64,000 nucleotides of DNA from Odiellus spinosus (Eukaryota; Arthropoda; Arachnida; Opiliones; Phalangiidae), in assembly GCA_963920705.1 (NCBI GenBank), contig OY987226.1, forward strand, positions 13,270,501-13,334,500, given 5' to 3'. Positions 1-64,000 of this stretch are shown piece after piece. The translations under genes and the position numbers were made by a program. Below the pieces are notes generated by a model. That model did no database searches. It worked only from the letters and a program-made list of their open reading frames with translations, and was not told the DNA's origin. Positions within the stretch are counted from its first letter, which is position 1, and each line of letters begins with the position of its first letter.

Positions 1-96
1 AAAAAAAAAATCCCTCTCTGGGACTGGGAGAGATCATTATCCGATTTCGCCCTCCCTTCTAAAAGGCGAAACTTTGTCTTTTTGGTTTATATTCAG

Positions 97-383
97 GTAC
101 CACCCAGGAATCTCAAGACGAAAGCGGAGGAGGAGTGGTCGGACCAATGGGAGAACTTCAATCTCCGACGACGTCATCGCGGGATACGCCCACTCTGACG
201 TCGTACGGGGAAGGAACGCCTTGTTCCTACGGCAACGGAGGAAGATGCAAACGCATGCGTACTTCTTTCAAACATCAGCAATTGAGAGCCATGAAGGAAC
301 ACTTCGCCGCTAATCATAACCCCGACGCCAAAGAATTGAAATTGTTAGCTCAAAAGACGGGACTTAGCAAAAGAGTCCTTCAG
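97..383 (+). CDS. ap: apterous/LHX2-9 class LIM-homeodomain gene, exon with homeodomain residues 1-46 (partial)
   Basis: Internal coding exon of a nuclear transcription factor; in insects apterous patterns dorsal wing identity and neurons. The exon starts after the acceptor TTTATATTCAG at 86-96 (phase: two bases, then codon ACC at 99) and ends at CAG 381-383 before the donor GTACGA. A Ser/Gly-rich linker (about residues 1-55 of the exon) precedes KRMRTSFK, which opens the homeodomain. Arg5, Phe8 and Phe20 are at their expected places, and NHNPDAKELKLLAQKTGLS is characteristic of the apterous/LHX2/LHX9 class. The intron falls between homeodomain residues 46 and 47, a common LIM-HD splice site. 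The LIM domains are upstream of the window. A second acceptor, CCCAG at 103-107, would shorten the linker and cannot be excluded. Confidence 0.93.
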
Positions 384-1616
384 GTACGAAAAATTCAAGT
401 TAAGCCTACTTTTGAATTTTACTCTTAAAGATCCGAGTGATTTCATAATTATATTTAAAACTTTTTAAGGTCATTCGACTGCATGATAGCCCTATCTAGC
501 GCAAATTTATAGGGGTTATTTTTACTAGAGAATTTGAAAATTATAACGAAAAACGTGTAAAAATCTTTTCTCATGATCATAGCATTGAACACGCGTTCTC
601 AAACTCTCTAAAATAAATAGGCGAGAGAAAATGGTTTTTAAAATCCGCGCCTGTAAAAGTGTTCCAACCGTGTTGCACCAAAGTCGTCTATGGAGACGTT
701 CTACAGGGGCAAATGTTATCAGATTATACATTAATCCGATGAACTCCCATTGAATCTTAAAGAATAAAGATGAATAACAAAATCTGGCGTTCATAAGAGT
801 CCAATATGGGCAAACAGTGGTAAAAGTAACCAACAAAGCCACGTGAGAAAAGGCAGCAATACACGAGGGTTTGTTCGTTACTAATTTTGCCACTGTTTGA
901 CGTTAGAGGAGGCTTATTAACGCCAGGTTTTGTTATTAATCTTCATCTATAGTTGTCCGTTGCTAGTAGTCCTAGATTACGTGTACACCCTTATCTTTGC
1001 TCGATTAAATTATGATTAGGATTAAAAATGATTACCGTTCATTTTACAGGGATTATTAATTAAAACGATTAATTAGCCAAATAAATGTGGTCAGATATTA
1101 GGGTAGTTATTAATTCAATCTATCAATTACTCATGAGTCAATATCAAAAAGGTTATAGGTCTATATTAAAGTGATGCTGTCACCATTCTTTTCGAAGGTC
1201 TATTGGCTAAAATTTTTAGGTTTTTCATACTATTAAAAACGTATATTCGAAATTTTAGTGCACTCATTTTTAAGAAACTTCAAAACTTTCCTCCATTGAA
1301 AGTGATTAACGATAAGTTTAAAATGAACGGTAGGACCATATAATGATGAGTAGAATTTCGGAAATTTCTACGTGGCATGTAATTATTCTAAGAACGCAAA
1401 ATAAATATTTAGGGTGTTTTATACTTAAATACTGCATTTTAAAACTTTCATCTTGGGTGGGTTTCATGTTACCAGAACTTTTAAAACACTTTACATAAAT
1501 ATGTCATGTGAATTTGGTCTGTGGGGGGGGGGGGGGGCTATATTTTATCTCTAATCTAAAGTTTAAATCTTTCTGATGAAGCGCAGGTGGATTTACCTAA
1601 ATATCCTTTAATTTAG
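384..1616 (+). other. apterous-class gene intron splitting the homeodomain
   Basis: Intron of 1233 bp with donor GTACGA at 384 and acceptor TTTAATTTAG ending at 1616. It holds a foldback element (763-948), a run of 15 G (1523-1537) and otherwise AT-rich sequence without a supportable coding frame. The open frame antisense at 525-893 lies within the foldback and shows no protein features. Confidence 0.9.
763..948. repeat. foldback MITE-like element, family I, copy 1
   Basis: The left arm (763-835, with GATGAATAACAAAATCTGGC) is an imperfect inverted copy of the right arm (875-948, with GCCAGGTTTTGTTATTAATC). CAAACAGTGG and CCACTGTTTG pair further in. A related element lies at 33118-33253. There is no coding capacity. 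Element ends and target duplication were not resolved. Confidence 0.75.
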
Positions 1617-1862
1617 GTTTGGTTTCAGAATGCTAGAGCAAAATGGCGACGTAGTCTGTTACGCCAGCAAAGCTTGGGACCGGAAGTGGTTCAAGAAAGT
1701 CGTCCCTTAGCGGAAACGACGTCTCGTGAGTCATTCTACAGCCCGGAAGTAGAAGAAGAAGAAACGCCCATCGTTTTGGAACAAAACACAGTTTTGAGGC
1801 TGCAACACGAGCTCATGCAAGAACAAATGAACGAACCCAGAGCGTTTCATTTCATACATTAA
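1617..1862 (+). CDS. ap: apterous/LHX2-9 class gene, terminal coding exon (homeodomain residues 47-60 and C-terminal tail)
   Basis: Last coding exon, 81 residues plus TAA at 1860-1862, spliced in phase 0 to the exon at 97-383. It opens with VWFQNARAKWRR, giving Trp48, Phe49, Gln50, Asn51 and Arg53 of recognition helix 3. Trp56 (AKW) matches insect Apterous rather than the AKF of vertebrate LHX2/9. The tail of about 67 residues has an acidic patch (EVEEEET, coded around 1747-1770) and a Gln/Glu-rich end, and shows no similarity to the tails I recall for fly Apterous. Together with substitutions in helices 1-2 (QQLRAMKEHFAANHN) this suggests a diverged paralogue, for example an apterous-B type. 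That last point is inference. Confidence 0.93.
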   Translation, partial: VWFQNARAKWRRSLLRQQSLGPEVVQESRPLAETTSRESFYSPEVEEEETPIVLEQNTVLRLQHELMQEQMNEPRAFHFIH

Positions 1863-2087
1863 CTATTCTTAACCAGATTATTATCCTTAAATTAACAGTC
1901 TAACTAAACAAAATATTGATTTAAATGACTTGTAAGTAGAGAATAGTAATTAATCAATTTTAATATTCCTAAATAGTACGACGTAATAACAATTAGTATG
2001 ACAGATTTTAAGCAATAACGCGTTAGGCCCGAATTAGGCTTAACTAAACGCCAGGAAATTTTGTCAACCACTCACGATTGATGACAA

Positions 2088-2098
2088 AATAAAATAAA
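2088..2098 (+). promoter_or_regulatory. candidate polyadenylation signals of the apterous-class gene
   Basis: Two overlapping AATAAA hexamers (2088-2093, 2093-2098) lie about 225 bp after the stop codon. AATAAA is frequent in AT-rich DNA, and another occurs near 2310, so the choice of site is weak. Confidence 0.3.
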
Positions 2099-3554
2099 AA
2101 CTCAATCGAATGTCATTAAAAAAACTGAAAGTCACTAAGCCTAAATTGCAGATAAATAGGCCCGAATTAAGCTTAACCAAGGCTTAACTCGGTAATATTA
2201 TTTACCTTAAATAATGACTAAATATGATGTATCTGTCATACTAATTATTATTACCATGAAACACGACTAAATTATTATTTCTGTATAAAATATTCTTTTG
2301 TAAATTGAAATAAAACTAATTCTACAACATAAATTTCAAGATATAATCAATTTAAATAATCTGATCTTAAAAAATGTCAAACCCTAAATACCTGTTAACC
2401 TTTGTAAAATAAAATAAAAATAAAATTCAACTTCGGAACGGACTGTTTTAAATAGACTAAAAAAAGGTATATCTTGGTTTATTTTTATTTAAGTTATATT
2501 TATAACCAAAAGTTAATGAAATATGTTTTGAAGATTAGTAAATAATTTCCGGGTTTATTTCGTAGTTCTCTGACAGTATAAGTTACGAAAATCCTGTGTT
2601 TGCGTCTTCTAGCGTGATCTACCTCCCTTCCTCAGAATGGGTTCAAATAAATTTAAATTTTCCCCAAAGGGAGAGATATTTGAATTAGGCCCTACCCTAG
2701 CGAGTAAAAGAGGAAACATTACAACACAAGAGTGAGTGAGTGACGCTAAATAGGACGATAGTTCCATTGTAATTAAACTTCACAAATTAAGATTTTATTT
2801 ACTTCTGCCATAAATGGATCTTCTCTAAGCTACACGGCTGTTGTATTTAATAATTTAGACCCCAATTTGCCCTCTTTTATTCAGTGAGAAACATTCAAAA
2901 TCTTTCGACGTTCTCGATAATTCGAAATAATAACTTTGAATTCATCTTCCGGAGGAATGACTGCCATTGGCTAAAGATTTTATATCGGGGAAAGAACGCA
3001 ATGAAGGAAGGGTTCAAGTTCTTAATTCCTAATAAGGTCGCTGGGCGTCAGGTATACCGACTTTTTAAGGACACGAAAGAGATAAAAAAACTATCTTATA
3101 TACCGAGTCAGTAAACAATTAACTTTTGTTTCTGCTGAAAGCTTTAAATTAAATCGGATTGAAAAAAATATATCCATTCAATCAAAGTCTTTTAGCTTGG
3201 CTGTTTAATTTTATTTTAATATAGTTCCGGTACGCTCTAAGGGATAGGCCCCTAAGAATAAGATTGAAAATTATAAAAAAAAATGCAATAATGTAAGAAA
3301 AATACCCATAATTAAATATTGGACTCGGCTTTAAAAAATACTTGAGAAGATAATTCCCAAGGTTAAGCGAAAAACGAGACTTCGCGTAAGAAAGAAAGAT
3401 TATATATTAAAATCCTTCAGCCAATTTATAATTTAAAGATTGTAAAAATTGTTATAAAATTAAAAGACTGATGGGAACAAACCAAAGGAATATTTTGGAA
3501 CTTTGAGAATTTCCCATAGAAATAATTTAGAAATTGTAATAAGTTAAAAAGGCA

Positions 3555-3866
3555 TATTTTGAATATAATCAAATATTTTAGGAATATTATCATAGTCATA
3601 TTTTAAGAATAATCATAGGAATTACCACAGGAATAATTTAAGGGGTTACAGAAATTACCATAGGAATATTTTAAAGAATTATATAGTAATTACCATATTC
3701 AAATTTTAGGTAATTATATAGTAATTACCATATTCAAACTTTAGTTAATTATATAGGAATTAACATATTAAAATTTTAAGGAATTTTATAGGAATTACCA
3801 TGGGAATATTTTAGGAAATTTTATAGGAATTATCATGGGAATATTTTAGGAAATTATAGTAACTAA
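3555..3866. repeat. degenerate AT-rich tandem repeat, unit about 36-42 bp
   Basis: Recurrent blocks of ATATAGGAATTACCAT followed by GGGAATATTTTAGGAA, with substitutions and small indels, about eight units. The most similar neighbours are at the right end (3780-3850). Not coding. Confidence 0.8.
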
Positions 3867-4470
3867 ATTAATGATAATATATTATAGAAAAGGAATAGAC
3901 ATATGTACTGATATGTACTGTTGAAGGCTGGGACCGTTCTGGTCATTATGATTGGTTATATTTTTCTCATCACTAAACTCCTAATTTAACCATCTGAATT
4001 AAACACCAAATCGTGTGAAATAATTGTAAAAAAAATATAAAATAGATTTCGAAAAATAAATCTGGATTTTCCTTTTTAACTCAAATTTTTCATTTAAAAG
4101 TTTCGAGGACAGACAAGGAGAGCATATTTCGATAACTATATAATTAAATGGTAATGAAAAATCCTTAGCGCGCGACCAAGGGCATGACGAAGCCGATACC
4201 AAGGGCAGGCGACACCGCAGAGAGACAAACAGCGTGGAGAACTTATAATAATGTCGATGTTTTGGTTGGGTTCACGAGAAAATAGCTCTCGAGATAAACG
4301 CGATAAATACTAATTTCAATTCTCAGCTCTATATAGGAGTCTCACCTCGTATGGAATTATTAATTTCACGTAAAGAAAATTACGCTAAAAGATGCGAGGG
4401 AAGAAAAAACTAAATCAGAAGAAGATAAATGGAGAAGTGAGACACTCTCCCTAATGCTTTAATCGCTAAA

Positions 4471-4879
4471 AGGGAGAATGCAACCTAACAACAAGTGATT
4501 TTTTTATCGATTCCTTATTGTTTTAATAGGCCTAATCCAACAGTAAAAGAAAACACAAACGAATATGAAACTAGAAATAAATTTAAAACTTACCCGGGAA
4601 ATAGGCTTAGCTGGATTCATAAGGACTAGCGACCAATGAAATTGATCATGGAGATCCTGCATTCCCCATATAAGAACCATCGATCATGTCATTGGTCGCT
4701 AGTTCTTATATGGGGAGTTCAGGTGATCTCCAAGAATCCAGCTACTTTCAGGGTAAGTTTTAAATTTATTTCTAGTTTAATATTTGTTTTTAATTTTTTT
4801 TTTTACTGTTGGATTAGGCCTATTTAAAAGATATGGAATCCATAAAAAATATTACTTGTTTTTAGGTTGCATTATCCCA
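4471..4879. mobile_element. MITE family A, copy 1
   Basis: Terminal inverted repeats: AGGGAGAATGCAACCT at 4471 and the reverse complement AGGTTGCATTATCCCA ending at 4879. Inverted blocks continue inward (ATAGGCCTAATCCA against TGGATTAGGCCTAT; AAACTAGAAATAAATTTAAA against its complement). The centre contains a second foldback around ACTAGCGACCAATGA and TCATTGGTCGCTAGT. Flanks TAAA and TTAA resemble a decayed TTAA duplication. There is no coding frame, so it would be non-autonomous. Confidence 0.9.
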
Positions 4880-7462
4880 TTAATAAGAGTTTGATAAACT
4901 TCCCTGTATTGTTGAAGACTAGGTCTTACGTCACCGTAACCTAACAGTTTTTAATACACAAATCAACCAGGAAAGTTGGCGTTCACTAACTTTCTAAAAA
5001 GTAGAAACTAATCTCCGCCAACAGTAAAGCGTTATAATCGTAACGTAATATCAGAAGCGGATGTACCCTCATTTAAAGTCAATTATTACCGGGTCTTGTT
5101 TACCCATGTCTGAAGGGGTAAGCTTCAAAAATCCCGATTTGTATGTCTCCTAACGGTAGATATTTTCGAAATAGAGATCAGTTTCGACGGTCACACCAAA
5201 AGTAGCCCTATAGGAAAAAATGTTTGTGGGCGAAGTTCCTTGGCCAGGGGTATAGTAGAGTTAATTTCATTGGATTCCGTGAAAAGTAAATACAATGACT
5301 TATTTTTGGTGGGAAAAAAAAAAAAAAAAAAAAACGACAGGTGGATCTCACCAGGTTCGTTTCTCTACGCACAAGAAGGAGGTTTCTAGATTTGTGTTTA
5401 ACTTCTCCTATTATCCCTTTCTGATAAAATATAAAAAATAAAAAACAAATTTGAGATAAAGTGTTTAAAAATAAAATATTACTGAGACTATTTCGATACG
5501 CGATTTTGATTTTAAAAAAATATTAAGGTATAAAGATTGACATTCCAAAGTCGTGAACCATCGCTTTAGGAATTTTTGAGGCTTAAATTAATATTAATGT
5601 ACCTAGACACGTTAATTTTAGATGATGTAAAAATCGATCATAATTAAACCTAAATTGCTTAAAATAATTTTAATTAAGGGAAGGTGAAACCACTTCTAGT
5701 TCCTCAATGTATTAGAAAACTCTGAACATACAGAAATAAAAGGGAAACAAACTGGATGTCAAAGTTTCCCTAATAAATTAAAAAAAAATGCTTATTTTTA
5801 GTTTAATCATTTTTATATTTCATTTTGATTTTTTCAGTCATTTCACTTAGCCTTTAAAAAAATAGAAACCATCTATAGTCTATTTCACAATACCACTTCG
5901 AATTGGCAGCACGAACAAAACTGAACTACCTCTTTATCTCTAAATAAACAAATCCTAAAGATAGAGGAGTACCCTAGCTTTGACCACTCTCCAAATTCGA
6001 ATTGGAATAGACTATAAACAAATGCTTATTATTCATCCAAAAAAAACCTTCGATGCCATCATCAGAGTAGAAAATGTGTTTACCAAAAAAACCCATAAGG
6101 GGTTGATAGGGTTCACTTGAAACACGCGCGACACTTTGGCCCCCAAATTAACCAACACATATAGACATACTCTAGAAGCGAAAAGTATTCCAGTTTTCTC
6201 TCCTACCTCTAACATTTCTTTACTAACACTAGTTTCGCAAACACTTTATACATTTGTTCATAATTTCATTACAATGTAGTCAAAAACTAAGGCGGATCAA
6301 TACACAGTGTTAAAGACTGTAGAGGATAAAGTAGTTTCGGAAAATTAAGTCGCGTAATCTGAGTGTAAGTAATAGAAGTCAGTTTGAATTTTCATTATGT
6401 TCAAAGATAGATATGCTTCTCATCTATAGTATTTGGTTTCTTAGAGATAGAAGGTTGTCTGGGTTTACACTTTCTACGAAGGGCCTTGGTGATACTGACT
6501 GCCAGAGGATGCCAGTTTTATCTGAAAAGGCAATCGTCAAGATGGGGGTAATGAGGTGAAGAAACTTGCGCGCAACCATCATCCTACGACTCGATAAAAA
6601 ATTTTCAAGATATAGTCTTAACTAAGTTTTAGTTTTTCGCTACAATATTCTAGTTGAGGTTAGTTTGATCTTCATAAAAAGATCAATCGCATCAAAATCG
6701 GCCAATAAATAAGATATGAATTTTCAAAGTTGATCAAACCGTTCTAAATTTTGACGAAATTTTAAAGTAAAATTAATTACTGTAGCAAATGAGGCCTTAT
6801 TTCTCTCGCTTGCCCTCATTTGGTAACTTAGTCATTTGAAGCCCATTGCCAGGGAAATTTAAATATGATTTATTTATTAACAGACTTGTCCTTTAAATAA
6901 GAATGAGATTATCTTGATGTCCGAAGTCGCCCTCCGCCGCGATTTTTGGGACAAAATATGGCTTAAGATTGCCTGTTTTTTTAACTGATGGGACAAACTA
7001 AGCATATAGTCAGTCATAATCTAAGATGCCGAGTTTCTTCCAGAAGAAAAACTGGTAAATGTATGGTAGTTTTGATTTTTTGTAAGGTTGCAAGGAGTGT
7101 TTTTGTAAATAGAAAACTAATGACTTAAAGAAACTGGTACGAATTGCAGCCGATTGTTATTATTAGTTTTAGTTATGGCACGCTTACGCAATGATTGGGA
7201 CTCTGCAAAAAAATCATTACTTTCACGAGTAAGTAGATAGGGTTTTTTAAGAGGCATCTTTCCGACTATATATGAGACCGGAAAAAGAAGAAAAACACAT
7301 TTGATGATTTGTTAAGTTTAAAGAGAGAGTGAAAATTCAATGAGAGATTGAGATGGTTTAAAAACTATACGGGTTAAAATTAAACTGGCTATTTTTATAT
7401 TATAGAATCAGCGTTCTAAATGTTTTATCAACTTAGTCAACTGAGTGTTTAATTGTAGAATT
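4880..7462. other. AT-rich intergenic sequence, no gene seen
   Basis: Contains a 21-base A run (5314-5334), a small foldback (5874-6014) and short unsupported open frames such as antisense 6033-6215. No family match or splice structure could be supported. Confidence 0.55.
5874..6014. mobile_element. small foldback element, family J
   Basis: ATAGTCTATTTCACAATACC at the left pairs with GAATTGGAATAGACTATA at the right; CGAATTGG occurs near both ends. An internal pair, CTCTTTATCT and AGATAGAG, adds a second stem. A partial relative (GGCAGCACGTACAAA) lies at 28828-28915. Classified only by its inverted structure. Confidence 0.6.
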
Positions 7463-7887
7463 AATTAAGCATAACAACATGTGATTTTTTAACACATTCC
7501 TTATCGTTTAAATAGGCCTAATCAACAAGTGAAAAAAATTACAAACAAATATTAAACTAGAAATAAATTTAAAACATACCATGAAAATAGACTTACCCTG
7601 ATTTCATGGAGATCCAGAATTTCTTAATATTGATGAGTCATCGACCAATGAGCAAAGATCCGTCGTTAGGCGAGATCTCCATGATACTTTCAATAACATT
7701 CGATTGGTCGCTGATCCTTCAATACGAACAAATTCTGGATCTCCATCAATCCAGCTAAGCCTATTTTTCGGGTAAGTTTTAAATTCATTTCTAGTTTCAT
7801 ATTGGTTTGTAAAGAAATTTACGGGATTAGGCCTATTTAAACTACAAGGAATCGATAAAAAAAAGTTGTTAGGATGCAGTCTCCCTT
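7463..7887. mobile_element. MITE family A, copy 2 (left terminus eroded)
   Basis: Shares the inner blocks of copies 1 and 3: CGTTTAAATAGGCCTAATC, the AAACTAGAAATAAATTTAAA block, TAGGCTTA near the inner arm, and the CGACCAATGAG core with its inverted partner. The right end reads AGGATGCAGTCTCCCT. The left end lacks the AGGGAG terminus and begins with a diverged GCATAACAACATGTGA. Confidence 0.85.
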
Positions 7888-8423
7888 TTACAAAATCACG
7901 TATCAAAAGTGATTTTAAATCGATCACGCAAAAGGTTCAGATAGCTTTCAGATTGATCTAAGATAGCAAACGAGTTCGAATTTCGAAATTTATGCTTAAT
8001 TATATTTTTAATTCTGAGTTCCACTATACCTTTAAAAAAATATGGAGTATTGGTCAAACGTAGAACATACGAGTGTTTGTGCGCGCGTGCGTCCAATTAG
8101 GCCTTGAAAAACGGTCTGTCATTTAATCCCTGGTCCCAATGGACAAAGATTTTCTCATTTTTTTTAATAAAACATATTTTCCATCACCCCCTCCGCACGA
8201 GCGTGCCAAATTGCGCCATTTCTATATTTTGTTCCGGGCAAGACCGCGGGGTATACTTTCGCGCCATTAAATTTGGCGCAAAAAAGATATATCTAGACCA
8301 TGCGTGAACTTTTTTATATGAAATTATGAAAAAAGAATAACATTTTATTAAACTAGGAGTTTGATTCGCATTTCGGTTAGAATTTAAAAGAACTTATATA
8401 AAATGAGTTAAGATATGGTTTAA

Positions 8424-8863
8424 AGGGAGAATGCAACCTAACAACAAGTGATTTTTTTATCGATTCCTTATCGTTTAAATAGACCTAACCCACCAGTAAA
8501 AACATTTACGAACAAATATTAAACTAGAAATCAATTTAAAACTTACCCGAAAAATAGGCTTAGCTGGATTCATGGAGATCCTGAATTTATTCGAATTGAA
8601 AGGTCATCGACCAATGAGGAAAGGCCTGCAGTCGTTAAGGCGAGATCTCCATGAGACTTCCAATAACATTCGATTACTCGCTTGACCCATGAATGCGATG
8701 AAATTCAGGACCTCCATGAAATCTAGCTAAGCTTATTTTCAGGGTAAATTTTAAATTGATTTCTACTTTACCATTTGACAGTAAACAATTTTTAATGATA
8801 TATTAGACCTATTTTTAAACGATAAGACTTCGATAAAAAAAATCAATAGGTTGCATTTTCCCT
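8424..8863. mobile_element. MITE family A, copy 3, with intact TTAA flanks
   Basis: AGGGAGAATGCAACCT at 8424-8439 and AGGTTGCATTTTCCCT ending at 8863 form the terminal inverted repeat. TTAA immediately flanks both sides (8420-8423 and 8864-8867). Exact TTAA duplication is the signature of piggyBac-superfamily transposases; assigning this family to piggyBac is inference because no transposase of that type is in the window. The inner foldback (GACCAATGAGGAAAGG) is as in copy 2. Confidence 0.92.
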
Positions 8864-8867
8864 TTAA

Positions 8868-11800
8868 GATAACTAAAATTGGTTGAAATTAAGCATTTTT
8901 ACACAGAATGGTATTTATCGAAAAAACTGTATTTAGGAACCGGGGTCCTTCTTCAGTCGATCGTTAGTGTAAAAATACTTAATTTGAACTATATATTAAG
9001 CATGGTAAATAATAAGTTTAATATACATAAGAAAACTTCATAGATAACTTAAGTTCGAACAGCAACCGTCAGACATAGATAATGAAATATGTGGTCCGTA
9101 TCGAAATGTATCACCATTTTAAGTATATAATGTACTCCGAAGGCAAAACACGTGTAAAAATTAATACAATAAGTGTAGTATATATATTAGCGTGAATTTT
9201 GTTGGAAAAATCCTACACAGGCCAACCTCATATATGATTATTATAAATACAAGCCTCGAAAAGGTGAGGGTCTGATCCTATACAGCTTCTCGCTCGCTTA
9301 GCTTCGAAAAGAAAGACGATAAATGATAATGGAGTATCGCGCCAATTGCGAGCAAATTGAGCACGCTTGCACGCGACTCGTTAGGCTTCAGCGATCGGTT
9401 AAATAGCCCTAACAGGTTGCCACACGGGTTGAAAACAAGCTATACAGTCAAAATCAGACCAAGAATTCGTTAAATTCAAAGCTACAAATTCCTAGATTAT
9501 CGCGGAAACAAAGCAGTAAGGCAATTAAAATTCAGTGCGTGCTGAAATTTTGAACTGACACTATATCACGAATATATACAGAAAATTACGAAATTAAAGC
9601 GTAACGTATTAATTACACGAGGAAAAGTTTTACAGACAAAATTCAAGGTGAAACCTCAAAGTCGTTATTAAACACACTTATGACATTTTGGACTATGAAA
9701 TTAATTGATTTAATAGATAATGAATAGTTATTTTAAATCGAAATATATTAAATATTCATACTGCAAGGAGCCTTATTGTCAAGAAAATTTATACGAGAAC
9801 TGTTCTGTTCATTAATTAATTGGGGGAAAAAGGAGTTACAAAATAAAACTCGAGTTCATTTTCGGAATTACCATGCCCAAAAACGTATTCGAGAAGTTTT
9901 TCACAATTATATGGTATTTAAATTTATTTATTATAGTTCGCTTTGGCCGCAATTTCAACTATAAAGCCTCATTATGTCTTTAACGGGAATATAACCAATC
10001 GGTGTACTCGCGCCCCCTAAGTTTCAAATGTCTGCTACCACCTAAGAATTTTAAGAGCTGATTATAGAGTTTAATTTTTGGGTTGTGAGAATTACTCTAA
10101 ATTGCCAAATTTGAATGAGGTCTAAAGGGCCCTTCATCGATAGAAATGCAGCCAATATCTTAAATCATCTTAACTTGATAGTAAACTATAACGGCGTAAT
10201 TATTTACCGTCCAATTCTCATAGTAAATAAACAAAAATTTCGAAAAATCATCTTTCTCTCCTCACGCGGTGTGGGGGGGGGGGGGGTGGTTCATTTGGTT
10301 ATTCCCCTAACCCTTTATTTTCCCCTTAAATCTCATGTACATAAGTAGACTTATCGGCGTCCTCATTCGACCACCAGAGACCAGAGGCGTCACCTCAGAA
10401 AAGAAATCGAAAGTCTCAGATTTTTTGCGGGTGTCACGAAAAAATTGAGATCACGCTACAAATAACTGCCCCCATTTGGCTAGAGTTTTTAATTTACTTT
10501 TAGCATTACTACACTACTCCAATGTCCAACTCTCAGTACGTGCCTAGTTGCAGAAAAGTGTAAGATATGTTCCATTTCACACGCAAATCTGATCAACCCC
10601 ACCCCCCAAAAAACCAATTGCAACTTACAATTTGTAATTTTACCATGCATACACATTTTGGTAAATGTTGTTATCACTCGGCTTCTCATTCGAACTTGTT
10701 AATGGACCCATTAGAAATTTTTTCGATGGGTAAGTGAAAAGTGTCGCCATGCGGGCAAAACAGTTGGGTTGGTTGGCGTCCGGCCGCCAGTCGCCCGATT
10801 CCGCATGGCTACGCAATAAAATCAACTATCATTAAACCTTATGTTTTACACACTCAACTTTAAGGAGGGAATACCTCGGGGGAATCCATCAAAAACTTTC
10901 TCAGTAAATGGATAAAAAGCATCTATTGCGTGCATTCGTCGTATCTTCTCGTACCAGGATTGGTGCGGTGAAGGGAATGTTCAACGATAATAAACTTGAA
11001 ACAACGAAGTAATATTTGGTGAGGGGAGGCTAAAGAAAAAAAACGTAGATAAACGATAAAAAGGTCAGAATCGAACAGGTTGATTTAAAGGGAAACTTCA
11101 ACGTTCTGGACGGTTACTTTTCTGTTGAGGGAAATTGTTAACGAAGATTTTGTTAAGTTTGGACTTGTTCTATCAAATATAAGGTTAATTAACAAGGAAA
11201 GGAACATTATACCGTAGGATTCCTACAAAACTTTCCTGGACCTCTCCAAGATTTCCCTGACCATGCATTTCATAATTTCGATGACAAATTTTAATTATTA
11301 ATACCTTTTTTGGGCTCATTTTAAAATTATCTGATCTTCTAAGACCATTTAATATGTTTTATGAACATTTCTTAGTAATATCCATCACCAATTATAAACA
11401 TTAATTTCCTGATTTTAATGAACTTAAGGGCTCATTTTCAAACTTTCTAAATTTTAAACCTTTTGGGCTTATTTTCAAATTTCCCGACTTCTCCCGTTTG
11501 TGTCCGAATCCTGCACCGTTCGTTTACAAAAATTGGACCAAAGTATGTAGCAGTAATAACTATAGAATAAAAACTTTCTACTCGTTAATTCGTTGCTTGA
11601 AATTCATCGAACAATTCGTCTTCGTCTACAATTTGTTAAACATAATTTAACCAATGCGATATTGTTAAGGAAAAATGAGGAAACTCATTAGTTAACTTGA
11701 TAGTCGCTGCGTGAAGTAAGTTGAACACGACACAGTTCGTTTAAAATAACTGAAGTAAAGCAGCAATAATAGGGGAAAGACAAAAACAAGTAAAAATCAA

Positions 11801-12847
11801 CCATTCTGAAACGAAACCTTCAATTCGTTGGCTCAATTTTAACGAACAAATATTATAAGATCTCCTTCCGAATACTATTTTAAACCATTTCGCTTGGAAC
11901 TAGTGCGACATTTCAATACTGTCTTTAACAAAACTATAGTTTTAACCATGATAAATTTGTACGCATGCGCGAGGCATATTATCAAAGTCAATACCCATCT
12001 CGCGCCAGTTTTTAAACCGAAATGGTTTATGGGTACGTGATCGTAGCTTAGCAAATGGGGGGGGGGGGGACACTTTATTCCGCGGGGTATTTAGAAAGTT
12101 CAATTTTTTTCTTCTTCTTTAATAACCGAATATGTAGCACGCGTTTTAGATAAAAGGCTAGGTTGCTGCTCTGTTAGGCCTAATCCGCTCTGATGGTGAC
12201 GGACCACCTTGTAGAGAAGTCGACAAATATTATAACAGATAAGCCCGGACCGGATCGAGCCAGCGAGGGTCTATCTCACGCAAGTTTGTAAAATAAAAAC
12301 AATTGCGAGGCTTATACGAGTTCTAAGAAATTCCCAAGTATTTTAGTGAAACTGCGTGGTTAGTAGCGATAGCCGACTGAAGTTGAATAATTTTTTGAGG
12401 ATTAAAGACTAGCATTACCAAAATTAACCATACCAGTATTTGTTTGCTACAGTTTTAATAGTTAAATATTGTCTAAGATGCGTCTATAAAAAATACTACA
12501 CTCATTTCAATAGGTTTGGACCTAATTCATTAGCATTTAAAAAAATATAATGGATTTCGTTCTATATGGAAAATACAAATGTTGATCCGAAGATCAAAAC
12601 AACTCACTATATTAAAAAATACTCAAATATCACACTCATCGCAAACTCCGACAGAATCTATCCCTTATACTCTTATTTTATCATTCATCTTGCCTGAAAA
12701 GGGGTTGCTTTTGGTTGGATGGGGTCACGAATAAACTGTCCGGAACTATGGAAGGAATAGCTCTTCTCGCTTATCGCTGTACTTTGCACTGAAGTAGATT
12801 AGGGTAAGATTTTGTGCTACACTATAGGGTTTAAACACGGTTTACAG
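8868..12847. other. intergenic sequence without a supportable gene
   Basis: Open frames here are short (10115-10348 sits on a G run; 10489-10825 antisense shows no motifs). G runs occur at 10273-10286 and 12057-12069. A degenerate pyrimidine-rich repeat is at 11215-11510. Nothing recognisable as coding or RNA. Confidence 0.5.
11215..11510 (+). repeat. degenerate CCCTGACC/TTTTCAAATT repeat tract, block 1
   Basis: Loosely repeated phrases such as TTTCCCTGACC, GGGCTCATTTTCAAACTTTC and ATTTTCAAATTTCCCGACTT. The same phrase type occurs at 13365-13790, 31955-32420 and 51925-52390, always with CTGAC on the + strand. Unit length is irregular. Confidence 0.6.
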
Positions 12848-13109
12848 AATTCTGCCAGGAAAGATTGACCGGGATGTTTATGCGGACTATACACGCTTGG
12901 GAACTTACAGTTTTTCGGTGCAGGAGATTTTGTTGGGGTTTCCGGGACGTTCGCGCGAGCGGGACAAATCGGATAAGAAGAGTTATGTCGGCGCCAAGAC
13001 GCCTCGCGGGACGTATACTCGTACCGCCCCCTACTTTCCCTGTACTGTTTCGAATCCCATGCACCATAACACCATGTGGGTACCGACCGACCCTATCCCG
13101 TCCGTATAG
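12848..13109 (+). CDS. candidate terminal coding exon, unrecognised product
   Basis: A GC-richer patch with an open frame from a possible acceptor (GGTTTACAG ending 12847, or CTGCCAG ending 12858) to TAG at 13107-13109. The reading includes YADYTRLGTYSFSVQEI, a charged stretch RSRERDKSDKK, and a Pro/Thr/His-rich end HHNTMWVPTDPIPSV. I do not recognise a family. The other + frame and one - frame are also open here, as expected of GC-rich sequence, so the choice rests on the splice-like start and ordinary-looking composition. No upstream exon was identified. It may equally be a non-coding GC-rich element. Confidence 0.33.
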
Positions 13110-13364
13110 GCGGTTTTCCAAAGTTAGCAGTTTATTTTTACGAAAAATATAGTGAAAATAAGAAGAGTTCTAGGTATTTGTACGCTAACTGCATTACTGC
13201 AACGTAGTACTCAATCAAATTGAAGTTTATCAGTTCGAAATGTCACACGCACCCGGAATATCATCGTTACCATATACTGATCAATAGTGATTGCTATAGT
13301 CAAGTAAGTAGTCAGAAGCCCATTGAAGTCGTCGATAACCCCTTCTTGACAAGTCAGGATTCTC

Positions 13365-13790
13365 ACAAAATTTTATATTTATGATTTCCTCATTTTTACA
13401 GATTTCCCTCACTGTAAAATAGCAGTTTCCCTAACCAAATGGCTTTACAATATTTTGTGTTACACAACTCGAATTGACTTTGTTAGCTAATTTTTCAATT
13501 CCCTGATCTCGTTAGCTCATTATTCCACGAGGGGCAGTTGACACCTGAGAGCTCTTTCTATTACTCAGCTGTTTGTGAACTCAGGTGTTCAACGAATTCA
13601 AGAGTGTCGTCCCCCTCGCAATTCCCCGACTTCCTTAGCTCAATTTTCCGATTCCCCTACTTCGTTATAACTAAATTCTCCAATTCGATGACCTCATTAG
13701 TTCAATTTTCCAATCCAAATGAGACTTCGTTATCTCAATTCTCTAATTCCCTGACCTTTCCTTGATCTTCAGCTCAATTTTGAAGTTCGA
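13365..13790 (+). repeat. degenerate CCCTGAC/AGCTCAATTTT repeat tract, block 2
   Basis: Phrases like TTCCCTGACTTCGTTAGCTC and CAATTTTCCAATTCCC recur with irregular spacing of about 30-40 bp. Interrupted by the family G foldback at 13528-13618. The open frame 13538-13765 is a by-product of the repeat. Confidence 0.7.
13528..13618. mobile_element. foldback MITE family G, short internally deleted copy
   Basis: Ends CGAGGGGCAGTTGACAC and GTGTCGTCCCCCTCG are inverted. Inside, ACACCTGAG pairs with CTCAGGTGT around GAACTCAGG. Shares ends with the longer copy at 63573-63734. Confidence 0.75.
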
Positions 13791-14974
13791 CGAATTTTAA
13801 GTTGAATTAAGGATGAGCTAGGGTGTTTCATTTAATACGCTTATATATAGTTTTAACCTTGTAAGGAATCTAATTTCTCATAAAATAAAAAAGAATTTCG
13901 AATGTATTTTTCGATCCTTTTTGTGAGATTGTGCACGCTTCGTTTAGATATTTCTTAACACTGTGTCAGGTTATACGTATTCTATAAATAGATTCGATAA
14001 TGCGCGGCGAACGTTTGTTCGTAGATCGACGCGGGCCATCGAGACAAGGAAGGACATACCAAAGATTCCTTACCTAACATACGCGAACTCCCTGACTTGT
14101 CTATATAGGTCCGCGTATATTTCGGTACCCAAGAAAACCTTCTAAGGCCCGATGGAAAACATCGCAAAAACAAAGTAAATAGGGCAAAAAAAAACCTATC
14201 CCGCGTGAGAAATACCTTGACATTATAGGTAACGATGTAGACCAATCCTAATTTAAACTTATCGCCCTGGTAAACCCTAAGACAAATACCTACACTGTCT
14301 CTCATGTGTACCACCTAGAAGCTAGTATCTAGCCTAACCTCAATCTCCGATCAGCCAAAAGATTTGCCGCACGCCAAATGAAAACGCATTAATACACCCC
14401 GTCGTCCAGAGCCATATTTCAATGACCTCACTGTTTACTTCCGTTCGCCTCATATTAGGCAATAAAAAGAGCCACGAGTTTTTTAAAAATCTTATACCCT
14501 CTTCAGACAAGGCGTTATTAGCCGGTTTAAATCAGATTTTACAGACCCACTTCTGCGCAATTGGCCCAGGGGTGGCTAGTATATGGCTTATGCTAAGAAC
14601 GAATTGAAGCTCTACGAGCTTTGAGAGATAACTTAAGCCTCTGGTATCAAGAATCAAATTCAAGCGCAGATACGGATACCTTGAAATGGATAGCCTGTGA
14701 TTCTGGAGAGGTAAAAAGGGTGGGTTGTGATCGACCAAGTTGTATTTTACCATAGATGCACTCGACTACCGGAGCATACGACTGTAGAGCTCTCTATCAT
14801 GCGATTGGAAGCAACCTTCTCCGAAGCAGAGCTCAAGGGACACTTAAAAGCGAGTGTACCGGTTATCCGCTTTGCATGGTGGTAATTTATTTTGACAATC
14901 ATGGAGTCAAACTCTCTGTACTACTCGTATGGTGTTTCCCATTCTTTCCTACTTCTCTGTTCCAAGTTGGTATC
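13791..14974. other. intergenic sequence with short unsupported open frames
   Basis: Overlapping open frames on both strands (13963-14314, 14422-14753) lack motifs, start context or splice support and overlap each other, so I do not call them. One repeat fragment (14493-14546) is listed separately. Confidence 0.5.
14493..14546 (+). mobile_element. MITE family C, single-end fragment
   Basis: TATACCCTCTTCAGACAAGG followed by CGTTATTAGCCGGTTTAAATC matches the terminus of the foldback cluster at 53267-53714. No opposite end is found nearby, so this is a fragment or solo end. Confidence 0.7.
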
Positions 14975-15120
14975 ATCTTCGCATACTTTATCGTAAAACG
15001 GCGTCTGCTTACATATTTACCTCACCATCCACGGAGGAACTGATCTAAGTTGGCCGTGGCAAAACGGGACCAATAAATAAACAGACGCAGTTTAACGATA
15101 AAGTAGTCGAAGACGCGAAT
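14975..15120. mobile_element. foldback element, family H
   Basis: CTTCGCATACTTTATCGT with CGGCGTCTG on the left is an imperfect inverted repeat of CAGACGCAGTTTAACGATAA and CGAAGACGCGAAT on the right, about 45 bp per arm. The central 50 bp contains GGAGGAACTGATC. The open frame at 14756-15043 overlaps the left arm and is not supported. Confidence 0.65.
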
Positions 15121-18100
15121 TGAAGTAATCTTATTTATAAGAATTGTTAATTTAATCATATTTTTTAATGTGGGCCATTTTGTCTCTCATATCCTATCAG
15201 TTCTATTTCAATATCTTTGCAACTAAATTGAATTTGATATTGCGCTAAAACATGAGTTTCACCCTTAAAAAGCCTTAAACGAAATTGGTTTAAACGTATT
15301 CAACAAATGTCCACGAACATCGTTTTGAGTCGAGGACCTCGAAGGGGAGGGATTTGCAGGGTGACCCGGGTCGTTAACACGGCCCCATTATAATAGGTGG
15401 CACACAAGAGCTATACGCTATGGTTTTGGCTCGTATACAAATGACTTTAAGCAAAACGTACATCTATCGGAGGGCATGAACGTTCGAAAAGGAGCTCTTT
15501 GTTCTAGAGAAGATACCGTGGTGATCCCTGGTGATATAAAAACCGTCGGCCCTCTTCGTTGAAAGAATTTTAACAGTTTGGGAGGTCGGGGAAGAAACGA
15601 ATAACCGCGGTATTGCGCCCTACACTGCTTAGGACAAAAATGTCGAGATTTGCGCGTGATAGGTGGCGGCAAGCATTTTAGGAAGACCAAAAAGGGATTC
15701 CGATCTTCGTAACGGAACTTTTCTCCCGCATAGACGAAGATTCTTAAACTACTTAGTCATATTTTTTTTCGGTTTTTATGAGGGGTGAGGGGGGGGGGGT
15801 TCAAATGAGGCGCGTGATATCTAGTTTGTATTCTAAGCCTTGTCATTTTTAAAATTATGACAAGTCATTTAAAAATGTTTAAATGATAACGTTGCCTTTT
15901 TTTTCACGAACTACAAATATAATTTTAGTATTAATTTCGGAAATATCATTCAAAATCGAGTCGAAATTTACGATTAATAGATTCCACAAAATATTAGCAT
16001 AACAGAAAAAATGAATTTTATAATCGGGTAATTTTATAAACCTTCTAATTTCTATATGAAAAACTAGAGAAATAACATTTAAATTATAAGAAAATACAGA
16101 AGAAATAATATGGTTACTTTCGCGTCATCTCTTTCGGGAAAGTACTTAATCCAGACAGATATACCTCTCTATAAAATGAAGTTCCGAAAACTATCTACAA
16201 ATGTGTATAAATATGAATATTATGAAAAACACAGAAAAAATGGTGAGAGCACCACTGTAAAAAAATTGGCTTGGATGTCGAATTATTTATAAACCGAATC
16301 TATTTTTATAAATAAAAACCCAAAACATTAGTATCATAAAAATAGTTCTTACATATCATCCCTTTCCCCCAGAATTTCCATCCCTTATGAAATTCAAATT
16401 CAGTCTTAAGCCTATTTGTCATATCTCTTAAGTCAAGCGCGGATTCCGGTACGTCATATACTAAGCTCAAAAACTGCCCTCTTGTCTTGAACATATCGAA
16501 AATGCACACAGGAAGCTATATACTCGTAGTCTCCCGTAGCTAGTGTCCTAGCTAGCTTCATTGATTGATCGTCGCGTCGCTGAGACGGAATAAAGCAAAA
16601 AGGCGGGAAAGTTAGCTCGTGCCATGCGCGTGAGGAAGATAGCGCGCGGGAAAAAAACGCGGGAAACGATCTAGTAGGCGGAGTTGCGCCTTTTTTTACG
16701 AGTAAAAATCCATAGGAGAAGCTATAGGAACTACGAGCGGTTCCCGCCTAGACGATTTATCTTAATTTTAGGGATTTTTTGGCTCGCGCTCTACTGAGCG
16801 TAGCATTTTTTTTTTTTTTTTTTTTTTGCTCGAGAGAGAGAGACTTTCTCCTTCATCATTTCTCTAAGAAACCGCGCTATTTTTCTCAAGCCAAGATCTT
16901 TGGGTAAACAGCTACGGATCTTAAGGAATCAAGAAAGAGGAGAGAGGGGTTAGAACGATCGTTAGGCCTACTTTGCAGCTTAGAAAAGATCTAGTCTGGA
17001 AGACTTATAAAATAATGACATAAAAACAGTAATTACAAAGAAAGTATGGCGTACTTTCTTGTATCTATCTTGTATCTTTAACGAGAAAAATAATTAAAAT
17101 ACCGTTTGCCTAGCTACAAAAACGGAACTGTTTTAAATTTTTTAGAAAACTTTTAGTTTTTTAAATTAAATTTGACAAATTATAATTTTTCGCATTTTTT
17201 ATCGTAAAAATGGACCAAAGATTATGAACAAATAAGTAGAAATCACAAGAGATTAAATTTCGCAGAAAAAATAGAAGCCCAAAACAGGAAATTCACTAAA
17301 AGGTGACTTGACAAGCTATCTTTTATGAAGTTGAAAGCTTTTGACCAGTACTAATATTCTACCAGGGTATTTTAGAATTCTAACATTTAAAATGAGGCAT
17401 AAATTTGTATATTGGCCGAAAGCTCCTGTATTTACGATATTTTTTAATCAAACTAAATTTTAATTATAATCCATGAAGTAAGAGTTCTTTTGAATTTATC
17501 TTTTTAAATACTTAAAGATTGATGTTCTTCTGTTGCTATTGTTCCAGAGCCAAAGCTTTTCAAGGAAAAACTGATTTCTAATTCATTTGAAATTAATTTA
17601 TGCCTATTTTAAAAAAAATATATTCTACGCAACGGATTAAAAACAAGTTGTGAAAATCAATTAGAAAGATAGTCCGGGAGAAAAAAAAATTCTTTCATTG
17701 ATCACTGATACTTTTTTTTTTAAAGAACCAACTATTTCTTATTTTGGAAGAAATCGCTGGCTACATCATTGAATAATGAGAGCTGTTCAACTTATAGTGA
17801 CGTAAATCCACTAATAATAATACAAACTCTACGCAAAATCCGATCAAAACAATTTGACAAAAATTGAGAAGCCACACACTTGAAAAAATATCCCTTCAAA
17901 AAGATTCTAAACTTCCCGTGCCTCTTCTAAATGTCATTCAATAAATTCAAGAACATCAAGAGCTGTAGACCCGCGCCAAGAGAGAAAGTTCCATTCACTC
18001 ATCCACAATTCACTTTCTGTCTCATCCTCTCCACCAATTTAATTCCAAGCGTAGATTGCAAAGCAATCAAACAGAAAGAAACTCAATCAGAGAAATCCTG

Positions 18101-21100
18101 AGACTATTATCACTCTCTATGCGAACTCCGAGTGGATTAAGATATACTAGTATTCAATAGCAGTTGGCAAAGACAATTTTATATTTTATGAGGTATATAA
18201 TTACGTATCAATCCGCCTTAAGAATACCAATTACGTCAACTCCTCTTGAACAGTAGTATATCCTAAAATTCATTTTTGGATATCATCGAATGTAAAGGCT
18301 AGACTATATACTTATATTTCAAGTCGAATTGGTAACACTAATCAATCCTAGGCTACCAGTTTATTCTACGATTCGTTACACCAGATATAAAGGGAACACG
18401 CGCTTTAGTTGAGTGCCACTTCAAAGATAAATTTGTTATACAGTTTATATCTAGTAAACCCCATAATGTAAAGTTGATTCTGACTGTAAAGAACGTTTAC
18501 GAATTCAAACCAAGGCCTAAAAAAATTCTGTGCTGTGGTATTCACGAGTGTTCATGGAATAAAGATTAATGTAAGGAAACTAAAGATTAAGTCCTAATCA
18601 CATGATTCAACTTCGCAAATTAAACTAACTATACAAAACGTGTCGTTATTGAATAGTTTTGGTTAATATTACCCCCCCCCCCCCGCAATATTTGTCGAGT
18701 TTTAAAAAATATACTTGCCGAAAAAATACGAAATTAGGGAACAATTCTGCACTCTTCAAGACTACTTTTATCCTTACGAGGCATAATATTTCATGTATTA
18801 ATCGAAACCCGCCTTTTCCACATCTTGTGTACACTTCTCAAACACAGAATTACAAAAGAAAATAGTTCGTAAATGATTCATAAAAATCAAAAATGGTGTA
18901 AATGGGACTTGAGTAACTTTGAAACATTAATATACTTTAGATTCTACCACGGTTCTACGTACAATAAGCTTCTCAGAGTGAACACACAGTTACACTTCGC
19001 ATTGAAATCGCGAGATGAGAATATATATTTAGGTATATATATACCTGCAATGCTTTAGACCCGGAAAAATATGCCCTTAGCTCTAAGTGAAGCGCAAGAG
19101 CATGTAGGATGAGAGTCAAGCTTTGGCCATGTTACCTAATTGGGAGTCCCCGACTCCTATAGCAGCGGCAAAGACTCGGCTCCGCTGTCTGCGCGACCCT
19201 TAGGCACGTGTGCGACCGCCCCTCTTCCGCCTTAGACTTATACAATATTCCGAAAACATTCCCAGTTTTCATTTTATCTCCCATTTTTGTATTAAGATAA
19301 TGGACAGCCTTAGTTATAACTTCACTGATAAATCAGACCGATTTCGATCGTTCTTCGGGCATCATTCAGCCTCATAGGACACCTCCTAACTCTAGAAAGT
19401 CAGAAACAGGTGAAAATTCAACACGAGCAAAGTCTATATCTTAGGAACAGCGTAGCACCATGAAAAAATAATTCCTATAGACGGGGAAAACGTCCCTAAA
19501 GTCACTTAATTTAACAAAGTACATTTAATCAGATTTAATTAGGCTAATTATAACATAATACCACTGTGGGAATTACGTTAAAGAGATAATGAGACCGAAA
19601 AACAATTAATATGCCTAATTCACTAATAATATATTTAAAAATTTTAACTTACTCAGAAAATAGGCTTAACACGGGTGAACAGAGTTTGAAATCTAGTCTA
19701 ATTTGTGCGCGCCTCTTAAGCCCAGTTTAAAACATTTCAATTTCAGAATAAAACGCAGTTCCTCGCGTGATTGGATGGAGACTGTTCAAAGGTGAGATTT
19801 CAAGTCTAAATTTCTAAAATGATTTTTCAGCAATTTCATAACTTTCTTATTTGTCAGCCGATTTTGACGAAAGCTGTTTTATTTTGAAGCTCTAATTATA
19901 TTTTATCTATCTGTATTATCTAAAACCTGAGACTTGCCCTTTATGAAACTAAGAAAACGATAAGACGGACCCTACATTTTTATGTACCAGGATTGCCACA
20001 ACTCGGTTAGGAAAACCAAGAAAAATCTGGGGAAAATTAAAATTGAGCTAAATATCTCTAAAATACAAGGGATTTCTACCAGAAAATCTTGGTGACCCTT
20101 TAAGACTCGTTAGTCGTGCCAGATGATGTAACTAAAGAAATCATTTTATCATGGAAAATGGTCAAAGATGGTCAGAAGAAACCCCTTAACCCGGAAAGAA
20201 CAGGGAATTTAGAATTCCAAGTTTTGTTTCAACAGTACGCATTGAAAATTCAAACTGCAAGCCTTCGAATTCAGAATCAATTTGATTTTTCAACACGTAC
20301 GAATATATTTCCTAACACATTCAAATATGATTACGTTTTTCAGATATAGACGTTAGTCTAGTTTTGAAAGTGATGCAAACTTCAAATGAATCATGGTCTC
20401 TTTTCTAGGTTGGGGGTATTGTAGGGCGTTCAATGTAGTAGCAAGTTTTAATGACGCGACGGTGAGCGGTAGAGAAGTTCCCAGTTTCCGGATAATGTTA
20501 CTGTCGAACGACGTTGTCGCTACGAGACGCGCGTATCAGCGAACTAAAGGCTGATAGGGGATCATCATCAGCCTGTAGAAAAGGACCAGAAATACACTCA
20601 CTGGCAAGGACGCTTGAGAGAATTTCGAGGGAAAGTGAGGAAACTACACGAGAACGGGATTGGGCGTGAAAAGGGATTGAAGTGCAGCAGGACCCCTTTT
20701 ACTTTTATATCCCTTTTACATAAGGATGGTTGAATATATCTCGATTATTTGGTCTAGCTCACTTTGGCTTTTGCATATGCACTGTACATTAATCCCTAAA
20801 ATACCATGATAGTCCAGCGAGTATCCGCGTCTTTAATTATTGGCGATGGATTGTCTAGCTTTCTAAAATTATAACTTTGGAAATTGCTGAAGTACGCGGT
20901 AATGTGATCTTTATTGAATTCGTAGTTTTAAATACGGAATTTCTCTTTCAAAATTAATAATTTTTTCATGATTTGCTTGACCATTTGACTCTTCATTGAT
21001 AGGGCAAAGAGACTAAGACCTAAAATGTTAAACTTTGACCTTTTAAAAAAAATTTGTTAACTTTCAATCCAAAAAATTTTAAATTATAAATTACCATTTT

Positions 21101-23096
21101 GGAAATTTTAAAGAGCAAACCGTAAATTGCTTCTACCCTTATAATTTACCAGAGTAAATTAACGATTAAGAACTATATAGAATGACTTATATATAATTGA
21201 GATCTTCTAATGTTAATTTTTCTTCGAAGACACTAAATCCATATAGTTTTAAAAACCAATATTTTTCAAATCAATTTTTAAATGGCTTGGAAATTGGTTT
21301 CAAGGTATGCCACCAGGATAATTGACACCCGAATTTTAGCTCTGGCTAGTGCCTCGTTATGAGGATCATCCATCGTAAATAACGTATTGTAACTTGTAAC
21401 TTATATTTCCTTTAGGAAATAAATTACTCATTTACGATTTCAAACGTAGCTGTAAATATCACTGATATTATACCAGCAACAAATATTTTGGAATGAAGCA
21501 GGCATATTTAGAACTTTTTAAAATTAAGTTTTAAAATTTTAAAAATATCTTACAAATTCGCGACTAACCAACAAATATTCTACGATATAAGCGGATAATA
21601 CTTTGAGCATCAGTCAAAACATTTCTTCCCATGCAGCGGATAAAAAAATACTAGAATTTCCTATAGAAATAGTAGGGATACGCCCACACGATATAACAAC
21701 TTATAACCCCTCTTTCAAAAAGAGATTCAACCGCCCACTCCATATACAGTATAATCCGTTTCACCTAATGTTTGCAACACTTACAAAGATAAACATCTTT
21801 ATAGCTATTTCTAGAATCCTTCAAATAATCGCGGTAAAAGTCAGCCAGAATTCTAGCCAATAAAATTTAAACTAAAACCAAATAAATTGGCCAATTTCTA
21901 TCTAAGAAAAAATTGAATCTTCCGTAATTAAAGGGATAGTACTACCAAGATTTGATTATTGACGAAGGACAATACTATAACGTCATCAAACATTTTCTTA
22001 ATCATCGAAGTATCAAGTATTATATTAAAATTAAAATGGAATTTCAATGACAAGTACAATATTCCTTTCGAAAATTTTAAAAATATCACTAAATGATATT
22101 CATAGCTTTAAACGTACTGAAAATAGGGACTATTTTTAACAGTATATTTCTCAAATAAAAAATAAAGGCATGCGACTCTTCAGAAATAGAAAAAAAACTT
22201 TCACTGCGCGTACTGTCGCACGGTTTCTCGGGAAAAAGTTTTAGCTCGGATAGAAAAAAGAAAAAAAAATGCAAGCATCGATCCAGATATAACGAGCTGG
22301 ATTTTCTCCCTCATCTCTATTCTTTCGTATCAACGTTACTTTAGACTAAGAGAAAGGATATTACAAGGTCTCATTCGACCTTCAGTATTGGTCGTAGGTT
22401 AAACTGAACTCCGCGTATAGCGTCTCTTCTTTGGGAGCCGCGTCTCTCAGCCTCTGACAATCCCTATATATACCCATCATATCTCTCCCGCTCTCTCTCT
22501 GGGTGTGTGTATTTTCTTTTATGCTCCGTACAGCGATGGTAGGTTGGTTCTAGTTCTGTAAGGGGGCGATGGGGAAAAGGGGTTGTTCTATTGTAGGTGA
22601 CCGCTTTCGCGAGAAAAACTCGACCAGGTCACGTGTCCATCTATCGGACACGTTTTAAGGCTTTGTTCGGTTAACTTCAAAAAAGAGAAAATGGACTATA
22701 TGTATGGATGTAGTAGGATGAAAGTTCTACTTTTTTTACTAACTTTTTATATATGGGGGTGTTTTTATTAGAACCTTTCCGTGTGGATCTATGTATCTAG
22801 GGTGGACAGCGCCGAGGACAATGGATTTTTTTTCCTTCAAGTTTGTTCAGGGATGATGAAAAGTTGGGGAAAGTTTATTAAAAATGAATTACTAAAAATG
22901 TTTGTGAAGTTTTAAAAAGGATAAAAGTATGCCCAAATAATTATATATCTTATATTTTAGGTCCCACGTGATGGGCACATTCGTAAGAGATGTTTTAGCT
23001 ACCAATGGGGTTTAATCAAGTTTAATCAAATATTAGGATTTCTTATTGTCGATGAGAAAAAACAGTAAGAGTACTTCATCAGGAGAGAAATTTTGC
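15121..23096. other. long non-coding stretch with simple-sequence tracts
   Basis: Holds a G run (15789-15799), a T22 run (16806-16827), a C13 run (18672-18684), CpG-richer patches at 16560-16700, 19130-19230 and 20450-20600, and a CT/GT microsatellite near 22484-22512. The region 19540-19670 has a decayed relative of the family A arm (CAGAAAATAGGCTTAAC). Open frames (15418-15690, 21603-21863 and others) show no domains. No gene can be supported. Confidence 0.5.
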
Positions 23097-24778
23097 AAAG
23101 AACAACAGCAACTCCCCATAAGAGTCTGGGTCCACGTAATGTTAAAAATTTTCGTCTCTTTTATGATAAATTCGTATTATATTATTAAAATAGGGTAGTT
23201 GGGGGATAATTTAAAGCTAAAATTCGAGCTCACAACTGTAAATTTTGGGAATTACAACGAATGGAAGGTTTCTTCCATAATGTAAAGAATAGGAAGAATC
23301 TATGACTTCCGTGCCGGATATGAAAGCCTTCCCCCACACGAAAATCTTGAACGGTTATTATTTTAGATTCATAATTATGTTAGGAAAATATTAGGAAAGA
23401 ATTATTTTGTAACTGCCACGGGTATAGTGCTGGCGGCAAAATGAAATTCGTATATTTTTGGTCTACTATGCCTCGAAATCCTCGAAAACGCCTGTAGAAG
23501 TGTTCCACTTGTCAAGCATTCATGCAGTAGGCTTTTGCTAGCTTTACAGGGGCCGTGCAAAGACTATATAGCTTACTTGAATAGTCTTTGGTGTATAAGA
23601 AACTCGAAAAATAAATAGAGAAATCATACCAATTAGAAGATACTGGAGTAGTATCTTTAATTTTTATTTCATATTAAACAAAACACACTTGTATAAAACG
23701 GACAAATTATTCATTTAACGCTAAGGTTTTCTACGTTTAACGTATGTCTGGTAGTTCAAGCTCAGTGGCATCTTCACACACTACACGCAATTTTGACTGG
23801 TACCAACTGCCTCGATCTTCATGGCGACGATAACCAAGATACCAGATTACGCTGCTAACGTGAACACAAGTACCTATCGTCAAACTACCACCTTTGCAAT
23901 TGCAATACCAGCCTTTAATGGCATTTGCACCTGTCCCGTTCGGTACATAACGAATTAGAGCTTGGTGAACAGCTGAGGTGGAAAATTGACCAGGCACGCG
24001 TATACGAATTAAGTCATGTTCAACTTTGGACACTTCGACGCTGAAAGAGCCGGATTTCTCTATAGTCAACGCCACATAAGATTCAGCGCGTTTCGTTTTA
24101 AAGTCGCTCATTACCACCTCACGTACATCACTTTCACGAAGTACAGGGAAGTCTTGAAATTCACTATCCTCAATTCGTTGTCATTGAGGATTTTCTTTCG
24201 TAGAGACTGCCAGCATTTTTTCGACGGAGTCTTCCCAGGAACCTTTAAGATGTAACTCCGGGTGGTAGGCGTTCAACAGCGCAGCAGCAATTTGAAGAAG
24301 TTCCGGAACTAATGGTAACATATGCACAGGTATACGGTTTTGAAAAAAACGATACACCGTCTGCAAATGCCCATTCCTAACTTCAACCGGCCACCTGAAG
24401 TACGTTACTTGTCGGGAACGATTAACTTCTTGCGTGTTTACTTGCTTCTCGCCTTTAGACAAGAACGAAGGCATTTGTAAATCCACACCCAGTTCAGTCA
24501 GTACGCTGTTGGAGTCTCGAAAACCGCGGTCTGCCAGTACAACGTCACCAACTTGAAAGAAAGACTGGAGTTCTTCTCTCTTTTTGATAGAATGGTTTAA
24601 AATGCGCGCGTCGTTATTGCGGCCATTAGCAAAGTAGGGTCCGATTATATCTATTATGTAACCCGTAGTTGTTACCATTAACATTGGCTTGAGGATATGC
24701 TGGCCTTTGGCACACAGAAGGATTTGTGAAGAACGGTATAGTCCTTGGATCTTCCAACCTTGATATAGGTGCCATCTA
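23097..24778 (-). repeat. left arm of the transposon palindrome
   Basis: Inverse-complement match to 26047-27776, ending where the two diverge upstream of the VDGTY codons. It includes a transposon 3' flank of about 640 bp outside the coding remnant (23097-23736). Confidence 0.9.
23737..24778 (-). pseudogene. 5'-truncated transposase remnant (DDE domain and SWIM finger)
   Basis: Coding remnant matching the C-terminal half of the + strand transposase, from VDGTY (near 24770) to the terminal LELPDIR and stop. Three lesions are visible by comparison with the other copy. One base is missing near 24709 (TGTGTGCC versus TGTGTGCAC), shifting the frame. A 45 nt (15 codon) in-frame deletion lies next to 24184. 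A TGG to TGA change gives a stop at 24181-24183. The C-terminal SWIM zinc finger remains open in 23737-24117. Useful as an outgroup: it keeps AAG (Lys) where the + copy has TAG. Confidence 0.9.
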
Positions 24779-24781
24779 CAT

Positions 24782-24803
24782 ATATTAAAGACGTCTTTAA
24801 TAT
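24782..24803. repeat. 22 bp perfect palindrome at the duplication junction
   Basis: ATATTAAAGAC followed by its exact complement GTCTTTAATAT, centred on GACGTC. It lies precisely where the left arm stops matching the right arm, so it may mark the rearrangement breakpoint. Confidence 0.85.
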
Positions 24804-24943
24804 TTTTTGCCAGCCAGGTTGGCGAAAAATAATTAAACCTGTTTTTATAAACATTAAAAAAATTGTAATATCTGGTTTGAACCATGATCTTAAGAACTTT
24901 TCTTATCAATAACATCAATGTGAGAGTCACTTGGAATTTGGAG

Positions 24944-27136
24944 ATGGCTCCAAATACATGTTACGCGTGCAATCGGAAAGTTACCAATAGTACAAGTAGA
25001 GGTATAGGCACTCACGTAAAGGCTGGCTTTGCTCGTTTTCTTCGTTTTAGTGAAGGGTTATTACCACTTGTAATTAATAGCAAAACAACGAAGATTTGTT
25101 TAAAGTGCTCGGGTCTGTCACGAAAGTTTCAAACGTTCTTAAATGCTAGCAAATCGTCCTTCAGTAGTGATCATGGCTCTTCAACGTCATCGTCTCCACC
25201 ACAAAAACGAAGACAAATGAAGCAAGTATCTAATCCATCAACGTCAACAGTACCTGAGCCATCAACGTCCACAGTACCTGAACCAACAAAGTCCACAGTA
25301 TCTAATCCATCACCGTCACCAATACCTCAGCCATCAACGTCGCAATTACCACGAAAGCGTACGTCATCAAACACTATTGCCATAAAGCACAGTTGTGTTC
25401 GGCCCCTGCCAAAGACTTGCTTCATTTGCGGTGTTAGTACACGAACCAGGGTAAAAGCCGAAGTGAGAACAAGTATATTTGTGGAAAGAGCCATATTTAT
25501 TCATCGGGACAACCGAATGTGCTCCACGCATCTCGTTAACGGAGAGCTTCCCACCGAAATAATTGCTGGAATTCAGGTTTTCGCTAGATCAACCATTATG
25601 ACTGCAACGGACATTGAGCAACTATTACAGGACCTCAGGAAATGTGTTAACGACCTACGGACGCCGAGCTTTGACAACTTCATACAAAGTGATGAAGACT
25701 GTAAAGTAGTAACTTCATTGTCCCTGCACGAGTTCCTAGAGTTGCATTCGACTATTGAGGACATTATTCGTACCATCAGATGCTGTTCGTCGAAGACAGC
25801 TCTAGCAGTATTATTGGTGAAATTACGATTGGGTATCTCCAATAAGGTGTTATCAACTTTATTTCATTTAACTGAAAGATCGGTATCAAACACGGTAAAA
25901 GCGGTTATTATGGCTTTATCGGAGCATTTCGTGCCACATAATTTTGGCCTGCAACACTTATCACGTGACAATCTGATAACAAACCATCAATCTGGAGCAG
26001 CAGTAAAACTCTTTGCTAACAACAAGCCTAATTGTCTTATTACCATTGTAGATGGCACCTATATCAAGGTTGGAAGATTAAAGGGCTATACCGTTCTTCA
26101 CAAATCCTTCTGTGTGCACAAAGGCCAGCATATCCTCTAGCCAATGTTAATGGTAACAACTACGGGTTACATAATAGATATAATCGGACCCTACTTTGCT
26201 AATGGCCGCAATAACGACGCGCGCATTTTAAACCATTCTATCAAAAAGAGAGAAGAACTCCAGTCTTTCTTTCAAGTTGGTGACGTTGTACTGGCAGACC
26301 GCGGTTTTCGAGACTCCAACAGCGTACTGACTGAACTGGGTGTGGATTTACAAATGCCTTCGTTCTTGTCTAAAGGCGAGAAGCAAGTAAACACGCAAGA
26401 AGTTAATCGTTCCCGACAAGTAACGTACCTCAGGTGGCCGGTTGAAGTTAGGAATGGGCATTTGCAGACGGTGTATCGTTTTTTTCAAAACCGTATACCT
26501 GTGCATATGTTACCATTAGTTCCAGAACTTCTTCAAATTGCTGCTGCGCTGTTGAACGCCTACCACCCGGAGTTACATCTTAAAGGTTCCTGGGAAGACT
26601 CCGTCGAAAAAATGCTGGCAGTCTCTACGAAAGAAAATCCTCTTAAGGAAGTAGTCGAGCGCGATAATCTGCTTCGCAAACCGTCTAAATGGCAACGAAT
26701 TGAGGATAGTGAATTTCAAGACTTCCCTGTACTTCGTGAAAGTGATGTACGTGAGGTGGTAATGAGCGACTTTAAAACGAAACGCGCTGAATCTTATGTG
26801 GCGTTGACTATAGAGAAATCCGGCTCTTTCAGCGTCGAAGTGTCCAAAGTTGAACATGACTTAATTCGTATACGCGTGCCTGGTCAATTTTCCACCTCAG
26901 CTGTTCACCAAGCTCTAATTCGTTATGTACCGAACGGGACAGGTGCAAATGCCATTAAAGGCTGGTATTGCAATTGCAAAGGTGGTAGTTTGACGATAGG
27001 TACTTGTGTTCACGTTAGCAGCGTAATCTGGTATCTTGGTTATCGTCGCCATGAAGATCGAGGCAGTTGGTACCAGTCAAAATTGCGTGTAGTGTGTGAA
27101 GATGCCACTGAGCTTGAACTACCAGACATACGTTAA
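24944..27136 (+). pseudogene. DDE_Tnp_4 transposase, full length with one in-frame TAG
   Basis: Cut-and-paste transposase frame of 730 codons, interrupted only by TAG at 26138-26140 (codon 399). The chosen start is ATG 24944 (MAPNTCYAC); the frame is open to an earlier ATG at 24884. Domains in order: Cys pairs C6/C9 and C52/C55 (a ZAD-like zinc module); a Ser/Thr/Pro-rich linker, residues about 75-140; a second CxxC...CxxH module (CFICG, CSTH); a helix-turn-helix of HTH_Tnp_4 type about 284-330 (LRLGISNKVLSTLFHLTERS); and the DDE catalytic domain with Asp370 (VDGTY), Asp452 (ADRGF) and Glu501 (PVEVRNG). A SWIM zinc finger follows (C676, C678, C688, H690; CxCx9CxH). It ends at TAA 27134-27136. 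A Harbinger-type DDE_4 is the alternative, but the HTH/DDE/SWIM layout fits ISL2EU-like elements better. Confidence 0.92.
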
Positions 27137-27776
27137 ACGTAGAAAACCTTAGCGTTAAATGAATAATTTGTCCGTTTTATACAAGTGTGTTTTGTTTAAT
27201 ATGAAATAAAAATTAAAGATACTACTCCAGTATCTTCTAATTGGTATGATTTCTCTATTTATTTTTCGAGTTTCTTATACACCAAAGACTATTCAAGTAA
27301 GCTATATAGTCTTTGCACGGCCCCTGTAAAGCTAGCAAAAGCCTACTGCATGAATGCTTGACAAGTGGAACACTTCTACAGGCGTTTTCGAGGATTTCGA
27401 GGCATAGTAGACCAAAAATATACGAATTTCATTTTGCCGCCAGCACTATACCCGTGGCAGTTACAAAATAATTCTTTCCTAATATTTTCCTAACATAATT
27501 ATGAATCTAAAATAATAACCGTTTAAGATTTTCGTGTGGGGGAAGGCTTTCATATCCGGCACGGAAGTCATAGATTCTTCCTATTCTTTACATTATGGAA
27601 GAAACCTTCCATTCGTTGTAATTCCCAAAATTTACAGTTGTGAGCTCGAATTTTACGTTTAAATTATCCCCCAACTACCCTATTTTAATCATAAAATGCG
27701 TATTTTTCATAAAAGAGACCAAAATTTTTAACATTACGTGTACCCAGACTCTTATGGGGAGTTGCTGTTGTTCTTT
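26047..27776 (+). repeat. right arm of the transposon palindrome
   Basis: Inverse partner of 23097-24778. It comprises the 3' half of the transposase and about 640 bp of 3' flank, ending in GGGGAGTTGCTGTTGTTCTT near 27775. Confidence 0.9.
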
Positions 27777-30700
27777 AAATGAAATGTTACTTTAACTATA
27801 AAACCTTATACACTGAAATGTGAATATTTTACAAAGAAAAGACTACACTAAAGTGTCTCACAATGAAAGTTACAGAATTCCTTGTCCAAGGAATCATTAC
27901 TTGGAAAATACCGAAAATTACTACTTAAAATTATTTTAAAACGAAATACCTTAAACTATTTGATTGAGCACAATATTATTTGCTAATCTTTCATTTTATT
28001 AATGAAATTTAACACTAACGAATACTTTTGAACGTGATAAACGAGAAGATTTGGGTCCTCACTATTATCCATGAAATCCGTTATTTCCAAAATACTACAA
28101 ACAGAATAGTCACCAGACCATTTAGGACCATCCCTATATTTGACCTTTGCCAGGGCAAAACTTTAAATAACAGTTCCAACTGCCAGGAGCTTTTAGTTCT
28201 TCACGAGAATATACTCCCCCTCTAACGACGGCCTGAAACCATACCAGATTTGATGCCCAAATTTAACCCTTGGTTTTAAGCTTACACTTTACGGGCCAAC
28301 ACAAAACAGACACCCTTAAAAATAAACTAGGTTACCAGGTGTCGTAAAATATGGAACACACATTATTCATAATGTAAAATAATTCGGGTACGATCTCGCC
28401 AAAATAAGTCCCTGCTAGACTTTGTTTAGAATTCTTGACACTTCCCCGTAGATGCGATACATACAATATGATAAGGCTTAAAGTCAAAAAATTACGCTAT
28501 GCAAATGATACCAAACTAACCTTCCCTGGTACCGCAATCTCGGAATGATTTCAATGATGGCTATAGCTGAGAAGGCTTTAACTTTACAAGCAGACCAAAT
28601 CACCAAGGAAAATACGGGCATAGGGTGAGAAACGGATAGGCCGAATTGCAAACATGTCACCAAACCGTCACAGTTACTTCCTCGCTCTAGACAACATGAC
28701 GTAGGGAAAATATATATCAAAAACTCTACGCAAAGTTTGAGCGATGAGTTTCCTGTAGTCGCAAACGTATCGTCCATATTCAATCCAAAAATGCAAAACG
28801 TTTAAAGTCCAGGTCCTTTATATTGGGATATTTCACCTTAATTGGGCAGCACGTACAAAGCTACGCTATTCCTTATCTCTATGATTTGTTTACTTAAAGA
28901 GATCGCAGTCCCACAAAAAAAGTAGTATTTTATCGTTTAAATAGGTCTTATCCATCATTAAAAATTTTACAAACGAATATTAAGTTGGAAATCATTTTAT
29001 TCTTACTCCGAAAGTAGGCTTAACAAGCATCCTTGAGAAGTTTGATACCGCGGCGTTAACGATCCGAGTATCAGGTCAACAAAGCTACGTTCATACTACG
29101 CCCACTTTGAAATCGTTTTCAAATCGTTTTTAATTTTCAAATCAACTTTTCAAGACAATAATTAGGAGGTTAAGAAATCTCATAAGAAAAAGATTCAATG
29201 TCGGCTTTCAAGAACACCGGCTATACGTTTGTGGGTGAAACCCGGTATAAGATTAGCCCTGTTTAAGTCTAACAAATGAATGCCTTAAAGACAGAGCTTA
29301 TATTATACTATAATATTAATAATATTCATAGTGATGTATATTTATATCCTGATGATGGTCTAAATAAGCCGAAATTATAGTCTTTGATTTATTTTTATAT
29401 TTTGATTGAACACAATTTTGTTTAATTATTCCTTTAAAAACATGATACGCAAAAAGGTTTTTAACAATTAAGTGACCGAAATGATGAGAGTCAAGCTAAC
29501 TAATTTACATATCTCGGGATCAATCCAAATATCATGTTACACCAATTCATGAAAAGGATAAGCCATAACGCGGGCTATAGCTAGTGAGACGCGTGGTACG
29601 TAGTTCCAATTCAGATCCTAAATCCCCGATAGGCGCCAAAATCGTGATCGGATTCCCTGTAGCTCTTTTCAATTGATCTACGTACATCATATCACGTGAA
29701 GGATATAAAAGGCTAAGCCCATATGCTAGACTTTGCCGCGAAAAGTCGTCAGGATAAATTTACAAAAGAGGGACATAAACCAGGCCCCCCTGATATTTAT
29801 CCATATTATCCGATTTATTATCCAAGTCCTCAGATCAGAATAAGTTTTCAGCGAATACAAAGTTAGGTTTCCAAAATTTATCTCAAAGTAAAATCGTGTT
29901 TTGCGAGCTGTATTCTTGGTCTGATTTTGGTATGAAATTAAACCCTAAACTTTCCCATTCTTCGTAATACTTGGTACAATATGGGATCTCAGTTTACAGA
30001 CAGTAATTCCCCAAAAGCCCCTACGTGGATACAGCACCGTCGTACAACGAAGCGAACGGGTTAGAACACTTCTACAGGCGTTTGGCCTATTTTTCTATAG
30101 ACATTATTGTAAATAGATGAAAACTTAACAGATCTTTTTTAGAAAGGGCCATGTTAGTAATATATATAATAATTAACAATATTAGCACCGCCTACTTAGT
30201 TCCAATTTCGTCTCTCCTCAAGCGAAAGCTCTGACGAGTGACGACAAAACTTTCAGAACCACATACAATCATAATAAGCCTTGTTGTAAACTTGAAGCAT
30301 GATTTACCTGTGATATATTTGATAGTATTTTAATTATATCGTCTATTTTTCGTAACCATATCGAGCAAACGAAGTGTTCACCACATAAAAATATCTTACT
30401 CTTATTATATTGACACTAATTTCTTATATAAAGCATACAGCTATAGTGAGTAAACTTTGTTGGTGCTGACGATTTACGTTGAAATTTTTGTCACAAATAT
30501 TGATTACCGCGGTATCATGATTCTCGTTAAACCTTATCGTGGTGTCGTTCGATATTGGCACGTGTTACAAATAACGCGACGTTATTGTTAAGATTTGGGA
30601 GATATACCTTATAGCAGGTGGTAGAAAAATACATTGTTTATGGAATATAAAACTGATACGTGTCTATCTATCAACAGGTGGATAAATCAAACCCAGAGAA

Positions 30701-31954
30701 TCTCATAAACGGTTTCAATCCAATGACAGTCTAATAAAAAGTTACTATTGAAATGTCTAACTTGGTTTTTATATTTCAATATAAAATTAAACCCGTTCAA
30801 TTGTTTTGAATCTAGGTTTAAATTTAATTTTCATGATAATCATCAAGGTTTCCCCTTTCGTGATCATTTATAATTTTGGATTCACAAATAGCTCACCAAG
30901 AGATTCAATATAAGACAAAGTTCTTAAAAATACGCCAACAAATAAAAAAGTTATTGATTTAAATCCCGTAGATAAATATATCTAAATAAATTTCACTGAT
31001 TTTTTTCAACAGTTTTCTCGCAAAGTTAGAAGTTCTGGCGTTTATATCTTGGTTTTCTTTCTTTGTGAGAGAATTTTCAAAGTTTTGGAAATGGGAGTAA
31101 TTTAATGAATGCGTAATTTATAGATCCCATTGGAATTCTAAGCTAAAAATTGTACCAATCTTAATTTCATTCATTTTTATAATTTAATCGCGCGATAGTT
31201 TTGCGGTGCATGGTCGCGTGGGGGCCCGCAAGGGGAGGGAGCAATCGGGGTAATTTCCCCCATCCCATTGGACAGTATATTTCCACCCCCCTTGGATCAG
31301 ATTACCCCCAAAAAATTATGTTTAAATACGTATTTTGAACAAAGAAGGAATATGTTTTTTTAAAGATGTAGCCCATTCGATTACTTTAACTCCCCCCATT
31401 TAAATAAACCCAAAAATATATAGTTTTAGACCCATAGTCCTAGAATTAATTGATACACGATCCATTTAATTATAATAATTAGTTAACTACTTAAAATACC
31501 GCTCATTTCGTCGAAACTCCAACCTACTTAATTTTATACAGTCGAGATCACGTGGGTTTTCCGATGGATTTGAAAATATATACCTTTATAACTGCACGCG
31601 GAAGCTGCGTGACTAGCTTCCGATTTCAAATCATAAGGGGAAGATATATAGAGAGCAATGGCCATCTCTCTCTGGTACTCCGCTCTTTTCTCGGATCATA
31701 TAATCTCTAGGGAGTTAGAGAGCGTAAACCAAGAAGGGATTCGTTATAATAAGGACCCAACGAACAAAATCTACGGCTCTGGATATAGTGGGGAAAAAGC
31801 CTCGTAAATAAAAATGATTATGCCAAAAGACCGGGGGATGCTACGAATATATCCAAAAAAAAACTTGGCGGCTTCTGTAAAGTGGTGGTATAGTTCAAAA
31901 ATTAAAATAGTGTTCATCTACTTTTCCATATTTTGCCTCGACCTACACTATACC

Positions 31955-32420
31955 CTTTGAACCAAACTTTTCAATTCCTTGACTTTTCCTGGACCTATTT
32001 CTTAATTCCCCGACATTTTTAGGACTTGTTCCTTCTCTTTTCCCTAATAAACTTTCTGTGGAATTTTAGAACTTCCTTACTTTCACAAAAGCTGTTGGCC
32101 CAATTTTCAATCTAACTCCCTGACTTCGGACACGTTCGAGAATTCCCCGACGTTTCTTGGACCTCTTGGCCCAATTTTCGAACTCCCTTACTTTTACAAA
32201 ACACTTTAGGCTCAATTCTCAATCTAACTCCATGACAATTCCTTGAATTTTACCTAACTCAATCTTGGGTCATTTTCCAAACTATCGGACTTTGGCCAAA
32301 ATTTAGAATTCCCCGACTTTTTCCCTAATTTCGATCTTTGTCAAACTTCCGAACTCCCTGACCAAATTTTAAAACTCCATGATCTCCCAACCAATTTTGA
32401 ACTCCTTTTTGAACTAATTT
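31955..32420 (+). repeat. degenerate CCCTGAC/TTTTCAA repeat tract, block 3
   Basis: Repeated phrases such as AATTCCCCGAC, CTTTTCCTGGACC, CCCAATTTTC and AACTCCCTGAC, spaced irregularly at about 30-50 bp. Same polarity as the blocks at 11.2, 13.4 and 51.9 kb. Confidence 0.7.
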
Positions 32421-32892
32421 TTACTTTTCTTTTCGCTATTGGTGCACTGTACCTTTAAATTAAGGGGGTTTTACAAGGGGAAGAAAAAAAAAAAAACAGT
32501 GTTTTAATGAGGAGACATTAGGTTTCTCGAATTTATATACGACAGAGACCCGAGGGAGCTATACTTATCGTCCAAGGATAGAAAATGAATAAAGAGAAGT
32601 TAGGCGAACGAGAGAAAGCGGCAAGAGCCGAATGATAGTGTTTAGTGAAATGTAGAAATATAACCTTTTTCGTCAGTTCTCCTACATTCGCCTCCGCTTC
32701 GGTGGGAACACCGTGTGGGTCAACTAAATTTGGTACATAAAACCTGAGCGCAATGGGTTGATTTGGGACGGAAACATACTGTATAGTCAGAAACGCTGCA
32801 CTAACACGAATCCTCGGTATCTAGGGAGATCATTTTGCATGCAAGTTGTTGGTTTAAGGTATTTTCTTACCAATTTTAGAATACCTTCCCCA

Positions 32893-32918
32893 TTTTTTTT
32901 TTTTTTTTTTTTTTTTTT
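32893..32918. repeat. poly-T tract of about 26 bases
   Basis: Uninterrupted T run. No retroposon body or target duplication could be attached to it. Confidence 0.9.
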
Positions 32919-33117
32919 GATAACCCTAAATTGATACCACCGATTTTATTTTAAGCCTATTAAATGTAGGCTTTTTTCGGTGATGGTTTTAGAGGATCTG
33001 ATTGCGAAGTATATAATGCACGATTTTTCTATTCCAACGTGTTTTGTATTATATATTACATGTTACTAATCAAAAGCAATTTACAGAATTGGTCAGTAGT
33101 TCTTATAGTTCAACCTA

Positions 33118-33253
33118 GGACTAATAACTACTGGAATTACAAAACCTGGCGTTTATACTTTTTTACCAAAACTTGCCATTAGAGGACGCTTATGAAGGCC
33201 AGGTTTTGTTATTCATCTTTATCTATTAAGATAGGCGTCTCTTGTTAGTAGTC
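33118..33253. mobile_element. foldback MITE-like element, family I, copy 2
   Basis: GGACTAATAACTACTGG at the left is inverted against the right end GTTAGTAGTC. CAAAACCTGGCGTTTA pairs with GGCCAGGTTTTGTTATTC. The right half closely matches 891-975 in the apterous intron. Confidence 0.7.
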
Positions 33254-34919
33254 ACGTGTTCATATACTACTGGTTGACATCTTTCATATTTAGTATCGAG
33301 AAAATGCGACAGAAAAAAATGGAAAACACGGTACTTACCGAAGAAGTTAGTAGGTCGGAAATCCTCATCCTTAGTTAGTTTAACGCCTCCATGACAATGT
33401 AAAGAAAATCCACGCAGCTAAAAATACAAAAACTACATAAGTACAAATAACATTCTAAAATACAATTCTCATCTACAAGCGTTTAAGCGGAGAAAAATTC
33501 ACTTCTCACAAACCGACGTAACTAAAGGTGAAATCTCATCAAAATTTGATAATTTAATATCTGTTAATTTAAAGGGAAACTAGGAGCAAAATTTGGATCA
33601 GCCTTTGAATTTATTTTCGGAATTTTTTAGACACGTTTTTGGTGTTTAAATTAATTTGAAAAAAAGTTTATATAAATTCGGGCCAATCATATTATTTCAG
33701 CTTTTAAAAGCGCTTGTAATGTATTAACATTGAAAGTATAGACCGGCCTTTGATGCCTAAGACCTTGTAAATTTGTACAATTATGAAACACTTTGATTGT
33801 TTTACAGATTCATAAAGTTAAAAAATTATAATTTTCTTAATACTAGCCCTTTAAAAATTCCTACGCTGAGCAAAAAAAAATTGCCCACTAACTCGGGAAC
33901 ACCTAGTAAAAATGTAACTTTTGAAAAAGCTATACTGACAAAAAAATATATTATTCATAATGCAAACACTTATGAACTCTTGGGACTTGGGAATGAAGAG
34001 AAAAATAACCCACACTTTAAGGTACTCAAAAAAATCATACACAATTGAGTAAGGCCTCCTTCTTATTGAAAAACTCGCTATTGACTACATTTCCATTATA
34101 AGATAAGATTTTTTTATTGCTGTATCAGAAAATAGGGACTTATTTTTTGACTATAAACCTTTTCATACCGGGTTAGGGTTTATCATAAAAGTAATTGTGA
34201 CAGAAATTCAATTGTACCCTGGAGTGGCGAAATGGGTAGAACATTGGGTTCTCTCTACTTACAGCGGTGCTTAAGAGTTATTTTGATAACACCTATAGGG
34301 ACTGTTATTCGTGAATATTGTAACAATAAGTAAATAGTTTAGCTCCATGGGTTGAGAAGAATTTCGCGAAGGAACTCGTCAAGTAACGCACGTGTGCAAA
34401 AAAAAATTGCGGCCAATGGAATTATTAGATACATAACGGAACGAGTCGGGGGTTTTTCACTTTGAATTGACAATACTCTGGAAACTACAGCTTAGACACG
34501 AAAGTCTTAAGGAAATATAACGTTGGGATAATGCGTGGTAGCGATAGAATGTGGACTAGGTTATACATAAAGCACTCTCTGAATTATTTTGACAGTGGGG
34601 CTCAGTGTTAAAAAATGGATGGTGTTTGGCTTGGCGAGGGGGTCATGTTATTCCCACGAAATCAAGTAATATAAACATTATTTGACCTAATATTCGACTC
34701 AATTCACAAAACGCTATAACATATACACAGAGATAGAGGTCTTTAAGGTCTTAAGAGGGTAAGGTTCTCGAGTTGGTAACAAGTTTATGAAATTCTAAGT
34801 GGTCTTGATAAAATTACGCAAATTACCGAAAGTAATCTTTCCATGGTAATTTTTCAAATGTTAATAAAACACTAATAATTCACAATTTCCGTACGTGCGT
34901 ACCTTCGTAACCTTTCCCA

Positions 34920-34937
34920 GAATGTTCTAGAAGCTTC
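34920..34937. promoter_or_regulatory. canonical heat shock element motif
   Basis: Four perfectly alternating pentamer cores, GAAtgTTCtaGAAgcTTC, match the HSF trimer site consensus. No TATA box or heat-shock gene follows, so a regulatory role is unproven. It is embedded at the start of a TTCTAGAA-rich degenerate tandem. Confidence 0.5.
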
Positions 34938-35040
34938 CAAAAAAGTCTGAAGAGGTCTAGAAAATTCTGGAAAATGCTTGGAAGTTCAAGAAAGGTCTAG
35001 AAAATTCCTAAAAATTCAAGAAAGTTCTAGAAAACTCCCG
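34920..35040. repeat. degenerate tandem rich in TTCTAGAA/AAATTC
   Basis: Short units such as GTCTAGAAAATTC, GTTCAAGAAAG and GTTCTAGAAAAC recur with 10-20 bp spacing, producing many further GAA/TTC half-sites downstream of the motif at 34920. Confidence 0.7.
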
Positions 35041-37286
35041 ATGGTCAGTTTACTCGGTTGGGAGACGAGAACGAGCTTCGAAAATATCCTACATACACAT
35101 TTAGGGTTTAATAACGCCTCAACTACTTGGCGGAACGACACCTATATTATTGCATATCTTTTCAAAGCTCCTCCTCGTGTCCAACCCGAATAAACGGACT
35201 GTGTACGGAAGTAACGATAACGAGCACTTAATTGGCTTCATCGGGGGGTGCTTATTAATCACAAATTCATCGAGGGGTTATACTTTCGTAAAATCTGTTC
35301 ACTGATGATGTAATTGATTACATCCTTTGGTAATGCTAAACCATTACTCAGTTACGTAATAACTTTAACAATTCTTACGACTTGACTACTTGTGCATGGT
35401 AAGACCAATCCAATTCCGAAATAGGCAAAGAACTAAATTAAAGGGACGAACCCAATTAAAACATTACCTACTATTTTTGACATTTTCATTTTGATGTTTC
35501 TTAAGAACGCGTAAACCAAGAGGTATAAAATTTCGAATACGTCGTTTTAAAAGTATGAATCCATACCGATGACCCGAAATAAAATTCACATCCTCTGATT
35601 TAGAAGATTCGATATAGAAAAAGTTTTTTTACTTTCGATTATTGAAAAAAAAAACCCACAATAAAACGGTTCCTTTCACTTTGGTATCTACAAATTGGGA
35701 AGATTCACACGACTCGAATGTATTGACGATTGACCACGCGATTTATAACGATCAAGATAGGCCGCGGTCTCCGATCACAACCGACAAAAGAAATCTCCCC
35801 ACTTACGCAATAATACACAACAGGTACTATTGTGACACGTGACAAAAGGTCATGGGAGGTAAAAAAAAAGATCATGGGAGGGGAAGATAAAATATAATAT
35901 TAATAAATTTTCCCATCATTAAAAAAGCCCAGATAAGGTTCAGTTTTTGATATTATAAAAAATTAGATAATTTTTTTTAATTCTTTGTTCAAGAGGAATT
36001 GGGAATCTATGTGTAGTAAATTTGATGTTACATCCGCTAGAGAAAATATAACTTTATCATCTAAAATTCAACTATCTAAGCCTAAATTTTGTTCAACATT
36101 TTATTTGAATATAAATATTATTAGCCAAACATTAAAATTGTAACAAACTAAATGGGCGCCCAGTGAATGGGCTAAGAAACGATGAGGCTAGAGTCTACTA
36201 AACGAAACAGGCTACATCATCACCTTGCCGTGTATTCAAAGGTTTGGTATTCAAACAGAATACCAAAACATTATTGAAAATGGTGAATAACTTCCAATAT
36301 TATTAAATTAAAGGTACCGCTACTTCGTGGTAGAGAAAAACAGTTCATTAAATAAACGTTTAAGTAAGCCTTTTTTTTTTTTTTTTTTTTCAATCATGAA
36401 GTAGTGTTCTCATAAATTCTACACAGACTCGTGTTCTCAAACGAACCAATGATGGGAAACACTCGCGAATTCGTCCTCGCCTGGAGATTATTATTAAGGA
36501 ATATTATATGTTTTTATTCGCGTAATACCACTGTGGAACTCTTTCCCTAATGTTGTCGGGTCATCCTCTACTAAAGTCTTCAAACAGTTTGTTCAACATT
36601 AATTTTCCTATTAAATTTCAATTAATATAATTTATTTTGTGTGTGTATAATTGTATTTGTCCTGGCAACCCCCCAGAATAGGCTATGGCTTTGTGGTAGC
36701 CCTACAACATTGGTTGTGAAATAAGTATGAAAGAAATCCGACAATAAAAATTCAGAAATTCAAAACAAACAATATTGAAAATTTGAAATGAAAAAACCAA
36801 TCAAAGGTTTAAACAAAATGTTGAAATTTTTCTCACCAAACAGTGATGTCATTATTACACAAGTTGAAATCATTTTTTGAAACGGAGAAATCGATCCCTT
36901 ATTACTTGATTGATTCCTTTCATTTAAAAAATAAAAAAAAAAACTATACCATATCATAATTTACACCTTGCAAACGAACGTTTAAAGCCAACATCATCAA
37001 CTTGGCAACGCCTAGTATAGTATCCATCAAGCTTTGTCATATCTTTCCAGTAGTCATTGGCCTACAATTCCTACATAAACAGCTACTTATCTAAAGAATA
37101 CTAGGTTTAAAAACCTTAGTTTATATCCAAAAAGTTTACTAATCTACTTAAAAATTTATACTAGTTCTAGAGACACGCTACATATCATGATCATCATCGG
37201 ATTATTCAACTTCCGATGAACTTTAATCATTTTGATCAGAATTCTCATCATTTGTGTCTCTTTCCAGTTCAAACATGTAAAGGGCT

Positions 37287-37545
37287 AGGGCCGCATTAAG
37301 GGAGCAGAGGAGGCACCTGCCCCCGTGCGCTAGCCAACAAATGGCGCTCAAGAAATCTGGTGATAAATCCGAGCGAATATTTTACTAAAATATTTAAAAA
37401 ACTTGACGTTATTGAATTTGAAAAACTTTCTGGGCGCGAGGCTATTGAGGGGCGCCGAGTGAAGGCGTGTGATAAATGTTGGATTTTCAAATTAGGGACG
37501 CGTATAATTTTTGCCCCCGGGCGCCCAATCGCTCAATCCGGCCCT
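37287..37545. mobile_element. MITE-like element with GGGCCGGATT ends (family K)
   Basis: The left end AGGGCCGCATTAAGGGAGC and the right end GCTCAATCCGGCCCT are imperfect inverted repeats. The GC-rich subterminal stretches GCACCTGCCCCCG and TTTTGCCCCCGGGCGCCC stand out against the AT-rich centre. Elements ending in CAGGGCCGGATT are widespread in insect genomes. Overlapping open frames on both strands are by-products. Confidence 0.7.
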
Positions 37546-37728
37546 GTATAGGGCTGTATTTCAGCCATTATTGTTTTTAACACCTTTAATATTATATAAT
37601 TTAAGATATATTTAATATTAATAAGATTACCGCGAAACGTTTCCGTTTAAACTTTTACCAGGAACCGCGAATCAAATCGGACTTTTCAGCATTATTTTCT
37701 TTGGCGAGAGTAAATTCAATCGTAAAAG

Positions 37729-37736
37729 TGACGTCA
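37729..37736. promoter_or_regulatory. CRE/ATF palindrome TGACGTCA
   Basis: Perfect TGACGTCA followed by a CpG cluster (CGCGCGCGTCGAC). It lies about 630 bp before the candidate start of the repeat ORF at 38362, in the CpG-richest part of this neighbourhood. Confidence 0.3.
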
Positions 37737-37820
37737 CGCGCGCGTCGACAGCTTCGGGATTTTTTTGAAAAGGAAATTCGCATGTATTTTACGACAGCAC
37801 AGTGTAGAGGTATATCAAAT

Positions 37821-38100
37821 CAAGGAGGATTAGACAAGGAGAAGAAATGTGGGGACGGCGCGGTTCCTACTGCGTCGGCCTAAACTCCCACTCTGGGAGA
37901 ACGGGGGTAGAGACGTTTCGTGGTAAAATGTTGTCGCGTGAGTAAAACGAATCCTTTATGAGACGCGCTAGCTAGCGACCACGTGACAACAGTTTACCTC
38001 GAGAATTTCCTATCCCCCTTTCCACCCGAGTGGGAGGTTGGCTCTTCTCTCTCTAACTCAACGCAGCCCCACATTTCCTCTCCTTGTCTAATCCTCCTTG
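37821..38100. mobile_element. 280 bp MITE with 7 bp target duplication (family F)
   Basis: Terminal inverted repeats CAAGGAGGATTAGACAAGGA (37821) and its complement ending at 38100, extending inward to ATGTGGGG/CCCCACAT. ATCAAAT flanks both sides (37814-37820 and 38101-38107). The ends and duplication length suggest a hAT-like origin, which is inference since hAT duplications are normally 8 bp. No coding frame. Confidence 0.9.
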
Positions 38101-38220
38101 ATCAAATTTATAAATAATGTTTGGCGCGAGACGAAGTCCGAATTGAGCCAAGTTGCATGAGTCATAGCCTCGATCACGCGCTCGCGAATATTCCAACCGT
38201 TAGTTTAAAATTCACGCGCA

Positions 38221-38231
38221 GCCGCCATTTT
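38221..38231 (-). promoter_or_regulatory. YY1/Pho-like motif near a possible transcription start
   Basis: GCCGCCATTTT (AAAATGGCGGC on the other strand) agrees with the YY1 consensus. This motif is typically found close to transcription starts. It sits in a CpG-rich stretch (38170-38235) about 130 bp before the candidate ATG at 38362. Confidence 0.35.
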
Positions 38232-38361
38232 GAAGTTTAAACCCATACTCTGAACAGCTCTTATTTTAGCTCCGTAAGTTTTGAAATTTTAGTGTTATAC
38301 AATAACCCATAAAACTAACTCTGAATTTTCTTTGTTTAGTTTCTCCAGACTGACTCGAATA

Positions 38362-40973
38362 ATGGAATCTTCCAGAATGGATTTAAGGAGATGCCCGCTG
38401 TGCGTTAATCGGAATGTAAGTGATTTTTTTGATTTAACTAATCCTGGGTTTTCCCTTTTTAACCCGCAAGGGTTCCCCCTTAATTTCGATTCGCAAGGGT
38501 TCCCCCTTAATTTCGATTCGCAAGGGTTCCCCCTTAATTTCGATTCGCAAGGGTTCCCCTTAATTTCGATTCGCAAGGGTTCCCCCTTAATTTCGATTCG
38601 CAAGGGTTCCCCCTTAATTTCGATTCGCAAGGGTTCCCCCTTAATTTCGATTCGCAAGGGTTCCCCCTTAATTTCGATTCGCAAGGGTTCCCCCTTAATT
38701 TCGATTCGCAAGGGTTCCCCCTTAATTTCGATTCGCAAGGGTTCCCCCTTAATTTCGATTCGCAAGGGTTCCCCCTTAATTTCGATTCGCAAGGGTTCCC
38801 CCTTAATTTCGATTCGCAAGGGTTCCCCCTTAATTTCGATTCGCAAGGGTTCCCCCTTAATTTCGATTCGCAAGGGTTCCCCTTAATTTCGATTCGCAAG
38901 GGTTCCCCCTTAATTTCGATTCGCAAGGGTTCCCCCTTAATTTCGATTCGCAAGGGTTCCCCCTTAATTTCGATTCGCAAGGGTTCCCCCTTAATTTCGA
39001 TTCGCAAGGGTTCCCCCTTAATTTCGATTCGCAAGGGTTCCCCCTTAATTTCGATTCGCAAGGGTTCCCCCTTAATTTCGATTCGCAAGGGTTCCCCCTT
39101 AATTTCGATTCGCAAGGGTTCCCCCTTAATTTCGATTCGCAAGGGTTCCCCCTTAATTTCGATTCGCAAGGGTTCCCCCTTAATTTCGATTCGCAAGGGT
39201 TCCCCCTTAATTTCGATTCGCAAGGGTTCCCCCTTAATTTCGATTCGCAAGGGTTCCCCCTTAATTTCGATTCGCAAGGGTTCCCCCTTAATTTCGATTC
39301 GCAAGGGTTCCCCCTTAATTTCGATTCGCAAGGGTTCCCCCTTAATTTCGATTCGCAAGGGTTCCCCCTTAATTTCGATTCGCAAGGGTTCCCCCTTAAT
39401 TTCGATTCGCAAGGGTTCCCCCTTAATTTCGATTCGCAAGGGTTCCCCCTTAATTTCGATTCGCAAGGGTTCCCCTTAATTTCGATTCGCAAGGGTTCCC
39501 CCTTAATTTCGATTCGCAAGGGTTCCCCCTTAATTTCGATTCGCAAGGGTTCCCCCTTAATTTCGATTCGCAAGGGTTCCCCCTTAATTTCGATTCGCAA
39601 GGGTTCCCCCTTAATTTCGATTCGCAAGGGTTCCCCCTTAATTTCGATTCGCAAGGGTTCCCCCTTAATTTCGATTCGCAAGGGTTCCCCCTTAATTTCG
39701 ATTCGCAAGGGTTCCCCCTTAATTTCGATTCGCAAGGGTTCCCCCTTAATTTCGATTCGCAAGGGTTCCCCCTTAATTTCGATTCGCAAGGGTTCCCCCT
39801 TAATTTCGATTCGCAAGGGTTCCCCCTTAATTTCGATTTTCGCAAGGGTTCCCCCTTAATTTCGATTCGCAAGGGTTCCCCCTTAATTTCGATTCGCAAG
39901 GGTTCCCCCTTAATTTCGATTCGCAAGGGTTCCCCCTTAATTTCGATTCGCAAGGGTTCCCCCTTAATTTCGATTCGCAAGGGTTCCCCCTTAATTTCGA
40001 TTCGCAAGGGTTCCCCCTTAATTTCGATTCGCAAGGGTTCCCCCTTAATTTCGATTCGCAAGGGTTCCCCCTTAATTTCGATTCGCAAGGGTTCCCCCTT
40101 AATTTCGATTCGCAAGGGTTCCCCCTTAATTTCGATTCGCAAGGGTTTCCCCTTAATTTCGATTCGCAAGGGTTTCCCCTTAATTTCGATTCGGAAGGGT
40201 TCCCCCTTAATTTCGACTCGGAAGGGTTCCCCCTTAATTTCGACTCGGAAGGGTTCCCCCTTAATTTCGATTCGGAAGGGTTCCCCCTTAATTTCGATTC
40301 GGAAGGGTTCCCCCTTAATTTCGACTCGGAAGGGTTCCCCCTTAATTTCGACTCGGAAGGGTTCCCCCTTAATTTCGACTCGGAAGGGTTCCCCCTTAAT
40401 TTCGACTCGGAAGGGTTCCCCCTTAATTTCGACTCGGAAGGGTTCCCCCTTAATTTCGACTCGGAAGGGTTCCCCCTTAATTTAGACTCGGAAGGGTTCC
40501 CCCTTAATTTAGACTCGGAAGGGTTCCCCCTTAATTTAGACTCGGAAGGGTTCCCCCTTAATTTAGACCCGCAAGGGTTCCCCCTTAATTTAGACCCGCA
40601 AGGGCTCCCCCTTAATTTAGACCCGCAAGGGCTCCCCCTTAATTTAGACCCGCAAGGGTTCCCCCTTAATTTAGACTCGCAAGAGTTCCCCCTTAATTTA
40701 GACTCGCAAGAGTTCCCCCTTAATTTAGACTCGCAAGAGTTTCCCCTTAATTTAGACCCGCATGAGTTTCCTATTAATTTAGACCCGCATGGGTTTCCCC
40801 GTTTAGACCCTCAAGGGTTCCCCCTTAATTTAGACTCGCAAGAGTTTCCCCTTAATTTAGACCCGCATGGATTTCCCCTTTTAGACCCTCAAGGGTTTCC
40901 TCTTAATTCATACCCGCAAGGGTATCCCCTTTTAGACCCGCAAGGGTATCCCACTCTGAAAAATTGTTTGTAA
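38362..40973 (+). CDS. candidate repeat-protein ORF (about 870 codons of QGFPLNFDS repeats), frame broken by four small indels in this sequence
   Basis: ATG 38362 opens a leader MESSRMDLRRCPLCVNRN with a CPLC pair. A diverged unit (NPGFSLFNP) follows, then about 92 nine-residue repeats, QGFPLNFDS. Right-edge variants read QEFPLNLDP or HGFPLLDP, ending in TLKNCL and TAA 40971-40973. Within the right edge (40170-40970) indels are 3 bp and only this frame stays open. The core carries C5 to C4 deletions at 38556, 38879 and 39472 and a 2 bp insertion near 39836. Correcting these puts both edges in one frame (2505 bp from the first CAA to the stop). An acceptor-like TTTCTTTGTTTAG ends at 38339 and a donor-like GTAAGT at 38416, so the leader could belong to a spliced gene. 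Function unknown. Alternatives: non-coding satellite, or a decayed gene. Confidence 0.42.
38467..40955. repeat. 27 bp tandem array, about 92 copies
   Basis: The unit begins CAAGGGTTCCCCCTTAATTT and continues CGATTCG. Copies are almost identical from 38467 to about 40140, then diverge stepwise rightwards: TCGGAAGG, then GACTCGG, then TTTAGACTCG, then TTTAGACCCG, then units with 3 bp deletions. A homogeneous core with degenerate margins is the pattern left by unequal crossing-over. Long open frames on the - strand (repeat RIEIKGEPL) come from the unit length being divisible by three; they close in the right edge. Confidence 0.98.
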
Positions 40974-41005
40974 TTTTTATTCTAGGGTTGGACCAGCTGT
41001 CGTCG

Positions 41006-41137
41006 AAAAAAAAATATATATATATTATATATATAATAATTAAAAAAAATATATATATAAAAATAAAAAAAATAAAAAAAAGATAAAAATAAAAAAAAAA
41101 TAAAAAAAAAGATAAAAATAAAAAATAAAAAAAATAA
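41006..41137. repeat. AT-only low-complexity tract
   Basis: Runs of TATATATA and AAAATAAAAA with almost no G or C, directly after the repeat ORF and directly before the hairpin at 41138. Confidence 0.9.
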
Positions 41138-41201
41138 GAATATATTTTAAAACCACTTCTCTCATGACTCTAAGTGAGGGAAGTGGATTTAAAATATATT
41201 C
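41138..41201. other. 64 nt near-perfect hairpin
   Basis: Arms 41138-41164 and 41175-41201 (27 nt each) pair with one mismatch and one potential G-U pair on the + transcript; the loop is TGACTCTAAG. The size and regularity resemble an animal microRNA precursor, but the arms are very AU-rich at the base and no family seed was recognised. It could also be a tiny foldback element. Confidence 0.5.
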
Positions 41202-42795
41202 AAATGCTCTTTCTAAGTGCGGCCTCCCCGTGGCGAGAGCGGATAACGTTACTTTTAAAGGTGTCTAGAAATTAATTTTAGAACCTTTAAATCTAACGGC
41301 TAACGGCACTTTCATTAGAGTAGTTTTTAATGTTAAAAGTCGAGTTAAAATTACGTTGTTATTATCCTGTATAGAATCATGTTTAAAAAATTATTTAATA
41401 CTAATTTAATTATAATTTAAGTGTATGAATGGGGTCAAAGCGTTGATAAAATTCAACTGTACCATCATTTTCTACTCCATTTGTTTATTAGCTGTACACC
41501 TAGTCTGTTGAAAGAATTTGAAGGAACTGAAAGCACGAGGCGTGGAAAGCCAAGAGCCAAAACCCAAACTTGAAACAACAATAATTTTCCATCCCACTCC
41601 TTAATTTGTCGTTATTTTTCCTCTACTCTAAAGAAGTTACATATTGGCGAATCGATTAAAAACTCGCGAACTCCAGTTAGTCCCAATTTACTCGTCAACA
41701 CTCTCGCGGCATGGTTCAGTTCGGTTCTATCAGATTTAAGCTCTTCCCTTTCCTAAGAATCATAACGAATTAGATAATCAAGAGATGCCCCTTGAAACTT
41801 TCTTAGAGTCAAAACTTTTTGCTCTTTAGAAGTTGAAATTGCTAGGGGAATTGTGGTTTCTGTTCATAGAATGGTCAACAAAATGATGATATTTCTCCTA
41901 ACACCGATGATCTGGATCGAGTCCGGTTGCAAGTCTACGTTAAAGTGATCTTAAAAACGATTTTTCGATGATTTCCTAATCTCGCAATCTTCATTATTGT
42001 CTGAATATCATTTTAAAATTTTATAGACGTTGATATACTGTCAATATTTAATAGAGTTTTGTGAACCTTCTCACTCAATATAATAAAAAAAAAAAAAAAA
42101 AAACGATAAATTTGTGTAGAATCTTTTAAAGGTGAAACCCAAATAAACAGGAAATGCATTCAAACCATTCGAAAAAAAAAATTTACCGCAGTGAGATTCT
42201 CACAATAAAACAGTTTGTTAGGACCATTGTTAAATAAAATCGGTTTTCACGACGGACCCTAAGCTGTAGCCTAAAATATGAATGCGTTTAGAAAAGGTTT
42301 GGGGAGAAATAGATTCAATACATATCGAAAGATTTATAAATACAAAATATATCCACCCTCAAAGAGGTCTAAATACGCTCGGGATATTTTAATAAATAAT
42401 AAATGTTGAGGTATACATTTATAAGTTGATATAAATTGTCTTTTGCCCTTTTATTGAAAACTATGTATAAAGAAATTTCAAAAAAACTCTAGATTATGGT
42501 TAAAGGGAAATTTGAAGCTAAAAATAGAACAGCTTTTGAATTTATTTTCCGAATCACCATTATGAATTAAATTATTTGAATTTACGCAATTAATTTTAAT
42601 TACAGTAAATATCGTTTTCGTATTGATGGCACGACGTCAACCCAACGAATCAAACAATATAAAAGCCTACTTTACCTATAAGGGGAGGTGTGGCTAAAAT
42701 TTAATACGAATAGAGCGTGGCTAAAAAAAATTTAAGATAAAATTACACGACCCATTAGTTTCGCGCCAAATCTTAGAACTTAACTCCGTATCTCT
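41202..42795. other. intergenic sequence, no gene seen
   Basis: Contains an A19 run (42085-42103) and the TTAAAGGGAAATTTGAAGC block at 42495-42570 shared with 33567-33640. No supportable open frames. Confidence 0.55.
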
Positions 42796-42984
42796 TAAGC
42801 TACGTTCACACTTGACACTTTGAAACCGTTTTCCAACAGTCTTGAAGAATCTAATCGACTATTCAAGAAATTACCTCTATTTCTTGATCAAAGATCTACA
42901 CGCGATTCCACGAAATTTTATTATTTGAACCTTTTCAAACCGCTTCAAATCGGTTTCAAAGTCTCTGGTGTGAACACGGCTTTA
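42796..42984. mobile_element. MITE family E, PIF/Harbinger-like target site
   Basis: Inverted ends AGCTACGTTCACACTTGAC and GGTGTGAACACGGCT, extended by CACTTTGAAACCG and CGGTTTCAAAGT. TTA flanks both sides, which fits the 3 bp TTA/TAA duplications of PIF/Harbinger elements. A one-ended relative is at 29083-29125. The open frame 42820-43029 runs across it and is not a gene. Confidence 0.82.
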
Positions 42985-43454
42985 GAATTGTCTCCACCAG
43001 GTGTCGTGACGCGCGACGGAAACGACTAAGACAGCACGCACGTGCTCGGATTTCGGGACTACCGCCAAAAAACGTTGCGCCAAAAGTCGAATGAGAAAAC
43101 ACTTTTTTCTTATTCTGTATTTTTCGGTTTTATGTAATTTCTTTCACAACTTTCTCAAGATCAAAATTAGCATTTTTCATAAATGTTTTTAAAGGACTAC
43201 TGAATTGAATTTCATTCGTATTTCTTTTGAGGTCAATTGAGTGTTATTATTGTTAAAGGGAGCGTGAAGTAATGAAAGAAATTATTTTTACTTAAGCCTA
43301 AACTCATCGATAAAACTTATCAGAACATCATGGCTAATTTTAATGAATATTTGATGGACTAAATTTTGGCCTAAACGGGCCCCCTACAGATTCCCATTTT
43401 AAATAATTATAAGAAAGACCACGTTTCAATACGTAGAAAACTTTTAATATTTTA

Positions 43455-43829
43455 CCAGAAGTCAATCACTTTATTCCATAAAAGTAAACAAAGCCCCGTA
43501 GCTCAATAATATCAGCAAAGGGCCCGGTACTTAAAACTAGCGAAAAAGTCATCACCCCTGTCTGGTTCGAGTGATTTGGACTATTCCTTGATATTTTGAG
43601 TCGAAAGAGAGGGCGGAATTTAGGTGGGCTGCGGTTGGCTATATGCCCCCCCCCCCTAACTCCGGAATTTCTCCAAAGAGGGACGCTTTCGATTTCACTA
43701 TTTACACCGACTGCGGCCGCTAGAGTGTCTCGAATCAGAATCTGCCGATACATTTACCCGAACCTTTGCTGAAAGTATTCAGCTACGGGGCGTTGTTTAC
43801 TTTTATGGAATGAAGTGACAGACTTTTGA
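43455..43829. mobile_element. MITE family D, copy 1
   Basis: The left arm (TCAATCACTTTATTCCATAA, AGTAAACAAAGCCCCGTAGC) is inverted against the right arm (GCTACGGGGCGTTGTTTACT, TTATGGAATGAAGTGACAGA), about 48 bp each. A C run lies at 43646-43655. The antisense frame 43466-43753 is a by-product. Confidence 0.85.
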
Positions 43830-46800
43830 TTTTACAAATACAAAGATAAATAATGCATGATTTACTAATACAAATATCCACAAGATTATTTTAGGATTTC
43901 TGTCTCAAATGGGTTAAAGGAAAATAATCGAAAAAATTATTTGCCTTATAACAGGGCGTGGCCCCTCAAAAAGAAGAATTGTTTAGCTAATTTTTTATAA
44001 AAACATTTTAAAAAGCCAATAACATTTTGGCGCCTTTAAAAACTATTTGGGTGTCTCTTTTATCTTGACGCATGCCCCTTTATAACTATTCTTCTATTTG
44101 AGTTGAGTTACAAACTTAAAATGGACTCAAATTCCCATATGATAAGTGATTTTTCATTAGGTATGAAGGTTCCTCGCGAGGGTGTAAACTGATATAACTT
44201 TGAAAACTTTGTATACATTTCATAGCCCCTTTAAAAAATGATTAAAACAATACCGTTTTGGTTGTTAGACAAAGGTCGGAGTGTTAAAAACAAGGGCACG
44301 ATGGTGGGAGTGGTTGGTGTATCCGCATATACATAGTCTTGTCTTTTTCTCTACGCACCGCTAGTCAACGGGCTGGGCAGCACGCTTCGCGGCTTTCCAA
44401 CCGGGGATTTAATTAGCATAAATTATATCAACACCGCCGCCGGCCGGCCTGACCACGCTAGAAAGAAACTATACTTCACTATAATACGCGTAAGAGAAAG
44501 TGAGCTCAGAAATTAATAAATACATTTTCGCAATGAGTGTTTACGTGTATATTTTACTTTTGGAAAATTAAGACTTCACGTGATAAGGTTTTTTTTTTCT
44601 TAAATCTCAATAAAGCCCTACTCATACGATACAGACTTTTTCAAATTTGTTTTATGAAACTTAGTCAAACTTCTTCAAATAAAAAGCTTTGTTCGATGGA
44701 GCATATCTACTTGTATAGAGCTCGGAATCGGATAATGAATAACTTTGGATATTCATTGATAACAAAGCCTAGAATTTCTTCCGCCTGTTTCACTGGAAGT
44801 GGGCTCACCTTCTTAGCTTGCAAGGCGAGAGGAAGCCTGGAGGGTGATTTGGTTTCCAGGGTGACAGGCTTTACGAATTCCGAGCTCTATTAAGTACGCA
44901 CTGCAGGAGTGTCCCAAAGAAAGCGAGGGTTTTATTTTAAGTTCTAATTGAATTTGAAACATTTAAATTTCTTTGAAATTGAATTTATGGAAAAACTCGA
45001 TATAACTACATCTAAATATTCTAAAATACTCGAATATTCTAAATATCTACACATATTTAGAACCTTTTTTAGTCACTAAACGCTACTTATATGAAGCAAA
45101 TTCATTTAAATAAACTTAATATCAAGATTTAGTAAATTTTGCGTAGTTGGTAAGGCTGTCCATGATGAAGTTGAAACGCGGAACACCCAACACGCCAAGT
45201 GTCGTAGAAATAAAAATATTTTAAAAGGGGATATAGGCAGTAGATGGCTGGTCATAAAAACGTTTTAATCGACCTTATAATAACCCACAGTCGTAAGTTA
45301 AACTCGCCAAATTCGGCCTTGGGCTATATTTAAAGAGAAAATCTCGTGAAACATATTTAGGTAGGCTTCGTTCGACGACTCTGTGAACTTATATTTGTGC
45401 AACGATTTCCAGAGTATCCGCCTCATTCGCCAGTCTCATTTATATGAATATATTCATGCTTATTTATTTAAACGTAACGCTAGGTGGCTCCACGTTGATA
45501 AGTAAGCTTCTCGAAACTGATTTGGGAATCAGTCTTAAACTGATTCGGCTTCTTCAAGAGCAGACAGATGACAAGGTAATAAATCGGTTAATGAAGGTCA
45601 TGCGTGAACAGACGGTGTTTAAAGCGATTCAGGGCTTTTTTTTAAATATCGGTTTGATTTTACAGTTTGAAATCGATTTATATAGACTAGTGTGAAAGTA
45701 GCTATATGTGTCCATTGTTAATTGTTCTAGTTTTTAGGCACTCATTACCCTCTAGATGGTTACCGTAAAAATATTTGTCAGTAAAAGAGAATATATTCCT
45801 AAGACTTAACCTTTAAGAAAAATAACTCCATTATCCGATTATAGACACTAGCACGTAAGATATAAACGTCAAAACATTATAAAAGGAGACAATGGAGAAA
45901 GCGGGTACCTAGTAGCGTGGATATCGAGTACATTCAAACAATCATTGATAGTAAAACTTCAAACGCGTTAATCATTGTCGCAGCGATATTCACCTATACC
46001 TCTCCATTCAATATAATTCACTTGAACAATAAAAATAGAAGCCCTAGGGGCATATCTCTTATTCTCCCGAATTTAAGACCACGTAGGAACGTTTGAATTC
46101 GGAGATGTAGCTGGAAGGATTTATTCCCAGTACTAATACGATTGGAAAGAAACGCAAGAGCGCCTTTAACACCATTCAACGTCTTAAAACGAACAGATTT
46201 ATGGTAAAACCAAAGTACGAGTAAGGGTGTTTCATTAAAATAAAAAACAGTAACAAGTTTCAGTACGTACAAAACTAGAAATGTCTCCGTCTTATTGCAA
46301 ATACAGTAGGATTTATGGGAATAATGCGTATATAACTTCAGATTTGCAAGTGTTGTTTCAAAGAACAGTAACGAACTCAACTAAATTGAGATGCAAGTAC
46401 AAACCAAGACTTATAATTTATTTCTAAGGTAGCTTTGTATATTCGTTGAAAACTAGTCGTGAAATCCAAGATATTTTTGGTTAAACTTTAAAAAGTACAG
46501 AATTTCTGATGCCTTTCAAAGTTTGTCTTAGTAATGGCCGAGCATTGAGTGAACTGATCAAGCCCCATTTGTTTACGATATTTCATTGGCAACTCAAATT
46601 TCTTTGAAACGGGATTTAGGCTTAGGGAATATTACTCGCGAAATAGATAATTAACTGTAAATAACAGCGAAACCTTTTGAGGGTTATGGCTATATTTTTG
46701 GTATGATTTTTTAACGCATATTTTAACAATTCAAATAGATTAAATATATTTTGTTTTCAAAGTCTGTAGTATTCCTTTAAATTTTTATCAGTATTGAAAC

Positions 46801-49800
46801 GCTTTAGGGCAAGCGAGCGAAAGAATTTCGCCGATATGGGGGTTTATTTAGAATTTTGCTAGAGCCAACTGAGAAGTTGACACGGGTGGAAGTGATGAAT
46901 AGCTAGCAATAGTGGGACGCCTAGTAGCGAGACCCGATTCTTTGTCGTGAAAAGAGACAATAGTTTTTCGGTCAAGCTCAAAGGCTAACAGTTGTAAATC
47001 AATCGCCAGTTTTTATGGCGCCCTTTTTCAGCCACGCCCCTTCACTCCCTCCAAAGCTCATGCCAAGAAGATGAACCGAGAGCCCCAAATATAATGTTTG
47101 AAACAAGATGTCACGTATGAGAATTGCAGGAGTTTTGGCCTACTGTGTTGGGAAGAACTATTAGAACTATTAATCTTACTTACTTTTGTACTAAAGAGAA
47201 TAAAGGTAAGGAATGGAAAATGTTCCCAACACCCGCGTACTGTTATATAGTATTTCCGGTATATCATACGGAGTTACCGGAAATATCGATCCTAAGGTAT
47301 AGATCGTGGATAACGTTTCCTTTCCTCGACTTATTTATTTTTGGTTGTATTTTCCACGTGTAATCTTGGGGCTTTTTCATATGGCGCGTAAACATTAACA
47401 GGTGTTCTCAGTAGAAGAAGCGTGAATGTTACTGCAAATATATCGATTCTAAATTCGATACAGGGTTAATCACGAGGAGGAAAGTGTCTTGATAAGTAGA
47501 TAGCAGATGATATGAAGAAAGGGATTGTAGATGATGCTCATCTTCCGTTATTTCGTTATCTCCTCAATGGTTCCTGCCTCTACAATAACGCATTTAAATT
47601 TAACTATGGCTACGCCTTCGTAAAAGCTTATTTTATTATTTACGAAATTAGGCGGATAATAATTATGAACTTTGTTTCTGGACGCGTATTAATTCTTGTT
47701 TTATAACTCCTTAGATTAACTTTTTCTCACTCCTAATCAGGTCTACAGTACACGTTTGCTTCGAAGAAACAGAATACAGATCGATTAAACATTTACTACA
47801 GAGAATATAGTTCGAAGGGGCAATCCAACCGTATAATGAATGATACTAGATATGAGCCGAGAGGAAAAAAAGAATTTGTAAATGATATGATACCTCTATC
47901 TCTTCAATCCGGAGTCCTATCTCACCCCATCATTAAACCTTTCAATTAAAAGTTAATAGTCTAGAATATAAATTAATAGGTTTTGTTTTGCCACTCACGT
48001 CAGCAACGTCAATTCGAAGAGAACCAAAAATATATTCCTTCTACAATTATGTATGAATTCCTGATTAAACCCATCTTTGAGTAATTTTGCAGAATGTCAT
48101 ATAAGACAAGAGTAAAGAAAGCGAGTGCGAAACCTTGGTAAGATGACCCTTTGTTTCTCAATAGTGTTGAGCGGAACAACAGGATAATCTGATTCCAGCA
48201 ACTATCGACGTATCGATCGTATTCTAATTCATCCTGAAATTACAACAGATACATTTTCCAACTCTTTTTCCGACTCAAAGCGTGGATCAACTTTAACCGT
48301 GTTGAAAACCAAAGTTGAAAAAAAAACCAAAAAAATTTAGCATCGAAAGTCGCCTATTGGATGGATCATGAATGCACCATCAGGAACTTATTTGGTACGA
48401 TCAAAACCAGGTCGTGAATTCAACTGGTAGAAGATTAGGTTCCTGTTCTGCTTCATCCCTAATAAGAATCTAACTTCGTAAGCTATGAAATTTAAAAGTG
48501 ATTCTGACCAATAGCAAAATCAACATGGGGTATTCTTTCTTTGGGACCTTTTTTTTTCGCAAAGTTAACTTTCTAGAGAGTGAGTAAAATTGTAAAAATG
48601 TGACGCTCGCTTTCAAATCCCTATCGTTTCACCTCCCACTTCGCTCCTTTTGTCTTCCTTTGAAGAAGAGCCGGTCGCGAGGGCAGATCCTACAGTCGTA
48701 TCATCGTTGAACACGCTTAAAAACATTCGAAAAGAGTGAATAGGGAGAATGGAATATTGCTTCTATTTAGAACTGAGCAACAATGCAATCGCCAAACATC
48801 GACGATACGTCTTCAATCTTCGACGCCATACTTTACTCCGCACTATTTCTTTTGTGACACTTGACGACTTCATTCTCGAGAATTTTTCACTCAAAAGAAG
48901 AGAAAATTATTCCCGCGCCTCCCGGGTTTTCGCTATCGACAACGAAGAGCTAAATTGTTTTAACTCCTCCTGATAAAATTGGTCTCCTGTAGAACTGGGG
49001 TATACTAAATTTTTGAAATCTTAGAAGAACCAACGTGATACTCGGAGATCATGAGAGTTTGAATTCAATGAGTGCACTGTTGATGCTGAACGTAAGAGTA
49101 ACTTCCCATTCGATTTAGACCCATCAGCTAGTATTCATAGTAAAAAAAATTGTGTTCATGTTTAGACCATTTAGACCCAACTTGTGTGTTCATAGTAAGA
49201 ACATTGACTTGAGTTCGTGGCAAGAACGTTTAGACTGAACTTATATTTCTAATAAGATCATTTTGTTACAATTTGCGTTCACGCTAAGATTATTTTGTTA
49301 CAATATGTGTTCACGTTAAGACCATGGTTTAAAACCCAACTTTTCACGAAAACATTTAAGCAAAACTTATGTTAATGATTAGATTAGTAATAAATTATGC
49401 GATTCATTTTCAATAATACTACTTCAAATTGACAAAAACTGGAGTTAAAACTGAATGCTTTCCGATCGGGTTGTATCTGTGTATCTGTATATACCGACGT
49501 TCAGAATCTTGGAGTGATTTGGTGAGGGGGGGGGGGGATCCCTCGGTAAAGCACGGTGTGCTGTGCTATTTATTCCTATATTTATAGAAGGTCATCAAGT
49601 ATATAGTAAATGGTTGCCAGCTGAAGGTCGTTTATTACCCACTATAGGCCGGACTGTACCAACCAACCAACCGGTATTTTGCTTCCACTCCCTCCAGAAA
49701 CACAAAATCTGTTTCCATATTCATACCCCCCTCCCTCACCAATGTTTTATCTCCATTTCGCCTCCCAGCTAGGTTCTCTTAAAGTGATACTTAAATTTTA

Positions 49801-50752
49801 TTTTATTTCGAGCGTTGCACCTAGAAAATCGTTGAAATTTTTACGAAATGACTTTTCCTCAGTAAGATATAAATTTTCAAATTTTTGATTTGAATAAAAA
49901 AAAGGGATGTATATACATGTATATTATATACATATAATTATGTAAGCAAATATATTGTAATTATGCTGATTATTACACAAGGTTTGGGGACAATTTGATT
50001 AAAGGGAATTAAACAAAATTCAAAAGGAAAATATACAAAGATTGATTTCACTGAAATTCACTTCTGATGATGGCAGCGATAATCGCATGGCCGGAGTCGT
50101 GTTCTACTCACAAAAAAAGAACGTAATTAACGATAATTTTCATACGAAAAGTATGATTTTCTGGATTAAGTACATTCACGAAAAAGACCGCGAGAAAGCA
50201 ACCTTTTCACGTGCCAGAACTTGCGTGAATGATCTACAATAATCAGGCGAACAGCATGACGTAGTATTGCGGGGAATTTTTATTTTAAAAAGTTGGAAGA
50301 TGGCCTTTATAAAATATGAAAAATCCGCTATAGTCTCGCTTAAAAGGGATTTTTGTAAACCATTCAACGGATTTCATATTTTTTAGATACAACGCTCTAT
50401 TTTAAAAAATACTTGTTACAGCATTTAAGTGTCCCTTTAGTAGTTTTACAATCATCAAGCTGGCGCAGGTATGATAGCCAGGTACAATTTCGAATCCTGA
50501 AATTTCCGAAAAAACTCGTCAATTGAACTCTATATAAAAAAAGAGTCAATGAAAAGATCGTGCGAAAGTTTTTTTAGCACCTCGCGGGCGAATTCAAAAG
50601 ATTTTAATTGTGGTTCCGATATTACCATAGAAGATTTCAAATTATAGGCAATTGTCACAAACTTCCCATTCAACCTAATTTCTTCCTCTCTTAGTAGCTA
50701 ATGAATTAAAAAAACTCATCATATTTGGTTTCGGGCTATATAAATAGGAGTA
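43830..50752. other. long intergenic stretch, no supportable gene
   Basis: Many short open frames (44537-44893, 45444-45695, antisense 46018-46380, 47124-47363, 48749-48973, 50042-50242) lack domains, splice-site patterns or conserved motifs. Irregular repetition of GTTCA.G.TAAGA phrases occurs at 49130-49360, and a G run near 49527-49538. Confidence 0.5.
49130..49360. repeat. degenerate tandem of GTTCATGTTAAGACCATTT-type phrases
   Basis: Phrases such as GTGTTCATAGTAAGAAC, GCGTTCACGCTAAGATTATT and GTGTTCACGTTAAGACCAT recur every 35-50 bp with many changes. Confidence 0.55.
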
Positions 50753-50756
50753 TTAA

Positions 50757-51169
50757 AGTGAGAATGCAACCTAACAACAAGTGATAGGCCTAATCCACCA
50801 GCAAAAAAAAAAAAAAAAAAAAAAAATTACAATCAATTTTTAAACTAGAAATAAATTTAAAACATACCCCGAAAATAGGCTTAGCTGGAATCATGAAGAT
50901 AGCGAATTTCTTCTCATTGAAGGGTCAGCGACCAATCTAATGTTATTGGAAGCCTCATTAAGATCTCGTCTTAACGACGGGCCTTTGCTCATTGGTCGCT
51001 GATCCTTCAATGCAAAGAAATTCAAGATCTTCACGAATCAAGCTAAGCCTATTTTCTGGGTAAGTTTTAAATTGATTTCTAGTTTAATATTTATTTGTTA
51101 CTGGTGGATTTGGCCTATTTAAACGACAAGGAATCGGTTAAAAATAATTCGTTAGATTTCTTTCTCCCT
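50757..51169. mobile_element. MITE family A, copy 4
   Basis: AGTGAGAATGCAACCT at 50757, preceded by TTAA (50753-50756). The right end, CTTTCTCCCT ending at 51169, is followed by TCAA, a one-base change from TTAA. Relative to copies 1 and 3 the left arm has lost about 30 bp between GTGAT and AGGCCTAATCC and carries an A24 run (50803-50826). The central foldback (GGTCAGCGACCAATCTAATG) is retained. Confidence 0.9.
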
Positions 51170-53266
51170 TCAAGTTATACGGAGTAGAAATTGTATATCA
51201 AAGAGTTTGATTTTCAAGTAAAATATTAACGTGATTATTGTCATATGGAAGTAGTCACGTAAACCAATTTAATGCAAATTTCTTAAATGAGGCTGACAGG
51301 GAGTTTGATCAGTTGCGTAAGCCTGATTTTCACCCATATTCAAAATTTACTTTTTAAAAGTGCAAACTATATTCAAAAATATCTACTTTAATGCAGGCCG
51401 GGTGGTTTTTGTTAAAAAAAAAAAAGTCTGAGCGAGGGGCGCGAGAGAGTATTTTTACGACATTTGTCAATCGTAAAACTTCAGCTTCTTCTTTTTTCAA
51501 AAAAAGAAGGTTGATTTATTTGCCTTCAAATAAAACGCTTTGGGTTGCGCTAACTTGCAAAAACGGTCGCCTAGGCTAGCGGCGCCAACGGAATTTTTCG
51601 ACTGTCACTTTTTTTTCCACAGACTATAAGCGAGCGACCTGTAGATTTTTTTTACAACGATAGCCTGTCTAAATTTCCTCTTAAGATCATTAACCATTGT
51701 TTTAACGGTTTATTCGATGCTAAAAAGACTTATCTCTCCTGAGAGTCGTGACCCTTTGATTCGAGAAATAATTCAAGCTTAGTATACCGAACTCCCTGAA
51801 TTTTCTTAAACCGAAAATACTTCAATATAGGATTTATAAAAGATCAGTTATTAATTTAAAAATATATTTAGTTATGCATTCCTGGGAAAAAGTTAAGAAA
51901 ATCATTTTTTCCAATGAATAAGTTCAATTTCAAGTCTACTTTTCTACTTCTTTGACCTTTTGAGCCAACTTTTCAACTTCATTGACCTTTTAAGCCAACT
52001 TTTCAACTTCCTTGACCATTTAAGCCTACTTTTCAACTTCCTTGACCATTTAAGCCTACTTTTTAACTTCCTTGACCTTTTAAGCCTACTTTTTAACTTC
52101 CTTGACCTTTTAAGCCTACTTTTTAACTTCACTGACCTTTAAGTCTTTTTTGGTCTTTTTTTCAAATTCCCTACCATTTAGAAGTCAACTTTTCAAATTT
52201 CCAACCATCTAGAAGCCAAGTTTTCAAATTTCCAACCATTTGGAAGGCAATTTTCAACTTTATTGACCTTTTTAGTCTATTTTCAATTTACTGATCTTTT
52301 CAGCCTTCTTATCAACTTCCCGGACCTTTAAGCTTACTTTCCCTGATCTTATAACCAACTTTTCCCTGACCTTGGGAACCCAGCTGAGTTGGGTCGCGTT
52401 TAAAATTTAACCAGAAAGTCAAACATAAATAGTTTCCAATAATTAAAAAGTGCAGCATCGTAAAACAAAATATATAAGTGATTTTGGAAAGCATATATCA
52501 TTACAGTTCACTATAAGTTGAAAATTATCTTAATTAAAAATACAGTTAGTTACTTAAAGATACAATAACCCAATATACCCCGATTTAGCTTATAAATTAT
52601 ATTTAGCCCAAAGTAATTTAAATAATTTATGCCATAGTTAAAATTAAAATAACATATATGTTCTTTTAATTTTTATCTTTCTTGAATATAATAAACACGG
52701 AACTGAAAGAAAGAACCGTAAACCTTTTTTTTTTCTTTTTAAATCTGAGAATGCTTTGAATTTAACGTTTTGTTTCAAGGAAAAATGAAACGAAATGAAT
52801 CATTCCAAGGTTGATTTATTAATTATTCACGCTCGCCGCTCCCGATTCGAAACAATTAAAATATTTTAATCTATGAACAATTTTGTCTCAACCCGCTTAT
52901 TTAGTTTCATTAAACCGTACACTTAACACGCGAAATATAATATAAATATAGTAAATAATAGAATCTCACGGTACCACCCTATATTTACAAATTTTTAATT
53001 TTCATGTTTACAAATAATTATTTACGAAATGCCGCTTATACTAATGGTTTTATCTCAAATGTGAGGTCATATATCGTTCATTCAAATTATCTGCAGGGGT
53101 TTGGGTATAAGAGGTCAAGAGAGAAAATTATTCTATAATTTCTATGAGTTACGGTGATATATTTTAATATGTAAATTATTTCAAATACCCATCATATTTC
53201 ATCAAGCTTATGTCCTACCGAGAGTCATGTACCTTAGGCGGGAATACTGTTACAGAGCAGACGGTA
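51170..53266. other. AT-rich intergenic sequence with one tandem repeat
   Basis: Apart from the repeat at 51925-52390 I see only short unsupported frames (for example 51391-51579) and AT-rich sequence. Confidence 0.55.
51925..52390 (+). repeat. 30 bp tandem repeat with degenerate right flank (CCTTGACC type, block 4)
   Basis: Six to seven 30 bp units at about 51940-52140 (TTTTAAGCCTACTTTTCAAC, then TTCCTTGACC), open on both strands because 30 is divisible by three (LLFNFLDLLS on +). To the right the same phrases degrade (CCAACCATTTGGAAGGCAA). No start context or unique domain supports coding. Confidence 0.85.
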
Positions 53267-53714
53267 ATACCCTCTTCAGACGAGGCGTAACTAGCCGGTT
53301 TAATCAGATTTAACAGTGATTTAATCACAATTAACCGAGATTTATTGAACTGAGAAGGCTATGTAAACCTTGGTTAAATCTAGTTAAACCACAGCTAATA
53401 AGCCTCGTCTGAAGAGGGTATAATTACCTGTGCTTTAAACAGATTTAACTGAGGTTTACGTATCCTTCTCAGTTCAATAAACCTCGGTTAATTGTGATTA
53501 AACCTCGGTTAGATCTGATTAAACCGGCTAGTTACACCCTCTTCAGACGAGGAGAAACTAGCCGTAGTTTAATCAGATTTAATCTAGGTTTAAGTAGTCT
53601 TTTCAGTTCTATAAACCTAGGTTAATCGTGATCAAACCACGGTTAAAACTGATTAAACCGGCTAGGTAAGTCTCGTCTGAAAAGGGTATAACGCCTCGTC
53701 TGAAGAGGGTATAC
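53267..53714. mobile_element. cluster of nested foldback elements, family C
   Basis: ATACCCTCTTCAGACGAGG starts at 53267; its complement CCTCGTCTGAAGAGGGTAT occurs near 53403-53421 and again near 53696-53714, and the forward end recurs near 53537. Each half contains GCCGGTTTAATCAGATTTAA and its complement TCTGATTAAACCGGC. The first unit (53267-53421) is a complete foldback of about 155 bp; the rest looks like one element inserted beside or in another. A single-end copy is at 14493-14546. Confidence 0.85.
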
Positions 53715-56711
53715 GAAAAGATGTATAATGTACATCTGTATACAGATCGCTAACAATAAATGACGAGTTCATGCTAATCATCATTATTAATTATCATACA
53801 AAAATATTCCAAACGGGTCTGTGAAAATCAAAATCACAACTTATACTAGCTCTAATACACGTTTTTTTATTATCTGGAGTTTATCACGACCTTCCTGAAA
53901 TTGCTACAGCCCCAAACCAACATACACACACAGCACTTAAGTATCTCAACCGATCTCAACATATCCACTCACTATACTATAGAAAATGGCACGAGAACAT
54001 ACTCTTGAAACTAGTTTTAATCCCCCATAAAAAACGTACGCTCTTTAATAATAGATTTCTTTGGCGTAAAAAAACCCCTGCCCGATACACCTTCGATCAC
54101 CCTAACCTCTCATCACATTATGATAAACTATCATAAAGGCAATATTTCTAAAAATAAACTAGCATTTTCACAAAAAGTGGAAAATCTATCAACTTTTGTT
54201 TTTAAGCGTCTCCAATATAGTTTAAAAAAGTGCACAGTTTCACAGGTTACTGAAAAATGAACAACAGAGTTACCGGAGAATGGTATATAGACAAGTGTTA
54301 TAGTGGAAAATAGACACTAGTTGAAAATATGCAATATAGTTAAAATAAAAAAGATAATTTATGGAAACGCCGCTTTAAAGATTATTCCGCTGGGTCAAGT
54401 TGATTTTAGCGCGAGTAGGAAGCCAGTTGGGTAGGATGTAAGGCACGCGCCATTTTGAAGGGTGGCCAGCCGCGTGGTAGGCCTCCGTGGGAAAAAAATG
54501 GGTACTACTGTGGGTTGGATACCCCATGCAGAGAGCTTGAATTTAGGGGTTCCCTATTTTGCAAGGGTGGGGAGAATAAGGTAGGGGGTCAAACAACCAA
54601 AATGTTGGAAACAGATTTTAGGATGGGCTATACTACGGAGCCGAATTGTCCTGTCGAGTTACTCGGAGTTTGTTTATAAATGTTAAGAGCCCTTAGGATG
54701 CTACCATGGCTTGGGGCGTTATTGAATACTGTATTTAGGATGGATTGTATATCTGAAGCGAAATATCTTCACTATGCTCTTCTTGTTCAAAAGGAGTTGC
54801 CACAGACTACTTTCTTTCTTTATGAGTTTGAACATTGTGTAGCAATTCGACTTCGGTTTCACCAAAACGCCAACTCCTACTGAACAAAAGTGTAAAGCTG
54901 ATAGCCATATATATATAAAAAGGTACAGTTCAGAATAAATAAAATACGTTCTATAAAATCTATAAGAAAGACGCCATTTCACAATACTCGAAACCTTTAA
55001 TCTTTTTAATTTACCTTAATTATTATATAAATTATGAGTGGAAGTGTGAAATAGTTGCCTAGAGGGTTCCGTAATTCAAAACTAAAAGCCTTTGATTCAT
55101 TCAAAGCCTAAAACTGCGTATATTTCCGATTCGATAACTGACTATTGGCTTTAAGGGCAATGGCGTCATTTGAAACGTCAGGCGTTTGCTTTACGAGTTA
55201 TTTCAGCCATTCGGTGATTGTCATATGAAGTGGAATTTTAACATGCAAAAAAGGCTAGCTAAAGTCCTTGGTTCAATCAATTAATAACTTTTGAACTAAA
55301 GTTAATTAAAAAAACCAGACTCTTCAAAATGTGTTTGTCATTATAAACTAAAATTATTTGATGACTGGTATTTTCCTTTAAGTGTAGAATTTCTCCACAT
55401 CACCCCTAAAAAGTAATTTTCTAAGTTTTCTTAAAGTATTATTAGGCACACCTATCTCTTTTATTTCTTTATTGGTGGTACCTTACCTAGCTGTTATCCC
55501 AAAGTTCATGCTAAAAGTCATTTGATATACGTACATATACACGCGTTAAGCCTCTTTTGTTAAAATATGAGTCCAGAACAAGTTTATCTTCAATTTTATG
55601 GACTCGTTAAATATTTTTACCAGGGTTTTTTGTTGTTCTTTTGATTTTGAGACTTAAATATGATAATTAAAATTTATAAATGTTGTTATTTAAATTTATT
55701 ACTTCATGTCCGTGACAGTTTTATGATTTTATAGGTAATTTTAAAGGGCAAATGTACCATAATTCGTTTTAATTACATAATCTAGTAATTAAAATATTCA
55801 ATAATTAAATCCTATGTTTTTGGCTGGAAATATTGACCAGACTAATGAGACAATAATAGTTTCTGATCCTACTCTTTTCAACTTGACCCAGCAAGGCCAT
55901 AATATCCTGTTTACCAGCTTCGAACACTATAGGTTTACGTTCGGTCTAAGCAATTTTGAGCCTTTTGTCTACTGTCTATCCTTCTAGGTAAGCTGTTTAT
56001 TAATCTAACTGTAGAATATATATATTTTTTAAATTTATAACTTTTTTTTATCAAAGTTTTAAAAAATATTCCGTAAACAGTTTTTAACATTTTGAAATGT
56101 ACCCTTTCATATAATAAGATGGAAGTAATTTTTTTTATTTTGAACTCTTCCTCAAGAAGAATTGTTTAACATCTAAATTCCCACAGTTACGCGAAAAAAT
56201 AGGCCTCAACAGGAATCGTTATAGATGCACCCTCATGTACCATAATTGCGCGAGAAGAGAGACAAGATGAAACTTGACCCCATCAGAGTATAAAACAAAA
56301 GGACAAAAATAGTAACATCCTGCGCGAACAAGTGTGGGAAATTTAAATCTCGCAATATACGTTTAGAAAAAGCTTTTGGCGCAAAATAATAAAAAAAAAA
56401 AAAATTGTAAAATGAAATTGACAATAAAACGAGTCGGGTACGGATTGCCGATGGGCAAAAGCACTTCTCCCAATGAGCATTAGAATTAAATATCGTTCCT
56501 AATAACCACTCGCTGCGGGGCATCACCGCGATTTAAGATGAGAGCTACCTAATATAATATTAAGAATTTAAGCTACGTTTTCATTAAGGAAAACATTTTT
56601 AATGAACAGGCTATTGTTCATCTCCAGTTTGCCAAGAACCCAGAATTTTTTTCCAAAGAGCTTGGATTTTCAAATAGACACGGTCATCCAATAATATTCC
56701 GCAGTTGATTC
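53715..56711. other. intergenic sequence with one GC-richer patch
   Basis: AT-rich non-coding sequence, interrupted by the patch at 54385-54690 listed separately. Other open frames (54680-54883, antisense 54719-54982 and 56233-56526) have no supporting features. Confidence 0.5.
54385..54690 (+). other. GC-richer patch with CGCCATTTTGAAG motif and a 74-codon open frame
   Basis: The element CGCCATTTTGAAG (54448-54460) is identical to 13 bases at 38223-38235 upstream of the repeat ORF. An open frame follows to TAA near 54679 (GlyPro/Cys-containing, starting only with a TTG or later codon). I recognise no product. It could be a first exon or promoter of a non-coding transcript; support is weak. 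Confidence 0.25.
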
Positions 56712-57125
56712 GAAATTAATGAACTGAATGTCTACTTTCTAACGGTGAAATAAGTTTTGGTCTAGTCTAGGAGATGATTGCAGTGAAAAGTTGGCAATTT
56801 TAAGATAAGACTTTTGCTCAATTTGTTTCTAGTGGCGAGGCATCTTTTTCGAGTCGCTCATGTCAATTTTATTATTCGAAATTAATGAACCGAATGTTAA
56901 TTTTGTAACAGTGAAATAAGTTTTGGTCTAAGAGATTGTAGTGAAATGTTACGGCCATTTTAAGATAGGGGTCAGTTTTGGACTTTTGCTCAGTTTTCTA
57001 TCCAGTGGCAAGGCATCTTTTCGAGTGGCTCATGTCAATTTTATTAATCGAAATTAATGAAAGGGATGTCTACTTTCTAACTGTGCAATAAGTTTTGGTC
57101 TAGGAGATTGTAGTGAAAAGTTACA
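56712..57125. repeat. tandem repeat of about 165-173 bp, 2.5 copies
   Basis: Units start at 56712, 56878 and 57050 with GAAATTAATGAA. Shared landmarks are GTGAAATAAGTTTTGGTCTA, CAAGGCATCTTTT/CGAGGCATCTTTTT and GGCTCATGTCAATTTTATTA. The third unit is cut after AGTGAAAAGTTA. Confidence 0.85.
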
Positions 57126-60062
57126 AATAATTAATGATTTTTATATTTAATTTCGAATTAATGATATATTACATTAGAATCATGAATTAAGTTTATAATT
57201 AAAAAAATTAATAAATGGAATTGAGATGTATAAGATCATGGTGCGTTTTAAACAAACCGAAAAAAGTTGAAAAGCCAAACTATGAAAACGCGGCTTAGAC
57301 ATCGAGGCGAGTGATCTAGTCCAGATTAGTCGCTCTGTAACTGTTCTTAATAACCCCATATAGTGGAAATTCTTAATTGCCGTGTCTCTCTTCAGCAGCT
57401 CGACTCGTCTTTTAGTATATTTACCGCGAATCCCTCCCCGGAGACATCTCATCTCCACCGTTTATTTAATCTTATAAAAGTTATAATCAAAAAGTCAGGT
57501 ATTTTTTTTTCCCGACCAAGACGGGTTTCAAGTCGAAACTTTCACACGGGATCCATACGACACACTCTCGCGTATCCCTATCCCCTACGTTATAGTGATG
57601 TGTTAAAATACCCTGGGTTTTCTATTAGCAGATCTACCTTTAGGCTGTCAAGGGTGTGGGGGACTTATATATTAAACATCGCGTCTGTCTTTAATGTAAT
57701 TTGTTGAAATAAACTGTTCTCAATCAGAAGAAGATTCTACGCCAGACTTTAACAGAAGAATAGAGACACTAAAATTAACGATTGTAATATATGCTTTTCA
57801 CTAAAGGGGGTAAATGCCGTTCCCCAATGTTGCCAGCCACTTGTGAGCGTAAACTGCAGCCGAGAGAAAAGCTAGCAGATCAGTTATAAAACTGAACCGT
57901 TCCGAACTGCGCTGAGAACAAGCTCCGGGCAACCCTGCAATGAAAGGAAATTTCTTTTGCCCCTTCATTGAAAACTATTGATCAGAAGTCCCTTAAACTT
58001 ATTTTTCGGTTGGAGGGTTTTCAAAATATATAAGTCTATGCCCATTGACACGTGATATACCAAACCAATAAAAATCTATTTCGTCGAGATAATCTTTCCC
58101 GGGAAAATCTCGAGTCTGAAGGCTCAGGCCAATCATATAGTCAGAACGATGAAAAACCATCTGACAATCACAGAATAGTCGTGAAAATTGGCCCCAGATA
58201 ACAATAAACCGAATCATTAAATTCAGTAGGTGGTAAATTTTACAGTGAAACTATGAACTATGGACTAAAAATGGAACAGAGACTTTACAATTAAGCTTAA
58301 GCCTTAGCTATAAATCAAAACGGCGCAGTAGGAAAGCCCACAGTACAGGCAAGTTGGTCAGATTACAAATAAAGAATTCGGGGGGGGGGGGGGGAACACC
58401 GTGCACTATCACTTCTAATATTATATCCTTCTGATTATATTTATGTTCAAGGGGTAGTTTGCAAAACTATAAGATGGGGTTAACAATGAGTATCAATCCG
58501 CCTCATGTTCTACCCCTTATATCAATTCATCTTGACCTGAAGTATTAAAAGCTACAATCTAATTGGATCCAAAATTAACTTCGCGAATCGAGAGAGAATT
58601 CTGTACACGACATTCCGAGAAATAGAACGGTTTCATAGAAGAACAAAATTTAATGATAGGGGTATATTAAAAAACAATTTTTAAAATTTTTATACGTTGT
58701 AAAATTATTGTAATTATAAATACTCCGAAATAAAAAATTAAAAATGAAAACTTTTTTATATATTTTTTTCTTTGGTTTAAAGTAACGCTTCGGGTTATTT
58801 AGATTTAGAGCTTATTTTGATATTTTGATTAATTACTATTTAACGAATATTTTATTTGGGGACAAAAATGATGGATGATTAAGAGTGTGCCTTACAACTC
58901 AACGGGAGGTGTTTTTGACAGGTAATACGTCATTCGAAAGCTGGATGATAAACTAGTCAATGTTATCGATACAGCTATTTCGTCAAAAATCGTTCATTGG
59001 CAGATGGACGATAAAATATTACACGTTCGAAGTGAATCAAACTCATGAAAATAATGATTTTTTTTTTTTTTTTACTTTTTACCCTATCTTTAAAAACGTT
59101 CTTGCACTAAATTATGTAAATTAATAGTAATTAACCTTAAATTGTTATAAATAGATTATATAATATATAATTGTAAACCCCAAATTTTTGTAATTAGAAA
59201 ATATTAATATCAATTTAAGTAAAAAAATAAATAAAAACTGTTTTTCAAGTATTTGTTTTACCAAAAGTCTATCACTTTATTTCATAAAAGTAAACAACAC
59301 CCCTGTATCTTAACATTATCAGCAGATGTCCAGGGAAACGTACTTCCCCATCACTTAAAACTAGCCAAAAAAGTCATCACCCCTGTTTGGTTTGAGTGAT
59401 TTGGACTCTTCCTCGATATTTTCTGTCGACGGCTTTTGACCATCCATCTCAAGCCAAAGCCTATAAGCTGAAAATCATAGCATGATCTTATACAGAAGCA
59501 AGATTGCTAATTCTTACCAAGGTAAATTTATTTTATATTAAAACAATTTGCGTTTAGTATCCAAGTTTAAAATATATATCTCTTTTGGTCAACAATTGAA
59601 AAAAACCAACATCATAATTTTGCTCAAATTCTCATGGAGATTTTGGGTTCTTTTTTTCAAAAATCGTGTTACTGCCTCTTCAATTCTAATAAATAACGGT
59701 ATTGAAAAAGGGCTGGACATGAACTTTGAATATTTGATTGAATCAAATTCAATGTAGCGTAACCTTCGTCTTCTATACTATATACAGATAACGTTTAAAG
59801 GCTTTAAAAGATATTTCACGAGTCCGCCTACTCAATATAAACCAGCTGAGTTAAATCTCGGCAGTGGGTCGCCCGACGGGGAGGCGCAAATTCTTGATGG
59901 ACGATAGATGAAATTGTTTGGACTGCAATTGCTAGTCATTCCCAAGAGTTTAAAGAGGATATCTTAAAGAACAAGTCTAATATAAAATATTAAAATTATT
60001 CATTTAAAGGGACAGGATATTTTTAATCGGGAAAATTAATACATCAATTATAATAGTGATTT
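57126..60062. other. intergenic sequence, no gene seen
   Basis: Short unsupported frames (57363-57707 and antisense 57180-57458 overlap each other; 59548-59757). A G15 run is at 58380-58394 and a T run near 59059. A family D fragment is listed separately. Confidence 0.5.
59261..59430 (+). mobile_element. MITE family D, one-ended fragment
   Basis: Matches the left portion of 43455-43829: ATCACTTTATTTCATAAAAG near the start and AAAGTCATCACCCCTG further in, with an internal insertion of about 20 bp. The opposite terminal repeat is absent. Confidence 0.8.
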
Positions 60063-60690
60063 TGCAAATTTCTTCCCGATTAGGCAAATATTTCTTCTCT
60101 CTTAGGCAAATATTTCTTCTCTCTTAGGCAAATATTTCTTGCCGCTTAGGCAAATATTTCTTGCCGCTTAGGCAAATATTTCTTGCCGCTTAGGCAAATA
60201 TTTCTTCCCGCTTAGGCAAATATTTCTTCCCGCTTAGGCAAATATCTCTTCCCGCTTAGGCAAATATCTCTTCCCGCTTAGGCAAATATCTCTTCCCGCT
60301 TGGGCAAATATCTCTTCCCGCTTGGGCAAATATCTCTTCCCGCTTAGGCAAATATCTCTTCCCGCTTAGGCAAATATCTCTTCCCGCTTAGGCAAATATC
60401 TCTTCCCGCTTAGGCAAATATCTCTTCCCGCTTAGGCAAATATCTCTTCCCGCTTAGGCAAATATCTCTTCCCGCTTAGGCAAATATCTCTTCCCGCTTA
60501 GGCAAATATCTCTTCCCGCTTAGGCAAATATCTCTTCCCGCTTAGGCAAATATCTCTTCCCGCTTAGGCAAATATCTCTTCCCGCTTAGGCAAATATCTC
60601 TTCCCGCTTAGGCAAATATCTCTTCCCGCTTAGGCAAATATCTCTTCCCGCTTAGGCAAATATCTCTTCCCGCTTAGGCAAATATCTCTT
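60063..60690. repeat. 22 bp tandem satellite, about 28 copies
   Basis: Core TTCCCGCTTAGGCAAATA followed by TCTC. Variants are ordered from the left: TTCTTCTCTC, then TTCTTGCCGC, then TTCTTCCCGC, then the homogeneous TCTCTTCCCGC units; two neighbouring copies share CTTGGGCAAA. 22 is not divisible by three and TAG or TAA-like words recur, so the array is not coding. Confidence 0.97.
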
Positions 60691-63392
60691 TCAATTTTTC
60701 CAATTAATTTACATAAATGACCCTTATACTTCTTTACGTATAGTTCCCTATATTTCTTCAAAGGTTTTGCCAAATTCTCTCTAGTCGCCCATTCTAAGTT
60801 AGGTTAGACGTATCCGTACGCGTTTCAAGTAGAAGAGATCAAGAGATTCTATAGAGTTGTCCTTTAAGACGTAGGGGGCAAGTTTCTTATAGATGGTTTG
60901 GCGGGTGAGAGGGAGGGAGGGTTGAGGTGGTTTCGTGCCACTCTTATCATGGGCTATAATTTCCCCGCTATGGCAAACACATCAATCAGAGAGGTAAAGA
61001 GCCGAGCCGCGCAGCTCGCCGACCGCCACCGAAATACTGAAGCGTATATACACATTTCCCCTTGCACGCTCGAGCTAAGCGCGAATAAATTTTATTTTTA
61101 AGTTTTTATAGGAGAAAGTTAAACACAGTTCCAATCCAGTTCGTACATAAGTTTTTCATTCTAGATTTTTATAAATTTTGCACGAATCTCGCCCCCACGC
61201 GTTACGATCATGATACTTTCTGGGACTACTCTATTCTATGTCTACTTTCTAGTAGCATTAACATATATTTCATGACCTTGAATTAAGCACGGTAATTTTA
61301 AAACATGACTTCGAGCAAATAGCGGAGTTACTTTTTTGTTTTATGCGTGTTTGGGTAAGAAAGTTATTAAAGAGCAGATTCCACTGGGCCGCTCTCAGAG
61401 TGATCTGAATTTCACTGAAAACCCAATTACTCTTGACCTCGCTCGCTATAGTATAGAGCATCGATCAGAGGAACGTAAAATTTAAAAAAATAGCCTCCAT
61501 AAATCATACGAGCGAAAAAAGGGCTCTTTTTCGGTTGTTCTATCGAAAATAGCAGAACAATACAAGTTGTGCAGCGAACGCTTGCAAGTTGCAAAAGAGT
61601 ATTCAGTGGATTTAGCTATATGAATGCCGTAATTCAATCTTATTTACACTCCTTTGTACCGTTCCTGGTTATCTACCATATGTCACAGTCGCCAATTTGG
61701 CTTGGGTCAACAATATTATAGTGGTAAAAACATCAAAGTATAGCAAGCATCGTTTCAAAATTTAGGGGATCTTCGAGTCAATAAATATGTATTGTGATAC
61801 AAAGTTATTACCTTCAGATATTAATGTTTGGTATTATCGGTATCTCTAGTATCTGAATTTAGTGAAAATATATCCGATATCCGATAACTAGCTCGATTAC
61901 AACTAGGTTTTGAAGAATGCTTTCCGATAAACCACGCTTCGCCCTCAACTAACATCAGCAATCCAATAAAACTATAGGAAACTTTCCATCAATTAATAAG
62001 AAATTATGTTTTTTGGAAATATATTTAAATATTGGAGAATTACTACTGAAATAGTACGAAAATACAGGTTTCAAATATGAAATATATAATTTAACACATG
62101 CTTTTCGAAATAACTTGGGTTTAATAACTAATCTCAGGGTGAAAACCGCCTTATTTCTTATTCTAAAAGTCAACACAATTATGAAGCAGATGACACGACC
62201 CAGGGACGCCAATTTTCTAAAACAATTTCACTTCATTTTGGTAATTTTGAGCGTCATCTTTATAGGAAAATGATCTAAATTATAGGAACACATCGTAAAC
62301 ATAGGAAATGTGGTTACTCTGCATCGGAAAAGGTGATTTTATGAGTGTTACATTATGCTGAAGAGCGCATAATTGAAAAGTACTTTTCGAAGTCTCATGT
62401 AACCGAGTTTTATGTGTTTAGAGGTAAGTGCTATACTGAGACATACACTATTGATAAGCTTATGTTGAACTTCATGGATCGACTTTTCTACAAAAAAACG
62501 TCTACAAAACAGTCGAAACAAGGCTTTTTATCGTCGCGGCGGTAAAATTTTAAAGCCTCTGGTTTTTTTAGTTACGCAAAACCAGTTTTAAGTCACTATT
62601 GCGTTCTTCGTAATATCCGTTGCCGCTACTGTCAAAGGCAGGGTGTCGACGTCAAAAATATTTTCTCTCTTAGACTTCTCTACGCGAAATTTTCTCTAAA
62701 GCCTTCACGTTCACGTTCAACCTCTATGGCCCAGCGGGTTGGCTTAGGTACTTTTTAGATTTGGTTCATCCCTAATACTAGATTTGCTTCTTAAAATCCA
62801 ACGTGAAAACTATGGATTTTTATATACAAATAGGCCCGCGGCTTTAATTAAGCTCGTCGCCTACTTAGATCTAAAACCACTTCATTCTAAAAGCCTACTG
62901 AGAAAATCACTCAAGTTTGAAAATCTAAAAGAATTAACTTCGGTCGCTGTTTATTATGTACGCCAAAACGTCGCCAAGATGCGAAACTAGCGTGGCCCTA
63001 CGATCCATTTTGTTTTCTTAAATCTTCGGATTTTTAAAGGAAAACGAAGACACGTACGGAACAGGGGTCCCCCTTCCTTCATTGCTAGTCTTATCGAGTC
63101 GCGAGAGATTTGTGTGAGAAAGCTTCTTTTGCCTTTCCGTGAAAAATCTATTGCTGGCTGATACAACTATCGGACCAACATCGACAAAAAAAAGTCTTTA
63201 AAACAAGTTGAGCACCCAAGAATGAGAAAATCGGACATAATTGTATGAAAATATACAAAATTATTAACAATTTTAGGATTTCAATATCAACTTCCTGTAT
63301 AAATCCAAGTGATCGACTTTCAAAGATCGAAAATGGCTAAGCTAGATAAGGTTAGGTTAAGTGTTTTTAACTCATTTTACTGATTGTAGGAT
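60691..63392. other. intergenic sequence, no gene seen
   Basis: Short frames only (60898-61101, antisense 61955-62212, 62345-62545, 62784-62990), none with recognisable domains or splice-site context. Confidence 0.5.
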
Positions 63393-63550
63393 CAATGTTA
63401 ATTTCCTATAGAGATATTTGGAATTCAATGTTAATTTCCTATAGAGATATTTGGATTGCAATGTTAATTTCCTATAGAGATATTTTGATTGCAATGTTAA
63501 TTTCTATAGAGATATTTGCATTTCCATGTTCATTTCCTATTTCAATGTTA
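63393..63550. repeat. 33 bp tandem repeat, nearly five copies
   Basis: CAATGTTAATTTCCTATAGA followed by GATATTTGGATTG recurs at 63393, 63426, 63459 and 63492, then a diverged copy near 63525. The 63492 copy has lost bases in TTTCCT. Confidence 0.93.
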
Positions 63551-63572
63551 TATTAAAATGGGAGACTTTAGG

Positions 63573-63734
63573 CGAGGGGTCAGACACTCTAAAATTCGCT
63601 GTACACCTGAGTTCACAGAGTTCAGCTTTGACAGTGCATTGAGTTCGAAATCTCATGAGCTCTGAGTTCAGCTTTGATGGTGCAAAGAGTTCCAAAATTT
63701 TGTACACCTGAGTTCGCGAGTGTCAGCCCCCTCG
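63573..63734. mobile_element. foldback MITE family G, longer copy
   Basis: Ends CGAGGGGTCAGACACTC and GAGTGTCAGCCCCCTCG are inverted. Inside, the direct phrases GTACACCTGAGTTC and GAGTTCAGCTTTGA each occur twice. Flanking ACTTTAGG (left) and ACTTTAAG (right) resemble an 8 bp target duplication with one change, as for hAT elements. A short relative is at 13528-13618. Confidence 0.8.
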
Positions 63735-64000
63735 ACTTTAAGGTCATATTAATATTGGTATATTTCTCTACAAACATGGATCTCCTCCGAATAAACCATG
63801 AACAACTATGTATTATAGACTATGGGACGGACAGACAGGATAAAAATTAAGATATTTTCCGTTAAAAATCTCTCGGGTTGAGTAAGACAGTGGGACAAGT
63901 AGAATATATATAGCCTAAGCAAGAAAAATCAGACAGTTCGAGTCGAAGTTCTAAAAATCGTATCGGCGAGCGGATTTGTAGGGAAAGCGGGCGGCCCGAT
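63735..64000. other. terminal AT-rich sequence, no gene seen
   Basis: Under 300 bp, with no open frame or repeat that I can support. Confidence 0.5.

Follow-up and report, generated by a model that had tools for sequence, protein, structure and literature searches.

Can a near-perfect satellite with an open reading frame be the body of a gene, and if so, how does the transcript of that gene end? The question is raised by a 27-bp array in the window, a 64,000-nucleotide stretch of Odiellus spinosus DNA (contig C2, 13270501-13334500) that was analyzed together with the searched genome of 443 Mb in 286 contigs. The preliminary description of the locus had proposed that the array was, or is, translated into a repeat protein of approximately 870 residues. 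The features of the locus are listed in Table 1.

Table 1. Features of the repeat locus and of the region past its stop codon (window coordinates)
Feature	Position	Strand	Basis or remark
Putative short 5' UTR intron (GTAAGT ... TTTGTTTAG)	38274..38339	+	By eye
Leader exon MESSRMDLRRCPLCVNRN, with CPxC	38362..38415	+	Coding-like evolution, 20 copies, 12 distinct sequences
5' splice site GTAAGT, alternatively codons Val-Ser	38416..38421	+	20/20 copies read
27-bp repeat array and right edge	38467..40973	+	Repeat-protein frame to TAA; three -1 and one +2 indels break the frame
3' splice site end, TTTTTATTCTAG followed by G	40974..40985	+	TTCTAGG in 22/22 copies
Encoded A-rich tract, 152 nt, 68% A	40986..41137	+	Composition
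Terminal hairpin, 26 pairs, one internal mismatch	41138..41201	+	Fold, covariation
Predicted HDV-like ribozyme	41206..41311	+	Fold, covariation, descriptor; predicted cut 41205/41206
Ribozyme P1	41206-41211/41235-41240	+	
Ribozyme P2	41215-41220/41306-41311	+	
Ribozyme P3	41222-41224/41232-41234	+	
Ribozyme P1.1	41226-41227/41241-41242	+	
Presumed catalytic C	41300	+	J4/2, within GGCTAAC, 14/14 distinct sequences

Reading frame of the array in the window

Repeat finding placed a tandem array at 38465-40880 (period 27, 89.6 copies, 97% matches). As the preliminary description had stated, a single plus-strand frame with the unit QGFPLNFDS starts at ATG 38362 (MESSRMDLRRCPLC...), runs from the CPLC-bearing leader through a diverged left unit into the array, and leaves it via diverged right units to TAA at 40971-40973. 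Its statement that the right-edge indels are multiples of three also agreed with the sequence, three right units (40788, 40866, and 40917) being 24 nt long among the 27-nt ones, and the other frames are indeed closed there: frame +0 is free of stops over 40464-40954, compared to 17, 16, 2, 16, and 18 stops in the other five. In 12 core units, four of the six frames contain 0 or 1 stop, so that the open core alone is weak evidence of coding; a chance open frame was nevertheless set aside because of the paralogues described below. The right-edge changes of the window alone, 10 distinct ones, comprise three synonymous and seven nonsynonymous ones, with codon positions 1/2/3 affected 4/1/5 times.

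Two further readings of the array were discarded. A second plus-strand frame (KGSPLISIR, GFPLLTRK) has 17 stops in the window right edge and 222 over 14 pooled arrays; it is nonetheless the frame of most of the copy C2_11461. An argument from a stop motif conserved where the array ends was also dropped, the window copy reading GYPTLKNCL before the stop.

The four frame-breaking indels were found in the core where they had been placed, as 26-nt units at 38548, 38871, and 39464 and a 29-nt unit at 39814. They total -1, and therefore, as assembled, the leader frame misses the right-edge frame. The leader frame of the window copy stops 169 codons past the inner ATG 38377.

Paralogous loci

A search with the 3' flank returned 22 genomic places at 94-100% identity, here called family A, and five on contig C3 at 81-86%; the leader DNA was found in 21 places, short pieces apart. 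Twenty family A copies were read from leader to tail. The unit measures 24 bp in most of them (QGFPLFNP, PGFPVFDP, QGFPFPDP, and others) and 27 bp in the window copy and C2_12769. Read stop to stop directly from the genome sequence, the leader frame extends over 455-1063 codons in 10 of the 21 leader-bearing copies and over 195-259 codons in nine, with 197 in the window copy. A long ATG frame is thus kept in the family, but not in the window copy. Several copies change register: those on C1 and C4 are shifted just past the donor, C2_11461 passes inside its array from GFPAFNPE to GSPLLTRK, C6_7076 shifts frame and then returns, and the C6_7128 group also changes frame part-way.

Substitutions within 14 arrays, among which frame 0 is stop-free by construction, gave a ratio of synonymous to nonsynonymous changes 1.26 times that expected in frame 0, compared to 0.89 and 0.97 times in the other two frames, and point to a weak amino-acid constraint on the array. 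Among the 20 copies of the leader exon, 13 synonymous and 16 nonsynonymous steps were counted (ratio 0.81 versus 0.30 expected), compared to 5:22 (0.35 expected) and 9:19 (0.27 expected) in the other two frames, and CPxC is kept in all 20. By its substitution pattern, the leader looks coding-like.

These observations bear on the possibility that the gene is dead throughout and that its array frames simply follow from the length and base composition of the unit. The coding-like leader with its invariant CPxC and the 10 paralogues with long frames make this quite improbable, even though the window frame is broken, constraint on the array is weak, and in the shorter C6 copies a frame shift precedes the end of the array. 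The proposal of an approximately 870-residue translated protein is accordingly retained in part: long frames and a coding-like leader exist in the paralogues, while the window copy as assembled has no such open reading frame, and the weak constraint on the array and the splice sites that flank it count against the claim in its original form. The predicted 3' ribozyme cassette had been missed.

An array of 23-bp units resembling part of the query unit was observed on C14 (L010:3700-5040); it carries no ribozyme match and was taken as unrelated. No mention of the repeat peptides was found in a literature text search.

Splice signals and the upstream region

Conserved splice sites bound the array in every copy read (Table 1), so that splicing could remove it. 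In that case GTAAGT at 38416 would be joined to the acceptor TTCTAG followed by G at 40985, the repeat would be an untranslated intronic satellite, and the ribozyme would end a short or non-coding RNA, the mature RNA encoding only a short peptide or nothing. Some properties of the family are in line with such splicing, namely, the conservation of both sites, CTAAC before the acceptor in several copies (missing in the window copy, by eye), the frame shift just past the donor on C1 and C4, and the stretch from donor to array, where 3 synonymous and 16 nonsynonymous changes in 17 copies leave amino-acid constraint absent. Other properties are not: the leader frame stays open for hundreds of codons in nearly half of the copies, 18 of 20 copies have a leader-to-array distance divisible by three despite five different lengths, and the peptides predicted after array removal (17-49 aa) have no common end. 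On balance, we consider the purely intronic satellite somewhat unlikely. Array retention is the probable route to the long protein, and splicing a possible alternative. Splicing of a mini-intron, with GTAAGT as donor and an AG where the array begins as acceptor, was rejected because inspection by eye showed no AG in a common phase.

The region upstream of the leader contains repeats. A dispersed repeat lies immediately upstream (37546-37785 and 38118-38162; 549 first-look candidates genome-wide), and an inverted-repeat element with mutually pairing arms is nested at 37821-38103, which also occurs in the C6 copies and reaches 99% identity over 147 bp in C2_10019. Some copies of the dispersed repeat occur in pairs of opposite orientation separated by less than 1 kb, and the promoter region may therefore derive from a terminal-inverted-repeat element. 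Mobility of the whole unit was considered and rejected; the copies have flanks in common, yet no shared ends were recognized.

A predicted HDV-like ribozyme past the stop codon

HDV-like ribozymes are laid out as a double pseudoknot of P1, P2, P3, P1.1, and P4, in which P1 usually has 7 pairs. At 41206-41311 the sequence is predicted to adopt this layout, which was recovered helix by helix with a P1 of 6 pairs and a cytosine in J4/2. The fold is conserved: over 14 distinct sequences, 97.3% of 510 cells are paired (P1, P2, and P3 100%, P1.1 96.4%, with one P1.1 pair lost in C4_10004), compared to 39-46% in a slid-partner control. In 500 shuffles, none was as high for paired cells or covariation score. 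Compensatory changes on both sides were found in 4 of 37 pairs, a count that 16 of 500 shuffles equaled; they sit in two family C sequences of the 14 and hence represent few events, probably one each. In the window copy the ribozyme fold is intact while the repeat frame is broken as assembled.

The initial lead was a sub-threshold Rfam match, RF02682 (21.7 bits versus a cut-off of 44, E 0.16), the best obtained; at gathering threshold, Rfam gave 0 matches in the window. A layout descriptor, composed after the sequence was known, matched the window once, at 41206-41311, versus 6 matches in a first-order simulation of 770 Mb. The core pattern occurred genome-wide at 36 exact sites and one with a mismatch, compared to 0 for the reversed control. 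Of 30 sources scanned with a covariance model, its own training sequences included, 26 yielded the complete element and L010, L040, L041, and L079 did not. The core was found in none of the viral contigs and none of the prokaryote genomes searched. Self-cleavage would occur between 41205 and 41206.

Hairpin, A-rich tract, and conservation around the predicted cut

The hairpin and the ribozyme begin approximately 165 nt past the end of the span covered by the preliminary description. In 18 family A rows compared in 30-nt bins over 40955-41614, identity reaches 0.97-1.00 only over 41135-41314 and is 0.24-0.83 elsewhere, including 0.28-0.66 in the A-rich tract and 0.49-0.73 over the 150 nt 3' of the ribozyme. 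The hairpin is paired in 96.5% of cells over 10 distinct sequences, 7 of its 26 pairs are altered on both sides, and none of 500 shuffles covaried as highly. Its identification as a microRNA precursor was rejected, MIR7696 scoring 25.7 bits versus a cut-off of 83. Across 20 copies the A-rich tract measures 73-152 nt with 52-68% A.

Known HDV-like ribozymes usually lie at the 5' end of retroelements in the passages cited (PMC11620745, PMC3774820), and the ribozyme could by analogy with R2, RTE, and L1Tc head a downstream retroelement or other mobile unit. The conserved block, however, extends upstream of the cut: identity is 0.97-0.98 over the hairpin and drops to 0.49-0.63 immediately 3' of the ribozyme. 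The longest downstream frame in 28 loci (1.2-3.4 kb each, judged by frame lengths alone) is 123 aa. We regard a retroelement origin as highly improbable.

Another possibility is an off-switch, in which cleavage removes a downstream 3' UTR and lowers expression in the manner of the Clec2 3' UTR hammerhead, a precedent mentioned in a passage of PMC11620745. The position of the ribozyme downstream of the reading frame would suit this role. We judge it unlikely, as a covarying hairpin and an A-rich tract directly precede the cut and AATAAA occurs within 600 nt past the ribozyme in just 2 of 20 copies. Between acceptor and predicted cut, AATAAA is present in 18 of 20 copies, and ordinary polyadenylation is therefore possible.

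Other gene families with the same cassette

By core sequence, the 37 core sites were assigned to three families, with 22 in family A, 5 in family B, and 10 in family C. Family B, on C3, contains 21-bp repeats of the FDPTASP type. The open frame spans 408 codons in L072 and 323 codons in L075; an interruption affects L074, and little repeat is seen in L073. In L072 and L074, the 800 nt upstream of the hairpin are 63-66% A with a G fraction of 0.00, resembling an encoded poly(A)-like tail.

In family C, L078 was the sole locus tested. It encodes a RING finger (PF13920, E 3.6e-11, at 2644-3764 on the minus strand), followed in order by a 32-bp array unable to hold a frame, the hairpin, and the ribozyme, and no A-rich tract was seen. 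The N-terminal reading of L077 is similar to that of L078. An upstream exon of L078 looks FLYWCH-like by eye and gave no Pfam match.

Other features of the window and the genome

A homeodomain exon (PF00046, E 2.1e-11) was found at window positions 63-425 and a second piece, an apparent continuation of this exon, at 1617-1859 (VWFQNARAKWRR); we take the gene to be apterous-like. Two DDE_Tnp_4 transposase copies lie head to head at 23740-27136. Other near-identical tandem arrays are located at 60064-60690, 51928-52140, and 63392-63540, with periods of 22, 30, and 33. Nine of 13 COX1 matches of the genome fell on the nuclear contig C17, which is thus rich in mitochondrial insertions. The gene order on the mitochondrial contig (invertebrate code) is presumably nad2, trnW, trnC, trnY, cox1, and cox2.

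Proposed 3' end and comparison with known systems

The window array is probably one member of a family of CPxC-headed repeat-protein genes in which the array is retained and the transcript receives a ribozyme-made 3' end behind an A-rich tract and a hairpin. It would make up the body of a family A locus, one of 22 paralogues that encode proteins of the GFPxFDP type, with the long protein translated from RNA that retains the array and the conserved splice pair offering a second, short product. Cleavage at 41205/41206 would make the 3' end of a non-polyadenylated mRNA, terminating in the encoded A-rich tract and the strong hairpin; the tract may fulfill the function of a poly(A) tail, and 3' exonucleases may be blocked by the hairpin, which would stabilize the message. 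Such an ending would be unusual for a cellular mRNA.

Hairpin-capped ends would be formed in all three families and A-rich ones in families A and B. A broader proposal, which we put forward tentatively, is that an HDV-like ribozyme with a hairpin, and with an A-rich tract in two of the three families, constitutes a standing, polyadenylation-independent mRNA 3'-end module for whole animal gene families, at 37 core sites. If true, it would be a natural counterpart of the constructs with an encoded A-rich tract, hairpin, and ribozyme end that laboratories build by hand, and would allow export, persistence, and translation of an animal mRNA with a ribozyme-made end to be tested. The locus also illustrates that a near-perfect satellite can flag a gene family most constrained outside its repeat.

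A stable 3' structure replaces the poly(A) tail in histone mRNAs, by their stem-loop, and at MALAT1-type ends; there the end is produced by a protein enzyme or by RNase P rather than by a ribozyme in cis. Among the open-licence PMC matches listed, none was recognized that describes an animal gene family terminated by an HDV-like ribozyme. In the cited passages, animal HDV-like ribozymes are otherwise placed at retrotransposon 5' ends, usually in the 5' UTR (PMC11620745), or in the CPEB3 intron (PMC10919898).

The R2, RTE, and L1Tc ribozymes share with the present one the double pseudoknot, described for the R2 5' ribozymes of arthropods (PMC3774820), the cut at their own 5' edge, and their occurrence in arthropod (R2) and other genomes. 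They stand at the 5' end of retroelements, as far as the cited passages go, whereas the present ribozyme is predicted after a protein-coding frame and directly behind a conserved hairpin. The CPEB3 ribozyme is likewise an HDV-like ribozyme within an animal gene, but is intronic and single-copy in the passage of PMC10919898, compared to the 3'-terminal position and 37 core sites of the ribozyme predicted here. The Clec2 3'-UTR hammerheads are self-cleaving motifs in the 3' portion of the genes of an animal family; they belong to another ribozyme class, and an A-rich tract and hairpin are unmentioned in the passage of PMC11620745. Formation of an RNA 3' end, as proposed here, is also described for the HDV-like theta ribozymes of gut phages (PMC10879173); the RNA is a phage tRNA in the passage cited and would be an animal mRNA in the present case.
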